A DNA stretch of 64,000 bases from Flavobacteriales bacterium (GTDB lineage Bacteria > Bacteroidota > Bacteroidia > Flavobacteriales_D > Crocinitomicaceae), in contig CANHHA010000012.1 in the NCBI GenBank assembly GCA_947460825.1, positions 1 through 64,000 on the forward strand, read 5' to 3'. The notes under the pieces are model-generated. The model was not told the origin of the DNA and made no database searches. It saw only the letters and a program-made list of their open reading frames with translations. This document shows, piece after piece, positions 1 to 64,000 of the stretch. The translations under genes and the position numbers were made by a program. Position 1 is the stretch's first letter; the number at the start of each line of letters is the position of its first letter.

Positions 1-75
1 CCATCTAATCCTTATTAAATAATCTTCAAAGTCCCTTTCTGTCTTGAATTTTGAAACAATTGTGTAGATATCCAT
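1..75 (-). CDS. N-terminal piece of a probable IS1595-type transposase (runs off window)
   Basis: An ATG at 73-75 on the minus strand opens a frame that stays open to the window edge (25 codons). The piece reads TERDFEDYLIRIRW near its end. From memory this resembles the start of IS1595/ISXO2-type transposases, where an acidic helix and a ...RWP stretch precede a CxxC zinc ribbon. The zinc ribbon and the catalytic part would lie outside the window, so the family is a guess from a short match. Whether the gene is intact cannot be judged. Confidence 0.4.
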   Translation of the reverse strand, partial: MDIYTIVSKFKTERDFEDYLIRIRW

Positions 76-144
76 GGTTTTTTATTTCAAAGAAAGTAAT
101 GTGGACCTTATTCTATTTACGTTGTGCTATTAGATAGGCAATCG

Positions 145-169
145 CCCTTTGAAGGGGGACAAAGGGGGA
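145..169. repeat. G/C-run repeat, CCCTTTGAAGGGGG followed by ACAAAGGGGGA
   Basis: A short inverted repeat (CCCTT/AAGGG) is followed by a second AAAGGGGG block. I remember similar CCCCCTTTGTCCCCCTTCAAAGGG strings as dispersed intergenic repeats in Bacteroidota genomes, but that was not checked. The stretch from 76 to 338 holds this repeat and no convincing intact gene. It lies between the transposase piece and the 3' end of the secreted-protein gene. Confidence 0.35.
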
Positions 170-338
170 TGATCGATTGATGAAGTATCAATAAAACTAA
201 TCCTCCATCTCCAAGGCCCGCTCCACGGTTTTAATCGACGAGGCCTTAAAGGTGGTGAAGGGGTTGTAGGGGATTAAAGATGAAAAAATACTTGTTTTTT
301 AGTTATAAATCCAGACAAAATTTTTCTTTGATAGCAAT

Positions 339-1352
339 TTATTTAATACGATTTGCTTGAATTATTTGTAGTGGTTCACCCCCATTTTCTGTACAACAAT
401 AAGAACCATTTGAAAAACGGATTTTATAAAAATCTTCAGAATTACTCACTAGACTATATACACCTGTTGCTTTATAACTCAATGAAATCGTTTTGAATAG
501 CTTATAATCGAGCTCAGTCCATAACTCATTTAATGTTAGATTACCAGCCTCATCTAAAAACCAATCACCTGTAACCTGAGAATTTTCAATTTTTGTAATT
601 CGATTAGCAATCCAAAAATCTGTTTTGAAGGATTTTATAAATGTCCCATCTTCATTAAATGATATCTTAAATCCAGAATCTGTATTCCACACACCAAGTA
701 AAAAGGACTTATTAAACAAAGTTGATTCTTTAACTTCTTTTTGAGGTTCAACTATCGATAATTTATTCTTAGTAATGCATTTATCATTTATTGTTTTGGT
801 ATACCTATCCAATTCTAAGCTAATCATATTTTGATAATCAGATTTAGATAAATTAGAACAGGTTTGTTCAACGAAGCATAGAGCAATTGTTTCTTTATCA
901 ATATCTGAAAATTTTGAATCCTCTAATGATTTTAATGATTGTTTAACTAACATAAGTTTATCTTCCTTTGTCCAATCATTAACATCACTTTTCGATGAAT
1001 CCACACTTTGAACGACAGGACTGTCTTTACTTACATCTAAATTAATCCCATTGTTTTTGGCACACAAATCAATCATTGAAGAGTTTATTCTCTTTATTTC
1101 GATATCGATTTTATTTTGATATTCTTGCTTTGTATACTTTATCGTTAACTCTTGCATACTACATAAAGCCAAGGATTCCTTCTGTTCCACTGTTAACGAT
1201 TTAAACTTAGCTACATCAGATAAAAAAGCTTCGTATAAATTTGTTTTATCTGATTTAGTCCAAATCTCCTGGGCAGAAATGATATTAATATTTATCGAAT
1301 AAAATATACAAAAGCTAAGGAATACATTGTTTTTTGATTTAAAAAAACTCAT
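339..1352 (-). CDS. Unrecognised secreted protein with two tandem helical repeats
   Basis: No known family is recognised. Residues 1-28 form a signal peptide (hydrophobic core FLSFCIFYSI, end ISAQ). The mature part starts with two related units of about 70 residues, W31-N101 and W127-N196. Both begin with WTK and then DK. Both have Leu-Cys (63-64 and 158-159), YQN 14 residues after that Cys (78-80 and 173-175), and a second Cys 33 residues after the first (C97, C192). From about residue 218 a beta-rich part starts with GVW and FNEDGTF, in the style of lipocalin-like stress domains. The gene starts 10 bp after the lipoprotein gene at 1363-1791 on the same strand, so the two are probably co-transcribed. 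Function unknown. Confidence 0.75.
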   Translation of the reverse strand: MSFFKSKNNVFLSFCIFYSININIISAQEIWTKSDKTNLYEAFLSDVAKFKSLTVEQKESLALCSMQELTIKYTKQEYQNKIDIEIKRINSSMIDLCAKNNGINLDVSKDSPVVQSVDSSKSDVNDWTKEDKLMLVKQSLKSLEDSKFSDIDKETIALCFVEQTCSNLSKSDYQNMISLELDRYTKTINDKCITKNKLSIVEPQKEVKESTLFNKSFLLGVWNTDSGFKISFNEDGTFIKSFKTDFWIANRITKIENSQVTGDWFLDEAGNLTLNELWTELDYKLFKTISLSYKATGVYSLVSNSEDFYKIRFSNGSYCCTENGGEPLQIIQANRIK

Positions 1353-1362
1353 TATTAAAATA

Positions 1363-1791
1363 TTAAAGAATTACTTTACTACATCCTCCTGCAAATACGT
1401 TATAACTATCAGTATAAAGTGAATTTCCATTATTATCTTTTACTTCGTACTGGATTGTTTTTGAACTGTTTTTACCCATGTCAATAGTTACCTTAAAGTT
1501 ACCTTGTTGATCGCAATTCGGTTCACCTGTCCAATACAATGTACTTAAACAAGATCCAACCAATTGGCCATCAACATACAACGTTAATCCTGAAACTCCA
1601 AGTGTTTGAAGCGCTTGATATCCATCATAATCAATCCAAAAAATCACATCCTCTTTGTAAGTGCAAGAGCCATCATCTTTTTTTGCAGCATCAGAATAAT
1701 TTGTTGCGAAGAAATCTGTACAACCCTGTTTTTTACACCCAGTAATAGAAAGCGCTACTGGAATCGCTAATAGTAAAAGTAATTTTTTCAT
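1363..1791 (-). CDS. Small lipoprotein with a CTD...DDGSC motif
   Basis: A 142-residue protein. The start chosen is the ATG at 1791, because MKKLLLLLAIPVALSITGC is a complete lipoprotein signal with the lipid-carrying Cys at 19. A longer in-frame start at 1890 would bury this signal. Right after the lipobox comes a CTD..A.NY...A..DDGSC motif, which recurs in many secreted Bacteroidota proteins and probably forms a small disulfide- or metal-stabilised unit. The rest is beta-rich with more Cys residues. The gene is followed at 10 bp by the duplicated-domain secreted protein. Probably a surface or periplasmic lipoprotein of unknown role. Confidence 0.75.
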   Translation of the reverse strand: MKKLLLLLAIPVALSITGCKKQGCTDFFATNYSDAAKKDDGSCTYKEDVIFWIDYDGYQALQTLGVSGLTLYVDGQLVGSCLSTLYWTGEPNCDQQGNFKVTIDMGKNSSKTIQYEVKDNNGNSLYTDSYNVFAGGCSKVIL

Positions 1792-1910
1792 AATATTTTG
1801 TATTTTCAAAGTAAAAGTAAGTAAAGTATTTATATTTTCAACCAATTTTGTGCATTTTTTCAAACGTTTATGCATGGTGAAGTTCCACAATAAATGAGGA
1901 ATTTCGCTGC

Positions 1911-2204
1911 ATGGAGGAAATGCACATTGGAAATAAAATCAAGAGCGTATTAGAATCCAGGGGTCTTTCGGTTACCGAATTCGCCAAGCGCATTAATAAG
2001 TCAAGGGAAAATATTTATTCGATTTTTGCGCGTAAAACAATTGATACCGGTTTATTACAGAGCATCTCCAACGTACTCGCCTACGACTTTTTCATGCACC
2101 TAAGCATTACACACTATGCGCTTGAAGAGGAAATTCAACTTTTAAAAGAAGAGAATAAACTGTTGAAGGATTATAATAAGTTGTTGAAGAAGGTTAAGAA
2201 GTGA
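1911..2204 (+). CDS. XRE-type helix-turn-helix regulator with C-terminal coiled coil
   Basis: 97 residues. About residues 5-60 form a Cro/C1-type DNA-binding domain (KIKSVLESRGLSVTEFAKR, then NKSRENIYSIF as recognition helix). The tail is a strongly heptad-like Lys/Glu/Leu coiled coil (EEEIQLLKEENKLLKDYNKL), which suggests dimer formation. A second ATG at 1920 is preceded by GGAGGAA, a strong Shine-Dalgarno motif that is unusual for this phylum, so the true start may be codon 4. The gene diverges from the 1363-1791 lipoprotein gene and could regulate it; that is inference only. Confidence 0.75.
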   Translation: MEEMHIGNKIKSVLESRGLSVTEFAKRINKSRENIYSIFARKTIDTGLLQSISNVLAYDFFMHLSITHYALEEEIQLLKEENKLLKDYNKLLKKVKK

Positions 2205-2218
2205 TATTTATTCTCTGT

Positions 2219-2275
2219 GTGCGCCCTTCGCCTAGGCGGAGATACGTCCTTCGGGCTACTCAGTGTCCGTGGAAA
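2219..2275. repeat. Dispersed-repeat member starting GTGCGCCCTTCG
   Basis: Starts with the 12-mer GTGCGCCCTTCG at 2219-2230, which recurs at 2409-2420. It contains the palindrome CGCCTAGGCG and a later CTCAGTG. It looks like a diverged copy of the hairpin element at 2408-2464. Confidence 0.4.
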
Positions 2276-2312
2276 AGCAAAACTAGAGTGTCTATACATT
2301 GAAAGCGGCCCT

Positions 2313-2384
2313 TCGACAAGCTCAGGGACCGCTATATCGACAAGCTCAGGGACCGCTATATCGACAAGCTCAGGGACCGCTTTA
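2313..2384. repeat. Three tandem 24-bp repeats with CGACAAGCTCAGGGACCGCT core
   Basis: Copies lie at 2313-2336, 2337-2360 and 2361-2384. The first two are identical and the third differs only near its end. The flank plus first copy (AGCGGCCCT ... AGGGACCGCT) can form a REP-like hairpin. The same CGACAAGCTCA core builds the 21-bp array at 35375-35521. No reading frame is evident. Confidence 0.85.
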
Positions 2385-2407
2385 GCTTAAAAAAAATATT
2401 TCTTTGG

Positions 2408-2464
2408 GGTGCGCCCTTCGATATGATTCGACAGGCTCATCACTAGCTGCTCAGGGAACGCACC
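2408..2464. repeat. REP-like inverted repeat
   Basis: The arms GGTGCG (2408-2413) and CGCACC (2459-2464) pair, and CCCT/AGGG pair further in. The loop holds TTCGACAGGCTCA, a variant of the core found in the neighbouring 24-bp array. It lies just after the stop codon of the minus-strand acyl-CoA dehydrogenase gene. A T-rich run follows on that strand at about 2390-2400, so it may also help end that transcript. Confidence 0.55.
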
Positions 2465-2475
2465 GAGAACTTTAA

Positions 2476-3618
2476 TTACCCATTCAATACCCCTCTCGAG
2501 ATTACAATTTTTTGAACCTCTGAGGTTCCTTCGTAAATCTGGGTGATTTTTGCATCGCGCATGAGGCGCTCCACGTGATACTCTTTTACAAAGCCATAAC
2601 CGCCATGAATTTGTACCGCTTCAACGGTTTGTTCCATCGCTACTTTAGAGGCATATAATTTGGCCATGGCACTGGATTGATCGTAATTTCTTCCTTGGTC
2701 TTTATCCACGGCGGATTTATACACCAACAAGCGAGCAGCTTCTACTTCAGTTGCCATGTCGGCAATTTTAAAGGCAATCGCTTGGTGCTTATATATTTCC
2801 TTTCCGAAGGCTTTACGTTCTTTGGAATACGCCACAGATAATTCAAGTCCACCCGCAGCAATGCCCAAGGCTTGTGCAGCAATACCGATCCGTCCACCAC
2901 TCAATACTTTCATGGCAAACTTAAATCCGAAGCCATCCTCACCAATTCGATTTTCCTTTGGAACTTTTACATCGTTAAACAATAACGTATGGGTATCGCT
3001 TCCGCGAATTCCGAGTTTATCTTCTTTCGCTCCCACGATAAACCCTTCCATGCCCCGCTCAATAATAAAGGCATTGATTCCTTTATGCCCTAATTCCACA
3101 TTGGTTTGCGCTATGACTAAATAAACAGACGCTGATGACCCATTGGTAATCCAGTTTTTTGTTCCATTTAATAGATAATGGTCTCCTTTATCAATTGCTG
3201 TGGTGCTCTGAGATGTAGCATCTGATCCAGCCTCAGGCTCTGACAAGCAGAACGCCCCAATTTTCTCACCCTTAGCAAGGGGAATCAAATGTTTTTGTTT
3301 TTGTTCTTCTGTTCCAAATTTCTCTAATCCCCAACACACCAAGGAGTTGTTTACCGACATACACACCGATGTGGAAGCATCAACCTTTGAAATTTCTTCC
3401 ATCGCTAACACATAAGACAAGGTATCCATTCCTGAACCCCCGTACTTTGGATCAACCATCATTCCCATGAAGCCTAGTTCGCCCAATTGCTTAATTTCTT
3501 CTGCCGGAAATCTCTGCTGGTTATCTCTATCGATTACTCCGGGTTTAAGTACGTTTTGTGCAAAATCTCTCGCTGCTTCTTTAACGGCTAAATGCTCTTC
3601 GGTAAGTTCAAAATGCAT
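2476..3618 (-). CDS. Acyl-CoA dehydrogenase
   Basis: FAD-dependent enzyme that oxidises an acyl-CoA to the trans-2-enoyl-CoA, passing electrons to electron-transfer flavoprotein. It acts in fatty-acid or branched-chain amino-acid breakdown. The length (380) is that of the short/branched-chain group. The N-terminal helical domain covers about 5-115. The flavin signature FCLSEPEAGSDA is at 123-134. The C-terminal helical domain holds IHGGYGF and the YEGTSEVQ segment, whose E363 is the expected catalytic base. Chain length cannot be read from the sequence. The gene stands alone, diverges from anmK, and ends at the REP-like hairpin. A CAAAAATA (-7 box on the minus strand) lies 27 nt before the ATG. 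Confidence 0.95.
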   Translation of the reverse strand: MHFELTEEHLAVKEAARDFAQNVLKPGVIDRDNQQRFPAEEIKQLGELGFMGMMVDPKYGGSGMDTLSYVLAMEEISKVDASTSVCMSVNNSLVCWGLEKFGTEEQKQKHLIPLAKGEKIGAFCLSEPEAGSDATSQSTTAIDKGDHYLLNGTKNWITNGSSASVYLVIAQTNVELGHKGINAFIIERGMEGFIVGAKEDKLGIRGSDTHTLLFNDVKVPKENRIGEDGFGFKFAMKVLSGGRIGIAAQALGIAAGGLELSVAYSKERKAFGKEIYKHQAIAFKIADMATEVEAARLLVYKSAVDKDQGRNYDQSSAMAKLYASKVAMEQTVEAVQIHGGYGFVKEYHVERLMRDAKITQIYEGTSEVQKIVISRGVLNG

Positions 3619-3645
3619 GTGATGTAGTTTTGATTTTTAATTTTA

Positions 3646-3653
3646 CAAAAATA
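3646..3653 (-). promoter_or_regulatory. Putative -7 box for the acyl-CoA dehydrogenase gene
   Basis: Reads TATTTTTG on the minus strand, an exact match to the Bacteroidota -7 consensus TAnnTTTG, 27 nt before the ATG. No clear TTTG element lies about 20 bp further up. Confidence 0.5.
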
Positions 3654-3683
3654 AGCTATTTTCTATTCATTAATTCGAATCAC

Positions 3684-4754
3684 GTGCAGGAAAAAAGAAT
3701 AATTGGTCTCATGTCTGGCACCTCCTTAGACGGGCTGGACATCGCTTGCGTTCATTTTTCAGGGCCTGAAGATGCGGTAAGGTTCACACTCGAAGCGGCG
3801 GAAACCGTTTCACTTCCTTCGGACATTAAAAATGCCTTGCTGCAGATCGAAACGCTATCCCCTCGAGAATTATTTAAACTCAACCATACCCTAGCTTGTT
3901 TCTACGCCGAGGCAGTAAATGCATTCATTACAAAGTTTAGCTTAGACAAAACTCGCATCGATGCCATCGCCTCGCATGGTCAAACCATTTTTCACCAACC
4001 CGAGGACGGATATACCGTTCAATTGGGATGCGGTTCTACCCTGGCCTATCATAGTGGTTTACCCGTAATTAATGATTTCAGATCCTTAGATGTAGCAGCC
4101 GGCGGACAAGGAGCGCCCTTGGTTCCGATTGGTGACCAGCTCTTATTTGGAACACACGCTGATGCGTTTATTAATATTGGGGGCTTTGCTAACATCAGCT
4201 TTAACATGCATGAACGTACGTTGGCATTTGATGTGTGCCCGGGGAACCTTCCGATGAATACCTATGCAAGAAAACTCGGATTAGAATACGATGCGGGTGG
4301 GGAAATTGCTTCTGCCCACGAGGCGGATTCGGAAGTGCTTTACGCCCTGAATCATTTGCCATATTATACGCTAGACGGTCCAAAATCCTTAGGAACAGAA
4401 TGGCTAGACTCCACGTTTTACCCCTGTATTCCATCCGATCTTGAACCCGCGGTGGCGATTGCCACGATCAATGAACATATTGCGCATCAACTGGCCGCGG
4501 TATTAGAAAAAAATAACTTGAAGCGTGCCTATATCACGGGAGGCGGTGCATTGAACAGTGCATTAATATACCAACTCAAGGCCAAATATACCGGAACGGT
4601 AATTATTCCAAGCGCTGATATCGTAGATTTTAAAGAAGCGATAATCTTTGCCTTTCTTGGGTTCCGTTTTCTGGAACGAAAATTTAATTCCTTGGCCTCG
4701 GTCACTGGGGCAAGCGAAAATGTATGTGGAGGCGCGCTACATTATCCCCGATAA
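3684..4754 (+). CDS. anmK: Anhydro-N-acetylmuramic acid kinase
   Basis: Phosphorylates and opens 1,6-anhydro-MurNAc released from turned-over peptidoglycan, giving MurNAc-6-phosphate for recycling in the cytosol. The family hallmark GLMSGTSLDGLD is at the N-terminus. GHGQTIFHQP-like, GGFANIS and TGGGALNS sugar-kinase/ATP motifs follow. The GTG at 3684 gives 356 residues and an N-terminus just ahead of the hallmark. The frame is open back to a TTG at 3630, but that would add 18 unconserved hydrophobic residues and run into the divergent promoter region. A murQ etherase partner is not in the window. Confidence 0.93.
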   Translation: MQEKRIIGLMSGTSLDGLDIACVHFSGPEDAVRFTLEAAETVSLPSDIKNALLQIETLSPRELFKLNHTLACFYAEAVNAFITKFSLDKTRIDAIASHGQTIFHQPEDGYTVQLGCGSTLAYHSGLPVINDFRSLDVAAGGQGAPLVPIGDQLLFGTHADAFINIGGFANISFNMHERTLAFDVCPGNLPMNTYARKLGLEYDAGGEIASAHEADSEVLYALNHLPYYTLDGPKSLGTEWLDSTFYPCIPSDLEPAVAIATINEHIAHQLAAVLEKNNLKRAYITGGGALNSALIYQLKAKYTGTVIIPSADIVDFKEAIIFAFLGFRFLERKFNSLASVTGASENVCGGALHYPR

Positions 4755-4822
4755 GTAGTTTATTCACATTGAAACTTGGAGAAAATTAACATGTCTTGGG
4801 CTTTTCACTTGTAATATCAAGG

Positions 4823-4830
4823 TATTTTTG
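4823..4830 (+). promoter_or_regulatory. Putative -7 box for the amino-acid dehydrogenase gene
   Basis: TATTTTTG, an exact TAnnTTTG match, 18 nt before the ATG at 4849. It overlaps the alternative TTG start at 4828, which argues against that longer start. Confidence 0.55.
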
Positions 4831-4848
4831 GGCTTTGCAACAACACAC

Positions 4849-6081
4849 ATGATAGAATTACTAAAGAAATTTGAAAATAAGCGCCCTGAAATCGTATTTG
4901 AATGGAAGGATGCAGAAACAGAAGCCGAGGGATGGGTAGTAATTAACAGTTTACGTGGGGGTGCCGCAGGCGGGGGAACTCGAATGCGCGTTGGACTCGA
5001 CAAGCGCGAAGTTGAATCGCTTGCGAAAACCATGGAAGTTAAATTCACCGTGGCTGGTCCAGCCATTGGTGGGGCTAAATCAGGAATCAATTTTGATCCC
5101 AACGACCCACGAAAAGAAGGTGTACTCAAACGCTGGTTTACAGCCGTTGCTCCCTTATTAAAAACGTATTACGGGACCGGAGGAGATTTAAACGTAGATG
5201 AGATTCACGAAGTTATTCCGATTACCGAAGCAAATGGCGTTTGGCATCCGCAAGAAGGGGTATTTAACGGCCATTTTCAACCCAATGCCGACCAAAAAAT
5301 CCATCGCATTGGACAATTACAAAAAGGCGTTTCCCATGTGTTAAGTTCCGCAACATACAGTCCGGATGTATCAAAAAACTACTTGGTGGCTGACATGATT
5401 ACAGGGTTTGGTGTTTGCGTTTCGATTGAACAATACTATAACATTTGGGGAGGTGCACTGAACGGGAAAAAAATTCTCATCCAAGGTTGGGGGAACGTGG
5501 GTTCAGCTGCTGCCTTTTATTTAGCCCAAAAAGGAGCGAAAATTGTAGGGATCATCGACCGCGTTGGCGGATTAATTAAGCCTGAAGGGTTTTCTTTGGA
5601 AGAAATCCGCCACTTATTTATAACTAAAAATGGTAATGCCTTAGCGCATCCGAACTTACTATCCTACGAAGAGGTTAATGAACGGATTTGGGACCTTGAA
5701 GCGGATGTCTTCGTTCCTTGTGCTGGTAGCCGCATGTTGAATCAAAATCAATTAGAACGGTTAATTAACGCAGGCGTTTCTGTCATTTCATCCGGTGCAA
5801 ATGTTCCCTTTGCCGACCCTGAAATTTTCTTTGGACCTACCGCAGGATATGCCGATGAGCACCTTGCGTTAATTCCAGATTTTATTGCAAATTGTGGCAT
5901 GGCGCGGGTCTTTGCGTACCTCATGAGTAACGACCTCGAAGAAATTGATGAAGCACTAATTTTCGAGGATACCGCAGAAATTATCGGTAATGCCTTGAAG
6001 AAAGTGCATTCGAACAATTCAAGTACAAAAAATTTAGCAAAATCAGCCTTTGAAATAGCCTTGACTCAATTGGAACCTTAA
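4849..6081 (+). CDS. Glu/Leu/Phe/Val-type amino-acid dehydrogenase
   Basis: NAD(P)-dependent oxidative deaminase of the glutamate/leucine dehydrogenase superfamily. The N-terminal substrate domain has RGGAAGGGTRMR and GPAIGGAKSGI; the Lys in the latter matches the catalytic Lys of the family. The Rossmann domain starts around ILIQGWGNVGSAAAFYLA. The amino-acid substrate cannot be assigned from these motifs. The start is taken at ATG 4849, giving 410 residues, since the extra codons from TTG 4828 cover the promoter. Its stop overlaps the nhaD start by one base (TAATG), so translation is probably coupled. Confidence 0.9.
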   Translation: MIELLKKFENKRPEIVFEWKDAETEAEGWVVINSLRGGAAGGGTRMRVGLDKREVESLAKTMEVKFTVAGPAIGGAKSGINFDPNDPRKEGVLKRWFTAVAPLLKTYYGTGGDLNVDEIHEVIPITEANGVWHPQEGVFNGHFQPNADQKIHRIGQLQKGVSHVLSSATYSPDVSKNYLVADMITGFGVCVSIEQYYNIWGGALNGKKILIQGWGNVGSAAAFYLAQKGAKIVGIIDRVGGLIKPEGFSLEEIRHLFITKNGNALAHPNLLSYEEVNERIWDLEADVFVPCAGSRMLNQNQLERLINAGVSVISSGANVPFADPEIFFGPTAGYADEHLALIPDFIANCGMARVFAYLMSNDLEEIDEALIFEDTAEIIGNALKKVHSNNSSTKNLAKSAFEIALTQLEP

Positions 6082-7430
6082 TGACGCTAATCATACTATT
6101 CGTCTTTATCGTTGGATACGTATTGATATCCACTGAACATTGGCATCGGATCGATAAGATGATTCCCGCCATCTTGATGATGGTGCTTTCATGGGGGCTG
6201 ATTTTTGCGTTTCCGAATATGGTTGTGCAATGGCTAGATCCAAGTTCTGCGGAACTCCTGCTTTCAAAATTGGGTTTTGTCCCTGATTTCGTTGGCAATA
6301 CCGCAGAAAAAACGGAACTCATAAACACAGCCCTGCAACATCACCTGAGTAAAACGGCTGAAATTGTGGTATTTCTAATTGGGGCAATGACCTTGGTTGA
6401 ATTGATTGATCATTTCAAGGGGTTTGATGCCGTACAGGTACTTTTTAAAGCGAAAAAGAAATGGAATTTATTGGTGCTCCTTTGCACCTTCGCGTTTTTT
6501 CTTTCCGCTGTAATTGATAACCTTACCGCTACGCTCGTAATGATTGCGATTTACCGAAAAATTATAGACGCACCTGAAGATCGACTTTGGTATGCTGGAT
6601 TTATTGTGTTAGCCGCAAATGCGGGTGGTTCCTGGTCTCCGATTGGTGATGTAACCACGACAATGCTATGGATTGGTCATAAAGTCAGCACTACCCCACT
6701 CATCTTAAGTACCTTTATTCCCTCCTTATTGTGTATTGTAACGCCTCTTCTCATCGCCCGCTATCTTCCCGCGTTTAAAGGCAACTTAAGTCGAAGTATA
6801 TACATTGAGTCGAAGGAAGGAAGAACCGAGTTGTTGCTTGGTCTTGCATTGTTCTTGATGGTTCCACTGCTTAAATCCGTATTTCATTTACCTCCATACA
6901 TGGGCATGTTGTTCGCGCTGTGTTTATTCGCATTGTATGCGGAAATAAAAACCAAACGCAATTTTAAAATGAGCGAAGTTGAATCTGACCTTTCCCCCCA
7001 GAGCCCAACCATGAAATCACTTCAAAAAGTAGAATTACCTACCATCTTATTTTTCCTAGGAATTTTACTCACCGTTGCCGCGTTGGAATCCCTTGGCTTT
7101 ATTTTCAATTTAGGCCAAAGCGTGCAAGATGCAGGGATTCCAACACAACTCTTTATGGGGATTCTTGGGGTGGCCTCGGCCGTCATTGACAACGTTCCAC
7201 TTGTCGCTGGTGCTATGGGAATGTTTTCCTATCCGATGGACCATGAGACATGGCATTTATTGGCTTACACCGCCGGAACAGGGGGCTCGATATTAATCAT
7301 TGGATCAGCCGCTGGGGTAGTGGCTATGGGCTTAGAAAAAATTAGTTTCGGATGGTATCTAAAACATATTGCTCCGCTAGCCTTTATAGGATATGTAATT
7401 GGGTATATTTTTATGTTAGGTTTTATGTAA
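6081..7430 (+). CDS. nhaD: NhaD-type Na+/H+ antiporter
   Basis: Integral inner-membrane protein of the ion-transporter (IT) superfamily, expected to export Na+ (or Li+) in exchange for H+. Of its 449 residues most lie in about 10-12 hydrophobic helices. Polar intramembrane motifs typical of the family are present: DNLTATLVMIA, NAGGSWSPIGDVTT, a second DNVP in the C-terminal half, and TGGSILIIGSAAG. The two DN motifs reflect the internal two-fold repeat of the fold. It is translationally coupled to the upstream dehydrogenase. A link between amino-acid catabolism and Na+ balance is only suggested by position. Confidence 0.9.
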   Translation: MTLIILFVFIVGYVLISTEHWHRIDKMIPAILMMVLSWGLIFAFPNMVVQWLDPSSAELLLSKLGFVPDFVGNTAEKTELINTALQHHLSKTAEIVVFLIGAMTLVELIDHFKGFDAVQVLFKAKKKWNLLVLLCTFAFFLSAVIDNLTATLVMIAIYRKIIDAPEDRLWYAGFIVLAANAGGSWSPIGDVTTTMLWIGHKVSTTPLILSTFIPSLLCIVTPLLIARYLPAFKGNLSRSIYIESKEGRTELLLGLALFLMVPLLKSVFHLPPYMGMLFALCLFALYAEIKTKRNFKMSEVESDLSPQSPTMKSLQKVELPTILFFLGILLTVAALESLGFIFNLGQSVQDAGIPTQLFMGILGVASAVIDNVPLVAGAMGMFSYPMDHETWHLLAYTAGTGGSILIIGSAAGVVAMGLEKISFGWYLKHIAPLAFIGYVIGYIFMLGFM

Positions 7431-7461
7431 CATTTTAGATGAAAAATCGATATAAGTCACC

Positions 7462-8235
7462 ATGACAACAAACACATCCGCCTTATATTGGAACATTGAC
7501 AGCCTTCCCAAAGAAAAAAGGCTTAGTGCTATGCTCTCCAGCGCAAGTATTTTAGCGCTTTGTTTATGCTCCCTGATTTTTCTTTCGAAGCTAAAACCCT
7601 CTAACCCTCCCTTGGTAAATCATTTAATGGTTCAAGATGAGATTTTGGATGAAATTCCAATAGAGGAATTATTTATTTCGGATGGGGGTTCCGCAAAAGG
7701 TGGAGGTACGCCGTCCATGGACGAGCGCACTGACCCAATGGAACAAACGGAACGAACAGTAACAGACCGCGGAAATGAGCCCATACAAAACGGAAATTCC
7801 AACCACACGAATGGCAACAATCCAACCAATCCATCGAGTTCACCTACCCGTGCAAACAATCCGTTCGGTGATGGTGGAAATGGTGGTGGAAAAGGAGGAG
7901 GTAATGGTCCGTTTGATGGAAATGGAAAGGGTACTGGTGGAGAAGGGGAAGGAGAAGGCGATGGGTTTGGTGATGGAAAATCTAGAATTCGGATCAACGA
8001 CCCGCTTCTTCCAAAATATAATACGGATGTAGATTTAAAAATTCATTTAAAACTAACGGTTTCAGGAGACGGTGCGGTTTCTACTGCTGTGTGTATCAAA
8101 AGTAAAACTACAACCACCGATCAAACCATCATCAATGATGTGATTCGGCAAGTGATTCGGCAAGTGAAATACAAGAAAGATCCGGAAGGCCGTCCAGCGT
8201 ATTGTTTTCTCACGGTAAAAGTGAATGCTCAATAA
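7462..8235 (+). CDS. TonB-like periplasm-spanning protein with Gly-rich linker
   Basis: 257 residues: a short cytosolic N-terminus, one membrane helix (about 25-43), an acidic stretch, then an Asn/Pro/Gly-rich linker whose middle (about 130-175) is nearly all Gly with Lys, Asp and Glu. The last 80 residues look like a TonB/TolA-style C-terminal domain (LKIHLKLTVSGDGAV and a closing beta strand FLTVKV). It probably passes energy to an outer-membrane partner. ExbB/ExbD-like genes are not next to it here. The folC start lies inside its last codons (11-nt overlap), so the two are one transcript. Confidence 0.65.
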   Translation: MTTNTSALYWNIDSLPKEKRLSAMLSSASILALCLCSLIFLSKLKPSNPPLVNHLMVQDEILDEIPIEELFISDGGSAKGGGTPSMDERTDPMEQTERTVTDRGNEPIQNGNSNHTNGNNPTNPSSSPTRANNPFGDGGNGGGKGGGNGPFDGNGKGTGGEGEGEGDGFGDGKSRIRINDPLLPKYNTDVDLKIHLKLTVSGDGAVSTAVCIKSKTTTTDQTIINDVIRQVIRQVKYKKDPEGRPAYCFLTVKVNAQ

Positions 8236-9466
8236 GTATTCGGAATGTACGGAATGGCTATTTAGCCAATTTCCATCGTATCAAAACCTTGGGGCTTCCG
8301 CTTACAAACCCGGCCTTGAAAATACCAGTGCAATACTAACAAAGGTTGGAAATCCTGAAACTACGCTTAAGTTCATTCACGTAGCAGGAACTAACGGTAA
8401 AGGTTCAACGTGTGCGTTCCTAAGTAGTTTTCTGCAACAAACCGGATTTCGTGTTGGGCTTTTTACATCACCACATTTGGTAGATTTTCGGGAGCGAATT
8501 CGCGTAAATGGTAAAGCAATTAAGGAAGCTGAGGTTATTGAATTTTGTAAACAGGTTCAAGCATACGAAGCAGATCTATCCTTTTTTGAAATCACCTTAG
8601 CGATGGCCTTGGTACATTTCAATAATCAACAGTGCGATTATGTAATCCTTGAAACCGGCATGGGCGGAAGATTAGATGCAACGAATGTGGTCAATCCCCT
8701 ACTGGCAGTCATTACAAAAATTGGGTTAGATCATCAAGCCTTTTTGGGAAATACCTTAGCGGAAATCGCATCCGAAAAAGCTGGAATCATTAAAGCTTCG
8801 GTACCGGTACTTTGTGGAGAAGAACGCGAAGTCTTGGCTGAAATATTTCGGCAAAAAGCACACTCCCTTCATGCACCCATTGTATTCTCGAATGAACGCA
8901 TTGACGACCCAACACAAGTTATTCCGGCCTATCAACGTAAAAATGCGGCTTTAGCCTTGAACGCGTTAAGCATCCTTGGCATCGACACCCGAGCAATTAA
9001 TGTCCAAGAAACATGGTTAAACTTATTTACGCATACTGGATTCATTGGCAGACTTTTTCCATCCATAAGATATCAAAACCTATGGTATGATGCATCTCAT
9101 AATGCGGATGGGATTAAAACAACCATGGAGTCGTTAATGGGTATGGGAATTTCAAACCCTATTGTCATATTCGGGGCTTCTAATGATAAATCCTTAGCGC
9201 ATTTATCGGAGATTGACGATGTAATTGATGCGTGGTATTTTTGTGAATTCACCAATCCGAGGAGTTATGGAAGGGACCAGTTAACGCAAGTCATCGAGGA
9301 GTTGAAATTAAAAAAGACTCAGCGGTTTTATGAGGTAAACAAGGCCATTAATGCTGCGTTGGAGAATCGAAAAGAAAATCAAGCTATACTTGTTACGGGG
9401 AGTTTCTTTTTACTGAGCGATTGTGATGAAATTCAGGCCAACATTAAGAATCAACTAACCCAGTGA
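8225..9466 (+). CDS. folC: Folylpolyglutamate synthase / dihydrofolate synthase
   Basis: Mur-ligase superfamily enzyme that adds Glu to dihydropteroate and to reduced folates using ATP. The P-loop is VAGTNGKGST. FTSPHLVDFRERI and ETGMGGRLDATN are FolC signatures for Mg2+ and folate binding, and YDASHNADG marks the C-terminal domain. The length (413) is normal. It overlaps the TonB-like gene by 11 nt at its start. Its 3' end overlaps the convergent rsmG gene by 16 nt. Another folate gene, folK, lies elsewhere in the window (23606-24034). Confidence 0.95.
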   Translation: MLNKYSECTEWLFSQFPSYQNLGASAYKPGLENTSAILTKVGNPETTLKFIHVAGTNGKGSTCAFLSSFLQQTGFRVGLFTSPHLVDFRERIRVNGKAIKEAEVIEFCKQVQAYEADLSFFEITLAMALVHFNNQQCDYVILETGMGGRLDATNVVNPLLAVITKIGLDHQAFLGNTLAEIASEKAGIIKASVPVLCGEEREVLAEIFRQKAHSLHAPIVFSNERIDDPTQVIPAYQRKNAALALNALSILGIDTRAINVQETWLNLFTHTGFIGRLFPSIRYQNLWYDASHNADGIKTTMESLMGMGISNPIVIFGASNDKSLAHLSEIDDVIDAWYFCEFTNPRSYGRDQLTQVIEELKLKKTQRFYEVNKAINAALENRKENQAILVTGSFFLLSDCDEIQANIKNQLTQ

Positions 9467-10074
9467 ATTACTTTTTTTGTTTGGAAGAATGCTTCAGTGA
9501 AATAGGCAGCTAAGGGGTATTCTTTGAATTTTCCTGGAAGGCCTTTAAATTCTTCGGTTAAATCACCGCCCTTTAGATATAAAATCCCACGCGGAAATCC
9601 ATCGCTTGTCTTTCCTTTTTTAATCTTGTTTTTTACCCACTCAACAAATAATGGCATGGCGGTAACTGCTCTAGATATGACAAAATCAAAGGATCCTTTT
9701 ACTTGTTCTGCTCTTAAATGATGTGCTTGAACATTGGTTAATCCTAAGGCCGATGCCACCTCATTAACCACCTTAATCTTTTTACCAATGGAATCAACCA
9801 AAACAAAGGTGGTTTCAGGAAAAAGAATAGCGAGCGGAATTCCAGGGAAACCACCACCCGTGCCAACATCAAGTACCGTAGTTCCTGGCCGAAATGCATA
9901 CACTTTGGCAATGCCTAGGGAATGTAACACGTGCCTCTCGTAAAAATTATCTACATCTTTTCGGGAAATCACATTAATCTGGTTATTCCACAGTTCGTAC
10001 AAGGCACGTAAGTCGCTAAATTGCTTTTGCTGTGTTGGGGTTAACGCGGGAAAATACTGAAGAATTGCTTCCAC
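9451..10074 (-). CDS. rsmG: 16S rRNA (guanine-N7) methyltransferase
   Basis: Methylates G527 (E. coli numbering) of 16S rRNA with S-adenosylmethionine. The motif VLDVGTGGGFPGIPLAI is the SAM-binding loop, and the following FVLVDSIGKKIKVV and VISRAVTAM segments are typical of RsmG/GidB. 207 residues is normal. It lies 4 bp after the ECF sigma gene, as the last gene of a minus-strand unit glycosyltransferase - sigma - rsmG. Its 3' end overlaps folC on the other strand. Confidence 0.95.
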   Translation of the reverse strand: MEAILQYFPALTPTQQKQFSDLRALYELWNNQINVISRKDVDNFYERHVLHSLGIAKVYAFRPGTTVLDVGTGGGFPGIPLAILFPETTFVLVDSIGKKIKVVNEVASALGLTNVQAHHLRAEQVKGSFDFVISRAVTAMPLFVEWVKNKIKKGKTSDGFPRGILYLKGGDLTEEFKGLPGKFKEYPLAAYFTEAFFQTKKVIHWVS

Positions 10075-10078
10075 ATCA

Positions 10079-10684
10079 CTAAATCGTATCCTTGGTTTTC
10101 TCCATCATTCCCGCAAGAAAATCTCGCGCACGAAATAATTGTGCTTTAACGGTCCCTAGTGGTAAATTTAATTCGGATGCAATCTCCTCGTAAGATAGCT
10201 CTTCGAAGTAACGCTTTTCTACCAATTGACGGTATCTAGGTTTTAACTTACTTACGAGTAAGCGCATGTGAATCACTTTTTGATCGTGCATCATTGATTC
10301 CTCGGGATTGTTCACTTGGGCTTTTGCATCAATTCGCATGGAGCCTCCATCTGAAGTGGCAATTCCTTGATCCATAGAAAGTACGTGAATGCGTTTCTTA
10401 CGAATAAAATCAATACAATTATTAGAGGCAATTTTAAATAACCAGGTACTAAATGCAAAGCTTGGAGAGTATTGATCAATACGATTAAAGGCTTTACCGA
10501 ATGCCTCGATGGTAAGGTCTTCAGCGTCATCAGAATTCTTAACCATTTTAAGCATCATGAAATAAATGGAATCTCGGTATCTGTCCATTAGAGAAGCAAA
10601 GGCCGCTTGATTTCCTTTTTTCGCAAGTTCTACTAGCGTTAAATCCTGTTTTGCTTTGTCCGACAGGTGTTCAAATTCTACCAT
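10079..10684 (-). CDS. ECF-type RNA polymerase sigma factor
   Basis: 201 residues with the two domains of extracytoplasmic-function sigma factors. Region 2 (about 25-95) has DAEDLTIEAFGKAF and the FSTWLFKIASNNCIDFIRK segment that binds core polymerase and the -10 region. Region 4 (about 140-195) has a helix-turn-helix LSYEEIASELNLPLGTVK. No anti-sigma gene is next to it, so control may be at transcription or by a distant partner. It overlaps the upstream glycosyltransferase gene by 7 nt, which implies co-expression. Targets unknown. Confidence 0.92.
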   Translation of the reverse strand: MVEFEHLSDKAKQDLTLVELAKKGNQAAFASLMDRYRDSIYFMMLKMVKNSDDAEDLTIEAFGKAFNRIDQYSPSFAFSTWLFKIASNNCIDFIRKKRIHVLSMDQGIATSDGGSMRIDAKAQVNNPEESMMHDQKVIHMRLLVSKLKPRYRQLVEKRYFEELSYEEIASELNLPLGTVKAQLFRARDFLAGMMEKTKDTI

Positions 10685-11814
10685 TTATTTCTAGGTTTTC
10701 GATTCAATAACAAAAACACCAAGGGTATGAATATCGCGTAGAAGAAGTCCCACAACGGAAAGAACCAAGCTAAGCGTTTTTCTTTCAATTTGAACAACCC
10801 CCTTCCTTGTACCATCCATTTTATGAGTATTAACCCAAAAAACAACCCCAAGGACAACCAAACCATGGTATTTGTCAGGAGCAAAGAAAGGAAGGAAACC
10901 AACAGTAAAAACAAGCTCACCGGATATATTCCTAACAACGATTTTTTGATAACGTTATAATGAGATGACGTACTGTAGTGCCTACGTTTCTGAAATACCC
11001 ACCGTTTCCAAGTGGTTTCAGGGGCTGAAGGACAAAACGATTCTTCTTCAATTGCAAGGGTGTAGTTTCGATGCTTAGCGGCTTGTTGAATAAAGAGGTC
11101 GTCATCTCCGGAAACAATGTAATAATGGGACTTAAATCCTCCAACAGACTCAAAAGCCTTTCTGGAATAGGCTAAGTTTCTTCCAACGGCCATGTACGGT
11201 AAACCACTTAACGCAAAAGAAAAATAGTTTAAAGCAATCCACGCGGTATCAAATCGAATTAAGCGATTCAAGAATCCTTTTTTATGTAGATACGGCCCAT
11301 AACCCAACACAATATCCGTCGTAGGAGAGAATCTATTGGCCATGGTACTTAACCATTGTTTAGACGTAGGTCTACAATCTGCGTCCGTAAACACAAAATG
11401 ATCGAAACTCGCAGCTCGGACCGCAAGGGTTAAGGGTAATTTCTTTCCAGGACGGAGGTGGTGGTTTTTCTCCAATTCAACTACATGAAGGTTAGGATAT
11501 TGCCGTTGATAAGCCTTCAGCAACCACTTACTGTCATCCATTGATTGATTGTTAACTACAATAATTTCAAAGGATGGATAGTCTTGCTCAAGAATCAGGG
11601 GAATTAGTTCATAGAGGTTCTCGGATTCATTTCGTGCAGCTACAATAACACTGAGCGGTGGCAAGGCATCTGTTTGGGAAATTTCTTTTGGTTTAAAGCG
11701 TAAAAAGCGCAGGTGAATGAAAATAAGATACGCGAATTGCATGAACCATGAGGCAATAAATACCATGAAAAGCCATTGGTTAATTAACGCCATACACTGT
11801 TGCTCCAGGTTCAT
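10678..11814 (-). CDS. Membrane-bound family 2 glycosyltransferase
   Basis: 378 residues. An N-terminal membrane helix (about 12-32) is followed by a GT-A domain (about 50-280) with VIVAARNES, the metal-binding FTDADCRP, GDDDLFIQQA and a KRRHY-type end of the catalytic part (KRWVFQKRRHY). Two or three membrane helices follow (about 295-370). It should transfer a sugar from a nucleotide-sugar at the inner face of the membrane; the acceptor is unknown. It is first in the unit with the ECF sigma factor and rsmG, and diverges from tgt. Confidence 0.88.
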   Translation of the reverse strand: MNLEQQCMALINQWLFMVFIASWFMQFAYLIFIHLRFLRFKPKEISQTDALPPLSVIVAARNESENLYELIPLILEQDYPSFEIIVVNNQSMDDSKWLLKAYQRQYPNLHVVELEKNHHLRPGKKLPLTLAVRAASFDHFVFTDADCRPTSKQWLSTMANRFSPTTDIVLGYGPYLHKKGFLNRLIRFDTAWIALNYFSFALSGLPYMAVGRNLAYSRKAFESVGGFKSHYYIVSGDDDLFIQQAAKHRNYTLAIEEESFCPSAPETTWKRWVFQKRRHYSTSSHYNVIKKSLLGIYPVSLFLLLVSFLSLLLTNTMVWLSLGLFFGLILIKWMVQGRGLFKLKEKRLAWFFPLWDFFYAIFIPLVFLLLNRKPRNKW

Positions 11815-11873
11815 CCCATTTAATTCAAGTATGCAAAGATGGGGTGAGAACGTAAATAGCTGTATCTTTAACC

Positions 11874-11891
11874 CGTGTTTTTATCAACACG
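11874..11891 (+). other. Small hairpin just before the tgt start codon
   Basis: CGTGTT (11874-11879) and AACACG (11886-11891) can pair around a TTTATC loop, ending 3 nt before the ATG. It could affect initiation at tgt. It does not match a preQ1 riboswitch layout that I can recognise. Confidence 0.35.
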
Positions 11892-11894
11892 CTT

Positions 11895-13025
11895 ATGCAC
11901 TTCGAAAAACTTCATACGGATACCTTAACAAAAGCAAGGCTTGGTCGCTTACACACGGATCACGGGACGATAGAAACCCCGATTTTCATGCCTGTGGGAA
12001 CCTCAGCTACGGTAAAAGGAATTCACCAACAAGAACTTCGCGAAGACATCAAGGCGCAGATTATTCTCGGAAACACGTATCACTTGTACATGCGGCCAGG
12101 AATGGAAGTAATGGAGGCTGCGGGAGGACTGCACCAGTTTATGAATTGGGAGCGTCCAATACTCACGGACAGCGGTGGTTATCAAGTATATTCCTTAGCG
12201 GGTACGCGAAAAATCATGGAGGATGGCGTGAAATTTCAAAGCCACTTGGACGGGAGTTACCATGTGTTTACTCCAGAATTTGCGATAGACATTCAACGCA
12301 GCATCGGAGCTGATATCATCATGGCCTTTGATGAATGTACGCCCTACCCCTGCGATTATGGATACGCTAAAAACTCCTTGGCCTTAACTCATGAATGGCT
12401 TAAACGTTGCTTTAATCAATTCGATCGCACCGCCCCAAAATATGGGCATCAACAAACCCTTTTTCCAATTGTACAGGGTTCAGTATACCAAGATTTACGG
12501 ATTGAATCTGCCGAATACATGTCTGATTTTGGAGACGTCGGCATCGCCATCGGAGGCTTATCTGTTGGAGAACCGGAGCATGAGTTATATGAAATGACCA
12601 ACATTGTCACTGATGTATTGCCTCATGAAAAAGCACGCTACCTGATGGGGGTTGGAACCCCCTGGAATTTACTCGAGTGTATTGGGCTTGGAATTGACAT
12701 GTTCGACTGTGTTTTGCCAAGCAGGAATGCACGCCACGGATTGCTCTACACCGAAGAGGGCACGATAAATATTAAAAATAAAAAATGGGAAATGGACTTT
12801 AGTCCCATTGATAGCAGCACCGGACTTTGGGCGGATCAGGTATATAGCAAAGCCTACTTGCGTCATTTATTCAAAGTACAAGAAAACTTGGGAATGCAAA
12901 TCGCAACCTTACATAACCTCACCTTTTTTCTTTCCTTAATGGAGCAAGCAAGAAACAAAATCGCTACGGGGGAGTTTTTAGCTTGGAAAACGGAACTAAT
13001 CCCCATGCTTACTCGCCGCTTGTAA
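11895..13025 (+). CDS. tgt: tRNA-guanine transglycosylase lacking the zinc cysteines
   Basis: Exchanges G34 of Asp, Asn, His and Tyr tRNAs for the queuine precursor preQ1. The expected catalytic parts are present: LTDSGGYQVYSL with D92, FDECTPYP, VQGSVYQDLR, GGLSVGE, and the nucleophile region MFDCVLPSRNARHG with D271. The C-terminal zinc site of characterised enzymes (CxCxxC then His) is altered. Aligning YSKAYLRHL with the usual sequence puts T309, L311 and D314 where the three Cys would be; only H340 remains. I believe other Bacteroidota enzymes share this, so it is not taken as inactivation. It overlaps the LptF/G gene by one base (TAATG). Confidence 0.95.
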   Translation: MHFEKLHTDTLTKARLGRLHTDHGTIETPIFMPVGTSATVKGIHQQELREDIKAQIILGNTYHLYMRPGMEVMEAAGGLHQFMNWERPILTDSGGYQVYSLAGTRKIMEDGVKFQSHLDGSYHVFTPEFAIDIQRSIGADIIMAFDECTPYPCDYGYAKNSLALTHEWLKRCFNQFDRTAPKYGHQQTLFPIVQGSVYQDLRIESAEYMSDFGDVGIAIGGLSVGEPEHELYEMTNIVTDVLPHEKARYLMGVGTPWNLLECIGLGIDMFDCVLPSRNARHGLLYTEEGTINIKNKKWEMDFSPIDSSTGLWADQVYSKAYLRHLFKVQENLGMQIATLHNLTFFLSLMEQARNKIATGEFLAWKTELIPMLTRRL

Positions 13026-14101
13026 TGCTCAGTATTCTCGATAAATATATCATTCGGAAGTTCTTAAGCACCTTTTTTTTCATGCTTGGGATTATCATGC
13101 TTTTCGCGATGGTGTTCGACGTTTCGGAAAAACTAAGTGAGTTTATTTCGAATCATGCCCCTGTAAGTGCTATCGTCTTTGAGTATTATTTAAGTTTCTT
13201 GTTGTTTCATGGCAACATGTTTTCATCAATGATCATTTTTATATCGGTCATCTGGTTTACCGCAAAACTCGCTCAGGACACCGAATTGATTCCGATGTGG
13301 TTTTCAGGAAAACCGATTTCACGGTTCATGAGGCCGTATATGATTGGCGCCACGATCTTGATGTTACACTCACTCCTCCTAAACCACTTTATTGTACCCA
13401 ATGCGAATAAACTTCGGCTAGGGTTCGAAGAAAAATATTACCGGGATGTCATGATGGTTGAAAATTACCATGCGGATTACCCAGGGAATACTTCGGTATA
13501 TTTTTCAAATTATACGAACGAGGCGGGTAAGGTCACCAACTTTGTGCTACAACAGTGGGGGGATTCCAGCAAGCCTATCTTTTTTTTAAAGGCGAACGAA
13601 GCAATGAATCACAGGGGCACAAATAAATGGACCTTAAAAAATGTGTACATAAAACGTATTGGATATCCCATTGGTACCTTACAGTACCGAGCGACCATGG
13701 ATACCGTATTTAATTTTTCGATGGATGAAATGGCCCAGCGCGAGAATGTTGCTGAAACTATGACTTACCCCGAATTATCCCGATTGATCAGTAGAGAAAA
13801 ACAAAAGGGATCTTCTCGTGTGCCGTATTATGAAATAGAAATGCATCAACGTACATCCTATCCCTTTGCCACATATATTCTAACCATAATTGGAGTTTCG
13901 GTCGCCTCACGTAAAAAACGCGGTGGGATTGGTTTGAACATTGCCATAGGACTCGGATTTGTATTTGTTTATATTTTTGCCATGAAAGTCATGGCGGTTG
14001 CTGCCTTGAATGTTGGGCTTCCAGCGCTTATTGCTGTATGGACGCCGAATTTACTCTTTGGAATCCTTGCTTTTTTACTATACAGAACTGCTCAGAAATG
14101 A
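13025..14101 (+). CDS. LptF/LptG-family lipopolysaccharide export permease
   Basis: Inner-membrane subunit of the LptB2FG ABC exporter that extracts lipopolysaccharide and passes it to the periplasmic bridge. There are three membrane helices in the first 105 residues (the first in LSTFFFMLGIIMLFAMVF), a beta-jellyroll-like periplasmic domain in the middle, and three helices at the end. F and G cannot be told apart from sequence alone. The ATG at 13025 sits in the TAATG overlap with tgt and gives 358 residues with the usual N-terminal LDKYI..KFL. A TTG at 12983 would add unconserved residues. Confidence 0.9.
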   Translation: MLSILDKYIIRKFLSTFFFMLGIIMLFAMVFDVSEKLSEFISNHAPVSAIVFEYYLSFLLFHGNMFSSMIIFISVIWFTAKLAQDTELIPMWFSGKPISRFMRPYMIGATILMLHSLLLNHFIVPNANKLRLGFEEKYYRDVMMVENYHADYPGNTSVYFSNYTNEAGKVTNFVLQQWGDSSKPIFFLKANEAMNHRGTNKWTLKNVYIKRIGYPIGTLQYRATMDTVFNFSMDEMAQRENVAETMTYPELSRLISREKQKGSSRVPYYEIEMHQRTSYPFATYILTIIGVSVASRKKRGGIGLNIAIGLGFVFVYIFAMKVMAVAALNVGLPALIAVWTPNLLFGILAFLLYRTAQK

Positions 14102-14202
14102 TTCGTTTCTAAGTAGTTACGCGTAGCATCATCCACAAAACTGCGTACACGTCCCCACGTAACAAGGTGTAATTTGCACACAAGTTGACATGGAATTCCC
14201 CC

Positions 14203-14215
14203 CCCATTTTAAATG
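14203..14215. promoter_or_regulatory. 13-bp palindrome next to a C-run upstream of the S8 protease
   Basis: CCATTT-T-AAATGG, directly after a run of C residues, 43 bp before the ATG of the secreted protease. It could be an operator. The rest of 14102-14257 shows no gene and only a weak -7-like CATCTTTG at 14221. Confidence 0.3.
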
Positions 14216-14257
14216 GTCTTCATCTTTGTCTCAGAAACGACTTAAAAAAAGATAACC

Positions 14258-16390
14258 ATGAAAAATAAAATCAACGTAAGCATCCTATTAACCGGGTTAA
14301 TCGGAATCAGCAGTTTTACTGCACAAGCGCAAAACTCGCGAATTTGGGCTCGAATTTCAGACAAACAAAGTACGCCTCGTGTGTTGGAGAACGGAACCAT
14401 CGGATCCACGAATCCCTCCTTTGCCAACGCATTAAATCAGCTTGGCGTAATTGACGTGCATCAAGCCTTATCGAATTCAAAAAATGAAAAACTACAAGCG
14501 GTTTACGAATTCAATTGTGCGTGTGATGTAGCGAGCTTAGAAAGCACACTGAAAAATTTCCCTGGAGTTGTCGCAGAAATAGAACGAGCACCAGAATACA
14601 AAACATTATATGTCCCAAATGATTATAATGCTGAATTCAGTACGAACTATGCCTTGGACTTAATTAAAGCGCCGCAAGCGTGGAATCAAACACAATCTAA
14701 TGCAGGAATCATAGTGGGTATCAGCGATGAAAACTTAAACCCATACCACGAAGAATTAGCTGGAAAAATTACATATTACGACTACCACAACACCTTGCCA
14801 TCTGAACACGGAACCGCCGTGGCAATTATAGCAGCAGGTAAAACAGACAATCAGGTTGGGGTGAGTTCTATTGGATTTAATTCTTCAATTGCATTCTATG
14901 AAATGGATTTTAATCAACTATTAGTGGCTACCTATGCTGGAATTGATGTCATCAATGTAAGTTGGTTTTCAGGTTGTGCTTACAGTCAATTTGAACAAGA
15001 TGTGATGGACGAAGTATATGCAAATGGAACATTTATCGTTGCCGCAGCTGGAAATGGAACAACCTGTGGCGACCCATCCGCACTGGCCTACCCTGCGTCA
15101 TATAACCATGTTTTCTCTGTAACGAGTATTGGAGAACACGATAACCACGAAGAAATGATAGGAGATCCACATACGACGCACCAACACAACAGCAGAGTAG
15201 ACTTAGCGGCTCCGGGATATAAAGTTAACATTTCAGATTCTCCGGTACATTACATGACCGCTTCAGGTTCTTCGTATGCCGCACCCTTTGTAACAGGAAC
15301 GGTAGCCTTAATGTTGAGTGTAAATCCATGCATTGACAACGACGAAATCGAACAAATTTTAAAAGCAAGTTCAGTAAATATCGACGCATTGAATCCAGCG
15401 TATGTAGCATCAATTGGTGTGGGTAGATTAAATGCAAACGCTGCGGTATCTATGGCTTTAGCCACACCAAGCAATATGGATTTAGTCGCCAGCGTTAACA
15501 ATGCATGTACCGAAGGGAATGGTGCGGTAACCATCTCTCCTTCTAATGGTCAAGAGCCTTATCAGGTGAACACAAGTAACGGACAAGCTGAATTTTATTT
15601 TGGTGACCTTACTTCTGGAACCTATACCTATCAGATAACAGATGCCCATGGATGTGTAATTAATACAACGGCAACAGTTAATAACGGTTCTCCAGTAATC
15701 GAACATGTAACGCTTACTGATGTTACGTGCAATGGAGGAAGCAATGGGTCAATCAATGTCATTGTGAATGCTGGAAATCCAAGCTATACATACAACTGGA
15801 GTAATGGTTTCACAACAGAAAACAACACAACCCTTGGTGCAGGAACCTATGCAGTACAAATTACCGATGCCAATGGATGTACTACCAGCGGAACGTATGT
15901 TATCAATGAACCAGCAGCTATTGAAATAACCCCTATCGTTAGTGCTGATTTTGGAAACAATGACGGAAGCATTGACCTTAACGTAAGCGGTGGAGCACCA
16001 GGATACTCTTATGAATGGTCCAACGGACAAACAACGGAAGATTTGTTTGGATTAGCTGCCGGAACGTATAGTGTAATTACAACCGATGCAAATGGATGTG
16101 CAACAAGTACGTTCGTAGAAGTAGCTAACGAATCTACGGCAGACGTAACATCTCTTGGATTGATTGCCTTAAATGTATATCCTAATCCAACCAATGCTGA
16201 TGCTAAAGTACAGTGGAAAGGAAACGTAACAAAAGTTATAGTTACAGAGCAAAGTGGGCGGATTGTAATGGCTAAACCGACAACTAACTTTAACAGCATG
16301 CTGATTCAAAACCTAGAGGCTGGACTGTATATCATTACCGTTAAAGGGCCAAACGGATTATCTGCAACAAAACAACTGGTGGTATTATAG
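14258..16390 (+). CDS. Secreted subtilisin-like (S8) protease with SprB repeats and T9SS sorting domain
   Basis: 710 residues, exported by Sec and then by the type IX system. The signal peptide is about 1-24 (ends AQA). The protease domain (about 130-400) has the triad D157 (GISDENL), H184 (SEHGTAVA) and S339 (SGSSYAAP), with N266 (AAAGNG) in the oxyanion hole. About 485-625 holds two to three SprB-like repeats, with VTCNGGSNGSI, TYNWSNG and ITDANGC signatures. The last 75 residues form a type A sorting domain starting VYPNP. All catalytic residues are present, so it should be active on the surface or outside. A strong terminator follows at 16416. Confidence 0.93.
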   Translation: MKNKINVSILLTGLIGISSFTAQAQNSRIWARISDKQSTPRVLENGTIGSTNPSFANALNQLGVIDVHQALSNSKNEKLQAVYEFNCACDVASLESTLKNFPGVVAEIERAPEYKTLYVPNDYNAEFSTNYALDLIKAPQAWNQTQSNAGIIVGISDENLNPYHEELAGKITYYDYHNTLPSEHGTAVAIIAAGKTDNQVGVSSIGFNSSIAFYEMDFNQLLVATYAGIDVINVSWFSGCAYSQFEQDVMDEVYANGTFIVAAAGNGTTCGDPSALAYPASYNHVFSVTSIGEHDNHEEMIGDPHTTHQHNSRVDLAAPGYKVNISDSPVHYMTASGSSYAAPFVTGTVALMLSVNPCIDNDEIEQILKASSVNIDALNPAYVASIGVGRLNANAAVSMALATPSNMDLVASVNNACTEGNGAVTISPSNGQEPYQVNTSNGQAEFYFGDLTSGTYTYQITDAHGCVINTTATVNNGSPVIEHVTLTDVTCNGGSNGSINVIVNAGNPSYTYNWSNGFTTENNTTLGAGTYAVQITDANGCTTSGTYVINEPAAIEITPIVSADFGNNDGSIDLNVSGGAPGYSYEWSNGQTTEDLFGLAAGTYSVITTDANGCATSTFVEVANESTADVTSLGLIALNVYPNPTNADAKVQWKGNVTKVIVTEQSGRIVMAKPTTNFNSMLIQNLEAGLYIITVKGPNGLSATKQLVVL

Positions 16391-16407
16391 ACACGAGATT
16401 GAATAAT

Positions 16408-16438
16408 AAAAAAAAGGGGCTTTGGCCCCTTTTTTTTA
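16408..16438 (+). terminator. Rho-independent terminator after the S8 protease gene
   Basis: GGGGC (16416-16420), loop TTTG, GCCCC (16425-16429), flanked by A's before and eight T's after. The A/T flanks extend the stem, so it may work in both directions. Confidence 0.9.
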
Positions 16439-16477
16439 TATAAATTCATTCTAACTTTAATCATCTTAATCCTAATA

Positions 16478-17893
16478 ATGAAGACTATTTTACTTCCAAT
16501 ATTTTTGCTTTCTTATCTAAATATACTGTGTCAACAATGGATCGACCAACAGTATGCATACGACAGTACATTAAATGAACCTTATGGCACTTCGATTGAT
16601 TTCAATGGAAACACCGTCAATTTAGCCATGGACATCTATGAACCTAAATGTCCTGTGAATTCTCAAATTTCACGTTGGCCCCTGCTTATCGTAATCCATG
16701 GAGGGGCTTTTATCGAGGGGTCAAAAAACGATGCAAGCGTTCAAGACTATTGTAAAGAATTTGCCAGAAGAGGATACGTAACCGCAAGCATTTCTTATCG
16801 CTTAGGTTTTATTTCTGATGAAAATACTTGGAGCTGTAATTATCCGAGCTATAATTGTTTGTTTGCGAGTGATACGGCTGAATGGATCAGGGCAAATTAT
16901 CGTGGTATTCAAGACGCAAAAGGCGCACTTCGTTATTTGATTAATAGGAACCAACAATTCTCAATTGATACAAATAACGTGTTTCTTGTTGGGGAAAGTG
17001 CTGGTTCTTTTATTGCCTTGGGTGTTGGTTTAATGAACGACATGCAAGAGCGTCCGTCATCTACTTTTGCATTACCCTCATTACCTGCACCGAATGCAAA
17101 TATGTCCAACTGTACACATAATGTTGGGGAAGTTTTCACAGCGAGTATTTCTCGTCCAGATTTGGGGGATATTGATGGCTATATTGAACCATCACAAGTG
17201 CATTATACCATTAAGGGTATTGGGAATATGTTCGGGGCAATGTTCAACAACTTATTGATAAACCATCCTGCCAATGTCGCTAAACCAGCCATTTATTCCT
17301 ATCATCAACCTTGCGATATAATTGTGCCAATAGATAGCAAGGAGGTTTTCTGGGGATTAGATTGGTGTATGACCAATGGATATAATTGTTACGCAATAGC
17401 CAATACTCCAATTGTTCACGGAAGCCAAAAAATCAGTGACTGGAATAATCAAGGAAATTATGGCTACAACATTCAAAACAATTTCACTGCGAACAATTTT
17501 CCAAATCAATTTGCTTTCGTACCGGGAAGTTGTTTAGATCAGGTGAACAATCCTTGCCATGCCTATGACAATATGAATTTGAGACAACTCCAAATGGCAA
17601 CTTTTTTCGCCCCAATGATAACCAGTAATGAAATTTGTCAATCGCTATCGTTAATTGAACCAACTTATTATTTCAACCTTTATCCGAATCCCTCGCAGGA
17701 TAACGTATCGCTCTATACAAACGTTACAGGTCAGATAACTATCGAAATTCTTGATCTTGCAGGAAAATCGATTCTGACACATTACAACCCATCCGGTTCA
17801 ATTTCACTTGTGAATTTGAAGCAAGGCATATACCTTGTTAAGGTTGAATCCGATGGAAAAACTGTCGGGTTAATTCGGTTAATAAAAAACTAG
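16478..17893 (+). CDS. Secreted carboxylesterase-type alpha/beta hydrolase with T9SS sorting domain
   Basis: 471 residues. The signal peptide is about 1-18. The hydrolase part resembles the hormone-sensitive lipase/carboxylesterase group: the oxyanion motif IHGGAF (72-77) and the nucleophile elbow GESAG with S174. A late His is near NTPIVHGS. Many Cys residues suggest disulfides. The final 75 residues start with LYPNPSQD and end GLIRLIKN, a type A T9SS sorting domain. The substrate is unknown; an ester of a plant or algal polymer or a lipid is possible. It follows the other T9SS cargo gene but has its own transcript, since a terminator lies between. Its stop shares the tetranucleotide CTAG with the convergent pdhB stop. 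Confidence 0.87.
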   Translation: MKTILLPIFLLSYLNILCQQWIDQQYAYDSTLNEPYGTSIDFNGNTVNLAMDIYEPKCPVNSQISRWPLLIVIHGGAFIEGSKNDASVQDYCKEFARRGYVTASISYRLGFISDENTWSCNYPSYNCLFASDTAEWIRANYRGIQDAKGALRYLINRNQQFSIDTNNVFLVGESAGSFIALGVGLMNDMQERPSSTFALPSLPAPNANMSNCTHNVGEVFTASISRPDLGDIDGYIEPSQVHYTIKGIGNMFGAMFNNLLINHPANVAKPAIYSYHQPCDIIVPIDSKEVFWGLDWCMTNGYNCYAIANTPIVHGSQKISDWNNQGNYGYNIQNNFTANNFPNQFAFVPGSCLDQVNNPCHAYDNMNLRQLQMATFFAPMITSNEICQSLSLIEPTYYFNLYPNPSQDNVSLYTNVTGQITIEILDLAGKSILTHYNPSGSISLVNLKQGIYLVKVESDGKTVGLIRLIKN

Positions 17894-18873
17894 GATGCTA
17901 TATAAAGTGTCCTTTTAACTGCTTTAATCAGGCGATTCACATTGGGCAGGGCCTCATCAATTAAGGACGGAGAAAACGCAAACGGCGTATCCGTTTGTGT
18001 TACACGCTCTACGGGTGCATCTAAATAATCGAACGCATATCGCTGCAGGTGGTACGCGATTTCAGAAGAGATACTTGCCAAAGGCCAAGATTCTTCAAGC
18101 ACCACGCAGCGGTTCGTTTTCTTAATGGATTCAACAATCGTATGATAATCCAGTGGACGAATCGTACGAAGGTCAATGATTTCAGCATGAATGTTTTCTT
18201 TGGCCAACTCCTCAGCAGCTTCATAAGCCACTTTGATGATTTTGCCAAAAGAAACAATGGTAACATCTGTTCCTTTACGCTTAACATCTGCTACCCCAAT
18301 TGGAATGATGTACTCACCCTCTGGGACTTCTCCTTTATCACCATACATTTTTTCAGATTCCAAAAAGACCACAGGATCTTCATCTCGAATGGCAGCTTTT
18401 AACAAGCCTTTCGCATCCGCGGGATTTGAAGGGGTAATCACTTTTAACCCAGGAACGTGCGCATAAAATGCTTCAAAACTTTGGGAATGGGTAGCTCCTA
18501 ACTGTCCTGCCGTTCCGTTCCCACCACGGAAAACAATCGGACAATGATACTGCCCCCCAGACATTTGCAACATTTTCGCTGCCGAATTAATAATTTGATC
18601 TGCAGCAAGTATTGCGAAATTCCATGTCATAAATTCAACAATCGGTCGCAGTCCATTCATGGATGCACCCACGGCGATTCCAGCAAAGCCTAATTCAGCG
18701 ATCGGGGTATCAATAACCCGTTTCGGACCAAATTCATCCAGCATTCCTTGGGAAACCTTATATGCGCCATTGTACTCGGCGACTTCTTCTCCAAGCAGAA
18801 ATACGGAGGAATCTCTCCTCATTTCTTCGGACATTGCTTCTCTTAAAGCTTCTCGGAACTGAATTGTTTTCAT
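17890..18873 (-). CDS. pdhB: Pyruvate dehydrogenase E1 component, beta subunit
   Basis: Beta subunit of the thiamine-diphosphate enzyme E1 of the pyruvate dehydrogenase complex, in the cytosol. The N-terminal half has FLLGEEVAEYNGAYKVSQG and the cofactor-contacting GEEVA, and IDTPIAELGFAGIAVGA. The second half is the transketolase C-terminal domain (DVTIVSFGK, EIIDLRTIRPLD). 327 residues is normal. The alpha subunit is not next to it. Branched-chain 2-oxoacid dehydrogenase beta is the alternative, but the sequence reads closer to pyruvate dehydrogenase. It has its own -7 box in the 60-bp gap after clpX. Confidence 0.9.
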   Translation of the reverse strand: MKTIQFREALREAMSEEMRRDSSVFLLGEEVAEYNGAYKVSQGMLDEFGPKRVIDTPIAELGFAGIAVGASMNGLRPIVEFMTWNFAILAADQIINSAAKMLQMSGGQYHCPIVFRGGNGTAGQLGATHSQSFEAFYAHVPGLKVITPSNPADAKGLLKAAIRDEDPVVFLESEKMYGDKGEVPEGEYIIPIGVADVKRKGTDVTIVSFGKIIKVAYEAAEELAKENIHAEIIDLRTIRPLDYHTIVESIKKTNRCVVLEESWPLASISSEIAYHLQRYAFDYLDAPVERVTQTDTPFAFSPSLIDEALPNVNRLIKAVKRTLYIAS

Positions 18874-18902
18874 GATATAGGTAATATGTTGTAAACGAGG
18901 TA

Positions 18903-18910
18903 CAAAGTTA
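18903..18910 (-). promoter_or_regulatory. Putative -7 box for pdhB
   Basis: Reads TAACTTTG on the minus strand, an exact TAnnTTTG match, 29 nt before the pdhB ATG. A matching -33 element at proper spacing is not evident. Confidence 0.5.
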
Positions 18911-18933
18911 ATAAACGAGTCAATAAAAATTAA

Positions 18934-20163
18934 CTACGCAGCAAATAATGTAGCGACTTTAGATTTATTAAAGACTGTTTCTGCGTATTCCAAGGAAACG
19001 TGAAACTTTTTCTTGTTTGTAGAAGGAAATTCATACATGGCATCCATAAAAATTGCCTCACAAATAGACCGTAACCCACGGGCTCCTAATTCAAATTCAA
19101 TCGCTTTATCTACGATAAAATCCAACACGGACTGATCGAAGGTGAGGCGAATGCCATCCAATTCAAACACTTTTACGAATTGTTTCATTAACGCGTTTTT
19201 GGGTTCTGTTAAGATGCGGCGAAGCGCAATACGATCAAGGGGAACCAAATGACTTAACACCGGGAAGCGCCCAATTAATTCTGGAATCAATCCATAATTC
19301 TTTAAATCCGTTGGAGAAATATAACTCAACAAATCTACAGGCTCAACACTGGCTTTTTCCTTCATTGAAAACCCAATCGCCGTCTTATTCACTCGATTCG
19401 CAATCAGCCGCTCTATTCCGTCAAATGCTCCACCACAAACAAACAGGATATTTCTAGTATCGAGTTGAATGAGCTTTTGCTCTGGATGTTTTCGTCCGCC
19501 TTGAGGGGGAACATTCACGATGGTTCCTTCGAGTAATTTCAACAAGGCTTGTTGCACCCCTTCACCAGAGACATCGCGAGTAATTGATGGATTATCCTTT
19601 TTACGAGCAATTTTATCTATTTCGTCAATAAAAACAATCCCACGTTGGGCTTTTTCTACGTTATAATCTGAAGCTTGCAACAGACGTGTTAATATAGTTT
19701 CTACATCTTCCCCTACATATCCAGCTTCCGTGAGTACTGTCGCATCAGCAATACAAAAAGGAACATCCAAGAGGTTCGCAATGGTTTTCGCCAGTAACGT
19801 TTTTCCAGTGCCCGTTCTTCCAACCAACACAATGTTTGATTTTTCAATTTGAACATCAGACTCCAATAGATTGGCCTCAAGACGCTTGTAGTGATTATAC
19901 ACCGCGACACTTAGTACTTTCTTTGCATCCTCTTGTCCAATCACAAACTCGTCTAACTTAGCGCTCAGTTCTTTTGGTTTTAGGGCACTGAACGCCGAGC
20001 GGTCTTTGGGTGATTCCACGTGATTGCGATTCAACTCACTATCTACAATACGCTTGGCTTGTATTACACATTCATCACATATCACAGCAGAAGCCCCTGA
20101 CACCAAAACATGCGGATGTATTATTTCATTCCCGCAAAAAGAACATTCTCGTTTCGAGGTCAT
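18934..20163 (-). CDS. clpX: ClpX, ATPase subunit of the ClpXP protease
   Basis: AAA+ unfoldase that recognises tagged proteins and feeds them to ClpP. The N-terminal zinc-binding domain has CSFCGNE and CDECV (four Cys). The AAA+ core has Walker A GRTGTGKT, Walker [11 protein letters not shown], the pore loop GYVGEDVE and the RKH-type loop GGRKHPEQ. The C-terminal small domain ends the 409 residues. It follows clpP with a 1-bp gap, the classical clpP-clpX order, so both subunits come from one mRNA. Confidence 0.98.
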
Positions 20164-20164
20164 C

Positions 20165-20833
20165 TTATTTTGGATTTCTCAACAACACCTCATCCACCAT
20201 GCCATATGCTTTCGCCTCTTCCGATGTCATCCAATAATCACGGTCTGAATCTTGCCACACCTTTTCATAGTCTTGTTTCGAATGCGTTGCGATGATGTCG
20301 TACAATTCCTTCTTTAATTTCTGAATCTCACGGGCTGTAATTTCAATGTCTGACGCTTGACCTTGTGCACCACCCAAGGGTTGATGAATCATTACGCGCG
20401 CATGCTTTAAAGCACTTCGTTTACCTTCTGCCCCCGCACACAACAATACTGCACCCATAGACGCTGCAATTCCTGTACAAATGGTAGCAACATCTGGTCT
20501 AATATACTGCATGGTGTCATAAATCCCTAAGCCCGCGTAGACTGAACCGCCAGGAGAATTCATATAAATCTGAATGTCTTTCTTCGCGTCTAAGGATTCC
20601 AAGAATAGCAATTGCGCATTGATGATATTCGCTACTTGATCGTTAATGCCTGTACCTAGAAAGATGATTCTGTCCATCATTAATCGAGAAAATACATCCA
20701 TTTGGGTCATATTCATTGGGCGTTCCTCAATAATGTAAGGGGTCATTGATGATTCAATAAAATGTCCAAGGTGCATGCTGCTTAAACCTACATGCTTGGT
20801 CGCATATTTTAAAAATTCTTGTCCTTCGTTCAT
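20165..20833 (-). CDS. clpP: ClpP, proteolytic subunit
   Basis: Serine peptidase that forms the double heptameric chamber used by ClpX. From the ATG at 20833 it has 222 residues with S125 (GIAASMGA), H150 (ARVMIHQP) and D199 (SDRDYWM) as the triad. It starts about 25 residues before the usual mature N-terminus, so a short propeptide or a longer axial loop is likely. An in-frame start at 20884 would cross the -7 box at 20852-20859 and is not favoured. First gene of the clpP-clpX pair. Confidence 0.97.
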
Positions 20834-20851
20834 ATGTGTTTGATTATTTTT

Positions 20852-20859
20852 CAAAATTA
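20852..20859 (-). promoter_or_regulatory. Putative -7 box for clpP-clpX
   Basis: Reads TAATTTTG on the minus strand (exact TAnnTTTG), 18 nt before the clpP ATG at 20833. It helps reject the longer start at 20884. Confidence 0.55.
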
Positions 20860-20906
20860 ACCAAAACGAGCCACACTTTCGCATCTATGTTTCTATTTTT
20901 ACAGAA

Positions 20907-21827
20907 ATGCTCGTACCTGATCAGATTTCAAATGCTAAAATCATCTATTCTCCGTTAAACTGGGGAATGGGACATGTGAGTAGATCCATACCGATTCTTA
21001 AACAATTATTAAAGCAAAACAACTCAATTATTGTATTTTGTAGTGCTGAGCAGGAAAAAATCTATGTGCAATACTTTAATAACCTGTGCTATGAACGACA
21101 TGAACCCTACGATTTTTCATTTCAATCAGACGGATTCACGCTGCTGCGATTCATGGCACAGCTTCCGAGTTTAATCCTACAGCATTTAAAGGAAAAGAAG
21201 CGTATCAAGGCCTACCTTAGGTCGAATCCAACGGACTATACCATCAGTGACCAACGGTTTGGATTTCGCAATAAATCGGTGTTTTCTATATTCATTACCC
21301 ATCAGTGTACGCTGCCAATTCCCTGGTATTTTGGGATTGGGCAGCTCATTAATCGATGCTTAATCGGGCAGTTTGATCAAACATGGATTCTAGATGATGT
21401 GCAAAAGCGCTATGCGGGTGTGTTATCTAGAAAACTCCATACAGATCACCAATATCTTGGATTAAAATCACGGTTTCTCATAACGAGACCATTTGGCATA
21501 CAGGAAAAACACTTACAGGTTTTGATATTGAATGGTCCTAGCGAATTTCACCACCTCTTAGTAGAAGCATTTCGCGAGGAGTTAGACCAAATCCATGTAA
21601 TCATTGGAGAAAGACATCAAGGCTTGGAAGGGAAGCGCCACATATCATCATGGAAAGAGGCTGATGAGGTATTAATGCAAGCGGCGGTGATTTATAGCTT
21701 TAGCGGGTATTCCACATTAATGGATGTGATTCAATTGGGTTGCGTCTGGAAATGTATTCCTACCCCAGGACAAAGGGAGCAAGAATATATATACAAAAAA
21801 ACCCTAGCCGATGGACTAGGGTCTTAA
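20907..21827 (+). CDS. MurG-like (GT-B fold) glycosyltransferase of unknown substrate
   Basis: 306 residues. The N-terminus SPLNWGMGHVSRSIPIL is a glycine-rich loop like that of MurG and related GT-B enzymes (GMGH.SRS.P). A second Rossmann-like half ends with SFSGYSTLMDVIQLG and PTPGQREQEY, matching the nucleotide-sugar site of such enzymes. The protein stops early after that segment, so it is at the short end for the fold, but the frame is clean. Acceptor unknown; a lipid or surface glycan is likely. Its last codons also form the terminator of the convergent OmpA-like gene. Confidence 0.8.
   Translation: MLVPDQISNAKIIYSPLNWGMGHVSRSIPILKQLLKQNNSIIVFCSAEQEKIYVQYFNNLCYERHEPYDFSFQSDGFTLLRFMAQLPSLILQHLKEKKRIKAYLRSNPTDYTISDQRFGFRNKSVFSIFITHQCTLPIPWYFGIGQLINRCLIGQFDQTWILDDVQKRYAGVLSRKLHTDHQYLGLKSRFLITRPFGIQEKHLQVLILNGPSEFHHLLVEAFREELDQIHVIIGERHQGLEGKRHISSWKEADEVLMQAAVIYSFSGYSTLMDVIQLGCVWKCIPTPGQREQEYIYKKTLADGLGS
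21795..21822 (-). terminator. Terminator of the OmpA-like gene, inside the convergent gene
   Basis: ACCCTAG (21801-21807) pairs with CTAGGGT (21816-21822). On the minus strand a run of six T's (21800-21795) follows. It lies about 22 nt past the stop codon at 21845, within codons of the plus-strand glycosyltransferase. Confidence 0.8.
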
Positions 21828-21844
21828 TTTGAAAATCAAGGCGA

Positions 21845-23557
21845 TTAGTTAACCGCAGCTGTAAACGAACCGTCGTTCATGAATTTGATAAACTCACGGT
21901 CTTTTGACGCTTTCTCTTTGTACTTTTTATCTTTTGAAATCGCAGATTTTAAATTGCTTACCACAGCATCTACACCTGCATTAGAACGCGCAGCGATGAT
22001 TGCTTTTAAGTAATATCCGTCTGCAGACTCTTTGTCCTTGCTTGCCGCTAACGTTTTGCTTGCTTCATCTAAGCTACCGTTTAGCACTGAAGCCAGGGCC
22101 TTGTTGAAGGTTGCCTCTGAACCACACGCAGTAATTGCGGTGCTATATTTACCTTCTAGGATCATAATCACTGCATTGTTGTAAGAAACTTCTACACTTT
22201 TATCTTTTACTTGAGAAAGCATTTTCTTAGCGGTAGCACGATCGCCTTGCGACATAGCTACTCCAGCTAAATTGTTCTTTGTTTTTGTATTGTCTTTAAC
22301 ATTAAGTGCTTTTTCTAGATTCGTTTTTGCTTTGGCTACATTTCCTTGCATGTAAGCAACCGCACCTGCATTATTTAATGCACGAACATCGGCTGGGTAG
22401 GCTAATGCTGCTGCGTCGTAAATTTTACCTTGTTCGTTTAAATCTTTAACCAACGTAGATGCGGTAAAAATCAATTCATCAGCAGACATAGCTGAAGGAG
22501 AAGCACTCGCTTTAGCGCGCAATTCGTCGTCAGAAAGCCCTTGCTCTGTGTAATTAACCACGATTACAGCACGGCGAATTTTTGGAAAAACTTCTTTTTC
22601 AAGTTGTGTAAATCCTTTTCCTAAAGCCACTAAATCATTTTCACGTTGCTTTGGGTCGTTGGTCATCGTGAGCACTCGTAAAAATAAATCCTTGTCTGTT
22701 TGAGGGATAGATATTGATCGTTCCAACTCTACTTTAAATCCTTCAAAATCTTCTCCCAAACCTGCAGTAACATAATTCGAAGAATCGGAAAACATCATCA
22801 AATTACTCTTTTTCATCAAATCCATAAAGGCTTTGCGAGCTGCCTTAGAGCGTGTTCCTGACAAGTTATTGTTAAAGGTTTCTTCGCCGTCCGGGGAAGC
22901 ATAGCCTTTAATATCAATCCCATTGATTTTAATTTTTGGATTTAACTGCGCAGCTTGTATCCAAGCCACCAAGTCAGTTACGTCCTTGTCTTTCATTTCT
23001 GCAGCGCGTACATCAGATTTACCTTTCAGATAATTCACTTCAGCGATGGCTGTCTTTTCAAAGGATCTAGGAATCGTTGCTGTTTCAGTTAACATTTTAA
23101 AGGTAGGCTGCACCAACAATGGGGTAATAATCGTTGCATCTGCTAACTTGGTAACTGGAAGTGCTTCTTTAGATTTTTCTTTCGTTCCTTTAAACACTTT
23201 ACCCGTTAACGTTAAGTCTGCAGCTTCCATGGAAGCGTTATACGCTACTGTTTCTGTAAACGTAGCTGTACCACCTGGTTTGAAGGTAATGCTTTGACCG
23301 TTTCCAGTGGCTTTTTCCCCTTGTATTTTCCATGTAGTTAATTTCGTAGCACCTAAAGAGGGAGTAATTTCAACACTCACTTTTTTCTTTATTCCTTTTG
23401 GTGGAATATTCACTGTCACTGATATTGCTACGCTGTCTCCATGCATCTCAAGAGGATTCGGGGTAGTTGAGTAGGACAACTCCTTTAACTGATCACAACT
23501 CGATACCGCAAGTGCAGCGACACCAAGGAACATAACTTTGTAAAAATTAAATTTCAT
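21845..23557 (-). CDS. OmpA-family lipoprotein with TPR-like C-terminal half
   Basis: 570 residues. Residues 1-20 are a lipoprotein signal (lipobox AVSSC, Cys21 region). A beta-rich N-terminal part (about 30-160) precedes an OmpA-like domain with INGIDIKGYASPDGEE and NNLSGTRSKAARKAF, which should bind peptidoglycan. About 360-560 is helical with tetratricopeptide-like units (DVRALNNAGAVAYMQGN, TKNNLAGVAMSQGDR). It probably anchors an outer-membrane assembly to the wall. It has its own consensus promoter right after folK and its own terminator, so it is expressed apart from the topA-to-folK unit. The order lipid anchor - OmpA - TPR is unusual; OmpA domains more often come last. Confidence 0.8.
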   Translation of the reverse strand: MKFNFYKVMFLGVAALAVSSCDQLKELSYSTTPNPLEMHGDSVAISVTVNIPPKGIKKKVSVEITPSLGATKLTTWKIQGEKATGNGQSITFKPGGTATFTETVAYNASMEAADLTLTGKVFKGTKEKSKEALPVTKLADATIITPLLVQPTFKMLTETATIPRSFEKTAIAEVNYLKGKSDVRAAEMKDKDVTDLVAWIQAAQLNPKIKINGIDIKGYASPDGEETFNNNLSGTRSKAARKAFMDLMKKSNLMMFSDSSNYVTAGLGEDFEGFKVELERSISIPQTDKDLFLRVLTMTNDPKQRENDLVALGKGFTQLEKEVFPKIRRAVIVVNYTEQGLSDDELRAKASASPSAMSADELIFTASTLVKDLNEQGKIYDAAALAYPADVRALNNAGAVAYMQGNVAKAKTNLEKALNVKDNTKTKNNLAGVAMSQGDRATAKKMLSQVKDKSVEVSYNNAVIMILEGKYSTAITACGSEATFNKALASVLNGSLDEASKTLAASKDKESADGYYLKAIIAARSNAGVDAVVSNLKSAISKDKKYKEKASKDREFIKFMNDGSFTAAVN

Positions 23558-23579
23558 AATTTATTGATTTTAGGCAGGT

Positions 23580-23610
23580 CAAATTTAACTAAATAATTAA
23601 ACAAATCAAA
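23580..23610 (-). promoter_or_regulatory. Consensus promoter of the OmpA-like lipoprotein gene
   Basis: On the minus strand TTTG (23610-23607), 19 bp, TAAATTTG (23587-23580): an exact match to the Bacteroidota -33/-7 consensus. The -33 box overlaps the folK stop codon (TGA, 23608-23606). The ATG lies 22 nt downstream. Confidence 0.8.
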
Positions 23611-24034
23611 TATTTAATGATTCCACTAATTTAATTAGGGGTAAATAAACAAACGGGCGCATGTTCCACTGCGGATGTGGTATAATTAGTTTTTCATCAT
23701 TAAAGACTAACGTATTGAAGAAAATGATATCAATATCTATCGGTCGATCTTGGTATCCGTTTGAATTAGATTTTTCTACACGCCCTAATTGCCGCTCCAC
23801 ATCTTGTAATTGTTGCAATAACGCTAAGGGAGCTAATGTGGTGGATACTTTTACACAGACATTACAAAAATCATTGGGAGAAATAAATCCCAGCGGTTTA
23901 GAATAAAAATGGGACGACGATGCTAACACAGAAATACCTTGAAGCTCAAGGGCGGCTAGGGCATCGCTAATTTGTAATTCCCTATTCCCAAGATTAGAAC
24001 CCAAGGATAAATACACCTGATTTAATTCACCCAT
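23606..24034 (-). CDS. folK: Hydroxymethyl-dihydropterin pyrophosphokinase
   Basis: Transfers pyrophosphate from ATP to 6-hydroxymethyl-7,8-dihydropterin in folate synthesis. The start VYLSLGSNLGNRE and the core DRPIDIDIIFF (Mg2+ and ATP binding) are HPPK signatures. LIIPHPQWNMRPFVYLPL closes the fold. 142 residues is normal for the monofunctional enzyme. It overlaps the end of gldD by 13 nt and is last in the topA - ssb - gldE - gldD - folK unit. Confidence 0.95.
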   Translation of the reverse strand: MGELNQVYLSLGSNLGNRELQISDALAALELQGISVLASSSHFYSKPLGFISPNDFCNVCVKVSTTLAPLALLQQLQDVERQLGRVEKSNSNGYQDRPIDIDIIFFNTLVFNDEKLIIPHPQWNMRPFVYLPLIKLVESLNI

Positions 24035-24621
24035 CGAAAGCTACGTAGCATGCGATTCAGGTCCACATTCAAGTAATCTAATGTAGGCCTTAAACTGTCG
24101 TAATTGGGGCGGCAATTAAGCAGAATTTCACCCCGTATAAACCTAGAAGTAGAATCCGTTAGATAAAATTGGTAATTGGTTGCAACATTACCGCGCAATG
24201 TAAAAACCGTGCCGTAGACCTTCTTTTCTGGAGCAATGATTTGATCGAAATCGATGCGATCTGCTTTTATTTTGTGTTCATCTACCAAGTCGTTAGCTGT
24301 ATTTATCAAGGTGCTGAGTGAATCTTTCGAATTGAATTCTTTCAAGTAGACGAGCATGGTGCCGTTTAGCGGACCTAAATCAAATTCCTGAAACCCATAG
24401 CGGCTATCTCCGAGGTTCTGACGCATTGAAAACAGGTCGGAAAGCTCCATTTCGTAATTAAACATTGGATTCTTCGCCTTAAACTTAGCATAGGTATGTG
24501 GGGGGAAATCTGTCCGTAAATAACAATACGGTTTTGGAACAGGCTTTTTTTCATTGCACGATTCTAGCATTAATAAAAAGAAAACCAGAAATACTATTAA
24601 GCCCTGTGCACCTTTACCCAT
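24022..24621 (-). CDS. gldD: Gliding motility lipoprotein GldD
   Basis: Bacteroidota lipoprotein required for gliding and surface secretion in Flavobacterium. Here it has 199 residues with a lipoprotein signal whose lipobox is LMLESC (Cys22). The family start PKPYCYLRTDFP matches the PKPRGYFRI..P pattern I recall for GldD. The C-terminal RGEILLNCRPNYDSL..TLDYL and FRWVN are also typical. Its start overlaps the end of gldE by 25 nt, in the gldE-gldD order known from flavobacteria. Confidence 0.85.
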   Translation of the reverse strand: MGKGAQGLIVFLVFFLLMLESCNEKKPVPKPYCYLRTDFPPHTYAKFKAKNPMFNYEMELSDLFSMRQNLGDSRYGFQEFDLGPLNGTMLVYLKEFNSKDSLSTLINTANDLVDEHKIKADRIDFDQIIAPEKKVYGTVFTLRGNVATNYQFYLTDSTSRFIRGEILLNCRPNYDSLRPTLDYLNVDLNRMLRSFRWVN

Positions 24622-25904
24622 TTTATTCTGCGTTTATCGGAGGCAATTACCGAAAGTTTAATGTCACCTTGCGTGATCGACTCCTTGTTTTTTAATATTC
24701 TGCCTGCTTGTTCTACAATAAACCCCCCAATCGTTTCTGCGTCGCCTTTAACGCGCTCAAAATCATCACCCTCCATATCCATTATTTTATAGAAATCTTT
24801 CAATGATGTTCGGCCTTCAAATGCAAAACTCCCATCCTCCATGCGTTTATATTCTACTTGATCGTCGTCAAATTCATCGGTAATATCGCCAACAATTTCC
24901 TCCAAAATATCCTCTAGCGTAACAATTCCACTGGCTCCCCCATATTCATCAACTACTACAGCCAGGTGCATTTTCATGCTTCTAAATTCTTGCAGTAAAT
25001 CATCAATCTTTTTGTTTTCTGGCACGAAGAAAGGCTTACGCATTAAATCCAGCCATGGAAACTCAGCAGATTCTTTTAAGTGAGGCAATAGATCTTTAAT
25101 GTATAAGATCCCAATGACATTATCTGCACTCTCTTTGTGGATTGGAATTCGTGAATACCCAAACTTCAATACGAACTCTATAACTTCGGAAAAAGGTATA
25201 TTGCTGGGAATGGAGGACATCTCAATTCTTGGAGTCATGATTTGCACCGCCTCCGTTTTTCCAAGCTTAACGATACCTTCCAATAACTTCTGCTCATCGG
25301 ATGACGAATTATCGTCCGTTGTAATTGCTATCGCCTGTTCCAATTCATCAGAAGAAATCCGAACATGTTTTCCGCCAATTCTACCGATAAAGTTTGTACC
25401 GTTAACCAACAGGGATTTCAACCAAGAAATGGGAGGAGTTCTGCGAATGACATCAATTGGCAAGGCCATAAACCGTGTAACTTTTGACGCATTATTTGCG
25501 CCATAAATCTTCGGAATCACTTCGCCTGTGATTAAAATCAACAAGGTGATTCCAAAAATTTCCACCAAGAGTTTAGATACTTCGCTGTAACCATCCATCA
25601 TTTTATTGAGAATCAGCGTGGACAATATAACGATACCCACATTGACGAAATTGATAGAAATTAAAAGTAATGCGATGAGTTCGCGAGGCTTGGAGAGTAA
25701 GTCTAAAATTATACCAGAAATCTTGGAGTTTTCTGATTTTAGGCGGTCTTTTTCTTGAGGATTCAATGAGAAAAAAGCGGATTCCGAACTGGTAGTAATT
25801 GCCGCTAAAATGAGCAAAAGAACAATAATAGACGAATACGTGGTCTCCGTGTTCGTCCAGGATACTTGGGCCAACAAGGGCCGTATGGGGGAGGGATCGG
25901 GCAT
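24597..25904 (-). CDS. gldE: GldE, CBS-domain membrane protein (CorC/HlyC family)
   Basis: 435 residues. About 25-200 is a DUF21/CNNM transmembrane domain with four hydrophobic segments (IIVLLLILAAITTSSESAFFSL, ALLLISINFVNVGIVIL). Two CBS domains follow (about 215-340; VVVDEYGGASGIVTLEDILEEIVG is the second). A CorC/HlyC C-terminal domain ends the protein. In flavobacteria GldE supports GldD. The fold is shared with magnesium/cobalt efflux proteins, so ion transport cannot be excluded. The name rests on the ssb - gldE - gldD context. Confidence 0.85.
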   Translation of the reverse strand: MPDPSPIRPLLAQVSWTNTETTYSSIIVLLLILAAITTSSESAFFSLNPQEKDRLKSENSKISGIILDLLSKPRELIALLLISINFVNVGIVILSTLILNKMMDGYSEVSKLLVEIFGITLLILITGEVIPKIYGANNASKVTRFMALPIDVIRRTPPISWLKSLLVNGTNFIGRIGGKHVRISSDELEQAIAITTDDNSSSDEQKLLEGIVKLGKTEAVQIMTPRIEMSSIPSNIPFSEVIEFVLKFGYSRIPIHKESADNVIGILYIKDLLPHLKESAEFPWLDLMRKPFFVPENKKIDDLLQEFRSMKMHLAVVVDEYGGASGIVTLEDILEEIVGDITDEFDDDQVEYKRMEDGSFAFEGRTSLKDFYKIMDMEGDDFERVKGDAETIGGFIVEQAGRILKNKESITQGDIKLSVIASDKRRIKWVKVHRA

Positions 25905-25913
25905 GCCTATAAA

Positions 25914-26354
25914 TTAAAAAGGGGATTCATCTTCGGGGTTGGGTTTAAATTCCGTAAGCGGTGAGGGATTAATTATGGGCTCTTTTCGATACGGGGACTT
26001 TTTGTGCTGCTCTGAATCAGCTCTGGAGAGAATAGTGAGTTCTTCGCCTACAATTTCTATGGCATACCGCGTTACGCCTTCGCGGTCTTGATAGGAGCGT
26101 TTTTTTAATTTTCCTTCTACATAAATTTTGGTGCCTTTGTGTAGATATTTTTCCGCCACTTCGGCAAGACCTCGCCAAAGCACCACATCATGCCAATCAG
26201 TATGCTCTTTTTTCTCACCGGTTTCACGGTCAGTGTAAGATTCCGAGGTTGCCAAAGAGAAAGAGGCAAGAACACCGCCGTTCTCAAAGTGGCGGACCTC
26301 AGGGTCTTTACCCAAGTTCCCGATTAAAATTACTTTATTTACCGTGCCGCTCAT
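25914..26354 (-). CDS. ssb: Single-stranded DNA-binding protein
   Basis: 146 residues. The OB-fold domain (about 1-110) starts [17 protein letters not shown] and holds [22 protein letters not shown] short acidic tail ends in DESPF, the protein-interaction tip that recruits repair and replication enzymes. It lies 23 bp after topA and 9 bp before gldE, so it shares a transcript with both. Confidence 0.97.
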
Positions 26355-26377
26355 CGCTGCATTTTTTGTCTAAATTA

Positions 26378-28687
26378 CTATTTTTTTCCTTTGAAAGGCC
26401 TCTTGGCTTTAGCGGGTTGGTTTTCTGCGATAGTTAAGCACTCAGCTAAGGTAAGTGCGCTTGGCTCAACATCTTTCGGAAGCTTAAAATTGTCTTTTCC
26501 GATTTTTAAATAAGGGCCATACTTACCTACTAACACCAAAACATCCGGACGTTCTTCAAAGGAGCGTAAGGTATTGTTTGCTGCACTGGTCTTCTTCTCT
26601 TCAATTAATTCTACTGCACGTTCAAAACTCAGCGCCATAATGTCCTCATCTTTTGGGATCGATACGAATAGTTTACCCAACTGCACGTAAGGACCAAATC
26701 TTCCCACATTTACCTTAACAACCTCGCCTTCTAACTCTCCAACTATTCTAGGTAATTTGAATAATTCCATCGCTTCTTCAAATGAAACTGTAGCGATACT
26801 CTGAGTTTTCATCAAGGATGCAAATAATGGTTTTTCACCATCCGCTTGCTCATCACCAATTTGTATCATTGCCCCAAATTTACCCATGCGAGCAATTACT
26901 TTTCTCCCAGTTTTTGGATCAACTCCTAGGGCGCGCTCTCCGGTAACCCGTCCTGAATTTTCCATGGTTTCCTGGACCGTTGCGTGGAAGGGGGTATAAA
27001 ATGTTTTGAGCATTTCATTCCATTTCACTTTTCCTTGAGCAATTTCATCAAAGGCCTCCTCTACTTGAGCAGTAAACTGATAGTCCATTATTTTCGCGAA
27101 TTGCTTTTCCAAAAAGGAAGTCACCAACACCCCAATATCCGTGGGTACTAACCTGTTCTTGTCTGCCCCCGTGGTTTCCATGAGGTTATTCACCCTTAAC
27201 TGGTCCTCTTCCAATAGAATTTGAACGTAGGGCCGCTGTACCCCGTCGCTTTCATTTTTGGCAACATACCCCCGTTTTTGAATGGTTGAAATGGTTGGTG
27301 CGTAAGTCGATGGTCGACCAATTCCAAGTTCTTCCATTTTCTTCACCAAACTCGCTTCAGAATACCGTGAAGGACCACGAGTAAATCGCTGTGTTGAGGC
27401 GATTCTTGATACCACTAGGCGTTCGCCCTTCGTTAATTTTGGGAGTAAGCCCTCTTCTTCTTCCTCCTCGTCTACGGAACTTGCCGCATAAACCTTAAGA
27501 AAGCCGTCAAACACAATCACTTCACCCCTTGCAGTAAACAGGTGTTGATTTGGGGCACCAGAGAGTTTTACCGTGGTTTTCTCTAACTGAGCTGGCGCCA
27601 TCTGACTAGCTAAGGTTCTTTTTCGAATTAAATCATAGAGTTTTTGTTCATCACGATTGTCTGAAACCTGTATTGCACCAAAATTTGAAGGCCTAATGGC
27701 TTCGTGGGCTTCCTGTGCCGACGCTGATTTTGTTGCATATTTTGTTGGCTTAGAATAATCCTCCCCGTACGAGGAAATGATTTCTTCAGCAGCGCCGTTT
27801 AATGCAGTTTCTGATAAATTCGTTGAATCGGTTCTCATGTAGGTGATGTGCCCTGATTCATAAAGTTTTTGAGCAACAGACATGGTGCGAGAAACCGAAT
27901 AACCAAGTTTTACAGATGCTTCTTGTTGTAAGGTCGAGGTGGTAAATGGTGCAGACGGTGTCCTTTTACTCGGTTTTGTTTCAATGGAATCAACGGTTAA
28001 ATCCCGTCCTTTCATTTCATTTAAAAACTCTTCCACGTGCTGCGCATCCTCAAAACTATGGTCTAGCTCAGCGCTTAGAGCCCCATGGGTTGCCTTTAAA
28101 CTCGCGATTGTTTTAAAAAATGCGGATGTAATAAAGGATTGTATTTCCTCTTCCCGCTCCGTGATTAGCCTAACCGCCACCGATTGAACTCTGCCGGCAG
28201 ACAAGCTTGGGCGTACTTTCCTCCACAACACAGGAGATAATTCAAACCCTACAATACGGTCTAGAATTCTTCGCGCCTGCTGGGCATCTACTAAATCCTG
28301 ATCGATTTTACGCGGCCTAGCAATGGCTTTCTGGACCGCAGTTTTCGTGATTTCATTGAACGTAATGCGATGCGTATTTTCATGTTTCAATCCAAGCGTT
28401 TCAAATAAATGCCAAGAAATCGCTTCCCCTTCGCGGTCCTCATCCGTTGCTAGCCATACAAATTCTGCATCCTTCGCTAACTTTTTCAGCTCAGTAATCA
28501 ATGATTTCTTCTCGGCAGGCACTTCGTAATTTGGAATGAACTCGTTGTCGATTTCCACAGACAAGCCTTTTTTCGCTAAATCGCGAATGTGACCGAAACT
28601 GGATTTAACCGTGTAATCAGCACCTAAATACCCCTCTATTGTTTTGGCTTTTGCCGGAGACTCAACGATGACTAAGTTTTTTGACAT
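26378..28687 (-). CDS. topA: DNA topoisomerase I
   Basis: Type IA topoisomerase that relaxes negative supercoils. The start at ATG 28687 (769 residues) gives the standard MSKNLVIVESPAKAKTIEGY; a longer frame to 28726 crosses the promoter. The Toprim acidic triad is in TDEDREGEAISWH, SAGRVQSVAVRL follows, and the active-site Tyr is in ITYMRTDSTNLS. Instead of Cys-rich zinc fingers the C-terminus carries repeats with LGVDPKTGRKV, GRFGPYVQLG and GKYGPYLKIG. It heads a minus-strand unit topA - ssb - gldE - gldD - folK and diverges from miaB. Confidence 0.97.
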   Translation of the reverse strand: MSKNLVIVESPAKAKTIEGYLGADYTVKSSFGHIRDLAKKGLSVEIDNEFIPNYEVPAEKKSLITELKKLAKDAEFVWLATDEDREGEAISWHLFETLGLKHENTHRITFNEITKTAVQKAIARPRKIDQDLVDAQQARRILDRIVGFELSPVLWRKVRPSLSAGRVQSVAVRLITEREEEIQSFITSAFFKTIASLKATHGALSAELDHSFEDAQHVEEFLNEMKGRDLTVDSIETKPSKRTPSAPFTTSTLQQEASVKLGYSVSRTMSVAQKLYESGHITYMRTDSTNLSETALNGAAEEIISSYGEDYSKPTKYATKSASAQEAHEAIRPSNFGAIQVSDNRDEQKLYDLIRKRTLASQMAPAQLEKTTVKLSGAPNQHLFTARGEVIVFDGFLKVYAASSVDEEEEEEGLLPKLTKGERLVVSRIASTQRFTRGPSRYSEASLVKKMEELGIGRPSTYAPTISTIQKRGYVAKNESDGVQRPYVQILLEEDQLRVNNLMETTGADKNRLVPTDIGVLVTSFLEKQFAKIMDYQFTAQVEEAFDEIAQGKVKWNEMLKTFYTPFHATVQETMENSGRVTGERALGVDPKTGRKVIARMGKFGAMIQIGDEQADGEKPLFASLMKTQSIATVSFEEAMELFKLPRIVGELEGEVVKVNVGRFGPYVQLGKLFVSIPKDEDIMALSFERAVELIEEKKTSAANNTLRSFEERPDVLVLVGKYGPYLKIGKDNFKLPKDVEPSALTLAECLTIAENQPAKAKRPFKGKK

Positions 28688-28705
28688 GGATATAAATATT
28701 TGTGA

Positions 28706-28713
28706 CAAATTTA
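28706..28713 (-). promoter_or_regulatory. Putative -7 box for topA
   Basis: Reads TAAATTTG on the minus strand (exact TAnnTTTG), 18 nt before the topA ATG at 28687. The nearest upstream TTG is at only 14 bp spacing. Confidence 0.55.
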
Positions 28714-28771
28714 TAACTAAAACCACGCAATGTGCGGAATGTTTTTCCCAAATATTTTCGGGGTATCTTCT

Positions 28772-28786
28772 TTAACCTATGGTTAA
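28772..28786. promoter_or_regulatory. Dyad TTAACC-TAT-GGTTAA between topA and miaB
   Basis: A perfect 6+3+6 inverted repeat in the 184-bp divergent region. Partial outer symmetry (AAATAT at 28750 and GATATTT at about 28793) widens the dyad. It could be a repressor site or a cruciform-prone, supercoiling-sensing element; nothing here decides which. Confidence 0.4.
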
Positions 28787-28836
28787 GGGCAAAGATATTT
28801 TTTTCATTCACCCTACGATCGATTAAAACATGACAT

Positions 28837-28867
28837 TTTGACACTATGTTGAATTGTGGTAATTTTG
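28837..28867 (+). promoter_or_regulatory. Consensus promoter of miaB, 4 nt from the ATG
   Basis: TTTG (28837-28840), 19 bp, TAATTTTG (28860-28867): an exact match to the Bacteroidota consensus. Only 4 nt separate the -7 box from the ATG at 28872, so transcription would start at or next to the start codon. Confidence 0.8.
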
Positions 28868-28871
28868 CACC

Positions 28872-30311
28872 ATGCAGCATGAACATACATCCAAGGAACC
28901 ACTGAATGAAGCGCGTCAAGGCGAGGTATTAACACAGATTACGATTGACCCCATGCATTCGACCAAGAAACTATACCTTGAAAGTTACGGGTGCCAAATG
29001 AATTTCTCTGACAGTGAGGTGGTTGCATCAATCCTTGCCCAAGATGGTTATTCCACAACACGGAACATTGCCGAAGCAGATTTGGTGCTGATCAACACCT
29101 GTTCTATTCGCGAAAATGCAGAGCAGCGCGTAAGAAACCGCTTAACTGAATTTCAGCATCACAAACAACAAAATCCAGAATTGGTAGTTGGAATTCTGGG
29201 ATGCATGGCGGAACGGCTCAAAAAAAATTTACTCGAAGAAGAAAAATTAGTGGACATTGTAGCCGGACCAGATGCGTACCGCGACTTACCGAATCTAATT
29301 ACCGAGGTTGGAACTGGACAGAAAGCGGTAAATGTATTACTGTCTAGAGAGGAGACCTATGCAGACATTGCTCCAGTTCGTTTAGATCAAGGGGGGATTT
29401 CTGCCTTTGTCACCATTATGAGGGGCTGTGATAACATGTGTTCCTTTTGCGTAGTCCCTTTCACTCGAGGGAGGGAGCGGTCAAGAGATCCAAAATCTAT
29501 CCTTGCGGAATGCGAAGATCTCTTCGTAAAAGGATATCGAGAAGTAACCTTGTTGGGGCAAAACGTGGATAGTTATCGATGGAATCTAAGTTCCAAAGGT
29601 GAAATTAAAAATGAAGCGGAAGCGCCTATGAATTTTGCCCAGTTGTTACAGGCTGTGGCAAATGTTTCCCCCATGCTGCGTGTACGGTTCAGCACCTCAC
29701 ATCCAAAAGACATGACCAACGAAGTACTTGAAGTAATTGCATCCAATCATAATGTGTGCAACTACATTCATTTACCGGTTCAATCTGGAAATACCGATGT
29801 ATTGTATCGAATGAATCGAGGATACTCTCGAGAGTGGTATTTAGACCGCATCGAGGCGATACACCGCATCATTCCAAATTGCGCAATTTCTACGGATATC
29901 ATTACTGGGTTTTGCGGTGAAACGGATGAGGAACATGCGCAAACCATTAGCTTGATGGAACAGGTAAAATTTAACTACGCCTACATGTTCAAATATTCAG
30001 AGCGTCCTAAAACACTGGCAGAACGGAAATTTGAAGACGATGTGCCTGAAGCAACGAAAAGCAGACGTTTAACAGAAATTATTGAATTACAAACGGCGCA
30101 CAGCCTGCAGGCAAATGAACAACAAATTGGCGCTGTTCAAGAAATATTAGTGGAGGGGCCCTCCAAGCGTTCTGAACTGCAGTATTGCGGAAGAAACTCT
30201 ATGAATTCAATGGTTGTTTTTGACCGAAAGGGGGCCGAGAAAGGAACCTATGTTCAGGTAAAAATTACCGGATGCACCTCAGCGACCTTATTTGGTGAAT
30301 TGATTCCTTAA
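28872..30311 (+). CDS. miaB: tRNA-2-methylthio-N6-dimethylallyladenosine synthase
   Basis: Radical SAM methylthiotransferase that adds the 2-methylthio group to i6A37 of tRNAs. Three Cys for the auxiliary cluster lie in [18 protein letters not shown] and ILGCMAERL. The radical SAM motif is [17 protein letters not shown] domain ends the 479 residues. About 27 residues precede the conserved [10 protein letters not shown]; the piece EARQGEVL resembles the extension seen in other Bacteroidota MiaB, so ATG 28872 is preferred over ATG 28953. The following sigma-54 activator gene starts 10 bp after the stop. Confidence 0.97.
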
Positions 30312-30321
30312 ATTGAAATCC

Positions 30322-31560
30322 ATGAACCTTCAACAAATCAAACAACGATTCGGGATTGTTGGAAATGCATTTCCGCTGAATCGGGCCTTAGAAATCGCTG
30401 CTCAAGTTGCACCTACGGATTTATCAGTACTGGTTACCGGGGAGAGCGGAACCGGGAAAGAAATCATTCCTCAGGTAATTCACCAATTGAGTGCCCGGAA
30501 GCACAAGGAGTATATTGCTGTTAACTGCGGCGCAATTCCGGAAGGGACCATAGATTCAGAATTATTCGGACACGAAAAAGGTTCGTTTACGGGAGCATCA
30601 GGAAGTAGGCAAGGATATTTTGAAGTGGCGAATGGAGGCACCATATTCTTGGATGAAGTGGCCGAATTACCCATGCAAACCCAGGTGCGTCTGTTACGGG
30701 TGCTAGAAACTGGCGAATTTCTTCGTGTTGGCGCCTCAAAATCAATAAAAACAAACGTTAGAGTAGTTGCGGCTACCAATGAGAACATGCAACGCGCCAT
30801 TGCCAAAGGGAAGTTTCGAGAGGATTTATTTTATCGCTTAAGTGCGATTCCAATCCAACTACCAGCCCTGAAAGAACGCGGAGAAGACATTCATTTATTG
30901 TTTAGAAAATTTGCCAGCGATTTTGCTGATAAATATCGAATGCCCGCCATTCGCTTAACACAAGATGGCATTGAAACCCTATCGCAGTATACGTGGCCGG
31001 GAAATATTCGACAACTAAAAAATACCGTTGAACAAATAAGTATCATAGAAACGGAGCGAAACATCGACGCATTACTACTCCGGAGCTATCTTCCACAACC
31101 GCAAGAACAAAGCCCAGCACTATTGAATGAAACGAGTCAAGAGTCGATATCAGAACGAGAGTTAATGTATAAGTTCTTGTTCGATATGAAAAAAGACTTA
31201 AGCGATTTGAAGAAATTGGTGGTGGAGCTATTAAGTCAATCAGGAAATATTCAGCTCTCTGCAGACCAACATGCTGTAATGGACAAGCTATATCAAGATT
31301 ATGGAAATGCAGTTTCCCCTACAAAAGGGCTACTTGCGCCCGGCATAGAATCCCTTGAAAACGAATTTATTGAGAACGAGGACTCCTTTGTTTTACACGA
31401 AGAATTTGAAGAATCCCTATCGCTGGAAGAACGGGAGAAAGAACTTATATTAAAGGCCTTGGAAAAACATCGAGGGAAACGAAAATATGCGGCCTTAGAA
31501 TTGGGGATTTCTGAACGAACGCTCTACCGCAAGATAAAAGAATATAATTTAGCAGAATGA
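30322..31560 (+). CDS. Sigma-54-dependent transcriptional activator without receiver domain
   Basis: 412 residues from ATG 30322. An AAA+ sigma-54 interaction domain (about 10-240) has Walker A GESGTGKE, the sigma-54-contacting loop GSFTGA (usual form GAFTGA), Walker B GGTIFLDEVAEL and the sensor WPGNIRQLKN. There is no N-terminal receiver or GAF domain, so activity must be set by level, a partner or the linker. The linker (about 265-360) is acidic and helical. A Fis-type helix-turn-helix ends the protein (KYAALELGISERTLYRKIKE). It is translationally coupled (4-nt overlap) to lptE, in an order I recall as conserved in flavobacteria. Confidence 0.93.
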   Translation: MNLQQIKQRFGIVGNAFPLNRALEIAAQVAPTDLSVLVTGESGTGKEIIPQVIHQLSARKHKEYIAVNCGAIPEGTIDSELFGHEKGSFTGASGSRQGYFEVANGGTIFLDEVAELPMQTQVRLLRVLETGEFLRVGASKSIKTNVRVVAATNENMQRAIAKGKFREDLFYRLSAIPIQLPALKERGEDIHLLFRKFASDFADKYRMPAIRLTQDGIETLSQYTWPGNIRQLKNTVEQISIIETERNIDALLLRSYLPQPQEQSPALLNETSQESISERELMYKFLFDMKKDLSDLKKLVVELLSQSGNIQLSADQHAVMDKLYQDYGNAVSPTKGLLAPGIESLENEFIENEDSFVLHEEFEESLSLEEREKELILKALEKHRGKRKYAALELGISERTLYRKIKEYNLAE

Positions 31561-32066
31561 AATTCCCTCTAATTGCATTGCTATTCATGGCATTAACCAG
31601 TTGCTGGCCGAGTAAAATCGGATTTAGAGACACGGGTGGTATGCCCGAAGAATGGGAGTTTTTTTATCTACAAACCTTGCAAAATAATGCTGCAACTTGC
31701 CCCTTAAGCTATACGGCTCTGTTGTCCGAAGCGTTAAAAGATGGCATTCAAAACAATACACGCCTGGGGCTTGCAACCAAAAATGCGGATGCACAAGTTC
31801 AACTTTCAGGAGAAATCACCGGGTATTCGGTAAATCCAATCGCGATACAAAACGGAGATAACGCCGCGAAAAATAGGCTAACAGTATCCGTTCAGTTTAC
31901 GATTCTTACCACCTTACCGAAAAATGAAGAGCAAAAATTATCCATAACTCGATTTGCGGATTTTGATGCCTCTACTAACTTCTCAGCGGTGGAATCACAA
32001 TTATTAGCGACCATCAATGAGCAAGTAATCCAAGATGTTATTAATAAACTACAGAGTAATTGGTGA
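31557..32066 (+). CDS. lptE: LptE-family lipoprotein (LPS assembly)
   Basis: 169 residues with a lipoprotein signal [16 protein letters not shown]. Bacteroidota LptE-like proteins plug the LptD barrel and help insert lipopolysaccharide in the outer membrane. The fold-typical pieces are visible: an early [20 protein letters not shown], then beta strands with [14 protein letters not shown] and a long C-terminal helix. The assignment leans on context (between the sigma-54 activator and secG) as well as on pattern. It overlaps both neighbours by 4 nt. Confidence 0.8.
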
Positions 32067-32953
32067 GTTGGAATAAGACACATATCAACACCTTATGTCT
32101 AAATCCTGAGTCAATGGGTGCCCCTGACATCGATCAACTTCAGTCAATTTGCGAGGAATTCCCCTATGCGGGATTATTTTCATTGGCTTACCTTGAAGCA
32201 TTGCATCGCACCGAAGACATTCGACTTGCACAAGCTATTCCTAAACATGCGTTTCGCATTAGTAATCGAATCAAGTTGTATACCCTCTTGCACCAGGCTC
32301 AAGTAAATACAAGCCCTGTAGTTGATGATATAGAAACAAAGGAAGACTCAACCGCAGCGCCTGAACTGAACCACGCCACTCCCGTTTTTGAAGAACTTCC
32401 TGAAAACACCGACCTGAACCACGCTGATAAAAAGGAAGACTTAAGTCCAGCGTCTGAACAGAACCATGCCGCTCCCTTGCAGGAAGAACTTCCTGAAACT
32501 CCAGAACTTAACCACGCTGCGGATCCTTTGGAAGCGCTGATTGAGGGAAGTGCTGCTACTGCGCGATACCTTAAAGAATTTGAACAGCCGGCACGGATTG
32601 ACGGGGCAGAGTACAAGCCCCTTGCATCAGCGTTAAGAAAAACTACCGATAACGCTCCTAAAACCTTTACCGCGTGGCTTAATGGTACAGAATTCACGAC
32701 AGAAAAACCGGCAATTAAGCCGAGTGAACTCTCCATAGAACGTGAAAAAACTTCCTTTTACTCTCCTACCAAAAAAGCAAAAGAGAGTTTAGATGCGGAT
32801 AAAGTACCCGTGAGCGAAACCTTGGCGAAAATCTTCGTTATTCAGGGAAATAACGCAAAAGCAATTGCGATTTATGAACAATTAATTTTGGCTTTTCCCG
32901 AAAAAAAGAGTTACTTTGCAAGCCAAATAAAAAAATTAGCTAAAAGTCATTAA
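32063..32953 (+). CDS. Protein of unknown function with a repeated NHA-containing acidic linker
   Basis: 296 residues from the GTG at 32063, which overlaps the lptE stop as GTGA. No signal peptide or membrane helix. The N-terminal 85 residues and the C-terminal 45 ([21 protein letters not shown]) are helical; the latter looks like one tetratricopeptide unit. Between them (about 100-160) lies a low-complexity acidic linker with four NHA blocks (ELNHA, DLNHA, EQNHA, ELNHA) spaced by EELPE-type segments. A protein of this layout sits between lptE and secG in related genomes, as I recall; its role is not known to me. Confidence 0.7.
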
Positions 32954-32954
32954 C

Positions 32955-33281
32955 ATGATTACGACCATTTTTTCAATTATTATAACGCTTGCAGCTATTT
33001 TGCTGATTATTGTTGTGTTTATTCAAAACCCTAAAGGCGGTGGCTTAAGCAGCGATTTCGGAAGTGCAGCCCAATTGGGTGGTGTAAAACAAACCACAGA
33101 ATTTATAGATAAGCTAACGTGGGGTCTTGCAGCGACCATTGTGTTAAGTTGTGTAGTAATGACGATGCAACAACCAAAACCTCAACCGGTAAAACAGCCC
33201 ACTCAACAAACACAACCTCAATCCGGTGCCGGTCAACCCGCAGGACAAGGACAACAAGGGCAATCAAATACTCCACAGTAA
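32955..33281 (+). CDS. secG: SecG, preprotein translocase subunit
   Basis: Small subunit of the SecYEG channel. Two membrane helices (about 4-22 and 53-70) frame the conserved IQNPKGGGLSSDFG loop. The C-terminus is a Gln/Pro/Gly-rich tail of about 35 residues (QPKPQPVKQPTQQTQ), a common but variable trait. It follows the unknown protein gene with 1 bp between. A terminator after it separates it from groES. Confidence 0.93.
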   Translation: MITTIFSIIITLAAILLIIVVFIQNPKGGGLSSDFGSAAQLGGVKQTTEFIDKLTWGLAATIVLSCVVMTMQQPKPQPVKQPTQQTQPQSGAGQPAGQGQQGQSNTPQ

Positions 33282-33310
33282 AGGTTTTAGATACAGAGAA
33301 GGATGTCAGT

Positions 33311-33338
33311 ATGTCAGCACATGCTGACATTTTTTTTT
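33311..33338 (+). terminator. Terminator between secG and groES
   Basis: ATGTCAGC (33311-33318) pairs with GCTGACAT (33323-33330), followed by eight T's. It should end the miaB-to-secG transcript ahead of groESL. Confidence 0.9.
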
Positions 33339-33419
33339 GTTCTTGGAAATTTTGTCTCAATTGCACCCAATGGTATGAAATTCGAGTACCTTGTGCGTAT
33401 TCTTAAAACTAAATAAATT

Positions 33420-33695
33420 ATGTCAGTAAAGTTTAAACCATTGACGGATCGCGTTTTGGTAGAGCCGGCGCCCGCAGAGCAAAAAACAGCGAGTGGTATT
33501 ATTATCCCTGATACCGCTAAAGAAAAACCTCTAAAAGGAAAAGTAGTTGCCGTAGGCACGGGGAAAAAAGATGAGCCGATGAGCCTACGTGTGGGTGATG
33601 AAGTATTATATGGCCAGTATTCTGGTACAGAAATTAAAATTGACGCCAATACGTATTTAATCATGCGGGAATCTGATATCTACGGTGTATTTTAA
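33420..33695 (+). CDS. groES: GroES co-chaperonin
   Basis: Heptameric lid of the GroEL folding chamber. 91 residues with [19 protein letters not shown] at the start, a mobile loop around [15 protein letters not shown] and [14 protein letters not shown]. It precedes groEL by 38 bp. The 80 bp upstream, after the secG terminator, must hold the promoter; no CIRCE repeat (TTAGCACTC-N9-GAGTGCTAA) is seen, so HrcA control is unlikely. Confidence 0.98.
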
Positions 33696-33727
33696 AGTAA
33701 TCGGTTTAACAAATAACAATTAAATAA

Positions 33728-35371
<1,644 letters not shown>

Positions 35372-35374
35372 GTT

Positions 35375-35521
35375 CGACAAGCTCACCTACCCTTGCGACA
35401 AGCTCACCTACCCTTGCGACAAGCTCACCTACCCTTGCGACAAGCTCCCCTACCTAAGCGACAAGCTCAGCTAACTAAGCGACAAGCTCAGCTAACTAAG
35501 CGACAAGCTCACCTGCCTAAG
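35375..35521. repeat. Seven tandem 21-bp repeats with CGACAAGCTC core
   Basis: Units start at 35375, 35396, 35417, 35438, 35459, 35480 and 35501; each begins CGACAAGCTC and all are exactly 21 bp. The first three are identical (CGACAAGCTCACCTACCCTTG). The others vary only in their last 11 bases. The core matches the 24-bp array at 2313-2384. There are no unique spacers, so it is not a CRISPR. The 306-bp gap 35372-35677 holds this array and three hairpins, and no start codon-led gene. Confidence 0.95.
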
Positions 35522-35539
35522 CGAAAGGTGAACCTTTCG
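35522..35539. repeat. Hairpin directly abutting the 21-bp array
   Basis: CGAAAGG (35522-35528), loop TGAA, CCTTTCG (35533-35539). It begins at the base where an eighth repeat unit would start, so it could be the array's boundary or a processed-RNA end. Confidence 0.6.
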
Positions 35540-35584
35540 AATAGCGTAACGTGATGTTTCGATTAACAAGGTAAAACACAATTA

Positions 35585-35608
35585 AAGCGTCCCGTTCGCG
35601 GGACGCTT
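35585..35608. terminator. Strong hairpin with TTCG tetraloop, possible groESL terminator
   Basis: AAGCGTCCCG - TTCG - CGGGACGCTT, a perfect 10-bp stem with the very stable UUCG loop. The plus-strand tail is only moderately T-rich (CCTCGTTTC), so it may be a terminator or an mRNA-stabilising 3' structure for groEL. Confidence 0.55.
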
Positions 35609-35657
35609 CCTCGTTTCATTCTTCCCGGAAAACGGATAGTTTGAGACGTCTATATAG

Positions 35658-35675
35658 AGTCCCGCTTGCGGGACT
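35658..35675. terminator. Second hairpin, AGTCCCG-CTTG-CGGGACT
   Basis: A 7-bp stem with a CTTG loop just before the 3' end of the minus-strand esterase gene. Its stem is similar to the one at 35585. Tails on both strands are T-poor, so its role is open. Confidence 0.45.
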
Positions 35676-35677
35676 TT

Positions 35678-36601
35678 CTATTTAATGAGCGTTTTCAAAA
35701 TTGGCCCTATTCGCCGAGCCCAATCGCGCTCTGAATGTCCTGAATTCGGAATTAATTTAATGATTACCCTATTTTCCTTTGCACATGAATTTATTGCTGA
35801 TTCAAATTCAGTGAAATATTCCGCATAGGCAGCATCAAGCGATTGGTCGCCCCGATCTATATAGATGGATTTACCTCGTAAGGTTGCTGAATTTTGTATA
35901 ATAAATTCATTGAATGCAGCAGCCAATGGCTCTTTATATCGGTTATTGAATTTCCAAACATTAATCAGGGGAAGGTGAATTGAAAGGCATGCGATTTTGG
36001 AAAGTTCTACGGGATGTGTTAACAAAAATGCTAACGATACAATGCCTCCCATACTTGACCCCACCATGGTTCGATGTGCGCCGCCGCGATGTACGTTCCA
36101 ATGATTTTCAATTAACGGGAAAACGTCATCGATGAGCGCCTGTGCATAGGCATCAAACCGAGGCAAACCATTCCACAAGGAATCACGCAGCGTTAACTGC
36201 ACACTCGCCGACAAGGCCGGGTAAATTGGCGCGGGAAAAAACTCCGCATAACGGTGTTCAGGACTATTATCAATACCAACCAAGATGTTCCGCTGCTTCC
36301 CAAGGAAGTTAGAGGCTGTAGCTGCAAGATCCCAAGACTGGTGGTTCCACGTTGTGGTGGAATCAAAAAGCATTTGACCGTCGTGAAAATAAATCACCTC
36401 GAATTTTTTTCGGGAAGTTTTATACGAATCAGGTACCCATACCCGAATAAGTCGACCTTCCAAATAACCCGCTGAAATCACAAATTCAAAGATACGTCCC
36501 TGAATTGGTTGATGAACTGAAGGTTTCCACGCTGTAGGTTTTTCTTGAGCCAATAAGTGAAAGGCAAGAAAAATAAATCCAAAAAATAACATGCATTTCA
36601 T
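35678..36601 (-). CDS. Exported esterase of the EstD/Fes type (alpha/beta hydrolase)
   Basis: 307 residues from the ATG at 36601, which gives a clean signal peptide MKCMLFFGFIFLAFHLLAQE. A longer frame to 36790 would overlap the divergent CcsBA gene. The mature protein matches the putative-esterase family: EVIYFHDGQMLFD, the nucleophile elbow GSSMGG, and a late GHSERDW with the catalytic His. The typical substrates of the family are acyl or siderophore esters; here it is unknown. It is convergent with groEL across the repeat array. Confidence 0.85.
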   Translation of the reverse strand: MKCMLFFGFIFLAFHLLAQEKPTAWKPSVHQPIQGRIFEFVISAGYLEGRLIRVWVPDSYKTSRKKFEVIYFHDGQMLFDSTTTWNHQSWDLAATASNFLGKQRNILVGIDNSPEHRYAEFFPAPIYPALSASVQLTLRDSLWNGLPRFDAYAQALIDDVFPLIENHWNVHRGGAHRTMVGSSMGGIVSLAFLLTHPVELSKIACLSIHLPLINVWKFNNRYKEPLAAAFNEFIIQNSATLRGKSIYIDRGDQSLDAAYAEYFTEFESAINSCAKENRVIIKLIPNSGHSERDWARRIGPILKTLIK

Positions 36602-36644
36602 GATACAAATATTACAAAAGGATATCAATAAGCAAGGCATTGCG

Positions 36645-36652
36645 TATTTTTG
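36645..36652 (+). promoter_or_regulatory. Putative -7 box for the CcsBA gene
   Basis: TATTTTTG (exact TAnnTTTG), 16 nt before the ATG at 36669. No clear TTTG at 19-21 bp upstream. Confidence 0.5.
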
Positions 36653-36668
36653 TACCAAATAAAATCCC

Positions 36669-39600
36669 ATGGAACGAATTACAAAAATTGTCTTTTCAAT
36701 GCGGCTAGTTTCATTGGGCCTCTTTGTGTTTTTAGCGGCCATCGGTATCGCTACGTTTATCGAATCAATACATGGCGTGCAAGCCGCCAAAATCGTTATT
36801 TACAATGCCCATTGGTTCACAGTTCTGCTCGTTTATTTATCCATTGCAATGATTTTTAATATCATTCATTATCGCATGTGGAAACGAGAAAAAATAGCGG
36901 CTTTAAGTTTCCATGTAGCATTTCTTATCATCATGATCGGTGCCGGCATCACTCGATATACAGGATATGAGGGATTGGCCGTGATTCGAGAGGGAACCGC
37001 GGTAGATTACATCTATACTGCAGATCCTAAACTCTTGGTTTCCATCAGCGACCCAAAGTCGCCAAAAGTCCTGGCATATTCAGCGTGGATGTCGGATTGG
37101 GGGATGGTAAACAATTCATTTAGTCACGATATTGACCATGGAACAAAGACCCTAACGATCACCTACAACGATTTTATTTCCAACGCGATTGACACCATTG
37201 CTTTTGACCAATCCACCCCCGGTGCTGTATTGGATGTTGTTGTTGGTCAAATGAAATCAAACTACCTAGCCACTGGAGACAAATTATTGGCTGGGTCCAT
37301 GCCTCTCGCATATGGGTCGGAGGCGAATGAGGGCGTTGCCTTTAAATTATCCGGAGAAAAAATCAAGATAAAAACTGCAGTTGATCTTCGCATGCTGCCC
37401 ATGACAATGATGATGGAAGCGAGAAGAACAGGCGCTCCAATTCCGGACACAGCATACACTACCATTCCAAAAAACACGTGGGTCGATGCAAACTTAAAAA
37501 CCTTATACCAATCCGGTTCAAATCAATTTGTGCTTAAAAATGTCTATTATCATGCCTACAAAACTCGCTTAAAAGCCAAGATGAAAAATCAGGGTACGGA
37601 TTACCTCACCGTTAATGTTACCTCCGGTAAGGCAAATAAAAAAGTAGTATTGAAGGGCGGGCATAACATGATGCCAGATCCTGAGTATTTTGAGATTAAC
37701 GGAATGCTAGTGCAGCTAGAATACGGCTCCGTTAGACGACCATTACCCTTTAGTATTTTTTGTAAAGATTTTAAACTATCCAAATACCCCGGTTCTGAAT
37801 CCCCATCCTCGTTCGAAAGCTACTTAAGCATAAGAGATCCCCGCAATAATTACAAAAGCGACCGCCATGTTTTTATGAATCATGTAACGGATTACGACGG
37901 ATATCGATTTTTTCAATCCGCCTATGAATTAGACAATCCTTCTACCCCAGAAAATGAAGAGGCTACTAAGCTCAGTGTGAATCATGACGCGTGGGGAACC
38001 AACATCACCTACTTAGGGTATTTACTTATGGCTATCGGGATGATACTTTCCTTGTTTGCACCAAAAGGTAGGTTCCGAGCCATAAGCGACCAATTAGGCA
38101 AACTAAAAAAGCAATCCCTCAGTGTTTTGTTTTTCTTAATGGCATTATCGGTGCAAGCACAACATGGAAATGAAACCGACTATTCGAAAATCTATCGCGT
38201 AATCGATGAAAAACATTCGGAAAAACTAGCCGCATTGTTGGTCCAAGAACAGGGCGGACGAATAATGCCCATGCATACCTTGTGCGACCAACTCCTGCGA
38301 AAAATACATGGGGAACCAATATTTGATTCATACAATGCAGTACAAACGATTCTTAGTTTACACATGTATGGAAAGTATTGGATGAAAAAACCAATGATCT
38401 TGGTACCTACTGCTGTTCGGGAGCGGCTACACTTAAAAAAATACTGTGCATTTAATGACCTTATTGAAGCCGATGGTGCGTACAAATTTCAAGCGCAATA
38501 TGCTGCCGCACACGGCAAGGCAGAGAAGTTTCAGGATGAATTTGAGAAAAAACTCATTAAACTTACGGAACGTTTCGAGGTTTTTCAAGGAATAATTAGT
38601 TGGCAATACATGCGCATTATCCCAAAGAAAAACGACGCAAACAACAAGTGGTTTGTTCCCATGAGTATGGAAATTATGGGCGAAGATTCGATCAGCTCCA
38701 TTGTGACTTTGAAATATCTCGCAGCGCTGGATGAGGCAACACAAAACCAAGACTATTCTAACGCTATGTTTCTGTTAGGGAAAATGGAGCAAATACAGCG
38801 GACAGTTGGTAAATCCGTAGTTCCTTCCCGCAGTAAAGTAGCCTTTGAGATTCGATACAATACCCTACAGATTTTCAAGTCGGTATATCGGAGTTATTTA
38901 CTGATCGGACTACTACTACTGGTTATTTTTATTGCATCCATTTTTGGATCCCCCTCTGATAAGCGGTTGAAAATACTGCGTTGGGCCCGGAATATTTTTC
39001 TAGGCTTGTCTGCCTTAGTCTTTTTGTATCACGCCACTGGATTAGGGTTTCGATGGTACATCTCAGGTCATGCCCCTTGGAGTAATGGCTATGAAGCCAT
39101 CGTATTCATTGCTTGGGTAACCGTGCTTGCAGGGTGGGCATTTTTGAAAAAAATCGAGGTCGTTATGTCCATGGCGCTCATACTCTCAGCCATGATGCTT
39201 TTTGTTTCAGAATTAAACCTACTTGACCCTGAAATCACTCCCTTGGTCCCAGTTTTAAAATCATATTGGTTGATGATTCATGTTGCGATTATTACGGGAA
39301 GCTACGGATTTCTTGGCCTCTCCTTTGTCCTTGGGTTGTTAAACCTTAATTTTTATCTGTTTCAAACAAAAACAAATGCTCCCAAAATACAGAATCAAAT
39401 CGCCCAAATTACTGCGGTAAGTGAAATGACCATGACGATTGGTGTATTTATGTTAACCATAGGTACCTTTTTAGGCGGGATATGGGCCAATGAAAGCTGG
39501 GGTAGATACTGGGGTTGGGACCCTAAAGAAACCTGGGCTTTAGTTTCGGTATTGGTATATGCTATCATTTTACATTTCCGGTTTATTCCAGCCTTAAAAA

Positions 39601-39818
39601 GCACCTTCACGTTTAACCTTGCCGCCTTTTGGGGATATTCCGCCATACTCTTTACGTATTTCGGCGTGAACTTTATGTTGGTAGGCTTGCATTCCTATGC
39701 TCAAGGGGATGGAATTGGTAAATTCCCAACATGGCTCATCTGGACGATTGTATTTTTTATAGGCCTTAGTTTCTTGTCATGGATTCGAAACAGGCGAATT
39801 ACCTCCCATTCGAAGTAA
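36669..39818 (+). CDS. Fused cytochrome c assembly protein CcsB(ResB)-CcsA
   Basis: System II cytochrome c maturation: carries haem across the membrane and attaches it to CxxCH proteins outside. 1049 residues. The N-terminal ResB-like part has helices at about 12-30, 52-70 and 78-97, then a long periplasmic domain, and a helix near 450. A second exported segment with many Lys and Glu (about 500-720) follows. The CcsA part (about 740-1045) has the tryptophan-rich haem site WANESWGRYWGWDPKETWA and nearby His residues. The fusion is the usual form in Bacteroidota. The rluA-type gene follows at 8 bp. Confidence 0.93.
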   Translation: MERITKIVFSMRLVSLGLFVFLAAIGIATFIESIHGVQAAKIVIYNAHWFTVLLVYLSIAMIFNIIHYRMWKREKIAALSFHVAFLIIMIGAGITRYTGYEGLAVIREGTAVDYIYTADPKLLVSISDPKSPKVLAYSAWMSDWGMVNNSFSHDIDHGTKTLTITYNDFISNAIDTIAFDQSTPGAVLDVVVGQMKSNYLATGDKLLAGSMPLAYGSEANEGVAFKLSGEKIKIKTAVDLRMLPMTMMMEARRTGAPIPDTAYTTIPKNTWVDANLKTLYQSGSNQFVLKNVYYHAYKTRLKAKMKNQGTDYLTVNVTSGKANKKVVLKGGHNMMPDPEYFEINGMLVQLEYGSVRRPLPFSIFCKDFKLSKYPGSESPSSFESYLSIRDPRNNYKSDRHVFMNHVTDYDGYRFFQSAYELDNPSTPENEEATKLSVNHDAWGTNITYLGYLLMAIGMILSLFAPKGRFRAISDQLGKLKKQSLSVLFFLMALSVQAQHGNETDYSKIYRVIDEKHSEKLAALLVQEQGGRIMPMHTLCDQLLRKIHGEPIFDSYNAVQTILSLHMYGKYWMKKPMILVPTAVRERLHLKKYCAFNDLIEADGAYKFQAQYAAAHGKAEKFQDEFEKKLIKLTERFEVFQGIISWQYMRIIPKKNDANNKWFVPMSMEIMGEDSISSIVTLKYLAALDEATQNQDYSNAMFLLGKMEQIQRTVGKSVVPSRSKVAFEIRYNTLQIFKSVYRSYLLIGLLLLVIFIASIFGSPSDKRLKILRWARNIFLGLSALVFLYHATGLGFRWYISGHAPWSNGYEAIVFIAWVTVLAGWAFLKKIEVVMSMALILSAMMLFVSELNLLDPEITPLVPVLKSYWLMIHVAIITGSYGFLGLSFVLGLLNLNFYLFQTKTNAPKIQNQIAQITAVSEMTMTIGVFMLTIGTFLGGIWANESWGRYWGWDPKETWALVSVLVYAIILHFRFIPALKSTFTFNLAAFWGYSAILFTYFGVNFMLVGLHSYAQGDGIGKFPTWLIWTIVFFIGLSFLSWIRNRRITSHSK

Positions 39819-39826
39819 TTAGTAAC

Positions 39827-40495
39827 ATGTCATCTTTTAGTCCCGATCAAGTATTATACGAGGACAATCATTTGATTGCCATAAACAAACGTGCGGGACA
39901 ATTGGTACAAGGTGACAAAACGGGGGATGCGTGCCTAGCGGATGAGATCAAGGCGTTTTTAAAAGATAAATATAATAAACCTGGCAATGTGTTTTGCGGG
40001 GTGATTCATCGCTTAGACCGTCCTACGAGTGGGGTGGTTCTTTTCGCTAAAACGAGTAAGGCCTTGGAGCGTATGAATGCTCAATTTAGAGAAAAGGAAA
40101 CCGATAAATCATACCTTGCTTTGGTTCATGGTAAATTATCCAACCGGGATTCGTTGGTGCATGATTTGAGAAAGAACGAACAAAAAAACAAAAGTTTCGT
40201 CGTAGATTCAGGAAAAGGGAAAGAAGCAAGATTAAGTTATAATCCGCTTAAACATTTTGATGCTTACACGCTCATTGAAGTGACATTAGAAACGGGAAGG
40301 CACCATCAAATTCGGTGTCAAATGGCGCATATCGGTTATCCGCTTCGCGGGGATTTAAAATACGGTGCCAAGCGCTCTAATGCGGACGGCTCCATTTGCT
40401 TACACTCAGCAAAGCTTTTATTCACCCATCCGATAACAAAAGAGTCGATGTGCATAGAGGCCGAATTACCGAAATCCATTGCTTGGATTCAATAA
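39827..40495 (+). CDS. RluA-family pseudouridine synthase
   Basis: Converts uridine to pseudouridine in rRNA or tRNA. The catalytic motif HRLDRPTSGVVLFAKT contains the invariant Asp. ETGRHHQIRCQMAHIGYPLRGD is the second family signature. 223 residues from ATG 39827, with no S4 domain, as in RluC/D-like short forms. An in-frame ATG at 39779 would overlap the CcsBA gene by 40 nt and adds unconserved residues. The target position cannot be read from sequence. Confidence 0.92.
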   Translation: MSSFSPDQVLYEDNHLIAINKRAGQLVQGDKTGDACLADEIKAFLKDKYNKPGNVFCGVIHRLDRPTSGVVLFAKTSKALERMNAQFREKETDKSYLALVHGKLSNRDSLVHDLRKNEQKNKSFVVDSGKGKEARLSYNPLKHFDAYTLIEVTLETGRHHQIRCQMAHIGYPLRGDLKYGAKRSNADGSICLHSAKLLFTHPITKESMCIEAELPKSIAWIQ

Positions 40496-40522
40496 AACAA
40501 AAAAGGCTCCCGAAGGAGCCTT
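40492..40522 (-). terminator. Terminator of the DUF1573 gene (minus strand)
   Basis: AAGGCTCC (40503-40510), loop CGAA, GGAGCCTT (40515-40522). On the minus strand the loop is TTCG and a TTTTTTGTTTT run follows; the plus-strand tail is poor. Confidence 0.8.
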
Positions 40523-40544
40523 ACAAAAAATCACAAGATAACTC

Positions 40545-40982
40545 TTAGTTATTGGTTGGTGCTCCGCTGTTGTTAACAGGTACACCTGACTCTGGCGCTG
40601 GACCTACTTCACCTTTAATTCGGATTACTTTTTCTGCTTCATTGACTGCGTTCGATGAAATCGTAACGCTTTTGTTAATTGGACCAGAACGCTTGGTATC
40701 ATATTTTACTTTAATGGTTCCTTTTGCTCCTGGAGCAATTGGTTCTTTCGGCCATTCTGGAACAGTACAACCACAAGATCCTTTCGCATTTGAAATAATC
40801 AAAGGCTCATCTCCTGTATTTGTAAATTCAAATGAACAGCTTGGCTCACCGTCATATTTGATATTCCCATAATCATGAACTTCTTTGGAAAAAGAAATTT
40901 TTGGACCTTTATCAATCGTAGTTTGTGCGTTAATTGCGGTAGCTGCAAAAACAACACTTAGAGCAAATAATAATTTTTTCAT
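40545..40982 (-). CDS. Exported DUF1573 protein
   Basis: 145 residues with signal peptide MKKLLFALSVVFAATAINAQ. The DUF1573 domain is an immunoglobulin-like beta sandwich, here with the family's YGNIKYDGEPSCSFEF, TNTGDEPLIISNAKGSCGCT and PGAKGTIKVKYDT. The CGC pair suggests metal or disulfide chemistry. The tail is Pro/Asn/Gly-rich. The function of the family is not established. The start at 40982 is preferred: the longer frame to 41009 covers the -7 box. Confidence 0.9.
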   Translation of the reverse strand: MKKLLFALSVVFAATAINAQTTIDKGPKISFSKEVHDYGNIKYDGEPSCSFEFTNTGDEPLIISNAKGSCGCTVPEWPKEPIAPGAKGTIKVKYDTKRSGPINKSVTISSNAVNEAEKVIRIKGEVGPAPESGVPVNNSGAPTNN

Positions 40983-41006
40983 AGTTCTTAAGTTTAAATT
41001 TCTTAT

Positions 41007-41014
41007 CAAAAATA
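41007..41014 (-). promoter_or_regulatory. Putative -7 box for the DUF1573 gene
   Basis: Reads TATTTTTG on the minus strand, 24 nt before the ATG at 40982. It overlaps the alternative start codon at 41009 and so decides the start. Confidence 0.55.
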
Positions 41015-41060
41015 CACGTATTGTTCAGGAATCGAAAAAAATTAACACATCATTAACAGC

Positions 41061-41636
41061 CTATTTTTTAACAGACCGATTCTGCGGAAGATTCGCGTAA
41101 TCAAAAATAGATAAGTAAAGGAATTTCAATCTGCGATTAATTTCTGCCTTTTTGGTTTTCGGATACTCATGGTCTGATAGCAGCATGGTGTAATACGTTC
41201 TAATCATTGCCGTATCTCGAGGCTCTAGAAATACATCCAAAGCAGCTATATTACTTTCAATGACCAAGTACTTGTTTTTGTAACTTGGGAATTTCTTAAG
41301 CAAGGTATCTCCATATGCAATACTTTTACGGTGTGCATTTAATCCAGAATAAACCATTTGGACTTTGAATAAACAATCTGCAGAATACGGGTCATCTGGA
41401 TAATTTCTGTAATACGCTGTTAAGCGATTGATTAACTCCAATTGACTCAGATTATAGGCGGCACCGCTTAACTTAGAATTGGAGGAGTTGCTTAAGGAGT
41501 CTTCCATTTCCTGGATCGAGGCACGTAAAGACTCTTTCGTTAGGGGTTTTGCTTCGGAGGCCGTAGCATTGGAATCTTTGCAAGAATACATCATGCTTAG
41601 AAGCATCAAAGAAACGAAACATACAATAGTTCTCAT
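41061..41636 (-). CDS. Lipoprotein with TPR-like helices, coupled to def
   Basis: 191 residues with a lipoprotein signal (lipobox MMYSC, about Cys19). The mature part is helical; NRLTAYYRNYPDDPYSADCLFKV and SIAYGDTLLKKFPSYKN resemble tetratricopeptide units as in BamD-like proteins. It overlaps the deformylase gene by 4 nt at its start, so the two are translated together. No defined function is recognised. Confidence 0.75.
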   Translation of the reverse strand: MRTIVCFVSLMLLSMMYSCKDSNATASEAKPLTKESLRASIQEMEDSLSNSSNSKLSGAAYNLSQLELINRLTAYYRNYPDDPYSADCLFKVQMVYSGLNAHRKSIAYGDTLLKKFPSYKNKYLVIESNIAALDVFLEPRDTAMIRTYYTMLLSDHEYPKTKKAEINRRLKFLYLSIFDYANLPQNRSVKK

Positions 41637-42220
41637 CGTTTTAATTTGTAGAATTTCAATTTATAATCGGTGGTAACTAATCCCTCTGCAATTTGCTTTA
41701 ATTTTTTTTGAACCAGCTTTTTCTTGAGTGGATTCAAGCGGTCGGTAAATAAAATACCCTCGATGTGATCGTACTCATGCTGAATGATTCGTGCTGCATA
41801 TCCAGAAAATCGCTCTTCGTGAAACACCCAATGCTCGTCGTAATAACTTAAGAGGATATCAGATTTTCGAAGCACGTTTTCACGAAGTTTTGGAATGGAA
41901 AGGCATCCCTCTTGAAAAGCCCAAACTTCGCCGCTTTCCTCCTCAATGACGGGATTCATAAAAACTTTTTTAAAGGACTCCATTCCCACTGCACGAGGGT
42001 CAGGCTCTTCCCCTTCCTCATCCGCAAAAGGCGCTCCATCCACGATAAAAAGGCGTATGTTCAACCCCACTTGAGGTGCAGCCAAACCCACCCCTTTTGC
42101 TTGATACATGGTTTCAAACATGTTATCAATCAAGAGGTCCAACGATGGATAATCGGCAGTGATTTCATCCGACTCCTTTTTTAGCAGTGGATCACCGTAT
42201 GCAATTATTGGTAATATCAT
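41633..42220 (-). CDS. def: Peptide deformylase
   Basis: Removes the formyl group from the N-terminal Met of new proteins. All three metal-site motifs are present: GVGLAAPQVG, EGCLSIP (Cys ligand) and QHEYDHIEGILF (two His, catalytic Glu). 195 residues from ATG 42220; the ATG at 42232 lies inside the promoter's -7 box. A 20-residue acidic insert (DEEGEEPDPRAVG) is typical of Bacteroidota deformylases. It follows ruvX by 29 bp. Confidence 0.96.
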   Translation of the reverse strand: MILPIIAYGDPLLKKESDEITADYPSLDLLIDNMFETMYQAKGVGLAAPQVGLNIRLFIVDGAPFADEEGEEPDPRAVGMESFKKVFMNPVIEEESGEVWAFQEGCLSIPKLRENVLRKSDILLSYYDEHWVFHEERFSGYAARIIQHEYDHIEGILFTDRLNPLKKKLVQKKLKQIAEGLVTTDYKLKFYKLKR

Positions 42221-42229
42221 ATCGAGCAA

Positions 42230-42237
42230 CAAAGATA
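42230..42237 (-). promoter_or_regulatory. Putative -7 box for def
   Basis: Reads TATCTTTG on the minus strand (exact TAnnTTTG), 9 nt before the ATG at 42220 and overlapping the alternative ATG at 42232. Confidence 0.55.
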
Positions 42238-42249
42238 CATTAGTTGAAA

Positions 42250-42663
42250 TTAAGTCCCGCGTTCATTTAAGTAATCTTGCAAAATAATTGCAGCGCTTAC
42301 CTTGTCAACAATCCCTTTATCTTTGCCATGTTTCTTTTTACCGAGCTGATGTATTGCTTGGGAAGCCCGTTGAGAAGAGTGGCGTTCATCTTGCAAATAA
42401 ACAGGGACATCTACAAATTCCTTCTCCAACGCCGATTTCAAAAGCAGCACATTTTCAGTGAGGTGGGTATATGTTCCATCAACGGACAAGGGAAAACCCA
42501 GGACCATACCGGTTAACTTATTTTTGATGTGATAGGCCTTTATCCAGGGCATTAAGTCTTCCGAGGGAACCATAAGCAACGGTGATGCAATAATCATTAA
42601 AGAATCGGTTACAGCAATTCCCGTTCGTTTAAGTCCAAAATCAATACCTAATAATAATCCCAT
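42250..42663 (-). CDS. ruvX: RuvX/YqgF-type RNase H-fold nuclease (pre-16S rRNA processing)
   Basis: 137 residues from ATG 42663. The RNase H-like fold starts at once with LLLGIDFGLKRTGIAVTD, which carries the first catalytic Asp. VLGFPLSVDGT and VYLQDERHSSQRA (second acidic pair) and VDKVSAAIILQDYL (last Asp) follow. The family finishes the 5' end of 16S rRNA and was earlier proposed to resolve Holliday junctions. The -7 box lies only 4 nt before the ATG. Because the first beta strand begins at residue 3, the start cannot be moved downstream. Confidence 0.93.
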   Translation of the reverse strand: MGLLLGIDFGLKRTGIAVTDSLMIIASPLLMVPSEDLMPWIKAYHIKNKLTGMVLGFPLSVDGTYTHLTENVLLLKSALEKEFVDVPVYLQDERHSSQRASQAIHQLGKKKHGKDKGIVDKVSAAIILQDYLNERGT

Positions 42664-42667
42664 AATA

Positions 42668-42675
42668 CAAAGGTA
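42668..42675 (-). promoter_or_regulatory. -7 box of ruvX, 4 nt from the ATG
   Basis: Reads TACCTTTG on the minus strand (exact TAnnTTTG). Four bases separate it from the ATG at 42663, implying a leaderless mRNA. No clear -33 element. Confidence 0.6.
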
Positions 42676-42716
42676 AACAGAACCATTAATCATTGAACAT
42701 TGTTAAACTAAATAAC

Positions 42717-42724
42717 TACTTTTG
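42717..42724 (+). promoter_or_regulatory. -7 box of the lipoprotein-receptor-GLPGLI unit
   Basis: TACTTTTG (exact TAnnTTTG), with TTG at 42693-42695 giving a 21-bp spacer. It lies 8 nt before ATG 42733 and 17 nt before ATG 42742. Confidence 0.6.
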
Positions 42725-42732
42725 CACATAGA

Positions 42733-43554
42733 ATGAATCAAATGAAGCGCCTAATATATCCCTGCTTAATAATTTTCTCTTTTTTTCTAACGCAATGCAC
42801 CAATAGTAGCCGACGACCGCTTTCCTTGGACCAGACTGAGATCAATATGGCCGACGAAAAATCGTTTTTCTTTAGTGGCCAAGCGGCATACGACTCATTA
42901 ATCAAGCACATCGATACTTCTGCTAAATTCAGCGAATTCTATAGTTTAGAATATTCTGATGGAATGCAAAATAACCGCACAGCACGTGGAAAAATCAATA
43001 GTAAAAAAAGTATTGTTAAACTCGAACTAGAGGAGACTTACGTTAAAGGAATTCAGATAAATACAGTTTATTACTATAGTGGGGATTTCATGTTTTTCGC
43101 CAAACAATGCATCAAAGACTTCAATAAGAAGAATAATGGATTTTTGGAAGTCTTCTCTTATTTTGGCGACAAGAAAAAGGTGATTTTTTCAGCATCCAAA
43201 ATAGCGAATACGGAAGAAGACCTGGAGTTAAAAAATCATGTAATTTGTAGAAAAACTGATTTTTCGGCAAGCGAGGCGTTAAAAATTGTAAATCAAGAAG
43301 GTCCTTACGAGACGCGATTCCAGGGAGGGATGGAAACTGAGACACTCAAATTTATCATTGTAGGGACAAAAAACTCAACAAAATCTTACCAATCCGCTAT
43401 TGCATACAATCGTGATTTTCCTTTAGCTGAAATGCTGGTTAAAAACGAAGGGTTGAATTTGAATAAATTGTTGCGTATTGATTTTACGAGAGTGACTGAA
43501 CAAAATGGCTTCTCCTACCAGGGATTAACTGGAATAAAACTGATCAATGAATAA
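42733..43554 (+). CDS. Lipoprotein of unknown function, first in a receptor unit
   Basis: 273 residues (270 if ATG 42742 is used). The signal ends in lipobox FFLTQC. The mature protein is mixed alpha/beta and Lys-rich, with no family I recognise. The stop overlaps the outer-membrane receptor gene by 8 nt, and that gene overlaps GLPGLI, so the three are one translation-coupled unit. The protein may be the surface or periplasmic partner of the barrel. Given the -7 box 8 nt before the first ATG, the second ATG is a realistic start. Confidence 0.75.
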   Translation: MNQMKRLIYPCLIIFSFFLTQCTNSSRRPLSLDQTEINMADEKSFFFSGQAAYDSLIKHIDTSAKFSEFYSLEYSDGMQNNRTARGKINSKKSIVKLELEETYVKGIQINTVYYYSGDFMFFAKQCIKDFNKKNNGFLEVFSYFGDKKKVIFSASKIANTEEDLELKNHVICRKTDFSASEALKIVNQEGPYETRFQGGMETETLKFIIVGTKNSTKSYQSAIAYNRDFPLAEMLVKNEGLNLNKLLRIDFTRVTEQNGFSYQGLTGIKLINE

Positions 43555-46309
43555 AACTTTTAAGCACCTTGGATTAGTGCTCCTACTCCTCCTCTCCACC
43601 TCATTCGTCTCGCTGAGTCAAAACATTCGAATTTCAGGGGTTGTTAATGACTCTACCGGACTAAAAAAATTAGATAAAGCGGCGGTTTCTTTGGTGCGGC
43701 TGAATGACTCCATACTCGTTGATTACTACCGAACCAATGCCAGCGGAGAATTCAACTTCAATGTGCCCTTGGATACGTTTTACCTATTGATTGAACATCC
43801 GCAATTTGAAGCTAAAACCTTGTATGTATTTGGAAATCCTGCGGAATTATCTGTAGAAATACCTTTTATACGAATGGGTGTGAAGGTTAAAAACTTGGCC
43901 GAAGTAGTGGTACAGGGCAATAGAAACCGAGTTTATTATAAGGGGGATACCTTAATTTATGTGGCAGATAGTTTTAAGGTTGCTGAAAATGCAGTGGTCG
44001 AGGATCTCTTAAAAAAACTCCCTGGGATTAAAATTGATGAAAACGGACAAATTACCTCGCAAGGGAGGGAAATTAGTCAGGTCTTAGTAGACGGCGATGA
44101 ATTTTTTGGTTCGGATCCTACGATTGCAACAAAAAACCTAGCCGCCAAAGGCGTTGAATCTGTTCAAGTGTATGAAAAGAAAGCCCAAGACAATGCCTCG
44201 GGTATGGATGAAAAAATTCAAGTCTTGGATTTGAAATTAAAGGCCGACGCTAAACGAGGGTATTTCGGAAAAGCATCTATTGCATCTGATGGCGGTATCA
44301 TTGGCAACCCAACAACAGGCTTCCCATTTTATGAAAGCGAACTACTCTTTAATCGCTTTGACAAAAAACAGAAATTTTCAGTGTTCTTTTTGAGCTCTAA
44401 TACCCCGCGTTCAAATTTTAGGCTTGGGGATATGAGTAAATTTGGATTAGAAAATGAGCGGGAATCAAGTGGAATGAATATGTGGGACCAAAGCAGTCAA
44501 CGCACCAATACAGGAATTCCACAAACCACCAAGGCTGGAATATACTTCAATGACCGCATCAAGGATTGGGGAAAAATTGGATTTAATTACAGCTTCAATC
44601 AAAATCAATTGAACGCCACGCAAAGCAGTTTATCTCAGTATTTCTTACAGGACACCTCATACTTTACCAAAGATTCCATATCAAACATTTCGACGAATAC
44701 ATCCCATAAATTGAATCTTTCCTTTGTTGCTAAGCTGGATTCGCTAACAAGCATCGAAATCAAACCTTCGGTTAGCTTTGACATGGCTGAAACACAAAAC
44801 ATCACCACCAATCAATTCCTTACCGAGAATAAAATACCAACCTTTACCTCGGACATTGAAACGAACAACAATTCAAAGGGATCAATTGTACGCATGGAAG
44901 CAACACTCATGCGGCTATTTAACAAACCTAGAAGAGAACTTGAAGTGAAATATATTTTAAACAAGATAGATAATTCCACCACAGGATCCTTGCTTACCCA
45001 AAATATCTTTCAAGGGTTTGTAGACAGTGTGGACCAGCAAAAAAAGAATGATAACGGCAACTTTTTAAACTACGCTGTAGTAACGTATACGGAACCACTT
45101 GCCGCAAAATGGCGTTTACAGTTAGAATATTACCTTGAAACGGGAACTTCATACCAAACACGGAACACCTTCAGCTTGTTTTCGGGTGCATACACGCAAT
45201 TGGTGGATTCCCTATCGAATCAATTTGAGAACCAACGATTACAGAATCGTGGTACTGCCATGTTAATTTATGAAACTGCAAAACATTGGTTTAATTTCGG
45301 TATCGGTTTTAGAACTATACAGTTAGATAATTACAATGTAGTTGGAGATTCAAGCATTCTTCAAAACTTCAGCAATCTCCTTCCGAAATTTACATATACA
45401 TACAAACCAGGAATGGGTACACGCTTAGTTTTTAAATATTTCACGCGATCCGACCAACCTTCCTTAAATGATGTTCAGCCGGTTCAAGACAATGCGAATC
45501 CAAACCGTGTTAAGGTGGGTAATTCATCACTTAAACCTAATTATGTGCACAGTTTTAACTTTAACTTTAACCGGTGGGAGGCCTTATCAGGCAGGTATAT
45601 ATACAGTGGATTAAGTGCCACGTTAACCAACAATGCCTTTGCATCTAACACCTATTTTGATGCCTTGGGTAGAACGATTTCTAAAACGGAGAATGTGGAT
45701 GGAAATATCTTTTCTAACGCATTTTTAGGAGTTGGGCTCCCTATGTTCAACCGAAAATTGGAGCTTAGCCCTAATTTCAATGCTAATTATTCCAAAATGA
45801 CGAATTACATCAATAACGTTGAAAACATCACTTACAATCCCAGTATCGGTGGCGGCTTATCTTTAGAGCTAAACTTTGATTCATTGGAGGTAGAGTTGTC
45901 ACAGAATTATTTTTATTCTAGCCCTAAAAGCACGTTTAATACTGCTTCAAATATGCCGTATTCTACCCAAGAGTATACAGCTGAATTTAAATGGACCCTT
46001 CCTTGGAACTTCAAGCTCATTGCCGACGGAAAATATACCATTAACTCTCAGCGCGCCAGTGGATTCAATCGAAATATCTTTGTATTAAATGCTGAAATCC
46101 AACGGTCATTCTTGAAAACAGAAAACCTGTTAGTTTCCATTAACGCCTATGACTTATTGAATCAAAACCTAAACCTACAAAGACAAGTGAACGGCAACAT
46201 CATTACCGACAACTACACCCAATTAATTACACGATACATTTTACTCAAATTAACGTATCGTTTTAATAAAAGCAAAACCAAAGAAGATGATTTTGAAGGA
46301 TGGCATTAA
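43547..46309 (+). CDS. Outer-membrane beta-barrel receptor (TonB-dependent-receptor-like)
   Basis: 920 residues with a signal peptide (about 1-24, ends SLSQ). A CarboxypepD_reg-like beta sandwich follows (about 27-110, RISGVVNDS and SGEFNFNVP). Then comes a plug domain (about 120-230, VVEDLLKKLPGIKIDENGQI and QVLVDGDEFFGSDP). The remainder alternates short polar turns and aromatic strands of a large barrel. It matches the barrel proteins that pair with GLPGLI proteins in Bacteroidota. Substrate unknown. No SusD-like gene is beside it, so it is not a classical SusCD pair. Confidence 0.88.
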   Translation: MNKTFKHLGLVLLLLLSTSFVSLSQNIRISGVVNDSTGLKKLDKAAVSLVRLNDSILVDYYRTNASGEFNFNVPLDTFYLLIEHPQFEAKTLYVFGNPAELSVEIPFIRMGVKVKNLAEVVVQGNRNRVYYKGDTLIYVADSFKVAENAVVEDLLKKLPGIKIDENGQITSQGREISQVLVDGDEFFGSDPTIATKNLAAKGVESVQVYEKKAQDNASGMDEKIQVLDLKLKADAKRGYFGKASIASDGGIIGNPTTGFPFYESELLFNRFDKKQKFSVFFLSSNTPRSNFRLGDMSKFGLENERESSGMNMWDQSSQRTNTGIPQTTKAGIYFNDRIKDWGKIGFNYSFNQNQLNATQSSLSQYFLQDTSYFTKDSISNISTNTSHKLNLSFVAKLDSLTSIEIKPSVSFDMAETQNITTNQFLTENKIPTFTSDIETNNNSKGSIVRMEATLMRLFNKPRRELEVKYILNKIDNSTTGSLLTQNIFQGFVDSVDQQKKNDNGNFLNYAVVTYTEPLAAKWRLQLEYYLETGTSYQTRNTFSLFSGAYTQLVDSLSNQFENQRLQNRGTAMLIYETAKHWFNFGIGFRTIQLDNYNVVGDSSILQNFSNLLPKFTYTYKPGMGTRLVFKYFTRSDQPSLNDVQPVQDNANPNRVKVGNSSLKPNYVHSFNFNFNRWEALSGRYIYSGLSATLTNNAFASNTYFDALGRTISKTENVDGNIFSNAFLGVGLPMFNRKLELSPNFNANYSKMTNYINNVENITYNPSIGGGLSLELNFDSLEVELSQNYFYSSPKSTFNTASNMPYSTQEYTAEFKWTLPWNFKLIADGKYTINSQRASGFNRNIFVLNAEIQRSFLKTENLLVSINAYDLLNQNLNLQRQVNGNIITDNYTQLITRYILLKLTYRFNKSKTKEDDFEGWH

Positions 46310-47024
46310 GATACTCTTATTAGGAATTTTCATCTGGATAGATTCCATCGGATTCGCTCAGTTTTACTCGGAAGGGACTATTTATTACACCCGTAGGACT
46401 AACCTACAGAAACGGTTTACCGATCAGCGGATGAAACGTTTTGTAACGGAAGATAATAAAATTAAAAACGATCGATTCAGTTTAGCATTTAACGATACGA
46501 TATCTGTATTTAAATACCTGCCTCCTGCTACAGCCGATGACATGGCATGGTTGACATCCAAAAATGAATACTTTCAATACTTAAATCCGAATAAACAGCT
46601 CACCATTTTCCAATTCTTTGGAACCTCCGTGTATGTTAAAGATTCCTTGCCTGTGCGCGCGTGGAAAATGACGGACGGCAAACGCACGATTTGTGGATTT
46701 AATTGCCGTAAGGCTATTTACGAGAAAAATGATTCGACACGCATATACGCTTGGTATGCCCCCAACATCCTACCCTCTATAGGCCCAGAAGGATTTTGCG
46801 GATTACCAGGGACGATACTTGGTATTGCCACGGAGGATGGAGGAATTATATATTTTGCTGATAAAGTGGATTTCTCTATGGCACCCAAACAAGAAGCCTT
46901 GGCGGTAGAAATCGGCAAAAACAAGCTGTTTACCCTAAGAGAGCTTCGAGAGAAACTCGAAAAAGACTACGGAAATACGCCATGGGGAAAGCGCATGTTC
47001 GACGATCTGTTTCGTTGGCTATAG
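46287..47024 (+). CDS. GLPGLI-family exported protein
   Basis: 245 residues with a signal peptide (about 1-24, ends IGFAQ). The family name motif appears as GLPGTIL, after FCG. DGKRTICGFNCRKA is the other conserved piece. The family is found in Bacteroidota beside outer-membrane receptors and its role is not known; a periplasmic accessory role is likely. It overlaps the receptor gene by 23 nt, a long overlap that includes the barrel's last strand codons. Confidence 0.85.
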   Translation: MILKDGIKILLLGIFIWIDSIGFAQFYSEGTIYYTRRTNLQKRFTDQRMKRFVTEDNKIKNDRFSLAFNDTISVFKYLPPATADDMAWLTSKNEYFQYLNPNKQLTIFQFFGTSVYVKDSLPVRAWKMTDGKRTICGFNCRKAIYEKNDSTRIYAWYAPNILPSIGPEGFCGLPGTILGIATEDGGIIYFADKVDFSMAPKQEALAVEIGKNKLFTLRELREKLEKDYGNTPWGKRMFDDLFRWL

Positions 47025-47056
47025 TTTGGTTTGACCACCCTACTTCCCTATCTTTG
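47025..47056 (+). promoter_or_regulatory. Consensus promoter of rmlA
   Basis: TTTG (47025-47028), 20 bp, TATCTTTG (47049-47056), an exact match to the Bacteroidota consensus. It starts right after the GLPGLI stop codon. The ATG is 20 nt downstream. Confidence 0.8.
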
Positions 47057-47076
47057 AGCAACCAAAGTCATTTCGC

Positions 47077-47943
47077 ATGAAAGGAATCATTTTAGCAGGC
47101 GGGTCTGGTACTCGACTTCACCCACTTACGTTAGCGGTATCAAAACAGCTCATGCCGGTGTATGATAAACCGATGATTTATTATCCACTGAGCACCTTAA
47201 TGAGTGCTGGAATACGGGAGATACTAATTGTCTCAACCCCTCATGATTTACCGCATTTCGAAAAACTTCTTGGTGACGGAAGCCGCTTAGGTTGTCGTTT
47301 TGAATATGCAGTGCAAGAGGTTCCTAATGGCCTAGCGCAAGCCTTTGTGATTGGAGAAAAATTTATTGGTAAAGATAAGGTCGCCTTAATCCTTGGAGAT
47401 AATATTTTTTATGGTCAAGGGCTTGATTCATTGTTAAGCGGGAATGTTAATCCAAAGGGAGGTATTGTATTCGCGTATCATGTGAGCGATCCAGAACGGT
47501 ATGGCGTAGTAGCATTTGACGAAGAAAACAAGGCGGTTTCCATTGAAGAAAAACCTAAAAACCCAAAATCTAATTTCGCGGTACCCGGATTATATTTTTA
47601 TGATAACTCCGTAGTAGAGATTGCGAAAAACCTCTTGCCTTCCGAGCGTGGGGAATATGAAATCACGGATGTGAATGCCGCGTATTTAAAACAAGGGAAG
47701 CTCAAAGTAGCAATTTTAGATCGTGGAACAGCCTGGCTAGATACCGGCACCTTTAGTTCGCTCATGCAAGCGGGGCAATTTGTGCAAGTGATCGAAGAAC
47801 GCCAAGGATTGAAAATTGGATGCATTGAAGAAATCGCCTATCGAAATGGATTCATAGACAAAAAACAACTCAAACAAATCGCTGAGCCGCTTGTTAAAAG
47901 TGGATATGGAACTTACTTGCTAAACCTGATTAAGCGAAAATGA
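47077..47943 (+). CDS. rmlA: Glucose-1-phosphate thymidylyltransferase
   Basis: Makes dTDP-glucose from dTTP and glucose-1-phosphate, the first step to dTDP-rhamnose and related sugars for surface glycans. The nucleotide-binding start [11 protein letters not shown], the metal-binding LGDNIFYG, and [19 protein letters not shown] are all typical, and 288 residues is normal. The later rml genes are not in the window, so it stands apart from a sugar cluster. It overlaps the polyprenyl synthase gene by 4 nt. Confidence 0.96.
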
Positions 47944-48902
47944 TTGAATATTCTGAACGCATTGCAGCGATTGAGCAGCACTTATCCCAGTGGCAATTTC
48001 CCGCAGAACCAAAAAATTTATACGACCCACTTCGGTATTTCATTGCCATTGGTGGAAAGCGAATTCGGCCATTATTTACCGTAATAAGTGCGGAATTATA
48101 TGACATCCCATTAAATGAATCATTAGCAGGAGCATCTGCCCTGGAGTTGTTTCATAATTTCACCCTGATTCACGATGATATCATGGATAAAGCGCCTGTG
48201 CGGAGAGGGTTAACTACGGTACATGAAAAATGGAATGCTAACATTGCCATACTATCGGGTGATGTACTGATGATTCACGCCTTTCAGGCACTGGCAACCT
48301 ACACCCCGAATACATTCAAAGCGCTGAGCAATATGCTTAATCAAACGGCCATTGAAGTTTGTATCGGACAGCAAATGGATATGGATTTTGAACGAATAGA
48401 TTCAGTTACAGAAGCTGATTATATTGAAATGATCCGCCTTAAAACGTCTGTGCTCCTAGGATGTGCATGCGCGTTTGGGGGAATTATTGGAGGAGCAAAC
48501 GAAACTAGCATCAACGGGTTGTACCATTTTGGAGAACAACTTGGCATCGCTTTTCAAATTCAAGATGATGTTTTAGATGCGTTTGGCGATTCTGCTAAGG
48601 TTGGCAAACAAATCGGAGGAGATATTCTGAGTGATAAAAAAACCATGTTGTACACCACCTTCCAATCTACAGCATCTGGCGCAAATAAAGCAGAATTTTT
48701 GCGCCTAAGCGCCGCTTCTGATGAAGATAAAATAAGGGGGATTAAAGGTCTTTATGAAGCATCTGGAGTGCTTGAATATTGCACAAAAAAACAGCAAGAA
48801 TATCAAGAACGTGCCATGAATTATTTAGCACGTGTGGAGTGCTCCCAACCTAAACAACCGTTATTTACGTTGGCGGAATTCATTACCAAACGGTCCTACT
48901 AA
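47940..48902 (+). CDS. Polyprenyl (isoprenyl) diphosphate synthase
   Basis: 320 residues. Both Asp-rich Mg2+ sites are present: [15 protein letters not shown] and [13 protein letters not shown], and the early GGKRIRPLF. It joins isopentenyl diphosphate units in trans. The product length (geranylgeranyl, octaprenyl for menaquinone, or other) cannot be fixed without comparing residues before the first DD site. It is coupled to rmlA, which may be only coincidental. Confidence 0.93.
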
Positions 48903-48980
48903 AACTAATTTCTTTTTATTTTTATTTTTTCGCAAAAAACTTTATTGTTGAGGTTGAAATTAATTTAAAATTATATTAAC

Positions 48981-49052
48981 ATGAAAAAAGTTTACTTAAG
49001 CTTTTTTGGCGTTCTGGCGTTTGGTTTAGTTAAAGTAGTTATTCAGCACTAG
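48981..49052 (+). CDS. 23-codon signal-peptide-like small gene
   Basis: ATG AAA AAA opens a frame of 23 residues, MKKVYLSFFGVLAFGLVKVV then IQH, stop TAG. The charge-plus-hydrophobic pattern is that of an export signal or a one-helix membrane peptide, and it stops where the mature protein would begin. An AT-rich leader precedes it and a strong terminator follows 23 nt after the stop, so it forms a self-contained unit of about 120-150 nt. It could be a membrane micropeptide, a remnant of a secreted-protein gene, or the message part of a small RNA. Confidence 0.5.
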   Translation: MKKVYLSFFGVLAFGLVKVVIQH

Positions 49053-49075
49053 AGATCAGTAAACGAATTAAGTTA

Positions 49076-49100
49076 AGCCTCGCGAATGCGGGGCTTTTTT
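49076..49100 (+). terminator. Terminator after the 23-codon gene
   Basis: AGCCTCGC (49076-49083), loop GAAT, GCGGGGCT (49088-49095; one T-G wobble), then a T run. It directly abuts the 3' end of the minus-strand mtnC gene. Confidence 0.85.
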
Positions 49101-49788
49101 ATTGGATCTCGCTAAAGTCGGCAACGCACCAAGACCAATTCGCTTGGGTACCCGGCCGCACGAGTTGAAGCGTCCGTATGCCTGCGGCATTTGCGGCCTC
49201 AAGTTCTTGGGATATATCAGACAAAAACAACACGCTGTTTGCTGATGCTTGCAACTGTTGTGCGATTAATTGATACGTCTGCTCATCCCGCTTCATTCCA
49301 GTAGTGGTGTCAAAGTAAGCGGAAAAATACGGTGTGAGGTCCCCTTCCGTTGAAAAACCAAAGAGTTGTTTTTGCGCAGCGATGGAGCCACTTGAAAAAA
49401 TGGCGAGCTTCATGCCCATAGCCGTCCAGCGTTCGAGTGCAGGCTTAACGTCAGGATATATATGCCCTTTAATGGCGCCAGACTTAAAACCTTGTTCCCA
49501 TACCATGCCTTGAAATGTTTTTAAGGGAGTTACTTTACGGTCTTCAATCGACCATTGCCGCAATTGCTCAAAAAGCGCTTCATTGCTTGTTAAATTAATA
49601 GCTTGTTCCTCAAGAACTATCAGGCGTGTTTGTTCAAGTACATCATTCATTGGAGCGGAATCAACGGTCTTCCATTCATCCATGTGCGCTCTGAAGTAAG
49701 GGAAAAGGATATCATAAACGAAAGAGACCTCGGTGGTTGTACCTTCAATATCTGTAAGAATCCATTGAATTCCGTCTAATATCTTCAT
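49099..49788 (-). CDS. mtnC: Acireductone synthase (enolase-phosphatase E1)
   Basis: HAD-type bifunctional enzyme of methionine salvage: enolises 2,3-diketo-5-methylthiopentyl-1-phosphate and removes the phosphate. LTDIEGTTTEVSFVYD holds the HAD Asp nucleophile region in the MtnC form (DIEGT). IFSSGSIAAQKQLF and FLSDISQELEAANAAG are the later HAD motifs. 229 residues is normal. Last gene of the mtnB-mtnD-mtnC unit, adjoining mtnD by one shared base. Confidence 0.95.
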   Translation of the reverse strand: MKILDGIQWILTDIEGTTTEVSFVYDILFPYFRAHMDEWKTVDSAPMNDVLEQTRLIVLEEQAINLTSNEALFEQLRQWSIEDRKVTPLKTFQGMVWEQGFKSGAIKGHIYPDVKPALERWTAMGMKLAIFSSGSIAAQKQLFGFSTEGDLTPYFSAYFDTTTGMKRDEQTYQLIAQQLQASANSVLFLSDISQELEAANAAGIRTLQLVRPGTQANWSWCVADFSEIQ

Positions 49789-50309
49789 TATTCGTACTTT
49801 TTTTCAATGCCTGAACCGGTGTATTCAGGAGTCCAACCGCTTTGATCGATAAAGATTCGAATAGCCTTCACAAAGGGATTATCTACGCCAGCATCAAACC
49901 AATGTTTAGTCCCTGCGGGTACGCTGATTAAATCACCTTTCTGGCAGAGCACATTGAATACGGGGGCTCCCTCTAGATTAAACCAAAAGAAACCTTGTCC
50001 ATCCACGAAAAATCGAATTTCATCCTCACTGTGCGTATGCTCAGCAAGAAACTTTGTCCGAATGGCTTCATAATTCTCAGTCAAGGAATTAATAGAAATG
50101 ACATCGGCGGTCAAATAACCACCTCGATCCATAAAAGGATTTAAATCCTGGGCATAGGCTGATAAGATCTCTTCTTGCGACGCGGTATCTTCAAATACAA
50201 CATTACAGGTCCACTGATCAAAAAATACTCCGTGCGACGCAAGAAATACGCCGATTGCTTTCGGATCTTCAATGACGTGATTTTGGTCAGGAATTGATAA
50301 AATAGCCAT
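49788..50309 (-). CDS. mtnD: Acireductone dioxygenase
   Basis: Cupin metalloenzyme that converts acireductone and O2 to the methionine precursor 2-oxo-4-methylthiobutyrate (Fe form) or to an off-pathway product with CO (Ni form). The ligands are in EHTHSEDEIRFFVDG (two His and one Glu) and PAGTKHWFDAG (third His). 173 residues is normal. It lies between mtnB (2-bp gap) and mtnC. Confidence 0.96.
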   Translation of the reverse strand: MAILSIPDQNHVIEDPKAIGVFLASHGVFFDQWTCNVVFEDTASQEEILSAYAQDLNPFMDRGGYLTADVISINSLTENYEAIRTKFLAEHTHSEDEIRFFVDGQGFFWFNLEGAPVFNVLCQKGDLISVPAGTKHWFDAGVDNPFVKAIRIFIDQSGWTPEYTGSGIEKKYE

Positions 50310-50311
50310 AA

Positions 50312-50914
50312 TTATTTCGTTAAATACCAGGATGCCTTACACAGGTAGCTAAAAGACTCTAGAATTCGTTTTGCCTCAAATAAACTTGTTCCCCAGGTAT
50401 AGAACCCATGCTTTTCGATCATAAAGACTTGATATTTCAGTTCCTCTTTACGTGACTCCATGTGGCTTTTGATATCATTCATATCTTGGCTATTTGGGAA
50501 TACCGGAATCTGTATCGCGCCATGATGCGTTTTAACCGCTGGAAACCCTTTTTGAAGTTCAAACCCCTCAAAATGCACGGAGTTTTTATTGTGTGCAACC
50601 AATACTGGGTAAAGGTCATGGCTATGCAGAATTACCTTCGTAGTTGGAAACATTTCATATATGGCGCAATGAATACCAGTTTCAGCAGAAGGTGTCATGT
50701 GTTCAAACGGCGTCAAGGTCTTACCTTGAGCATCAATGGTAATAAAATCAGTATCTAAACACGATGATTTATCAATACCAGAGCGTGACACCCAAAGTCG
50801 ATCTGCATCATCTTTAAAGGAGTAATTTGTAGAGGTAGCTGGACTGTGCCCTTGATGGTGCAACACGCGAATACAATCAGCTAATTCAGCAGCGAATGCG
50901 GGGAATTCCTTCAT
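50312..50914 (-). CDS. mtnB: Methylthioribulose-1-phosphate dehydratase
   Basis: Class II aldolase-like zinc enzyme of methionine salvage. SPATSTNYSFK, VILHSHDLYPVLVA (zinc His pair) and EKHGFYTWG (third His) are family motifs; the Glu in PSAETGIHCAIYE is the likely catalytic acid. 200 residues. First gene of mtnB-mtnD-mtnC with its own promoter; the -7 box lies 4 nt before the ATG. mtnA and mtnK or a nucleosidase, needed upstream in the pathway, are not in the window. Confidence 0.94.
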   Translation of the reverse strand: MKEFPAFAAELADCIRVLHHQGHSPATSTNYSFKDDADRLWVSRSGIDKSSCLDTDFITIDAQGKTLTPFEHMTPSAETGIHCAIYEMFPTTKVILHSHDLYPVLVAHNKNSVHFEGFELQKGFPAVKTHHGAIQIPVFPNSQDMNDIKSHMESRKEELKYQVFMIEKHGFYTWGTSLFEAKRILESFSYLCKASWYLTK

Positions 50915-50918
50915 GTTT

Positions 50919-50949
50919 CAAAGGTAAAAGAATCGATAAGAAAAAACAA
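50919..50949 (-). promoter_or_regulatory. Promoter of mtnB-mtnD-mtnC, 4 nt from the ATG
   Basis: On the minus strand TTG (50949-50947), 20 bp, TACCTTTG (50926-50919), then 4 nt and the ATG. The -33 box adjoins the yqeY stop codon. A leaderless mRNA is implied. Confidence 0.7.
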
Positions 50950-50951
50950 GT

Positions 50952-51398
50952 TTAGCTCAGTGCAGCTTTCACTAAAGACGAGATCAGCTTGCCGTCTGCT
51001 TTCCCAGATAATTTAGCGGAAAGGTGTCCCATCAATTTACCCATGTCTTGCGGACCCGTAACTCCTAAGCTGGAAATTGCTGCTTTAATCTCAGCGTTTA
51101 TTTCCTCCTCGGATAATTGTTTAGGCAAAAACTCTTCAATGACTTTGGCTTGAATCATCTCATCGCTCGCTAGATCTTCTCGATCTTGAGCCATGTATAA
51201 TTCATAAGTTTCCATGCGTTGTTTGTATAATTTCAAACAAATTTTCATGGCTACTTCATCGCTTACTTCTGACCCGCTCCCAGAGGTTGCTTCCAATAAA
51301 ATTTTAGATTTTACATCTCTCAAGGCGGCTAAACGATCTTTATCTTTAGCCAACATCGCTTGTTTGATGTGGTCATTTATAGTTGCGGCAATGCTCAT
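50952..51398 (-). CDS. GatB/YqeY-domain protein
   Basis: 148 residues of the YqeY family, which resembles the tRNA-binding tail of the amidotransferase subunit GatB. LKARDK-like AMLAKDKDRLAALRDVKSKIL and PKQLSEEEINAEIK with GPQDMGKLMGHLSAKL are the usual landmarks. The family role is uncertain; tRNA binding is assumed. It starts 1 bp after ftsZ and so is the last gene of the dcw transcript, just before the mtn promoter. Confidence 0.9.
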   Translation of the reverse strand: MSIAATINDHIKQAMLAKDKDRLAALRDVKSKILLEATSGSGSEVSDEVAMKICLKLYKQRMETYELYMAQDREDLASDEMIQAKVIEEFLPKQLSEEEINAEIKAAISSLGVTGPQDMGKLMGHLSAKLSGKADGKLISSLVKAALS

Positions 51399-51399
51399 A

Positions 51400-53079
51400 T
51401 TAATCTACGTTATCGTGTAAGTAGCTATTATTTCTCAAGCCTGAATCCCCATTTCCACTACCAGACAATCCGAAGCGGCTGATGTTGTTTTCTTGTGACG
51501 GTTTTTCGGAATTAATTTCAATATTACGACGTAAGTATGCGGGTTGAGACTCATATTCAGCAATGCTTTCGGCATTTTGAATTCGGGAAGTTATTTCTTG
51601 AATTTTAGAAACACGCTCTTCATTTCTTCTCGCGATTTCCTCGGGCAATACGGTAGATTGAATGCGGTAATTTTTTGGTGCCTCTTCGGTATCCTCGTCC
51701 AACTGGTGACGAATCACTCCGGGTTCAACGGTATTTACAGGTTCATGAACGGGAGTAACCGGAGCCATTGGTTCGGAAGAAAAATCAAACGTTGGTTGAA
51801 CCGTAGGTTGCACTTCCCATTCCAAGGAAGGATTCAAGGTGTTCGTATCTTCTGGCGATTCATCTTCAAATAAATCAAATTTCACCTCATTGTTTACGGC
51901 ACTTACTTCTGGGCTTGTAGGTTCAGTTACTTCCTCCGTAAGGGTGGCTTGAACTGGTTCTGAATCTTCAACAGGCTTAAGATAAGGGTCTTTGTTTAAG
52001 GTTTCTGTCATGGAATTTGACTCAAATGGAGAAGACATCGGAACGGTAATTTCCTTTTTCTGCTCTTCGTCTAAGTCCATAACCTTGCGTTCTGGGAGCA
52101 CATAGTTTGGTTCTTCAGGGGAAGAAAACCCCGTAGCCACCAAGGTAATGGATAAGTTATCGCCTAGCAATGAATCATGTCCATGTCCCCAAATAACTTC
52201 TGCACTTTCACCGGCTGCGCCTTGGATAAAGTCTGTAATATTCATGATTTCATCCATTAAGACTTCTTTGTCGCCGTATGTGATGTTCAGAAGTACGTAT
52301 TTCGCCCCATGAATGTCATGATCATTAAGCAGTGGAGAGTTCATGGCCGCTTTAACCGCTTCGATGTCTCTTCCTTCACCGCTAGCAACAGCACTTCCCA
52401 TCAACGCTCTACCGCTGTTTCTCAACACGGTATTCACGTCATTAAAATCTACGTTAATGACACCGGTATCGGCAATGACCTCTGCGATTCCTTTCGCAGC
52501 GACGGTAAGAATATTATCTGCTTTTTGAAAGGCTTCTGAAAGCGTTAAGCTTTTTCCGATGGTTCGTAATTTCTCATTATTAATCACCAACAAGGTATCC
52601 ACATTCTGACGCAAACGTTCTAAGCCTTCATCCGCTTGCAACCTACGTTTTTTCCCTTCAAAATCAAAAGGTAGCGTGACAATTCCAACGGTTAAGATTC
52701 CCAATTCTTTGGCAACTTGTGCGATTACTGGCGCTGCTCCGGTACCTGTTCCACCGCCCATTCCGGCAGTAACAAACACCATTTTGGTGTTTTTGGATAA
52801 AATCTCGCGCAAATCTTCGATGTTTTCAAAAGCGGCATTCATACCCACTTCCGGTAACATCCCTGCGCCACGACCTTCTGTGAGTGTTTTTCCTAGTTGA
52901 ATTTTATACGGGACGGGAGAGATGTCCAACGCTTGACGATCGGTATTGCATACGACAAAGTCAACTCCTTTAATGCCTTGATTAAACATGAAATTCACTG
53001 CATTACTTCCTCCTCCGCCAACGCCGATTACTTTAATTATTGAATTCATATCTTTCGGGATGTCAAAAATTTCGTTCAT
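51400..53079 (-). CDS. ftsZ: Cell division GTPase FtsZ
   Basis: Tubulin-like protein that polymerises into the division ring. 559 residues, longer than the roughly 380 of E. coli. The GTP-binding part has VGGGGSNAVN and GMGGGTGTGAAP; the T7 loop is NVDFNDVNTVL. The extra length is a disordered, Pro/Glu/Thr-rich linker (about 330-500). The tail carries PAYLRRNIEI and ends LHDNVD, in place of the E. coli-type tail peptide; this form is usual in Bacteroidota. It follows ftsA by 21 bp. Confidence 0.98.
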   Translation of the reverse strand: MNEIFDIPKDMNSIIKVIGVGGGGSNAVNFMFNQGIKGVDFVVCNTDRQALDISPVPYKIQLGKTLTEGRGAGMLPEVGMNAAFENIEDLREILSKNTKMVFVTAGMGGGTGTGAAPVIAQVAKELGILTVGIVTLPFDFEGKKRRLQADEGLERLRQNVDTLLVINNEKLRTIGKSLTLSEAFQKADNILTVAAKGIAEVIADTGVINVDFNDVNTVLRNSGRALMGSAVASGEGRDIEAVKAAMNSPLLNDHDIHGAKYVLLNITYGDKEVLMDEIMNITDFIQGAAGESAEVIWGHGHDSLLGDNLSITLVATGFSSPEEPNYVLPERKVMDLDEEQKKEITVPMSSPFESNSMTETLNKDPYLKPVEDSEPVQATLTEEVTEPTSPEVSAVNNEVKFDLFEDESPEDTNTLNPSLEWEVQPTVQPTFDFSSEPMAPVTPVHEPVNTVEPGVIRHQLDEDTEEAPKNYRIQSTVLPEEIARRNEERVSKIQEITSRIQNAESIAEYESQPAYLRRNIEINSEKPSQENNISRFGLSGSGNGDSGLRNNSYLHDNVD

Positions 53080-53100
53080 TTTACTTTATTTAACTGGTTA

Positions 53101-54453
53101 TTAATCTTCATCTTTCATGAAGAAGTTCTCTAATTTTTTCAGATTTTCTCTCGAAAGAACCTTTGAAAAGAAGGCTCCTTTTTTTCGCGGGTCGGCATGA
53201 CCTCGGATATCGCTTTCATTGGAAGTTACATCGGTGGCATCTCCACGCTCTTCTCGTTCAAAACCTTTTAACACCAATCCGATTCCTGTTGCATAGATCG
53301 GACTTGAGATGTTCTCAATTTGATTGGTATTCGCCAGGTGCTCGGTGGGATAACCGATCCGTGTGTCAAGCCCAGTAATATATTCAAACAATTGTGGTAA
53401 ATGTTTCAATTGTGATCCTCCGCCGGTTACAACAATTCCGCCAATAATTTTCTTTTCAAACCCTGAATTACGGATTTCAACGCGAACCAACTCGATGATT
53501 TCTTCCATTCTAGCTTGGATAATTCCTGCGAGGGTGGATAAGCGAATCTCTTTCGCATCTCTTCCTTTTAAGCCAGGAATACAGACCACTTCGTGATCTT
53601 TACTTTCACTAACCAGTGCGCTGCCAAATCGAACTTTCAATCGTTCTGCTTGCTTTTGCATGATTCTGCATCCCATGCGAATGTCTTCAGTAATCACATT
53701 TCCTCCAAATGGTATTACCGCGGTATGCCGAATTAAACCATCGTAGAAAATCGCTACATCCGTCGTGCCTCCACCGATATCCACCAACACTACTCCCGCT
53801 TCTTTCTCTTCATCTCCTAATACCGCATCTGCGGAGGCGATGGGTTCAAGTTCGATTGCACTAATGCTTAATTCTGAACGCTCTACGCAGGTTCTAATGT
53901 TCGTTACGTTTGAAACATGCCCTGTAATAATGTGAAAATTAGCTTCCAAACGAACTCCGGTCATTCCTACTGGATCTTTAATGCCTTGTTCATTATCTAC
54001 AATATACTCTTGGGGTAATACGGTAATAATTTCCTCACCTGGGGTCATTACCATGGCATACATGTCATCAATTAGGGCATCAATGTCCTTTTGGGATATT
54101 TCGCCAAGGATATTTTTACGCGTGTGAATGCCTCGTGTTTGAATGCTCTTAATGTGTTGACCTGCAATACCAACGTACACATTATTAATTTTTAAATTTC
54201 CAGAGACCCGTTCTTGGGCCAATGAAACGGCTTGTGTTATGGATTGTACCGTCTTCTCGATATTAGAAACTACACCACGCATGACACCAAGGGATTCACT
54301 TTTCCCCATGGAGATGATTTCTATCTTCTCGTGTTCATTTTTAACACCAACAAAACATGCAATTTTAGTGGTGCCAATATCCAATCCAACCACTACTTTG
54401 GGCCCTTTATTATTCAACTTTGTTCCTGTTTCGGCAAACGATTTGTCCATCAT
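53101..54453 (-). CDS. ftsA: Cell division protein FtsA
   Basis: Actin-like protein that tethers FtsZ to the membrane. VVVGLDIGTTKIACF is the first phosphate loop, VVLVDIGGGTTDVAIF the second, and GGIVVTGGGSQLKHL the adenosine loop. The 450 residues end in a Lys-rich helix (SRENLKKLENFFMKDED) suited to membrane binding. It overlaps the end of ftsQ by 44 nt, more than elsewhere in this cluster; no later ATG gives a complete first strand. Confidence 0.97.
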   Translation of the reverse strand: MMDKSFAETGTKLNNKGPKVVVGLDIGTTKIACFVGVKNEHEKIEIISMGKSESLGVMRGVVSNIEKTVQSITQAVSLAQERVSGNLKINNVYVGIAGQHIKSIQTRGIHTRKNILGEISQKDIDALIDDMYAMVMTPGEEIITVLPQEYIVDNEQGIKDPVGMTGVRLEANFHIITGHVSNVTNIRTCVERSELSISAIELEPIASADAVLGDEEKEAGVVLVDIGGGTTDVAIFYDGLIRHTAVIPFGGNVITEDIRMGCRIMQKQAERLKVRFGSALVSESKDHEVVCIPGLKGRDAKEIRLSTLAGIIQARMEEIIELVRVEIRNSGFEKKIIGGIVVTGGGSQLKHLPQLFEYITGLDTRIGYPTEHLANTNQIENISSPIYATGIGLVLKGFEREERGDATDVTSNESDIRGHADPRKKGAFFSKVLSRENLKKLENFFMKDED

Positions 54454-55216
54454 ACATTAAATTAATTTCCGAATATTTATCCCAGCCCTCGTATGGCAAG
54501 CCTTCTTTGTAAAAAATCTTGAGTCGAGTAAATTTGTCTTTCACTTGCTCTTCTGAATAGGCTGTCCCAAATCTAATTTTAAAGTCCCCTACCAACGGTG
54601 TCAACACAAATTCTCCTCCTCGTTCCAAATAAACTTGACCTATCAGGGCGTGCAACATCGGATCGTTACAAACATAATTTGAAATACGATAGATTTCATC
54701 TAGTTTTCGAATATTTTTCAATGAATCGTTGTTAATAATTTTAATTGCATCCTGACGAAATAAGGGTTCGTTGATTTCACCCGAGAACAGTAGGAGGTTT
54801 GCCGTGTGCAACTGAGATTTTGTTATCGTAACCCCGTCAGAATCGAGGTAATAAGATTTTCCGTTTTTTGCGAAAATTCGGGCGATCGGTTTTCTTAACC
54901 AAACCTCTATTTTCCAATTTCCCCCCAACATTTTAAAAACCCGCACCTGGTTCACCTCCTCCATTTGGCGAATTTCGTGTTCGATTTTTCGCACATCCAG
55001 TGATTCGCTTTGTTGATTAGGGACAAACCAATGTTCATTCAGAATTCTGTTGTAGAGTTCTGTTTCATTCAACAAGGCATCCGCGCCGTCTACATGCACC
55101 AACAATTTGGGCGTATTCATCGGACGTTGCTGTTCCATATTTCTGCCAAGGACCCAAAGCACCAAAACTATTAAGGCCAACATACTGAGCAGGCTTATTT
55201 TTAACCATTTTTTCAT
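54410..55216 (-). CDS. ftsQ: Cell division protein FtsQ
   Basis: Bitopic divisome scaffold: a short cytosolic start, one membrane helix (about 6-24) and a periplasmic POTRA-like plus beta domain. Sequence conservation of FtsQ is low; the call rests on layout, YLDSDGVTI (after the POTRA part), length (268) and its place between murC and ftsA. It overlaps murC by 4 nt. Confidence 0.9.
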   Translation of the reverse strand: MKKWLKISLLSMLALIVLVLWVLGRNMEQQRPMNTPKLLVHVDGADALLNETELYNRILNEHWFVPNQQSESLDVRKIEHEIRQMEEVNQVRVFKMLGGNWKIEVWLRKPIARIFAKNGKSYYLDSDGVTITKSQLHTANLLLFSGEINEPLFRQDAIKIINNDSLKNIRKLDEIYRISNYVCNDPMLHALIGQVYLERGGEFVLTPLVGDFKIRFGTAYSEEQVKDKFTRLKIFYKEGLPYEGWDKYSEINLMYDGQIVCRNRNKVE

Positions 55217-56583
55217 AGGTTACTGTCATTAATGGTGAGCAACTCTTTAATCGGAAGAACCATGCGATCAATATCTCCCGCACCAATGGTTAATAGCACT
55301 CCGTGGGAATTAGTCCGCAAGAACGCAAGTAATTCGGAAGCATTCATTAAATGTTTGTTCGGGTTTTTAATTTTCTGAAATAACCAACGGGAGTCAATTC
55401 CTTCAATTGGCAATTCCCTTGCCGGATAAATTGGCAGTAAAATAACGGTATCCAACTGAGCCAATTCATGTGCAAATGCATCTCCGAAATCGCGCGTCCG
55501 CGAGAATAGGTGGGGTTGAAAAATACCGGTAACAGGGGTGTTCGGGAACATCAATCGAACCGATGAAATCAAGCGATTAATTTCCGTTGGATGATGGGCG
55601 TAATCATCAATAAACTGGATGTTGGTGCCCGTATATATTTTTTCAAACCTCCGTTTGATTCCTTTGAAATGTTGGAAGGCACCCACCACACTATCCATCG
55701 ATGCTCCGATGTAATCACAAAGTGCCAAGGCGGCGATTGCGTTTTCTACATTATGTCCCCCATTAATACCAATGCACACGTCTTCGTAAGTGCCTGATGG
55801 GGTGTAAAAATCAAAACATGCCCCATTCATAGTTTCACGCAAATTCCGCGCTGTATAATCTGCGGTATCCGAATTTAGCGCGTATGTTTTCTTCTTGCAT
55901 AAAGCATTTACCTGAAGGCCTTCCTTTAAAATCAACACCCCATTTGGGTCAATTTTTAGGGCATATTGACGAAAGCCCTCCTTAAATTTATCCTCAGACT
56001 CATAAATATCTAAGTGGTCTGGGTCGATGTTGGTAATGATAGAGGCGTAGGGAGATAAATTCAAAAAAGATCGATCGTATTCGTCTGCCTCTATTACGGT
56101 GTAGGCAGCATTGGGATTAACCAATACATTATTTCTAAAATTTGTTGCAATGGCCCCTAAAAACGCATTACACCCGAGCGAGGTATTATGCAGTAAAAAT
56201 GCCAACATGGCGGACGTGGTAGATTTCCCATGGGTTCCGGCAACACAAAGCCCTTTAGAGCTTCGGGTAATTTCACCAAGGGCCTGAGCCCGTTTGAGCA
56301 TCTTAAATCCCTGCTTTTTAAAATTGCTTAACCACTGATTGTCTTCGCTAATTGCGGGCGTATAAATCACGAGGGTAGACTGCGCATCAATCAGACTAAA
56401 GGCTTGCCATGCATCTTCATAGGTAATAACCGCACCTTCGCTGGATAAGGCATCGGTTAACTCACTTTGCGTTTTATCATAGCCATAAACGGTATTCCCC
56501 TTAGATAGATAATATCTAGCTAGAGCAGACATTCCAATGCCACCGATTCCAATAAAAAATATTACTTGTTCTTTATGGTTCAT
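55213..56583 (-). CDS. murC: UDP-N-acetylmuramate--L-alanine ligase
   Basis: Adds L-Ala to UDP-MurNAc, the first peptide step of the wall precursor. GIGGIGMSALARYYL is the N-terminal nucleotide-binding loop, VAGTHGKSTTSAML the ATP P-loop, EADEYDRSFLNL the Mg2+ site, and IDDYAHHPTEI the opening of domain 3. 456 residues. It overlaps murG by 11 nt and ftsQ by 4 nt. Confidence 0.98.
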   Translation of the reverse strand: MNHKEQVIFFIGIGGIGMSALARYYLSKGNTVYGYDKTQSELTDALSSEGAVITYEDAWQAFSLIDAQSTLVIYTPAISEDNQWLSNFKKQGFKMLKRAQALGEITRSSKGLCVAGTHGKSTTSAMLAFLLHNTSLGCNAFLGAIATNFRNNVLVNPNAAYTVIEADEYDRSFLNLSPYASIITNIDPDHLDIYESEDKFKEGFRQYALKIDPNGVLILKEGLQVNALCKKKTYALNSDTADYTARNLRETMNGACFDFYTPSGTYEDVCIGINGGHNVENAIAALALCDYIGASMDSVVGAFQHFKGIKRRFEKIYTGTNIQFIDDYAHHPTEINRLISSVRLMFPNTPVTGIFQPHLFSRTRDFGDAFAHELAQLDTVILLPIYPARELPIEGIDSRWLFQKIKNPNKHLMNASELLAFLRTNSHGVLLTIGAGDIDRMVLPIKELLTINDSNL

Positions 56584-57667
56584 GGCATATCAGCTTATTA
56601 CAAATAGATACAATATGTTCCGTGGCATGAGGCAAGGCTAATGTTTTAATGTGTTGAGCAAGCAAGGCCCTTGAATTTGAATCGTCAAGTGTTGCATAAA
56701 CTGTTGGCCAGAGCTTATCCAAAACCTGTGCATCCGGTACTAAGATTGCGGCATTTATCGAGGATAATGCCATGGCATTCTTTGTTTGGTGGTCTTCCGT
56801 GACATTCGGAGAAGGAACCAAGACACTAGGTTTTCCCACAAGTGTTAGTTCAGAGATTGACGTAGCCCCAGCGCGGGAAACAATAATATCCGCCACGGCA
56901 TAGGCGTAATCCATCCGTTCAATAAAGGGCAGCAAGTGAATGTTAGGTGACAAAGATAATTCCTTAAGCTGCTCATAATATCCTTTCCCACATTGCCATA
57001 ACACCTGAATGTTCGCGTGTTTTAACTGTTCCAACTCCTTAACCACCGCTGCATTAATGGACTTTGCACCCAAGGACCCGCCCATAATGAATACCGTTTT
57101 CAAGGAGGGGTTTAACGAATAAAAGGCATAAGCCTCTTGCTTGTTTGGCGCTCCATGTATGAGGTCTTGTCGCACTGGATTCCCAGTCAGGTGAATTACC
57201 TCTTGTGGAAAAAAACGTTCCATTTGAGGATACGCAACACAAATCGCTTTGGCTTTTTTAGCTAAAAGCAAGTTTGTTTTTCCTGGAAACGAATTCTGCT
57301 CTTGAATTAAGGTAGGAATCTTTAGCCAATTTGCCACTTGAAGCGTAGGACCACTCGCATAGCCCCCAACTCCGATAACCAATTCTGGTTTAAACGTATT
57401 AAGGATGGAACGCGCAGCAAACAAACTGCGTAACACCTTGAACGGAAGAAACACGTTCTTCAACAATTGCTTCCGATTGAACCCTGCAATATGCAAGCCT
57501 TTGATGGCGTAACCTGCTTGGGGAACTTTTTCCATTTCCATTTTTCCATGGGCACCAACAAAAAGAATGTCAATCCCGGGATGCTGCGCCTTGAGGGCAT
57601 CCGCAATGGCAAGGGCGGGATAAATATGTCCCCCTGTTCCACCGCCAGAAATAATGACTCTTTTCAT
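56573..57667 (-). CDS. murG: Lipid II synthase (UDP-GlcNAc transferase)
   Basis: GT-B enzyme at the inner face of the membrane that adds GlcNAc to lipid I. The Gly-rich loop ISGGGTGGHIYPALAIAD is the MurG hallmark. GGYASGPTLQVA, IMGGSLGAKSINAAV and SRAGATSISELTLVGKPSVLVP form the donor site. 364 residues is normal. It follows ftsW by 5 bp. Confidence 0.98.
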   Translation of the reverse strand: MKRVIISGGGTGGHIYPALAIADALKAQHPGIDILFVGAHGKMEMEKVPQAGYAIKGLHIAGFNRKQLLKNVFLPFKVLRSLFAARSILNTFKPELVIGVGGYASGPTLQVANWLKIPTLIQEQNSFPGKTNLLLAKKAKAICVAYPQMERFFPQEVIHLTGNPVRQDLIHGAPNKQEAYAFYSLNPSLKTVFIMGGSLGAKSINAAVVKELEQLKHANIQVLWQCGKGYYEQLKELSLSPNIHLLPFIERMDYAYAVADIIVSRAGATSISELTLVGKPSVLVPSPNVTEDHQTKNAMALSSINAAILVPDAQVLDKLWPTVYATLDDSNSRALLAQHIKTLALPHATEHIVSICNKLICHEP

Positions 57668-57672
57668 ATGCG

Positions 57673-58833
57673 TTATGCTACTTCGCTTGAAGGTTTATTT
57701 AATTGTTGTTTGACGGCAAAAGATTGAATAATTCCTATAGAAACACAGGCCATAATCAAGGCGGACCCTCCCATTGCTAAAAAGGGCATATTTTGACCAG
57801 TAACTGGAAATACCCCAGTACACACCAACATATTAATGCTTGCTTGAGCAAGTAAATGCAATCCGATAGCCATGGAAACGTAGGTTTCAAAGAGGTTATC
57901 CGATTTTAAGGCGATGCGAATAATCCGGTACAGAAGTACTAAATACAGAAAGGTTAACAGTATCGCGGAAACGGCACCGAATTCTTCAACAAAGCTCGCA
58001 TAATAGAAATCGGCATACGCTTCTGGAATATACTCTTTTAACTTCCCATCGCCCACCCCCGTGCCAAACCAAGATCCTGTATGAATGGCCCTTCTCGCAT
58101 CCAAAGCCTGCGCGTTTTCAAGTACATTTTGATCCGTAGTAATGGTATTCGTAAGCCTATTTTTCCAAGTTTCATACCTTGGAAGAATGTTTAAACTTGG
58201 TAATGCGGAGTGCACACCAATGATAAGCACCAACAAGCCAATCCCAACCATTCCCATTGTTGCTAGTTTTGAAAACGGTACTTGTCCGATAAACAACACC
58301 GCCATAGATAGCATGAAAAGCAATAACGCAGTGGATAAGTTGTCTTTGAAAATAAGGCCGCAAATGATTACGATGGGGGCCATTAGAGGGAGAATCCCTT
58401 CCTTCCAATCATTTAATTTATCTTTTTTACGCACTAGTAACTTAGACAGGTATAGAAACAAGGCCAGTTTCGCAAAATCTGAAGACTGAAACGTTAATCC
58501 TATGACGGGGATTTGAACCCACCTTCCAGCACCGTTAATTTCCTTACCAAAAAGGAAGGTAAATATCAGCAACGCAATCGCAAAGAAGTAACTAAACTTG
58601 GCGATTTGGCTGATGTACTTCGGGTCGATGCGGTGAATGGTGTAAATGCATGAAAAACCAAGAACGATATAAATGAGGTGTTTAAATAGATAGCGAAACG
58701 GGGTTCCTCCTTCCATTTTAACCAGAATAGGGACAAAACTATACACGGTAACAATAGACAAAGCGAGCAGCAAAAGGGTAATCACCCAAATAACCATATC
58801 GCCTTTTAGGTATTTGACAAATAAATCCTTCAT
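57673..58833 (-). CDS. ftsW: Septal peptidoglycan glycosyltransferase FtsW
   Basis: SEDS-family polymerase that links lipid II into glycan strands at the septum, with its partner FtsI encoded at the other end of the cluster. 386 residues with about 10 membrane helices. The SEDS signatures FQSSDFAKLALFLYLSKLL and GVGDGKLKEYIPEAYADFYYASFVEEFG (split here over its halves) contain the catalytic Asp region. Its start overlaps the unknown gene at 58830-59285 by 4 nt (ATGA). Confidence 0.96.
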   Translation of the reverse strand: MKDLFVKYLKGDMVIWVITLLLLALSIVTVYSFVPILVKMEGGTPFRYLFKHLIYIVLGFSCIYTIHRIDPKYISQIAKFSYFFAIALLIFTFLFGKEINGAGRWVQIPVIGLTFQSSDFAKLALFLYLSKLLVRKKDKLNDWKEGILPLMAPIVIICGLIFKDNLSTALLLFMLSMAVLFIGQVPFSKLATMGMVGIGLLVLIIGVHSALPSLNILPRYETWKNRLTNTITTDQNVLENAQALDARRAIHTGSWFGTGVGDGKLKEYIPEAYADFYYASFVEEFGAVSAILLTFLYLVLLYRIIRIALKSDNLFETYVSMAIGLHLLAQASINMLVCTGVFPVTGQNMPFLAMGGSALIMACVSIGIIQSFAVKQQLNKPSSEVA

Positions 58834-59285
58834 ATCCCGTGAATTGTTTTTAAAATGAACGCCATTTCATTGATGGCATCCAGCCCTTGTGCGCCGCAAC
58901 CAGTTAACATAATAATTCCTTTGCCGCCGATTAATTCGGGTTGGCTGAGGGCTGAGGAAACAGAATCAACCCCTTGACAGTCGGCATTAATGACCTGAGA
59001 TGACTCCATATCATTGAGTAAATACACGCCTTTTACATTTGGAAATTGTGCATACGCTGAATCAACAACAACATTAAAATAATCCAGCGTACATATCCAA
59101 TGAATGGGAAAAGGCATCGACTCAAACGTAGAAAACAGGTGCGATACCGGAGCGTCAAGCCACGTAAAGACATCGTATCCATGGTATTTACCACGGGGTT
59201 GGATGCTTGTAAGCGCTGCCCTGGCCAAGGTCTGGCGACGGTTTTCCTTCAGCGTTGAATGGAGATCAGTTATCTTCTTCTCCAT
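58830..59285 (-). CDS. Unrecognised protein within the dcw cluster, possibly a MurD domain-3 relative
   Basis: 151 residues, no signal peptide or membrane helix; basic N-terminus (KENRRQTLARA). I know no family for it. Its start lies 1 nt after the murD stop and its end overlaps ftsW by 4 nt, so it is translated with both. By eye its order of segments follows the MurD C-terminal domain: ESM..P..WI at 55-64 (MurD 341-350), VKGVYLLN at 84-91 (MurD VKAIVCLG, 371-378) and GIIMLTG at 123-129 (MurD EIVLLSP, from 416). The DSKATN and SPACASFD ligand motifs are not kept. It could be a degenerate duplicate acting as regulator or scaffold. A longer frame to 59414 lies inside murD and is not used. Confidence 0.75.
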   Translation of the reverse strand: MEKKITDLHSTLKENRRQTLARAALTSIQPRGKYHGYDVFTWLDAPVSHLFSTFESMPFPIHWICTLDYFNVVVDSAYAQFPNVKGVYLLNDMESSQVINADCQGVDSVSSALSQPELIGGKGIIMLTGCGAQGLDAINEMAFILKTIHGI

Positions 59286-59286
59286 G

Positions 59287-60630
59287 TTAAAGTCCTCGAA
59301 CCGCTTTTTTAAACTGATTCCCTCGGTCTTCATAGTTTTTGAACAAGTCAAAGCTCGCACAGGCAGGAGACAACAAAACAATCTCCTCATTCTTTGCCAG
59401 ATGATAGGCGGCATTCACGGCCTCTTTTGCCGATTGGGTTTCTACAATCTGCTCGACATGATCAGCAAAGGCTTCCTTGATTTTTTCATTATCAAACCCA
59501 AGACAGACAATTGCTTTCACTTTTGCCTTCACCAAGGATTCCAATTCCGAGTAATCATTTCCTTTATCCACCCCTCCAACGATCCATACGGTTGGACGTT
59601 CCATGCTTTCAAGGGCGTACCATGCTGCATTGATGTTCGTAGCTTTAGAATCGTTTATGAATTCTACGCCATTAACCTTGGCAACAAATTCCAAACGGTG
59701 TTCCACATTTTCGAAATCCATTAGACTTTCGCGCACTAAATCCGCTCGAATATCCAAGAGACGGGAGGCGATTCCCGCGGCTAATGCATTTTGTGCATTG
59801 TGTTTGCCCTTTAGGGCGAGTTCATGAATTGACATAGTTGTTGTTGTTTTTATGTTTATAATTAGTTGTTCAGTTGTTAAATACCCCCCAAATTCATTGG
59901 GTTTTGTTGCAGAAAACGGCACCAAGCGCGGTGCAATCTGATGCGTGTTTATCCATTGCGTAATGTTCGGATCATCTGCATTGTAAATGAAGAAATCAGC
60001 CGCGGTCATCTGTTGGAGTATCCGGAATTTGGAAGCCACATAATTCTCCATCTTGTAGGCATATCGATCCAAATGATCTGGGGTGATGTTGGTAAGCACT
60101 GCGATATCCGCCTTAAACGCATGCATATCATCTAATTGGAATGAGCTTAACTCTAACACATACCAATCTCGGTCTTCCAGCGCGACTTGCTTCGCATAAC
60201 TGTATCCCACATTACCGGCCAAGCCAACATCAAATCCAGCCTTTTTCAAGATGTGGTAAATCCACAAGGTGGTGGTAGTTTTACCATTGCTTCCTGTAAT
60301 ACAAATGGCTTTTCCCTTGGAGAACGGTTTAGCGAATTCAATTTCAGAGACCACGGTAATCTCTTTGGCTCGAATGTCTTGCATGATGCCAGCGGTTTCT
60401 GGAATTCCGGGAGATTTTACCACAAGGTCGGCATGGAGAATTCGATCTCGTGTATGCCCATGTTCCTCAAAATCGATGGCATACTTATGCAATTCAGCTT
60501 TTGCGGACGCGTTAATTTCGCCTGCGTCAGACACAAAGACCTGAAGTCCTTTAACTTTCGCCAGGATAGCCGCACCGATGCCACTTTCGGCAGCACCTAA
60601 CACTACGATATGTTTCCCGTCGAGCTTCAA
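59287..60630 (-). CDS. murD: UDP-MurNAc-L-alanine--D-glutamate ligase
   Basis: Adds D-Glu to UDP-MurNAc-L-Ala. GAAESGIGAAILAK is the UDP-binding loop, ITGSNGKTTTTLWI the ATP P-loop, VLELSSFQLDDM the Mg2+ and ligand site, and INDSKATNINAA plus LLSPACASFDLF the domain-3 ligand motifs. 447 residues, all key motifs intact. It abuts mraY without a gap and is followed after 1 nt by the unknown dcw gene. Confidence 0.98.
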   Translation of the reverse strand: MKLDGKHIVVLGAAESGIGAAILAKVKGLQVFVSDAGEINASAKAELHKYAIDFEEHGHTRDRILHADLVVKSPGIPETAGIMQDIRAKEITVVSEIEFAKPFSKGKAICITGSNGKTTTTLWIYHILKKAGFDVGLAGNVGYSYAKQVALEDRDWYVLELSSFQLDDMHAFKADIAVLTNITPDHLDRYAYKMENYVASKFRILQQMTAADFFIYNADDPNITQWINTHQIAPRLVPFSATKPNEFGGYLTTEQLIINIKTTTTMSIHELALKGKHNAQNALAAGIASRLLDIRADLVRESLMDFENVEHRLEFVAKVNGVEFINDSKATNINAAWYALESMERPTVWIVGGVDKGNDYSELESLVKAKVKAIVCLGFDNEKIKEAFADHVEQIVETQSAKEAVNAAYHLAKNEEIVLLSPACASFDLFKNYEDRGNQFKKAVRGL

Positions 60631-61875
60631 TTAACGCAACTTTAATGTGATGATGGTGACTACTGCGAGTAAAATTCCCACAATCCAAAATCGTGAAACG
60701 ATTTTTGCTTCATGGATGCCTTTCTTCTGAAAATGATGATGTAATGGTGCCATTAGAAAGATGCGCCGTCCTTCACCAAACCTTTGTTTGGTCAGTTTAA
60801 AATACCCCACCTGAAGAATAACCGATAAATTCTCAATGAGAAACACGCCACATAGCACTGGGATTAAAAGCTCCTTGCGCACAGAAATCGCGAACACGGC
60901 AATAATTCCTCCGAGTGCTAAGCTCCCAGTATCGCCCATGAACACCTGAGCAGGATAGGAATTATACCAAAGAAAACCAATACAGGCACCAACAAATGCC
61001 GCTATAAAAACCACCAGTTCCTCCGCTTGAGGAATGTACATGACATTTAAATAATCTGCAAAGCGCGCATTCGAACTCACGTAGGCGAATACCGCCAAGG
61101 CGAGGCCAATAATAGCTGAGGTTCCGGTAGCCAGGCCATCTAAACCGTCGGTCATATTCGCGCCATTGGAGACAGAAATCACAATAAAAATAACAATCGG
61201 AATAAACAATAGCCAACCGTAACTTTTGTTTGAATCACCAATTAACCAATTGTAATTAAATTCATTTCCTTTAATAAATGGAATGGTGGTGGTCATGTCA
61301 TCGGTAGCAATCCAACGAAACTTTTCATCTTCCTCTTGAACGTGCTCATGGGTTACAAACACCTCATCTTTTTGCAGGGAATAATCCAAGGGAACGCGTT
61401 TGTGCACACGAACGTCATCAGAAAAATACAGGATGGAACCAACCAATACCCCTACGCCAATCTGACCAATAACTTTAAATCTACCCTTGAGTCCTTCCTT
61501 ATTCTTTTTGAACACTTTAATGTAGTCATCGAGGAAGCCAATTAACCCTAGCCATATTGTTGCCAGAATCATTGTTATTACATAGACATTATGCAGTTTA
61601 GCAAACAGTAAGGTTGGAACTAAAATTGAAGCGAGGATGATTAATCCCCCCATGGTAGGCGTACCGGATTTTTCAAGTTGTCCTGCCAAACCGAGATCCC
61701 GCACTGTTTCGCCGATCTGCTGTTTTCGCAGTCCTTGAATCATTCGTTTACCGATTACGATAGACACCAATAAAGAGGCAATTAAGGCCATGGAGGCCCT
61801 GAATGAAATAAAATCAAACAAGCCTGCCCCTGGAAAATTAAGTCGATCTAAAAACTCAAAGAAATAATACAACAT
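60631..61875 (-). CDS. mraY: Phospho-MurNAc-pentapeptide transferase
   Basis: Integral membrane enzyme that links the soluble precursor to undecaprenyl phosphate, making lipid [13 protein letters not shown] contains the Asp pair, [11 protein letters not shown] the metal-binding Asp, and [13 protein letters not shown] the late His motif. It has 414 residues against about 360 in E. coli; the surplus is a hydrophilic insert at about 155-220 (from [10 protein letters not shown] to IGDSNKSYG). I recall such an insert in other Bacteroidota MraY. It lies 1 bp after murE. Confidence 0.97.
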
Positions 61876-61876
61876 A

Positions 61877-63328
61877 TTAATTGGATTTATTAAAGAATGA
61901 TTGCGCCATTAAAAAGTCATCGAAGGGATGTTTAACTCCTGAGATCTCCTGGTATTTCTCATGACCCTTTCCTGCAATGAGCACAATATCCCCGGGGTTG
62001 GACAAGAGCGCTGCGGTATGAATGGCTTGCTTTCTATCCGTTATGGAGAGAACTGTTGTTGGATGGGACTGATCAATGCCCGCCTCCATATCTACGAGGA
62101 TTTGAGCAGGGGATTCAGACCTTGGATTATCAGAAGTAAGAATTACTTGATGGCTAAACTTCTGTGCGATTGACGCCATGGTTGGCCGCTTTGCAACATC
62201 GCGATCCCCACCGCACCCCACCACGGTAATGATTCGTTGAGGGGCCTTATTAAAACCGGCAATGGTTTTGAGCACATTCTCAAGGGCATCCGGGGTATGT
62301 GCATAATCCACTACGATCGTTACGCCTTGAGTGCTTCTAAAAAATTGAAACCTTCCCTCCACGGAACCGAGGGTAGAAATGGCAGTAATCAACTCCGTCT
62401 TTGGGATGCCCAGTAGGGTTCCTACCCCAAACACAGCGAGTAAGTTGTATGCATTAAATGCGCCAATCAGCTGCGTATGCACTTCTGTATCATTAAGCTT
62501 TAAGACTAGACCGCTCAACTCATTTTCAACCACTAGGCCTTTAAAATCAGCCATGCTTTGCAACGAATAGGTATATGGTTTGGCCGTGGTATTCTGAAGC
62601 ATGACCCCTCCGTTGCGATCATCCCGGTTGCTTAGCGCGAAGGCGTTGGCAGGTAAGGCATCGAAAAACGCTTTCTTGGCCTGAATGTACGCAGCAAAGG
62701 TTTGGTGATAATCTAAATGATCGTGGGTAATATTGGTGAAAACCCCACCTTTAAATTCCAAGCCAGCGATTCGTTGCTGGTGAACTGCGTGCGAGCTCAC
62801 TTCCATGAAACAGTATGCACAGCCGGCATCCACCATTTCGCGTAGCAGGGCATTTAAGGCTAATGGATTTGGTGTGGTATGGGTTGAAGGGATGTGCTCC
62901 GATCCGATCAGATTAACAACCGTCGATAACAAGCCCGTGTGGTATCCCAACTGCATAAACAAGTGATAGAGTAAGGTAGCGGTGGTAGTTTTCCCGTTGG
63001 TTCCGGTAATTCCCACCAAGCATAATTCCTTGGATGGATTTCCATACCATTCACACGCAAGGCGAGCTAAGGCAATTCTTGTGTCGGGCACCACCAATTG
63101 AATGAAATCCTCTGGTAAACTCACCTTTCGCTGCACCAAAGCGACCCTTCCTCCCTGGCTATAAACCTGAGGCAGGTAATCATGGCCATCGCTTGATTGG
63201 CCTTCTAGCGCAATAAATAAAGACCCATTTCTTGCTACCCGAGAATCAAAAACAAGTGCTTCCACCAGCAAGGATTGATCCGAAAAAGGAACTTCAATGG
63301 AGCTAAGTAAGGAGTGTAGGTTTCTCAT
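61877..63328 (-). CDS. murE: UDP-MurNAc-tripeptide synthetase, probably meso-DAP adding
   Basis: Adds the third residue to the stem peptide. [15 protein letters not shown] is the ATP loop; [14 protein letters not shown] and [13 protein letters not shown] are the UMAG-binding parts. SDNPRSESP carries the DNPR motif known to select meso-diaminopimelate, so the wall should be the usual Gram-negative A1gamma type. 483 residues. It overlaps the ftsI end by 4 nt. Confidence 0.97.
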
Positions 63329-64000
63329 TTCAATTCAAGTTTTACCAATACACCTTTATGGATTATTGTTCCCGCAGTTAAACTTTGACGAACGACCTTA
63401 CCATACCCCTTGAGCGAAACGCTCAATCCGCTAGACTCTAAAAGAAACACGGCATCCTTAGCGGTCATCCCTTTCACATTCGGAACCTTTCCTTTTTCTA
63501 TGGTCACTTGATTCAAATGAATGCTGCGATTGAGTGAGTCTGCTGCAATCCATTTTGCCCCTGTATTCAACTGAAAGCGAACACCGAGTTGTATCAATAC
63601 ATCCGTAATATTTTTATAGTACCCATTTTTTACCGCCGGCAAGCCATCGGCTAAGGGTTTACGCTCGTTAATGGCTGGGTGATATGCCAGGTTGGAAGCG
63701 TATATTTTATTCGCAATTGCAGCAAAAACAGGCCCTGCAACCAGGGCTGCATATTTTTGTTTTTTCGGACGTGTGACCACAACCACACAGGTATATTTTG
63801 GTTTATCGGCGGGAAAATAACCGGCAAAAGACGCTTGAAAATCACTTTGATTCTCCTCCACATATTCGCTATTGGCATTTAACAAGCGTGCCGTGCCCGT
63901 TTTACCAGCAATAGAGAACTGACTGGAAGTAAGTTTCTTTCCAGTACCGTTAGACATAACCCCCTTAAGGCAATTTTGCATGATGCGCAAGGTGGCATCG
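63325..64000 (-). CDS. ftsI: FtsI-type penicillin-binding protein, C-terminal part (runs off window)
   Basis: Septal transpeptidase; the frame is open to the right-hand edge, so the N-terminal membrane anchor, SxxK and SxN motifs are outside. AGKTGTAR is the third active-site motif (KTGT). A single PASTA domain closes the protein (PNVKGMTAKDAVFLLESSGL), with a gap-like linker between. PASTA-carrying FtsI is known in Bacteroidota. It heads the visible part of the dcw cluster and overlaps murE by 4 nt. Confidence 0.94.
   Translation of the reverse strand, partial: DATLRIMQNCLKGVMSNGTGKKLTSSQFSIAGKTGTARLLNANSEYVEENQSDFQASFAGYFPADKPKYTCVVVVTRPKKQKYAALVAGPVFAAIANKIYASNLAYHPAINERKPLADGLPAVKNGYYKNITDVLIQLGVRFQLNTGAKWIAADSLNRSIHLNQVTIEKGKVPNVKGMTAKDAVFLLESSGLSVSLKGYGKVVRQSLTAGTIIHKGVLVKLELK

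Follow-up and report, generated by a model that had tools for sequence, protein, structure and literature searches.

A gene between murD and ftsW that is very probably a free-standing paralogue of the MurD C-terminal domain

An additional gene between murD and ftsW

Few bacterial gene clusters are as well known as the division/cell-wall cluster. In the window, the whole 64,000-nucleotide stretch of DNA that was analysed, the murD and ftsW genes of this cluster are separated by an additional open reading frame (ORF), here called gene X, which lies at 58830..59285 on the minus strand and is predicted, from the ORF call, profile comparison and a tree, to encode a 151-residue stand-alone, degenerate paralogue of the MurD C-terminal domain (domain 3). 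The murD gene (59287..60630, minus strand), identified by ORF call, Pfam and profile comparison, is intact and encodes 447 residues, with residues ~300-447 being the part that resembles X; by inference, it would be the parent gene of the duplication that gave X. On the other side, ftsW (57673..58833, minus strand; ORF call and Pfam) encodes 386 residues. Both flanking genes matched their Pfam families across most of their lengths.

X has an ATG start and no internal stops. It begins 1 nt past the end of murD at 59287, and its stop is overlapped by 4 nt (ATGA) by the start of ftsW at 58833, confirming the intact extra ORF of 151 residues described in the first-pass annotation. A Shine-Dalgarno-like GAGGA (59293..59297, minus strand), read from the sequence, is located within the 3' end of murD, 7 nt upstream of the ATG of X. 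A genome search found X in one copy.

Three stretches of X, all on the minus strand, correspond to defined parts of MurD. Codons 32-46 (GKYHGYDVFTWLDAP; 59148..59192) constitute the most conserved stretch in the window's family and fall at the MurD GVEFINDSKAT strand and loop; X has Trp at the column of MurD Asp317. In the family alignment, codons 55-63 (ESMPFPIHW; 59097..59123) align to MurD ESMERPTVW, and codons 124-128 (IIMLT; 58902..58916) align to the MurD IVLLS strand. The pairs previously matched by eye (HGYDV with NGVEF, ESM..P..WI, VKGV with VKAI, and the final strand) were all in register when the family was aligned with MurD domain 3.

Conservation and synteny of X

A first survey of 200 genomes of the window's family was carried out by single-sequence search with X at a loose limit of E 10, which matched 144 genomes, many of them at chance level. 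At E 0.001, 81 of the 299 genomes searched across the order gave a match to a profile built from 20 window-family X. The window's family accounted for 78 of these, and one of the remaining three matches lay in a 424-residue frame that is probably not X. We read the locus in 100 family genomes that carry X, each counted once, picked from 121 loci of which 21 were left out as genomes already counted or as lying on named records. Since they were picked among X-positive genomes, these 100 are uninformative on how often X is absent.

In these 100 genomes, all chosen by a match, the X ORF was 132-178 residues long throughout. The end of murD lay at most 66 nt upstream of X in 97 genomes, and ftsW started at most 74 nt downstream in 98 and at most 353 nt downstream in all 100, overlapping X in 69. 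The first-pass annotation had suggested checking whether orthologs always lie between murD and ftsW; the ftsW side of this position held in every genome and the murD side in 97, with murD apart in three. The three exceptions (G013, G033 and G048) are from one genus, and X remains ahead of ftsW in each of them: murD is on another contig in G013, lies some 6 kb from X in G033 (L077), and was not found within 8 kb around X in G048. At the G048 locus (L221), a gene that by eye resembles an acyltransferase gene precedes X, ftsW and murG, all on the same strand. In two genomes of another genus (L100/L101; G263, G301), other ORFs sit between murD and X, and in G301 X abuts ftsW despite the extra ORF on the murD side. 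The intervening ORFs at L100 and L101 encode 334-371 residues, with a lipoprotein-like start and a shared CS-x-S-x-DVVHNG pattern.

X was absent from 10 of 20 window-family loci read, which had partly been selected for having no match; murD led straight to ftsW in these 10, five of which are in the window's genus, and X is therefore dispensable there. Two loci of the window's family, L071 and L074, contained very divergent ORFs (151 and 146 residues, respectively) between murD and ftsW that scored 3.6 and -0.2 bits with the X profile; judged by position, they are probably X.

In other families of the order, we read 40 murD-to-ftsW intervals. One or two plain MurD domain-3 ORFs were present in 18 of them (families f2, f3, f4, f5, f8, f10 and f11), two of the 18 loci having been selected because the window-family profile matched them, and the remaining 22 contained no ORF or other genes. 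Most other-family X carry NDSKAT, P-x-x-WI, VLFSP and RG. Tandem X pairs occurred at six loci (L082, L084, L085, L088, L096 and L120 in locus numbering; genomes G200, G202, G203, G206, G213 and G220) in the four families f2, f4, f5 and f8, and the second copy looks old, since those of f2, f4 and f8 cluster together in trees.

With a second profile, built from 21 other-family X, 50 of the 198 class genomes searched had at least two matches at E 1e-8. Twenty of these 50 were fetched, and 19 had an X-type ORF between murD and ftsW, one of them (L233) short and weak; at L241, also among the 20 fetched loci, X and ftsW were both not found. None of the 20 loci read from families f14-f20, which belong to the same class, contained X, and the absence there of any intervening ORF of at least 80 residues agrees with the murD-to-ftsW order that had been taken as standard. 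Elsewhere in the phylum, 20 loci showed no X-like ORF; in two of these (L156 and L160), ftsW was not found beside murD. The viral contigs searched contained no relative.

Descent of X from MurD domain 3

The window X alone matched no Pfam or NCBIfam model (Pfam up to E 5), in keeping with its earlier description as an unknown protein, and among PDB sequences it had only three weak matches, at E 0.39 or worse. The window-family X profile matched no PDB chain, and none of 20 window-family X matched Pfam Mur_ligase_C (PF02875). The 14 Pfam families that these 20 did match, none Mur-related by name, were discarded as chance because each was matched by one member only.

Profile-profile comparison by hhalign gave a different result. 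The profile of 20 window-family X aligned to MurD domain 3 with a probability of 90.7% and a score of 43.5, against no more than 23.9 for 200 column-shuffled decoys and 13.6 for the reversed profile, which argues against the earlier reservation that the similarity could be chance; with MurD domains 1-2, the probability was 1.7%. The profile of 21 other-family X matched the window-family profile at 97.2% (E 3e-11) and also detected MurD structures, with E-values from 1e-25 to 2e-31 and alignments covering chain residues ~290-447; three other chains appeared only at E 0.05 or worse. When 10 X were scanned against Pfam Mur_ligase_C, four passed the curated cut-off and three gave weaker matches of about E 1e-5. 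The other three had no match: two window-family members, L080 and L072, and the first L085 copy. AlphaFold2 modeling of X from three near-identical sequences (P0001, L031 and L032) yielded a pLDDT of 40.7, too low for a usable model.

X follows the MurD C-terminal domain (PF02875) element by element, with the linker helix, hinge, NDSKAT strand, helix and P-x-x-WI strand in order, then the VK strand, SxxEA helix, VLxS strand and last helix, and it is placed next to murD. It differs in being stand-alone; the three-domain organization of MurD, including the ATP-binding central domain, is not found in its 151 residues, which correspond to the domain-3 part alone. The two profile-profile values and the tree described below place X in Mur_ligase_C. 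Profiles, intermediates that keep the motifs, synteny and trees all back the original proposal of a duplicated, catalytically dead Mur-ligase C-terminal domain. As judged from these comparisons, X is very probably a free-standing paralogue of MurD domain 3.

Residues kept and lost

We compared individual residues, numbered after E. coli MurD via alignment, in 41 other-family X, with both L085 copies and all window-family X omitted. N316, D317 and S318 were each kept in 38 of the 41, and S410, P411, R425 and G426 in 40, 41, 38 and 39, respectively; R302 was Arg in 30. The D-Glu lysine K348, present in 99 of 99 MurD rows, was found in 2 of the 41, with Arg in 6 more, and it is mainly the D-Glu lysine loop that these X have lost relative to MurD. 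They also carry X-specific residues, Ser at a MurD-invariant Ala (34/41) and Phe at Leu409 (30/41). The window's family shares these marks, with Thr at the Ala column in 19 of 21 X and Phe at Leu409 in 15 of 21; the window X itself has Leu at the Leu409 column.

The 21 window-family X lack NDSKAT, the Ser415 loop and RG. D317 was kept in none of them (Trp in 20, Phe in 1), the loop around Ser415, located 3' of the IVLLS strand in MurD, was deleted in all 21, and Lys at the K348 column occurred in one, bearing out the statement that the ligand motifs are lost. These X differ from MurD also in a new conserved GK-x-x-G-x-DVF-x-W motif at the former active-site face, and G32, K33, G36, D38, F40, W42 and P58 are near-invariant among them. 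According to the excerpted text of one study, Ser415 bonds the D-Glu part in MurD crystals, and in simulations the two carboxyl groups of MurD inhibitors are bound by Lys348, joined in some cases by Thr321, and by Ser415 together with Phe422 (PMC3527612). The sequence of X predicts that it cannot by itself be a ligase, since neither the UMA-binding domain nor the central domain that binds ATP is present and the D-Glu lysine has been lost.

Trees and origin of X

In a tree of 38 MurD and 41 X, a single branch separates the two groups (98/99), and the 21 window-family X (100/100) are nested within X, beside the first copy of f4 (93/95); these support values, like those of the 38-X tree below, are approximate, as the bootstrap had not converged. 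This tree omits both L085 copies, the window-family X that diverge most (L071, L072 and L074) and further rows for thinning. In a tree of 24 X, the second L085 copy, a very long row, fell outside the X clade, and the AU test (p 0.46) did not reject a single X clade. In a tree of 38 X, which omits L233, L111, L100 and all window-family X, 37 of the 38 formed one clade (99/91) and the L227 X stood apart; the row labelled as the L227 MurD in this tree is in error a duplicate of the L227 X row. The L227 X (G507) keeps GGVDK and is closer to the MurD domain 3 of the window than its own MurD is.

The L227 X possibly arose by a second, separate duplication, and a single origin of all X is not cleanly shown by these sequences. 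The simplest reading would be that the 3' end of murD underwent a partial tandem duplication early in the history of the class, with second copies, losses and erosion coming later.

Selection on X

The ratio of dN to dS was calculated by the Nei-Gojobori method for 10 pairs. For X it was 0.05-0.17 in the eight pairs with finite dS, the other two giving no ratio owing to saturated dS, and in three Fluviicola-like pairs (L015, L025, L027 and L028) it comes from the N-terminal part of X only. The corresponding values were 0.02-0.12 for murD in nine of the 10 pairs and 0.01-0.06 for ftsW in eight. These ratios indicate that X is under purifying selection, yet evolves faster than murD and ftsW. The window X is 45% identical to the L004 X, and FtsW in the same comparison is 82% identical.

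A proposed role beside MurD and FtsW

X is conserved under selection beside ftsW and has lost the ligase job, and it is therefore probably an unrecognised helper of cell-wall building. We put at roughly even odds (about 0.5) that X arose as a paralogue by early duplication and became a non-catalytic accessory protein that docks on MurD and couples it to FtsW/MurG. X would act at the cytoplasmic face of wall synthesis, would dock via the old domain-3 active-site face onto the MurD body or its nucleotide-bound state, and would couple the state of MurD to the FtsW/MurG end, whose genes it overlaps or abuts. The nucleotide-side face kept in most other families and the rebuilt conserved surface in the window's family are as expected for a docking module. 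The docking mechanism taken separately is tentative, and X proteins may not all dock in the same way, since the window's family no longer has the nucleotide-side columns. The first-pass annotation had suggested that X may sense precursor or bridge MurD/MurG to FtsW; the persistence of X ahead of ftsW in the three genomes with murD elsewhere, and the retention of nucleotide-side positions in most other-family X but not in the window's own family, both bear on such a role. By origin, the likeliest dock would be MurD; by gene position, it would be FtsW, because X remains beside ftsW in genomes whose murD lies elsewhere. The duplication as an event, the docking, its partner and the direction of any regulation are what we infer beyond the observed descent, synteny, lysine loss and purifying selection.

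A more specific form of this proposal, which we regard as rather unlikely, is that a free copy of the mobile domain of MurD acts in trans, replacing domain 3 on the MurD core or clamping over it and so tying glutamate addition to the state of FtsW, that the face in the window's family was rebuilt as a new binding surface, and that X represents an unrecognised class-wide family of the division/cell-wall cluster. Arg302 is described as a handle for domain-3 rotation, and in closed forms of E. coli MurD it contacts either sulfate or the alpha-phosphate of ADP, according to the excerpted text of PMC4816537.

The strongest rival, although still unlikely, is that X works only with FtsW, or with the FtsW/MurG end at the membrane, and has lost contact with MurD, its MurD ancestry being only the source of the fold. 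The close spacing to ftsW (within 74 nt in 98 of the 100 family genomes, overlapping in 69) would fit this, as would the genus of G013, G033 and G048, in which X precedes ftsW without an adjoining murD, the G301 X, which abuts ftsW though separated from murD by another ORF, and the loss of MurD-like nucleotide-side columns in the window's family. However, such rearrangements are confined to two genera and murD adjoins X in 97 of 100 genomes, and the strong retention of the nucleotide-side columns outside the window's family is unexpected for a pure FtsW partner.

That same retention (D317, S318, S410, P411, R425 and G426 in 38-41 of 41 other-family X, R302 in 30) raises the idea of X as a nucleotide or UDP-precursor sensor, which would retain the nucleotide-facing half of the former active site and report the wall precursor or ATP level; the Arg302 contact with sulfate or the ADP alpha-phosphate, as given in the excerpted text of PMC4816537, points the same way. 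This is improbable, because the window's family has lost the columns in question and because MurD, as stated in the excerpted text of PMC3527612, binds ATP through its central domain, which X is without. A decaying duplicate without function could account for the rapid divergence (45% against 82% for FtsW), the loss of the ligand motifs and the absence of X from some relatives, but the low dN/dS in the eight pairs with finite dS, the 132-178-residue ORF in all 100 X-positive family genomes, chosen by a match, and the near-invariant G32, K33, F40, W42 and P58 make decay very improbable. Least credible of all is an unrelated small protein that is MurD-like by chance, for although the single sequence and the window-family profile match no known family or solved structure and the structure model is poor, the profile score above the decoys, the chain of intermediates and the tree argue against it.

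Known systems and significance

Docking of X on MurD with coupling to FtsW/MurG has two partial precedents. MigC of Acinetobacter binds to MurD and slows the enzyme, but it is a COG0523 zinc-binding GTPase and no Mur-ligase relative, according to the excerpted text (PMC12208494). MurG acting as a scaffold of Mur ligases shows that cytoplasmic Mur enzymes can be physically coupled to membrane steps; MurG, however, is a glycosyltransferase, and the excerpted text mentions no domain-3 paralogue (PMC6420597). We found no report of a stand-alone MurD domain-3 paralogue in the excerpts of the open-licence full-text literature that were searched, and some members may already carry automatic labels.

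MurD domain 3 shifts position between the open and closed forms of the enzyme. Since domain 3 is the moving part of MurD, a free, dead copy of it beside murD and ftsW would offer a testable handle on the coupling of precursor supply to septal synthesis, and the division/cell-wall cluster is not where one would expect an additional conserved gene that derives from the gene next to it. If it is true that X binds MurD or FtsW, X would be a natural regulator that is open to in vitro study.

Long murD frames

Long MurD frames in family f9 were considered as possible fusions, and the idea was rejected after two loci were read: the L103 frame runs over mraY in another reading frame, and murD at L106 is an ordinary ORF of 478 residues. 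In G402 and G406, the murD match lies within a reported open frame of 856-859 residues that carries one TAG.
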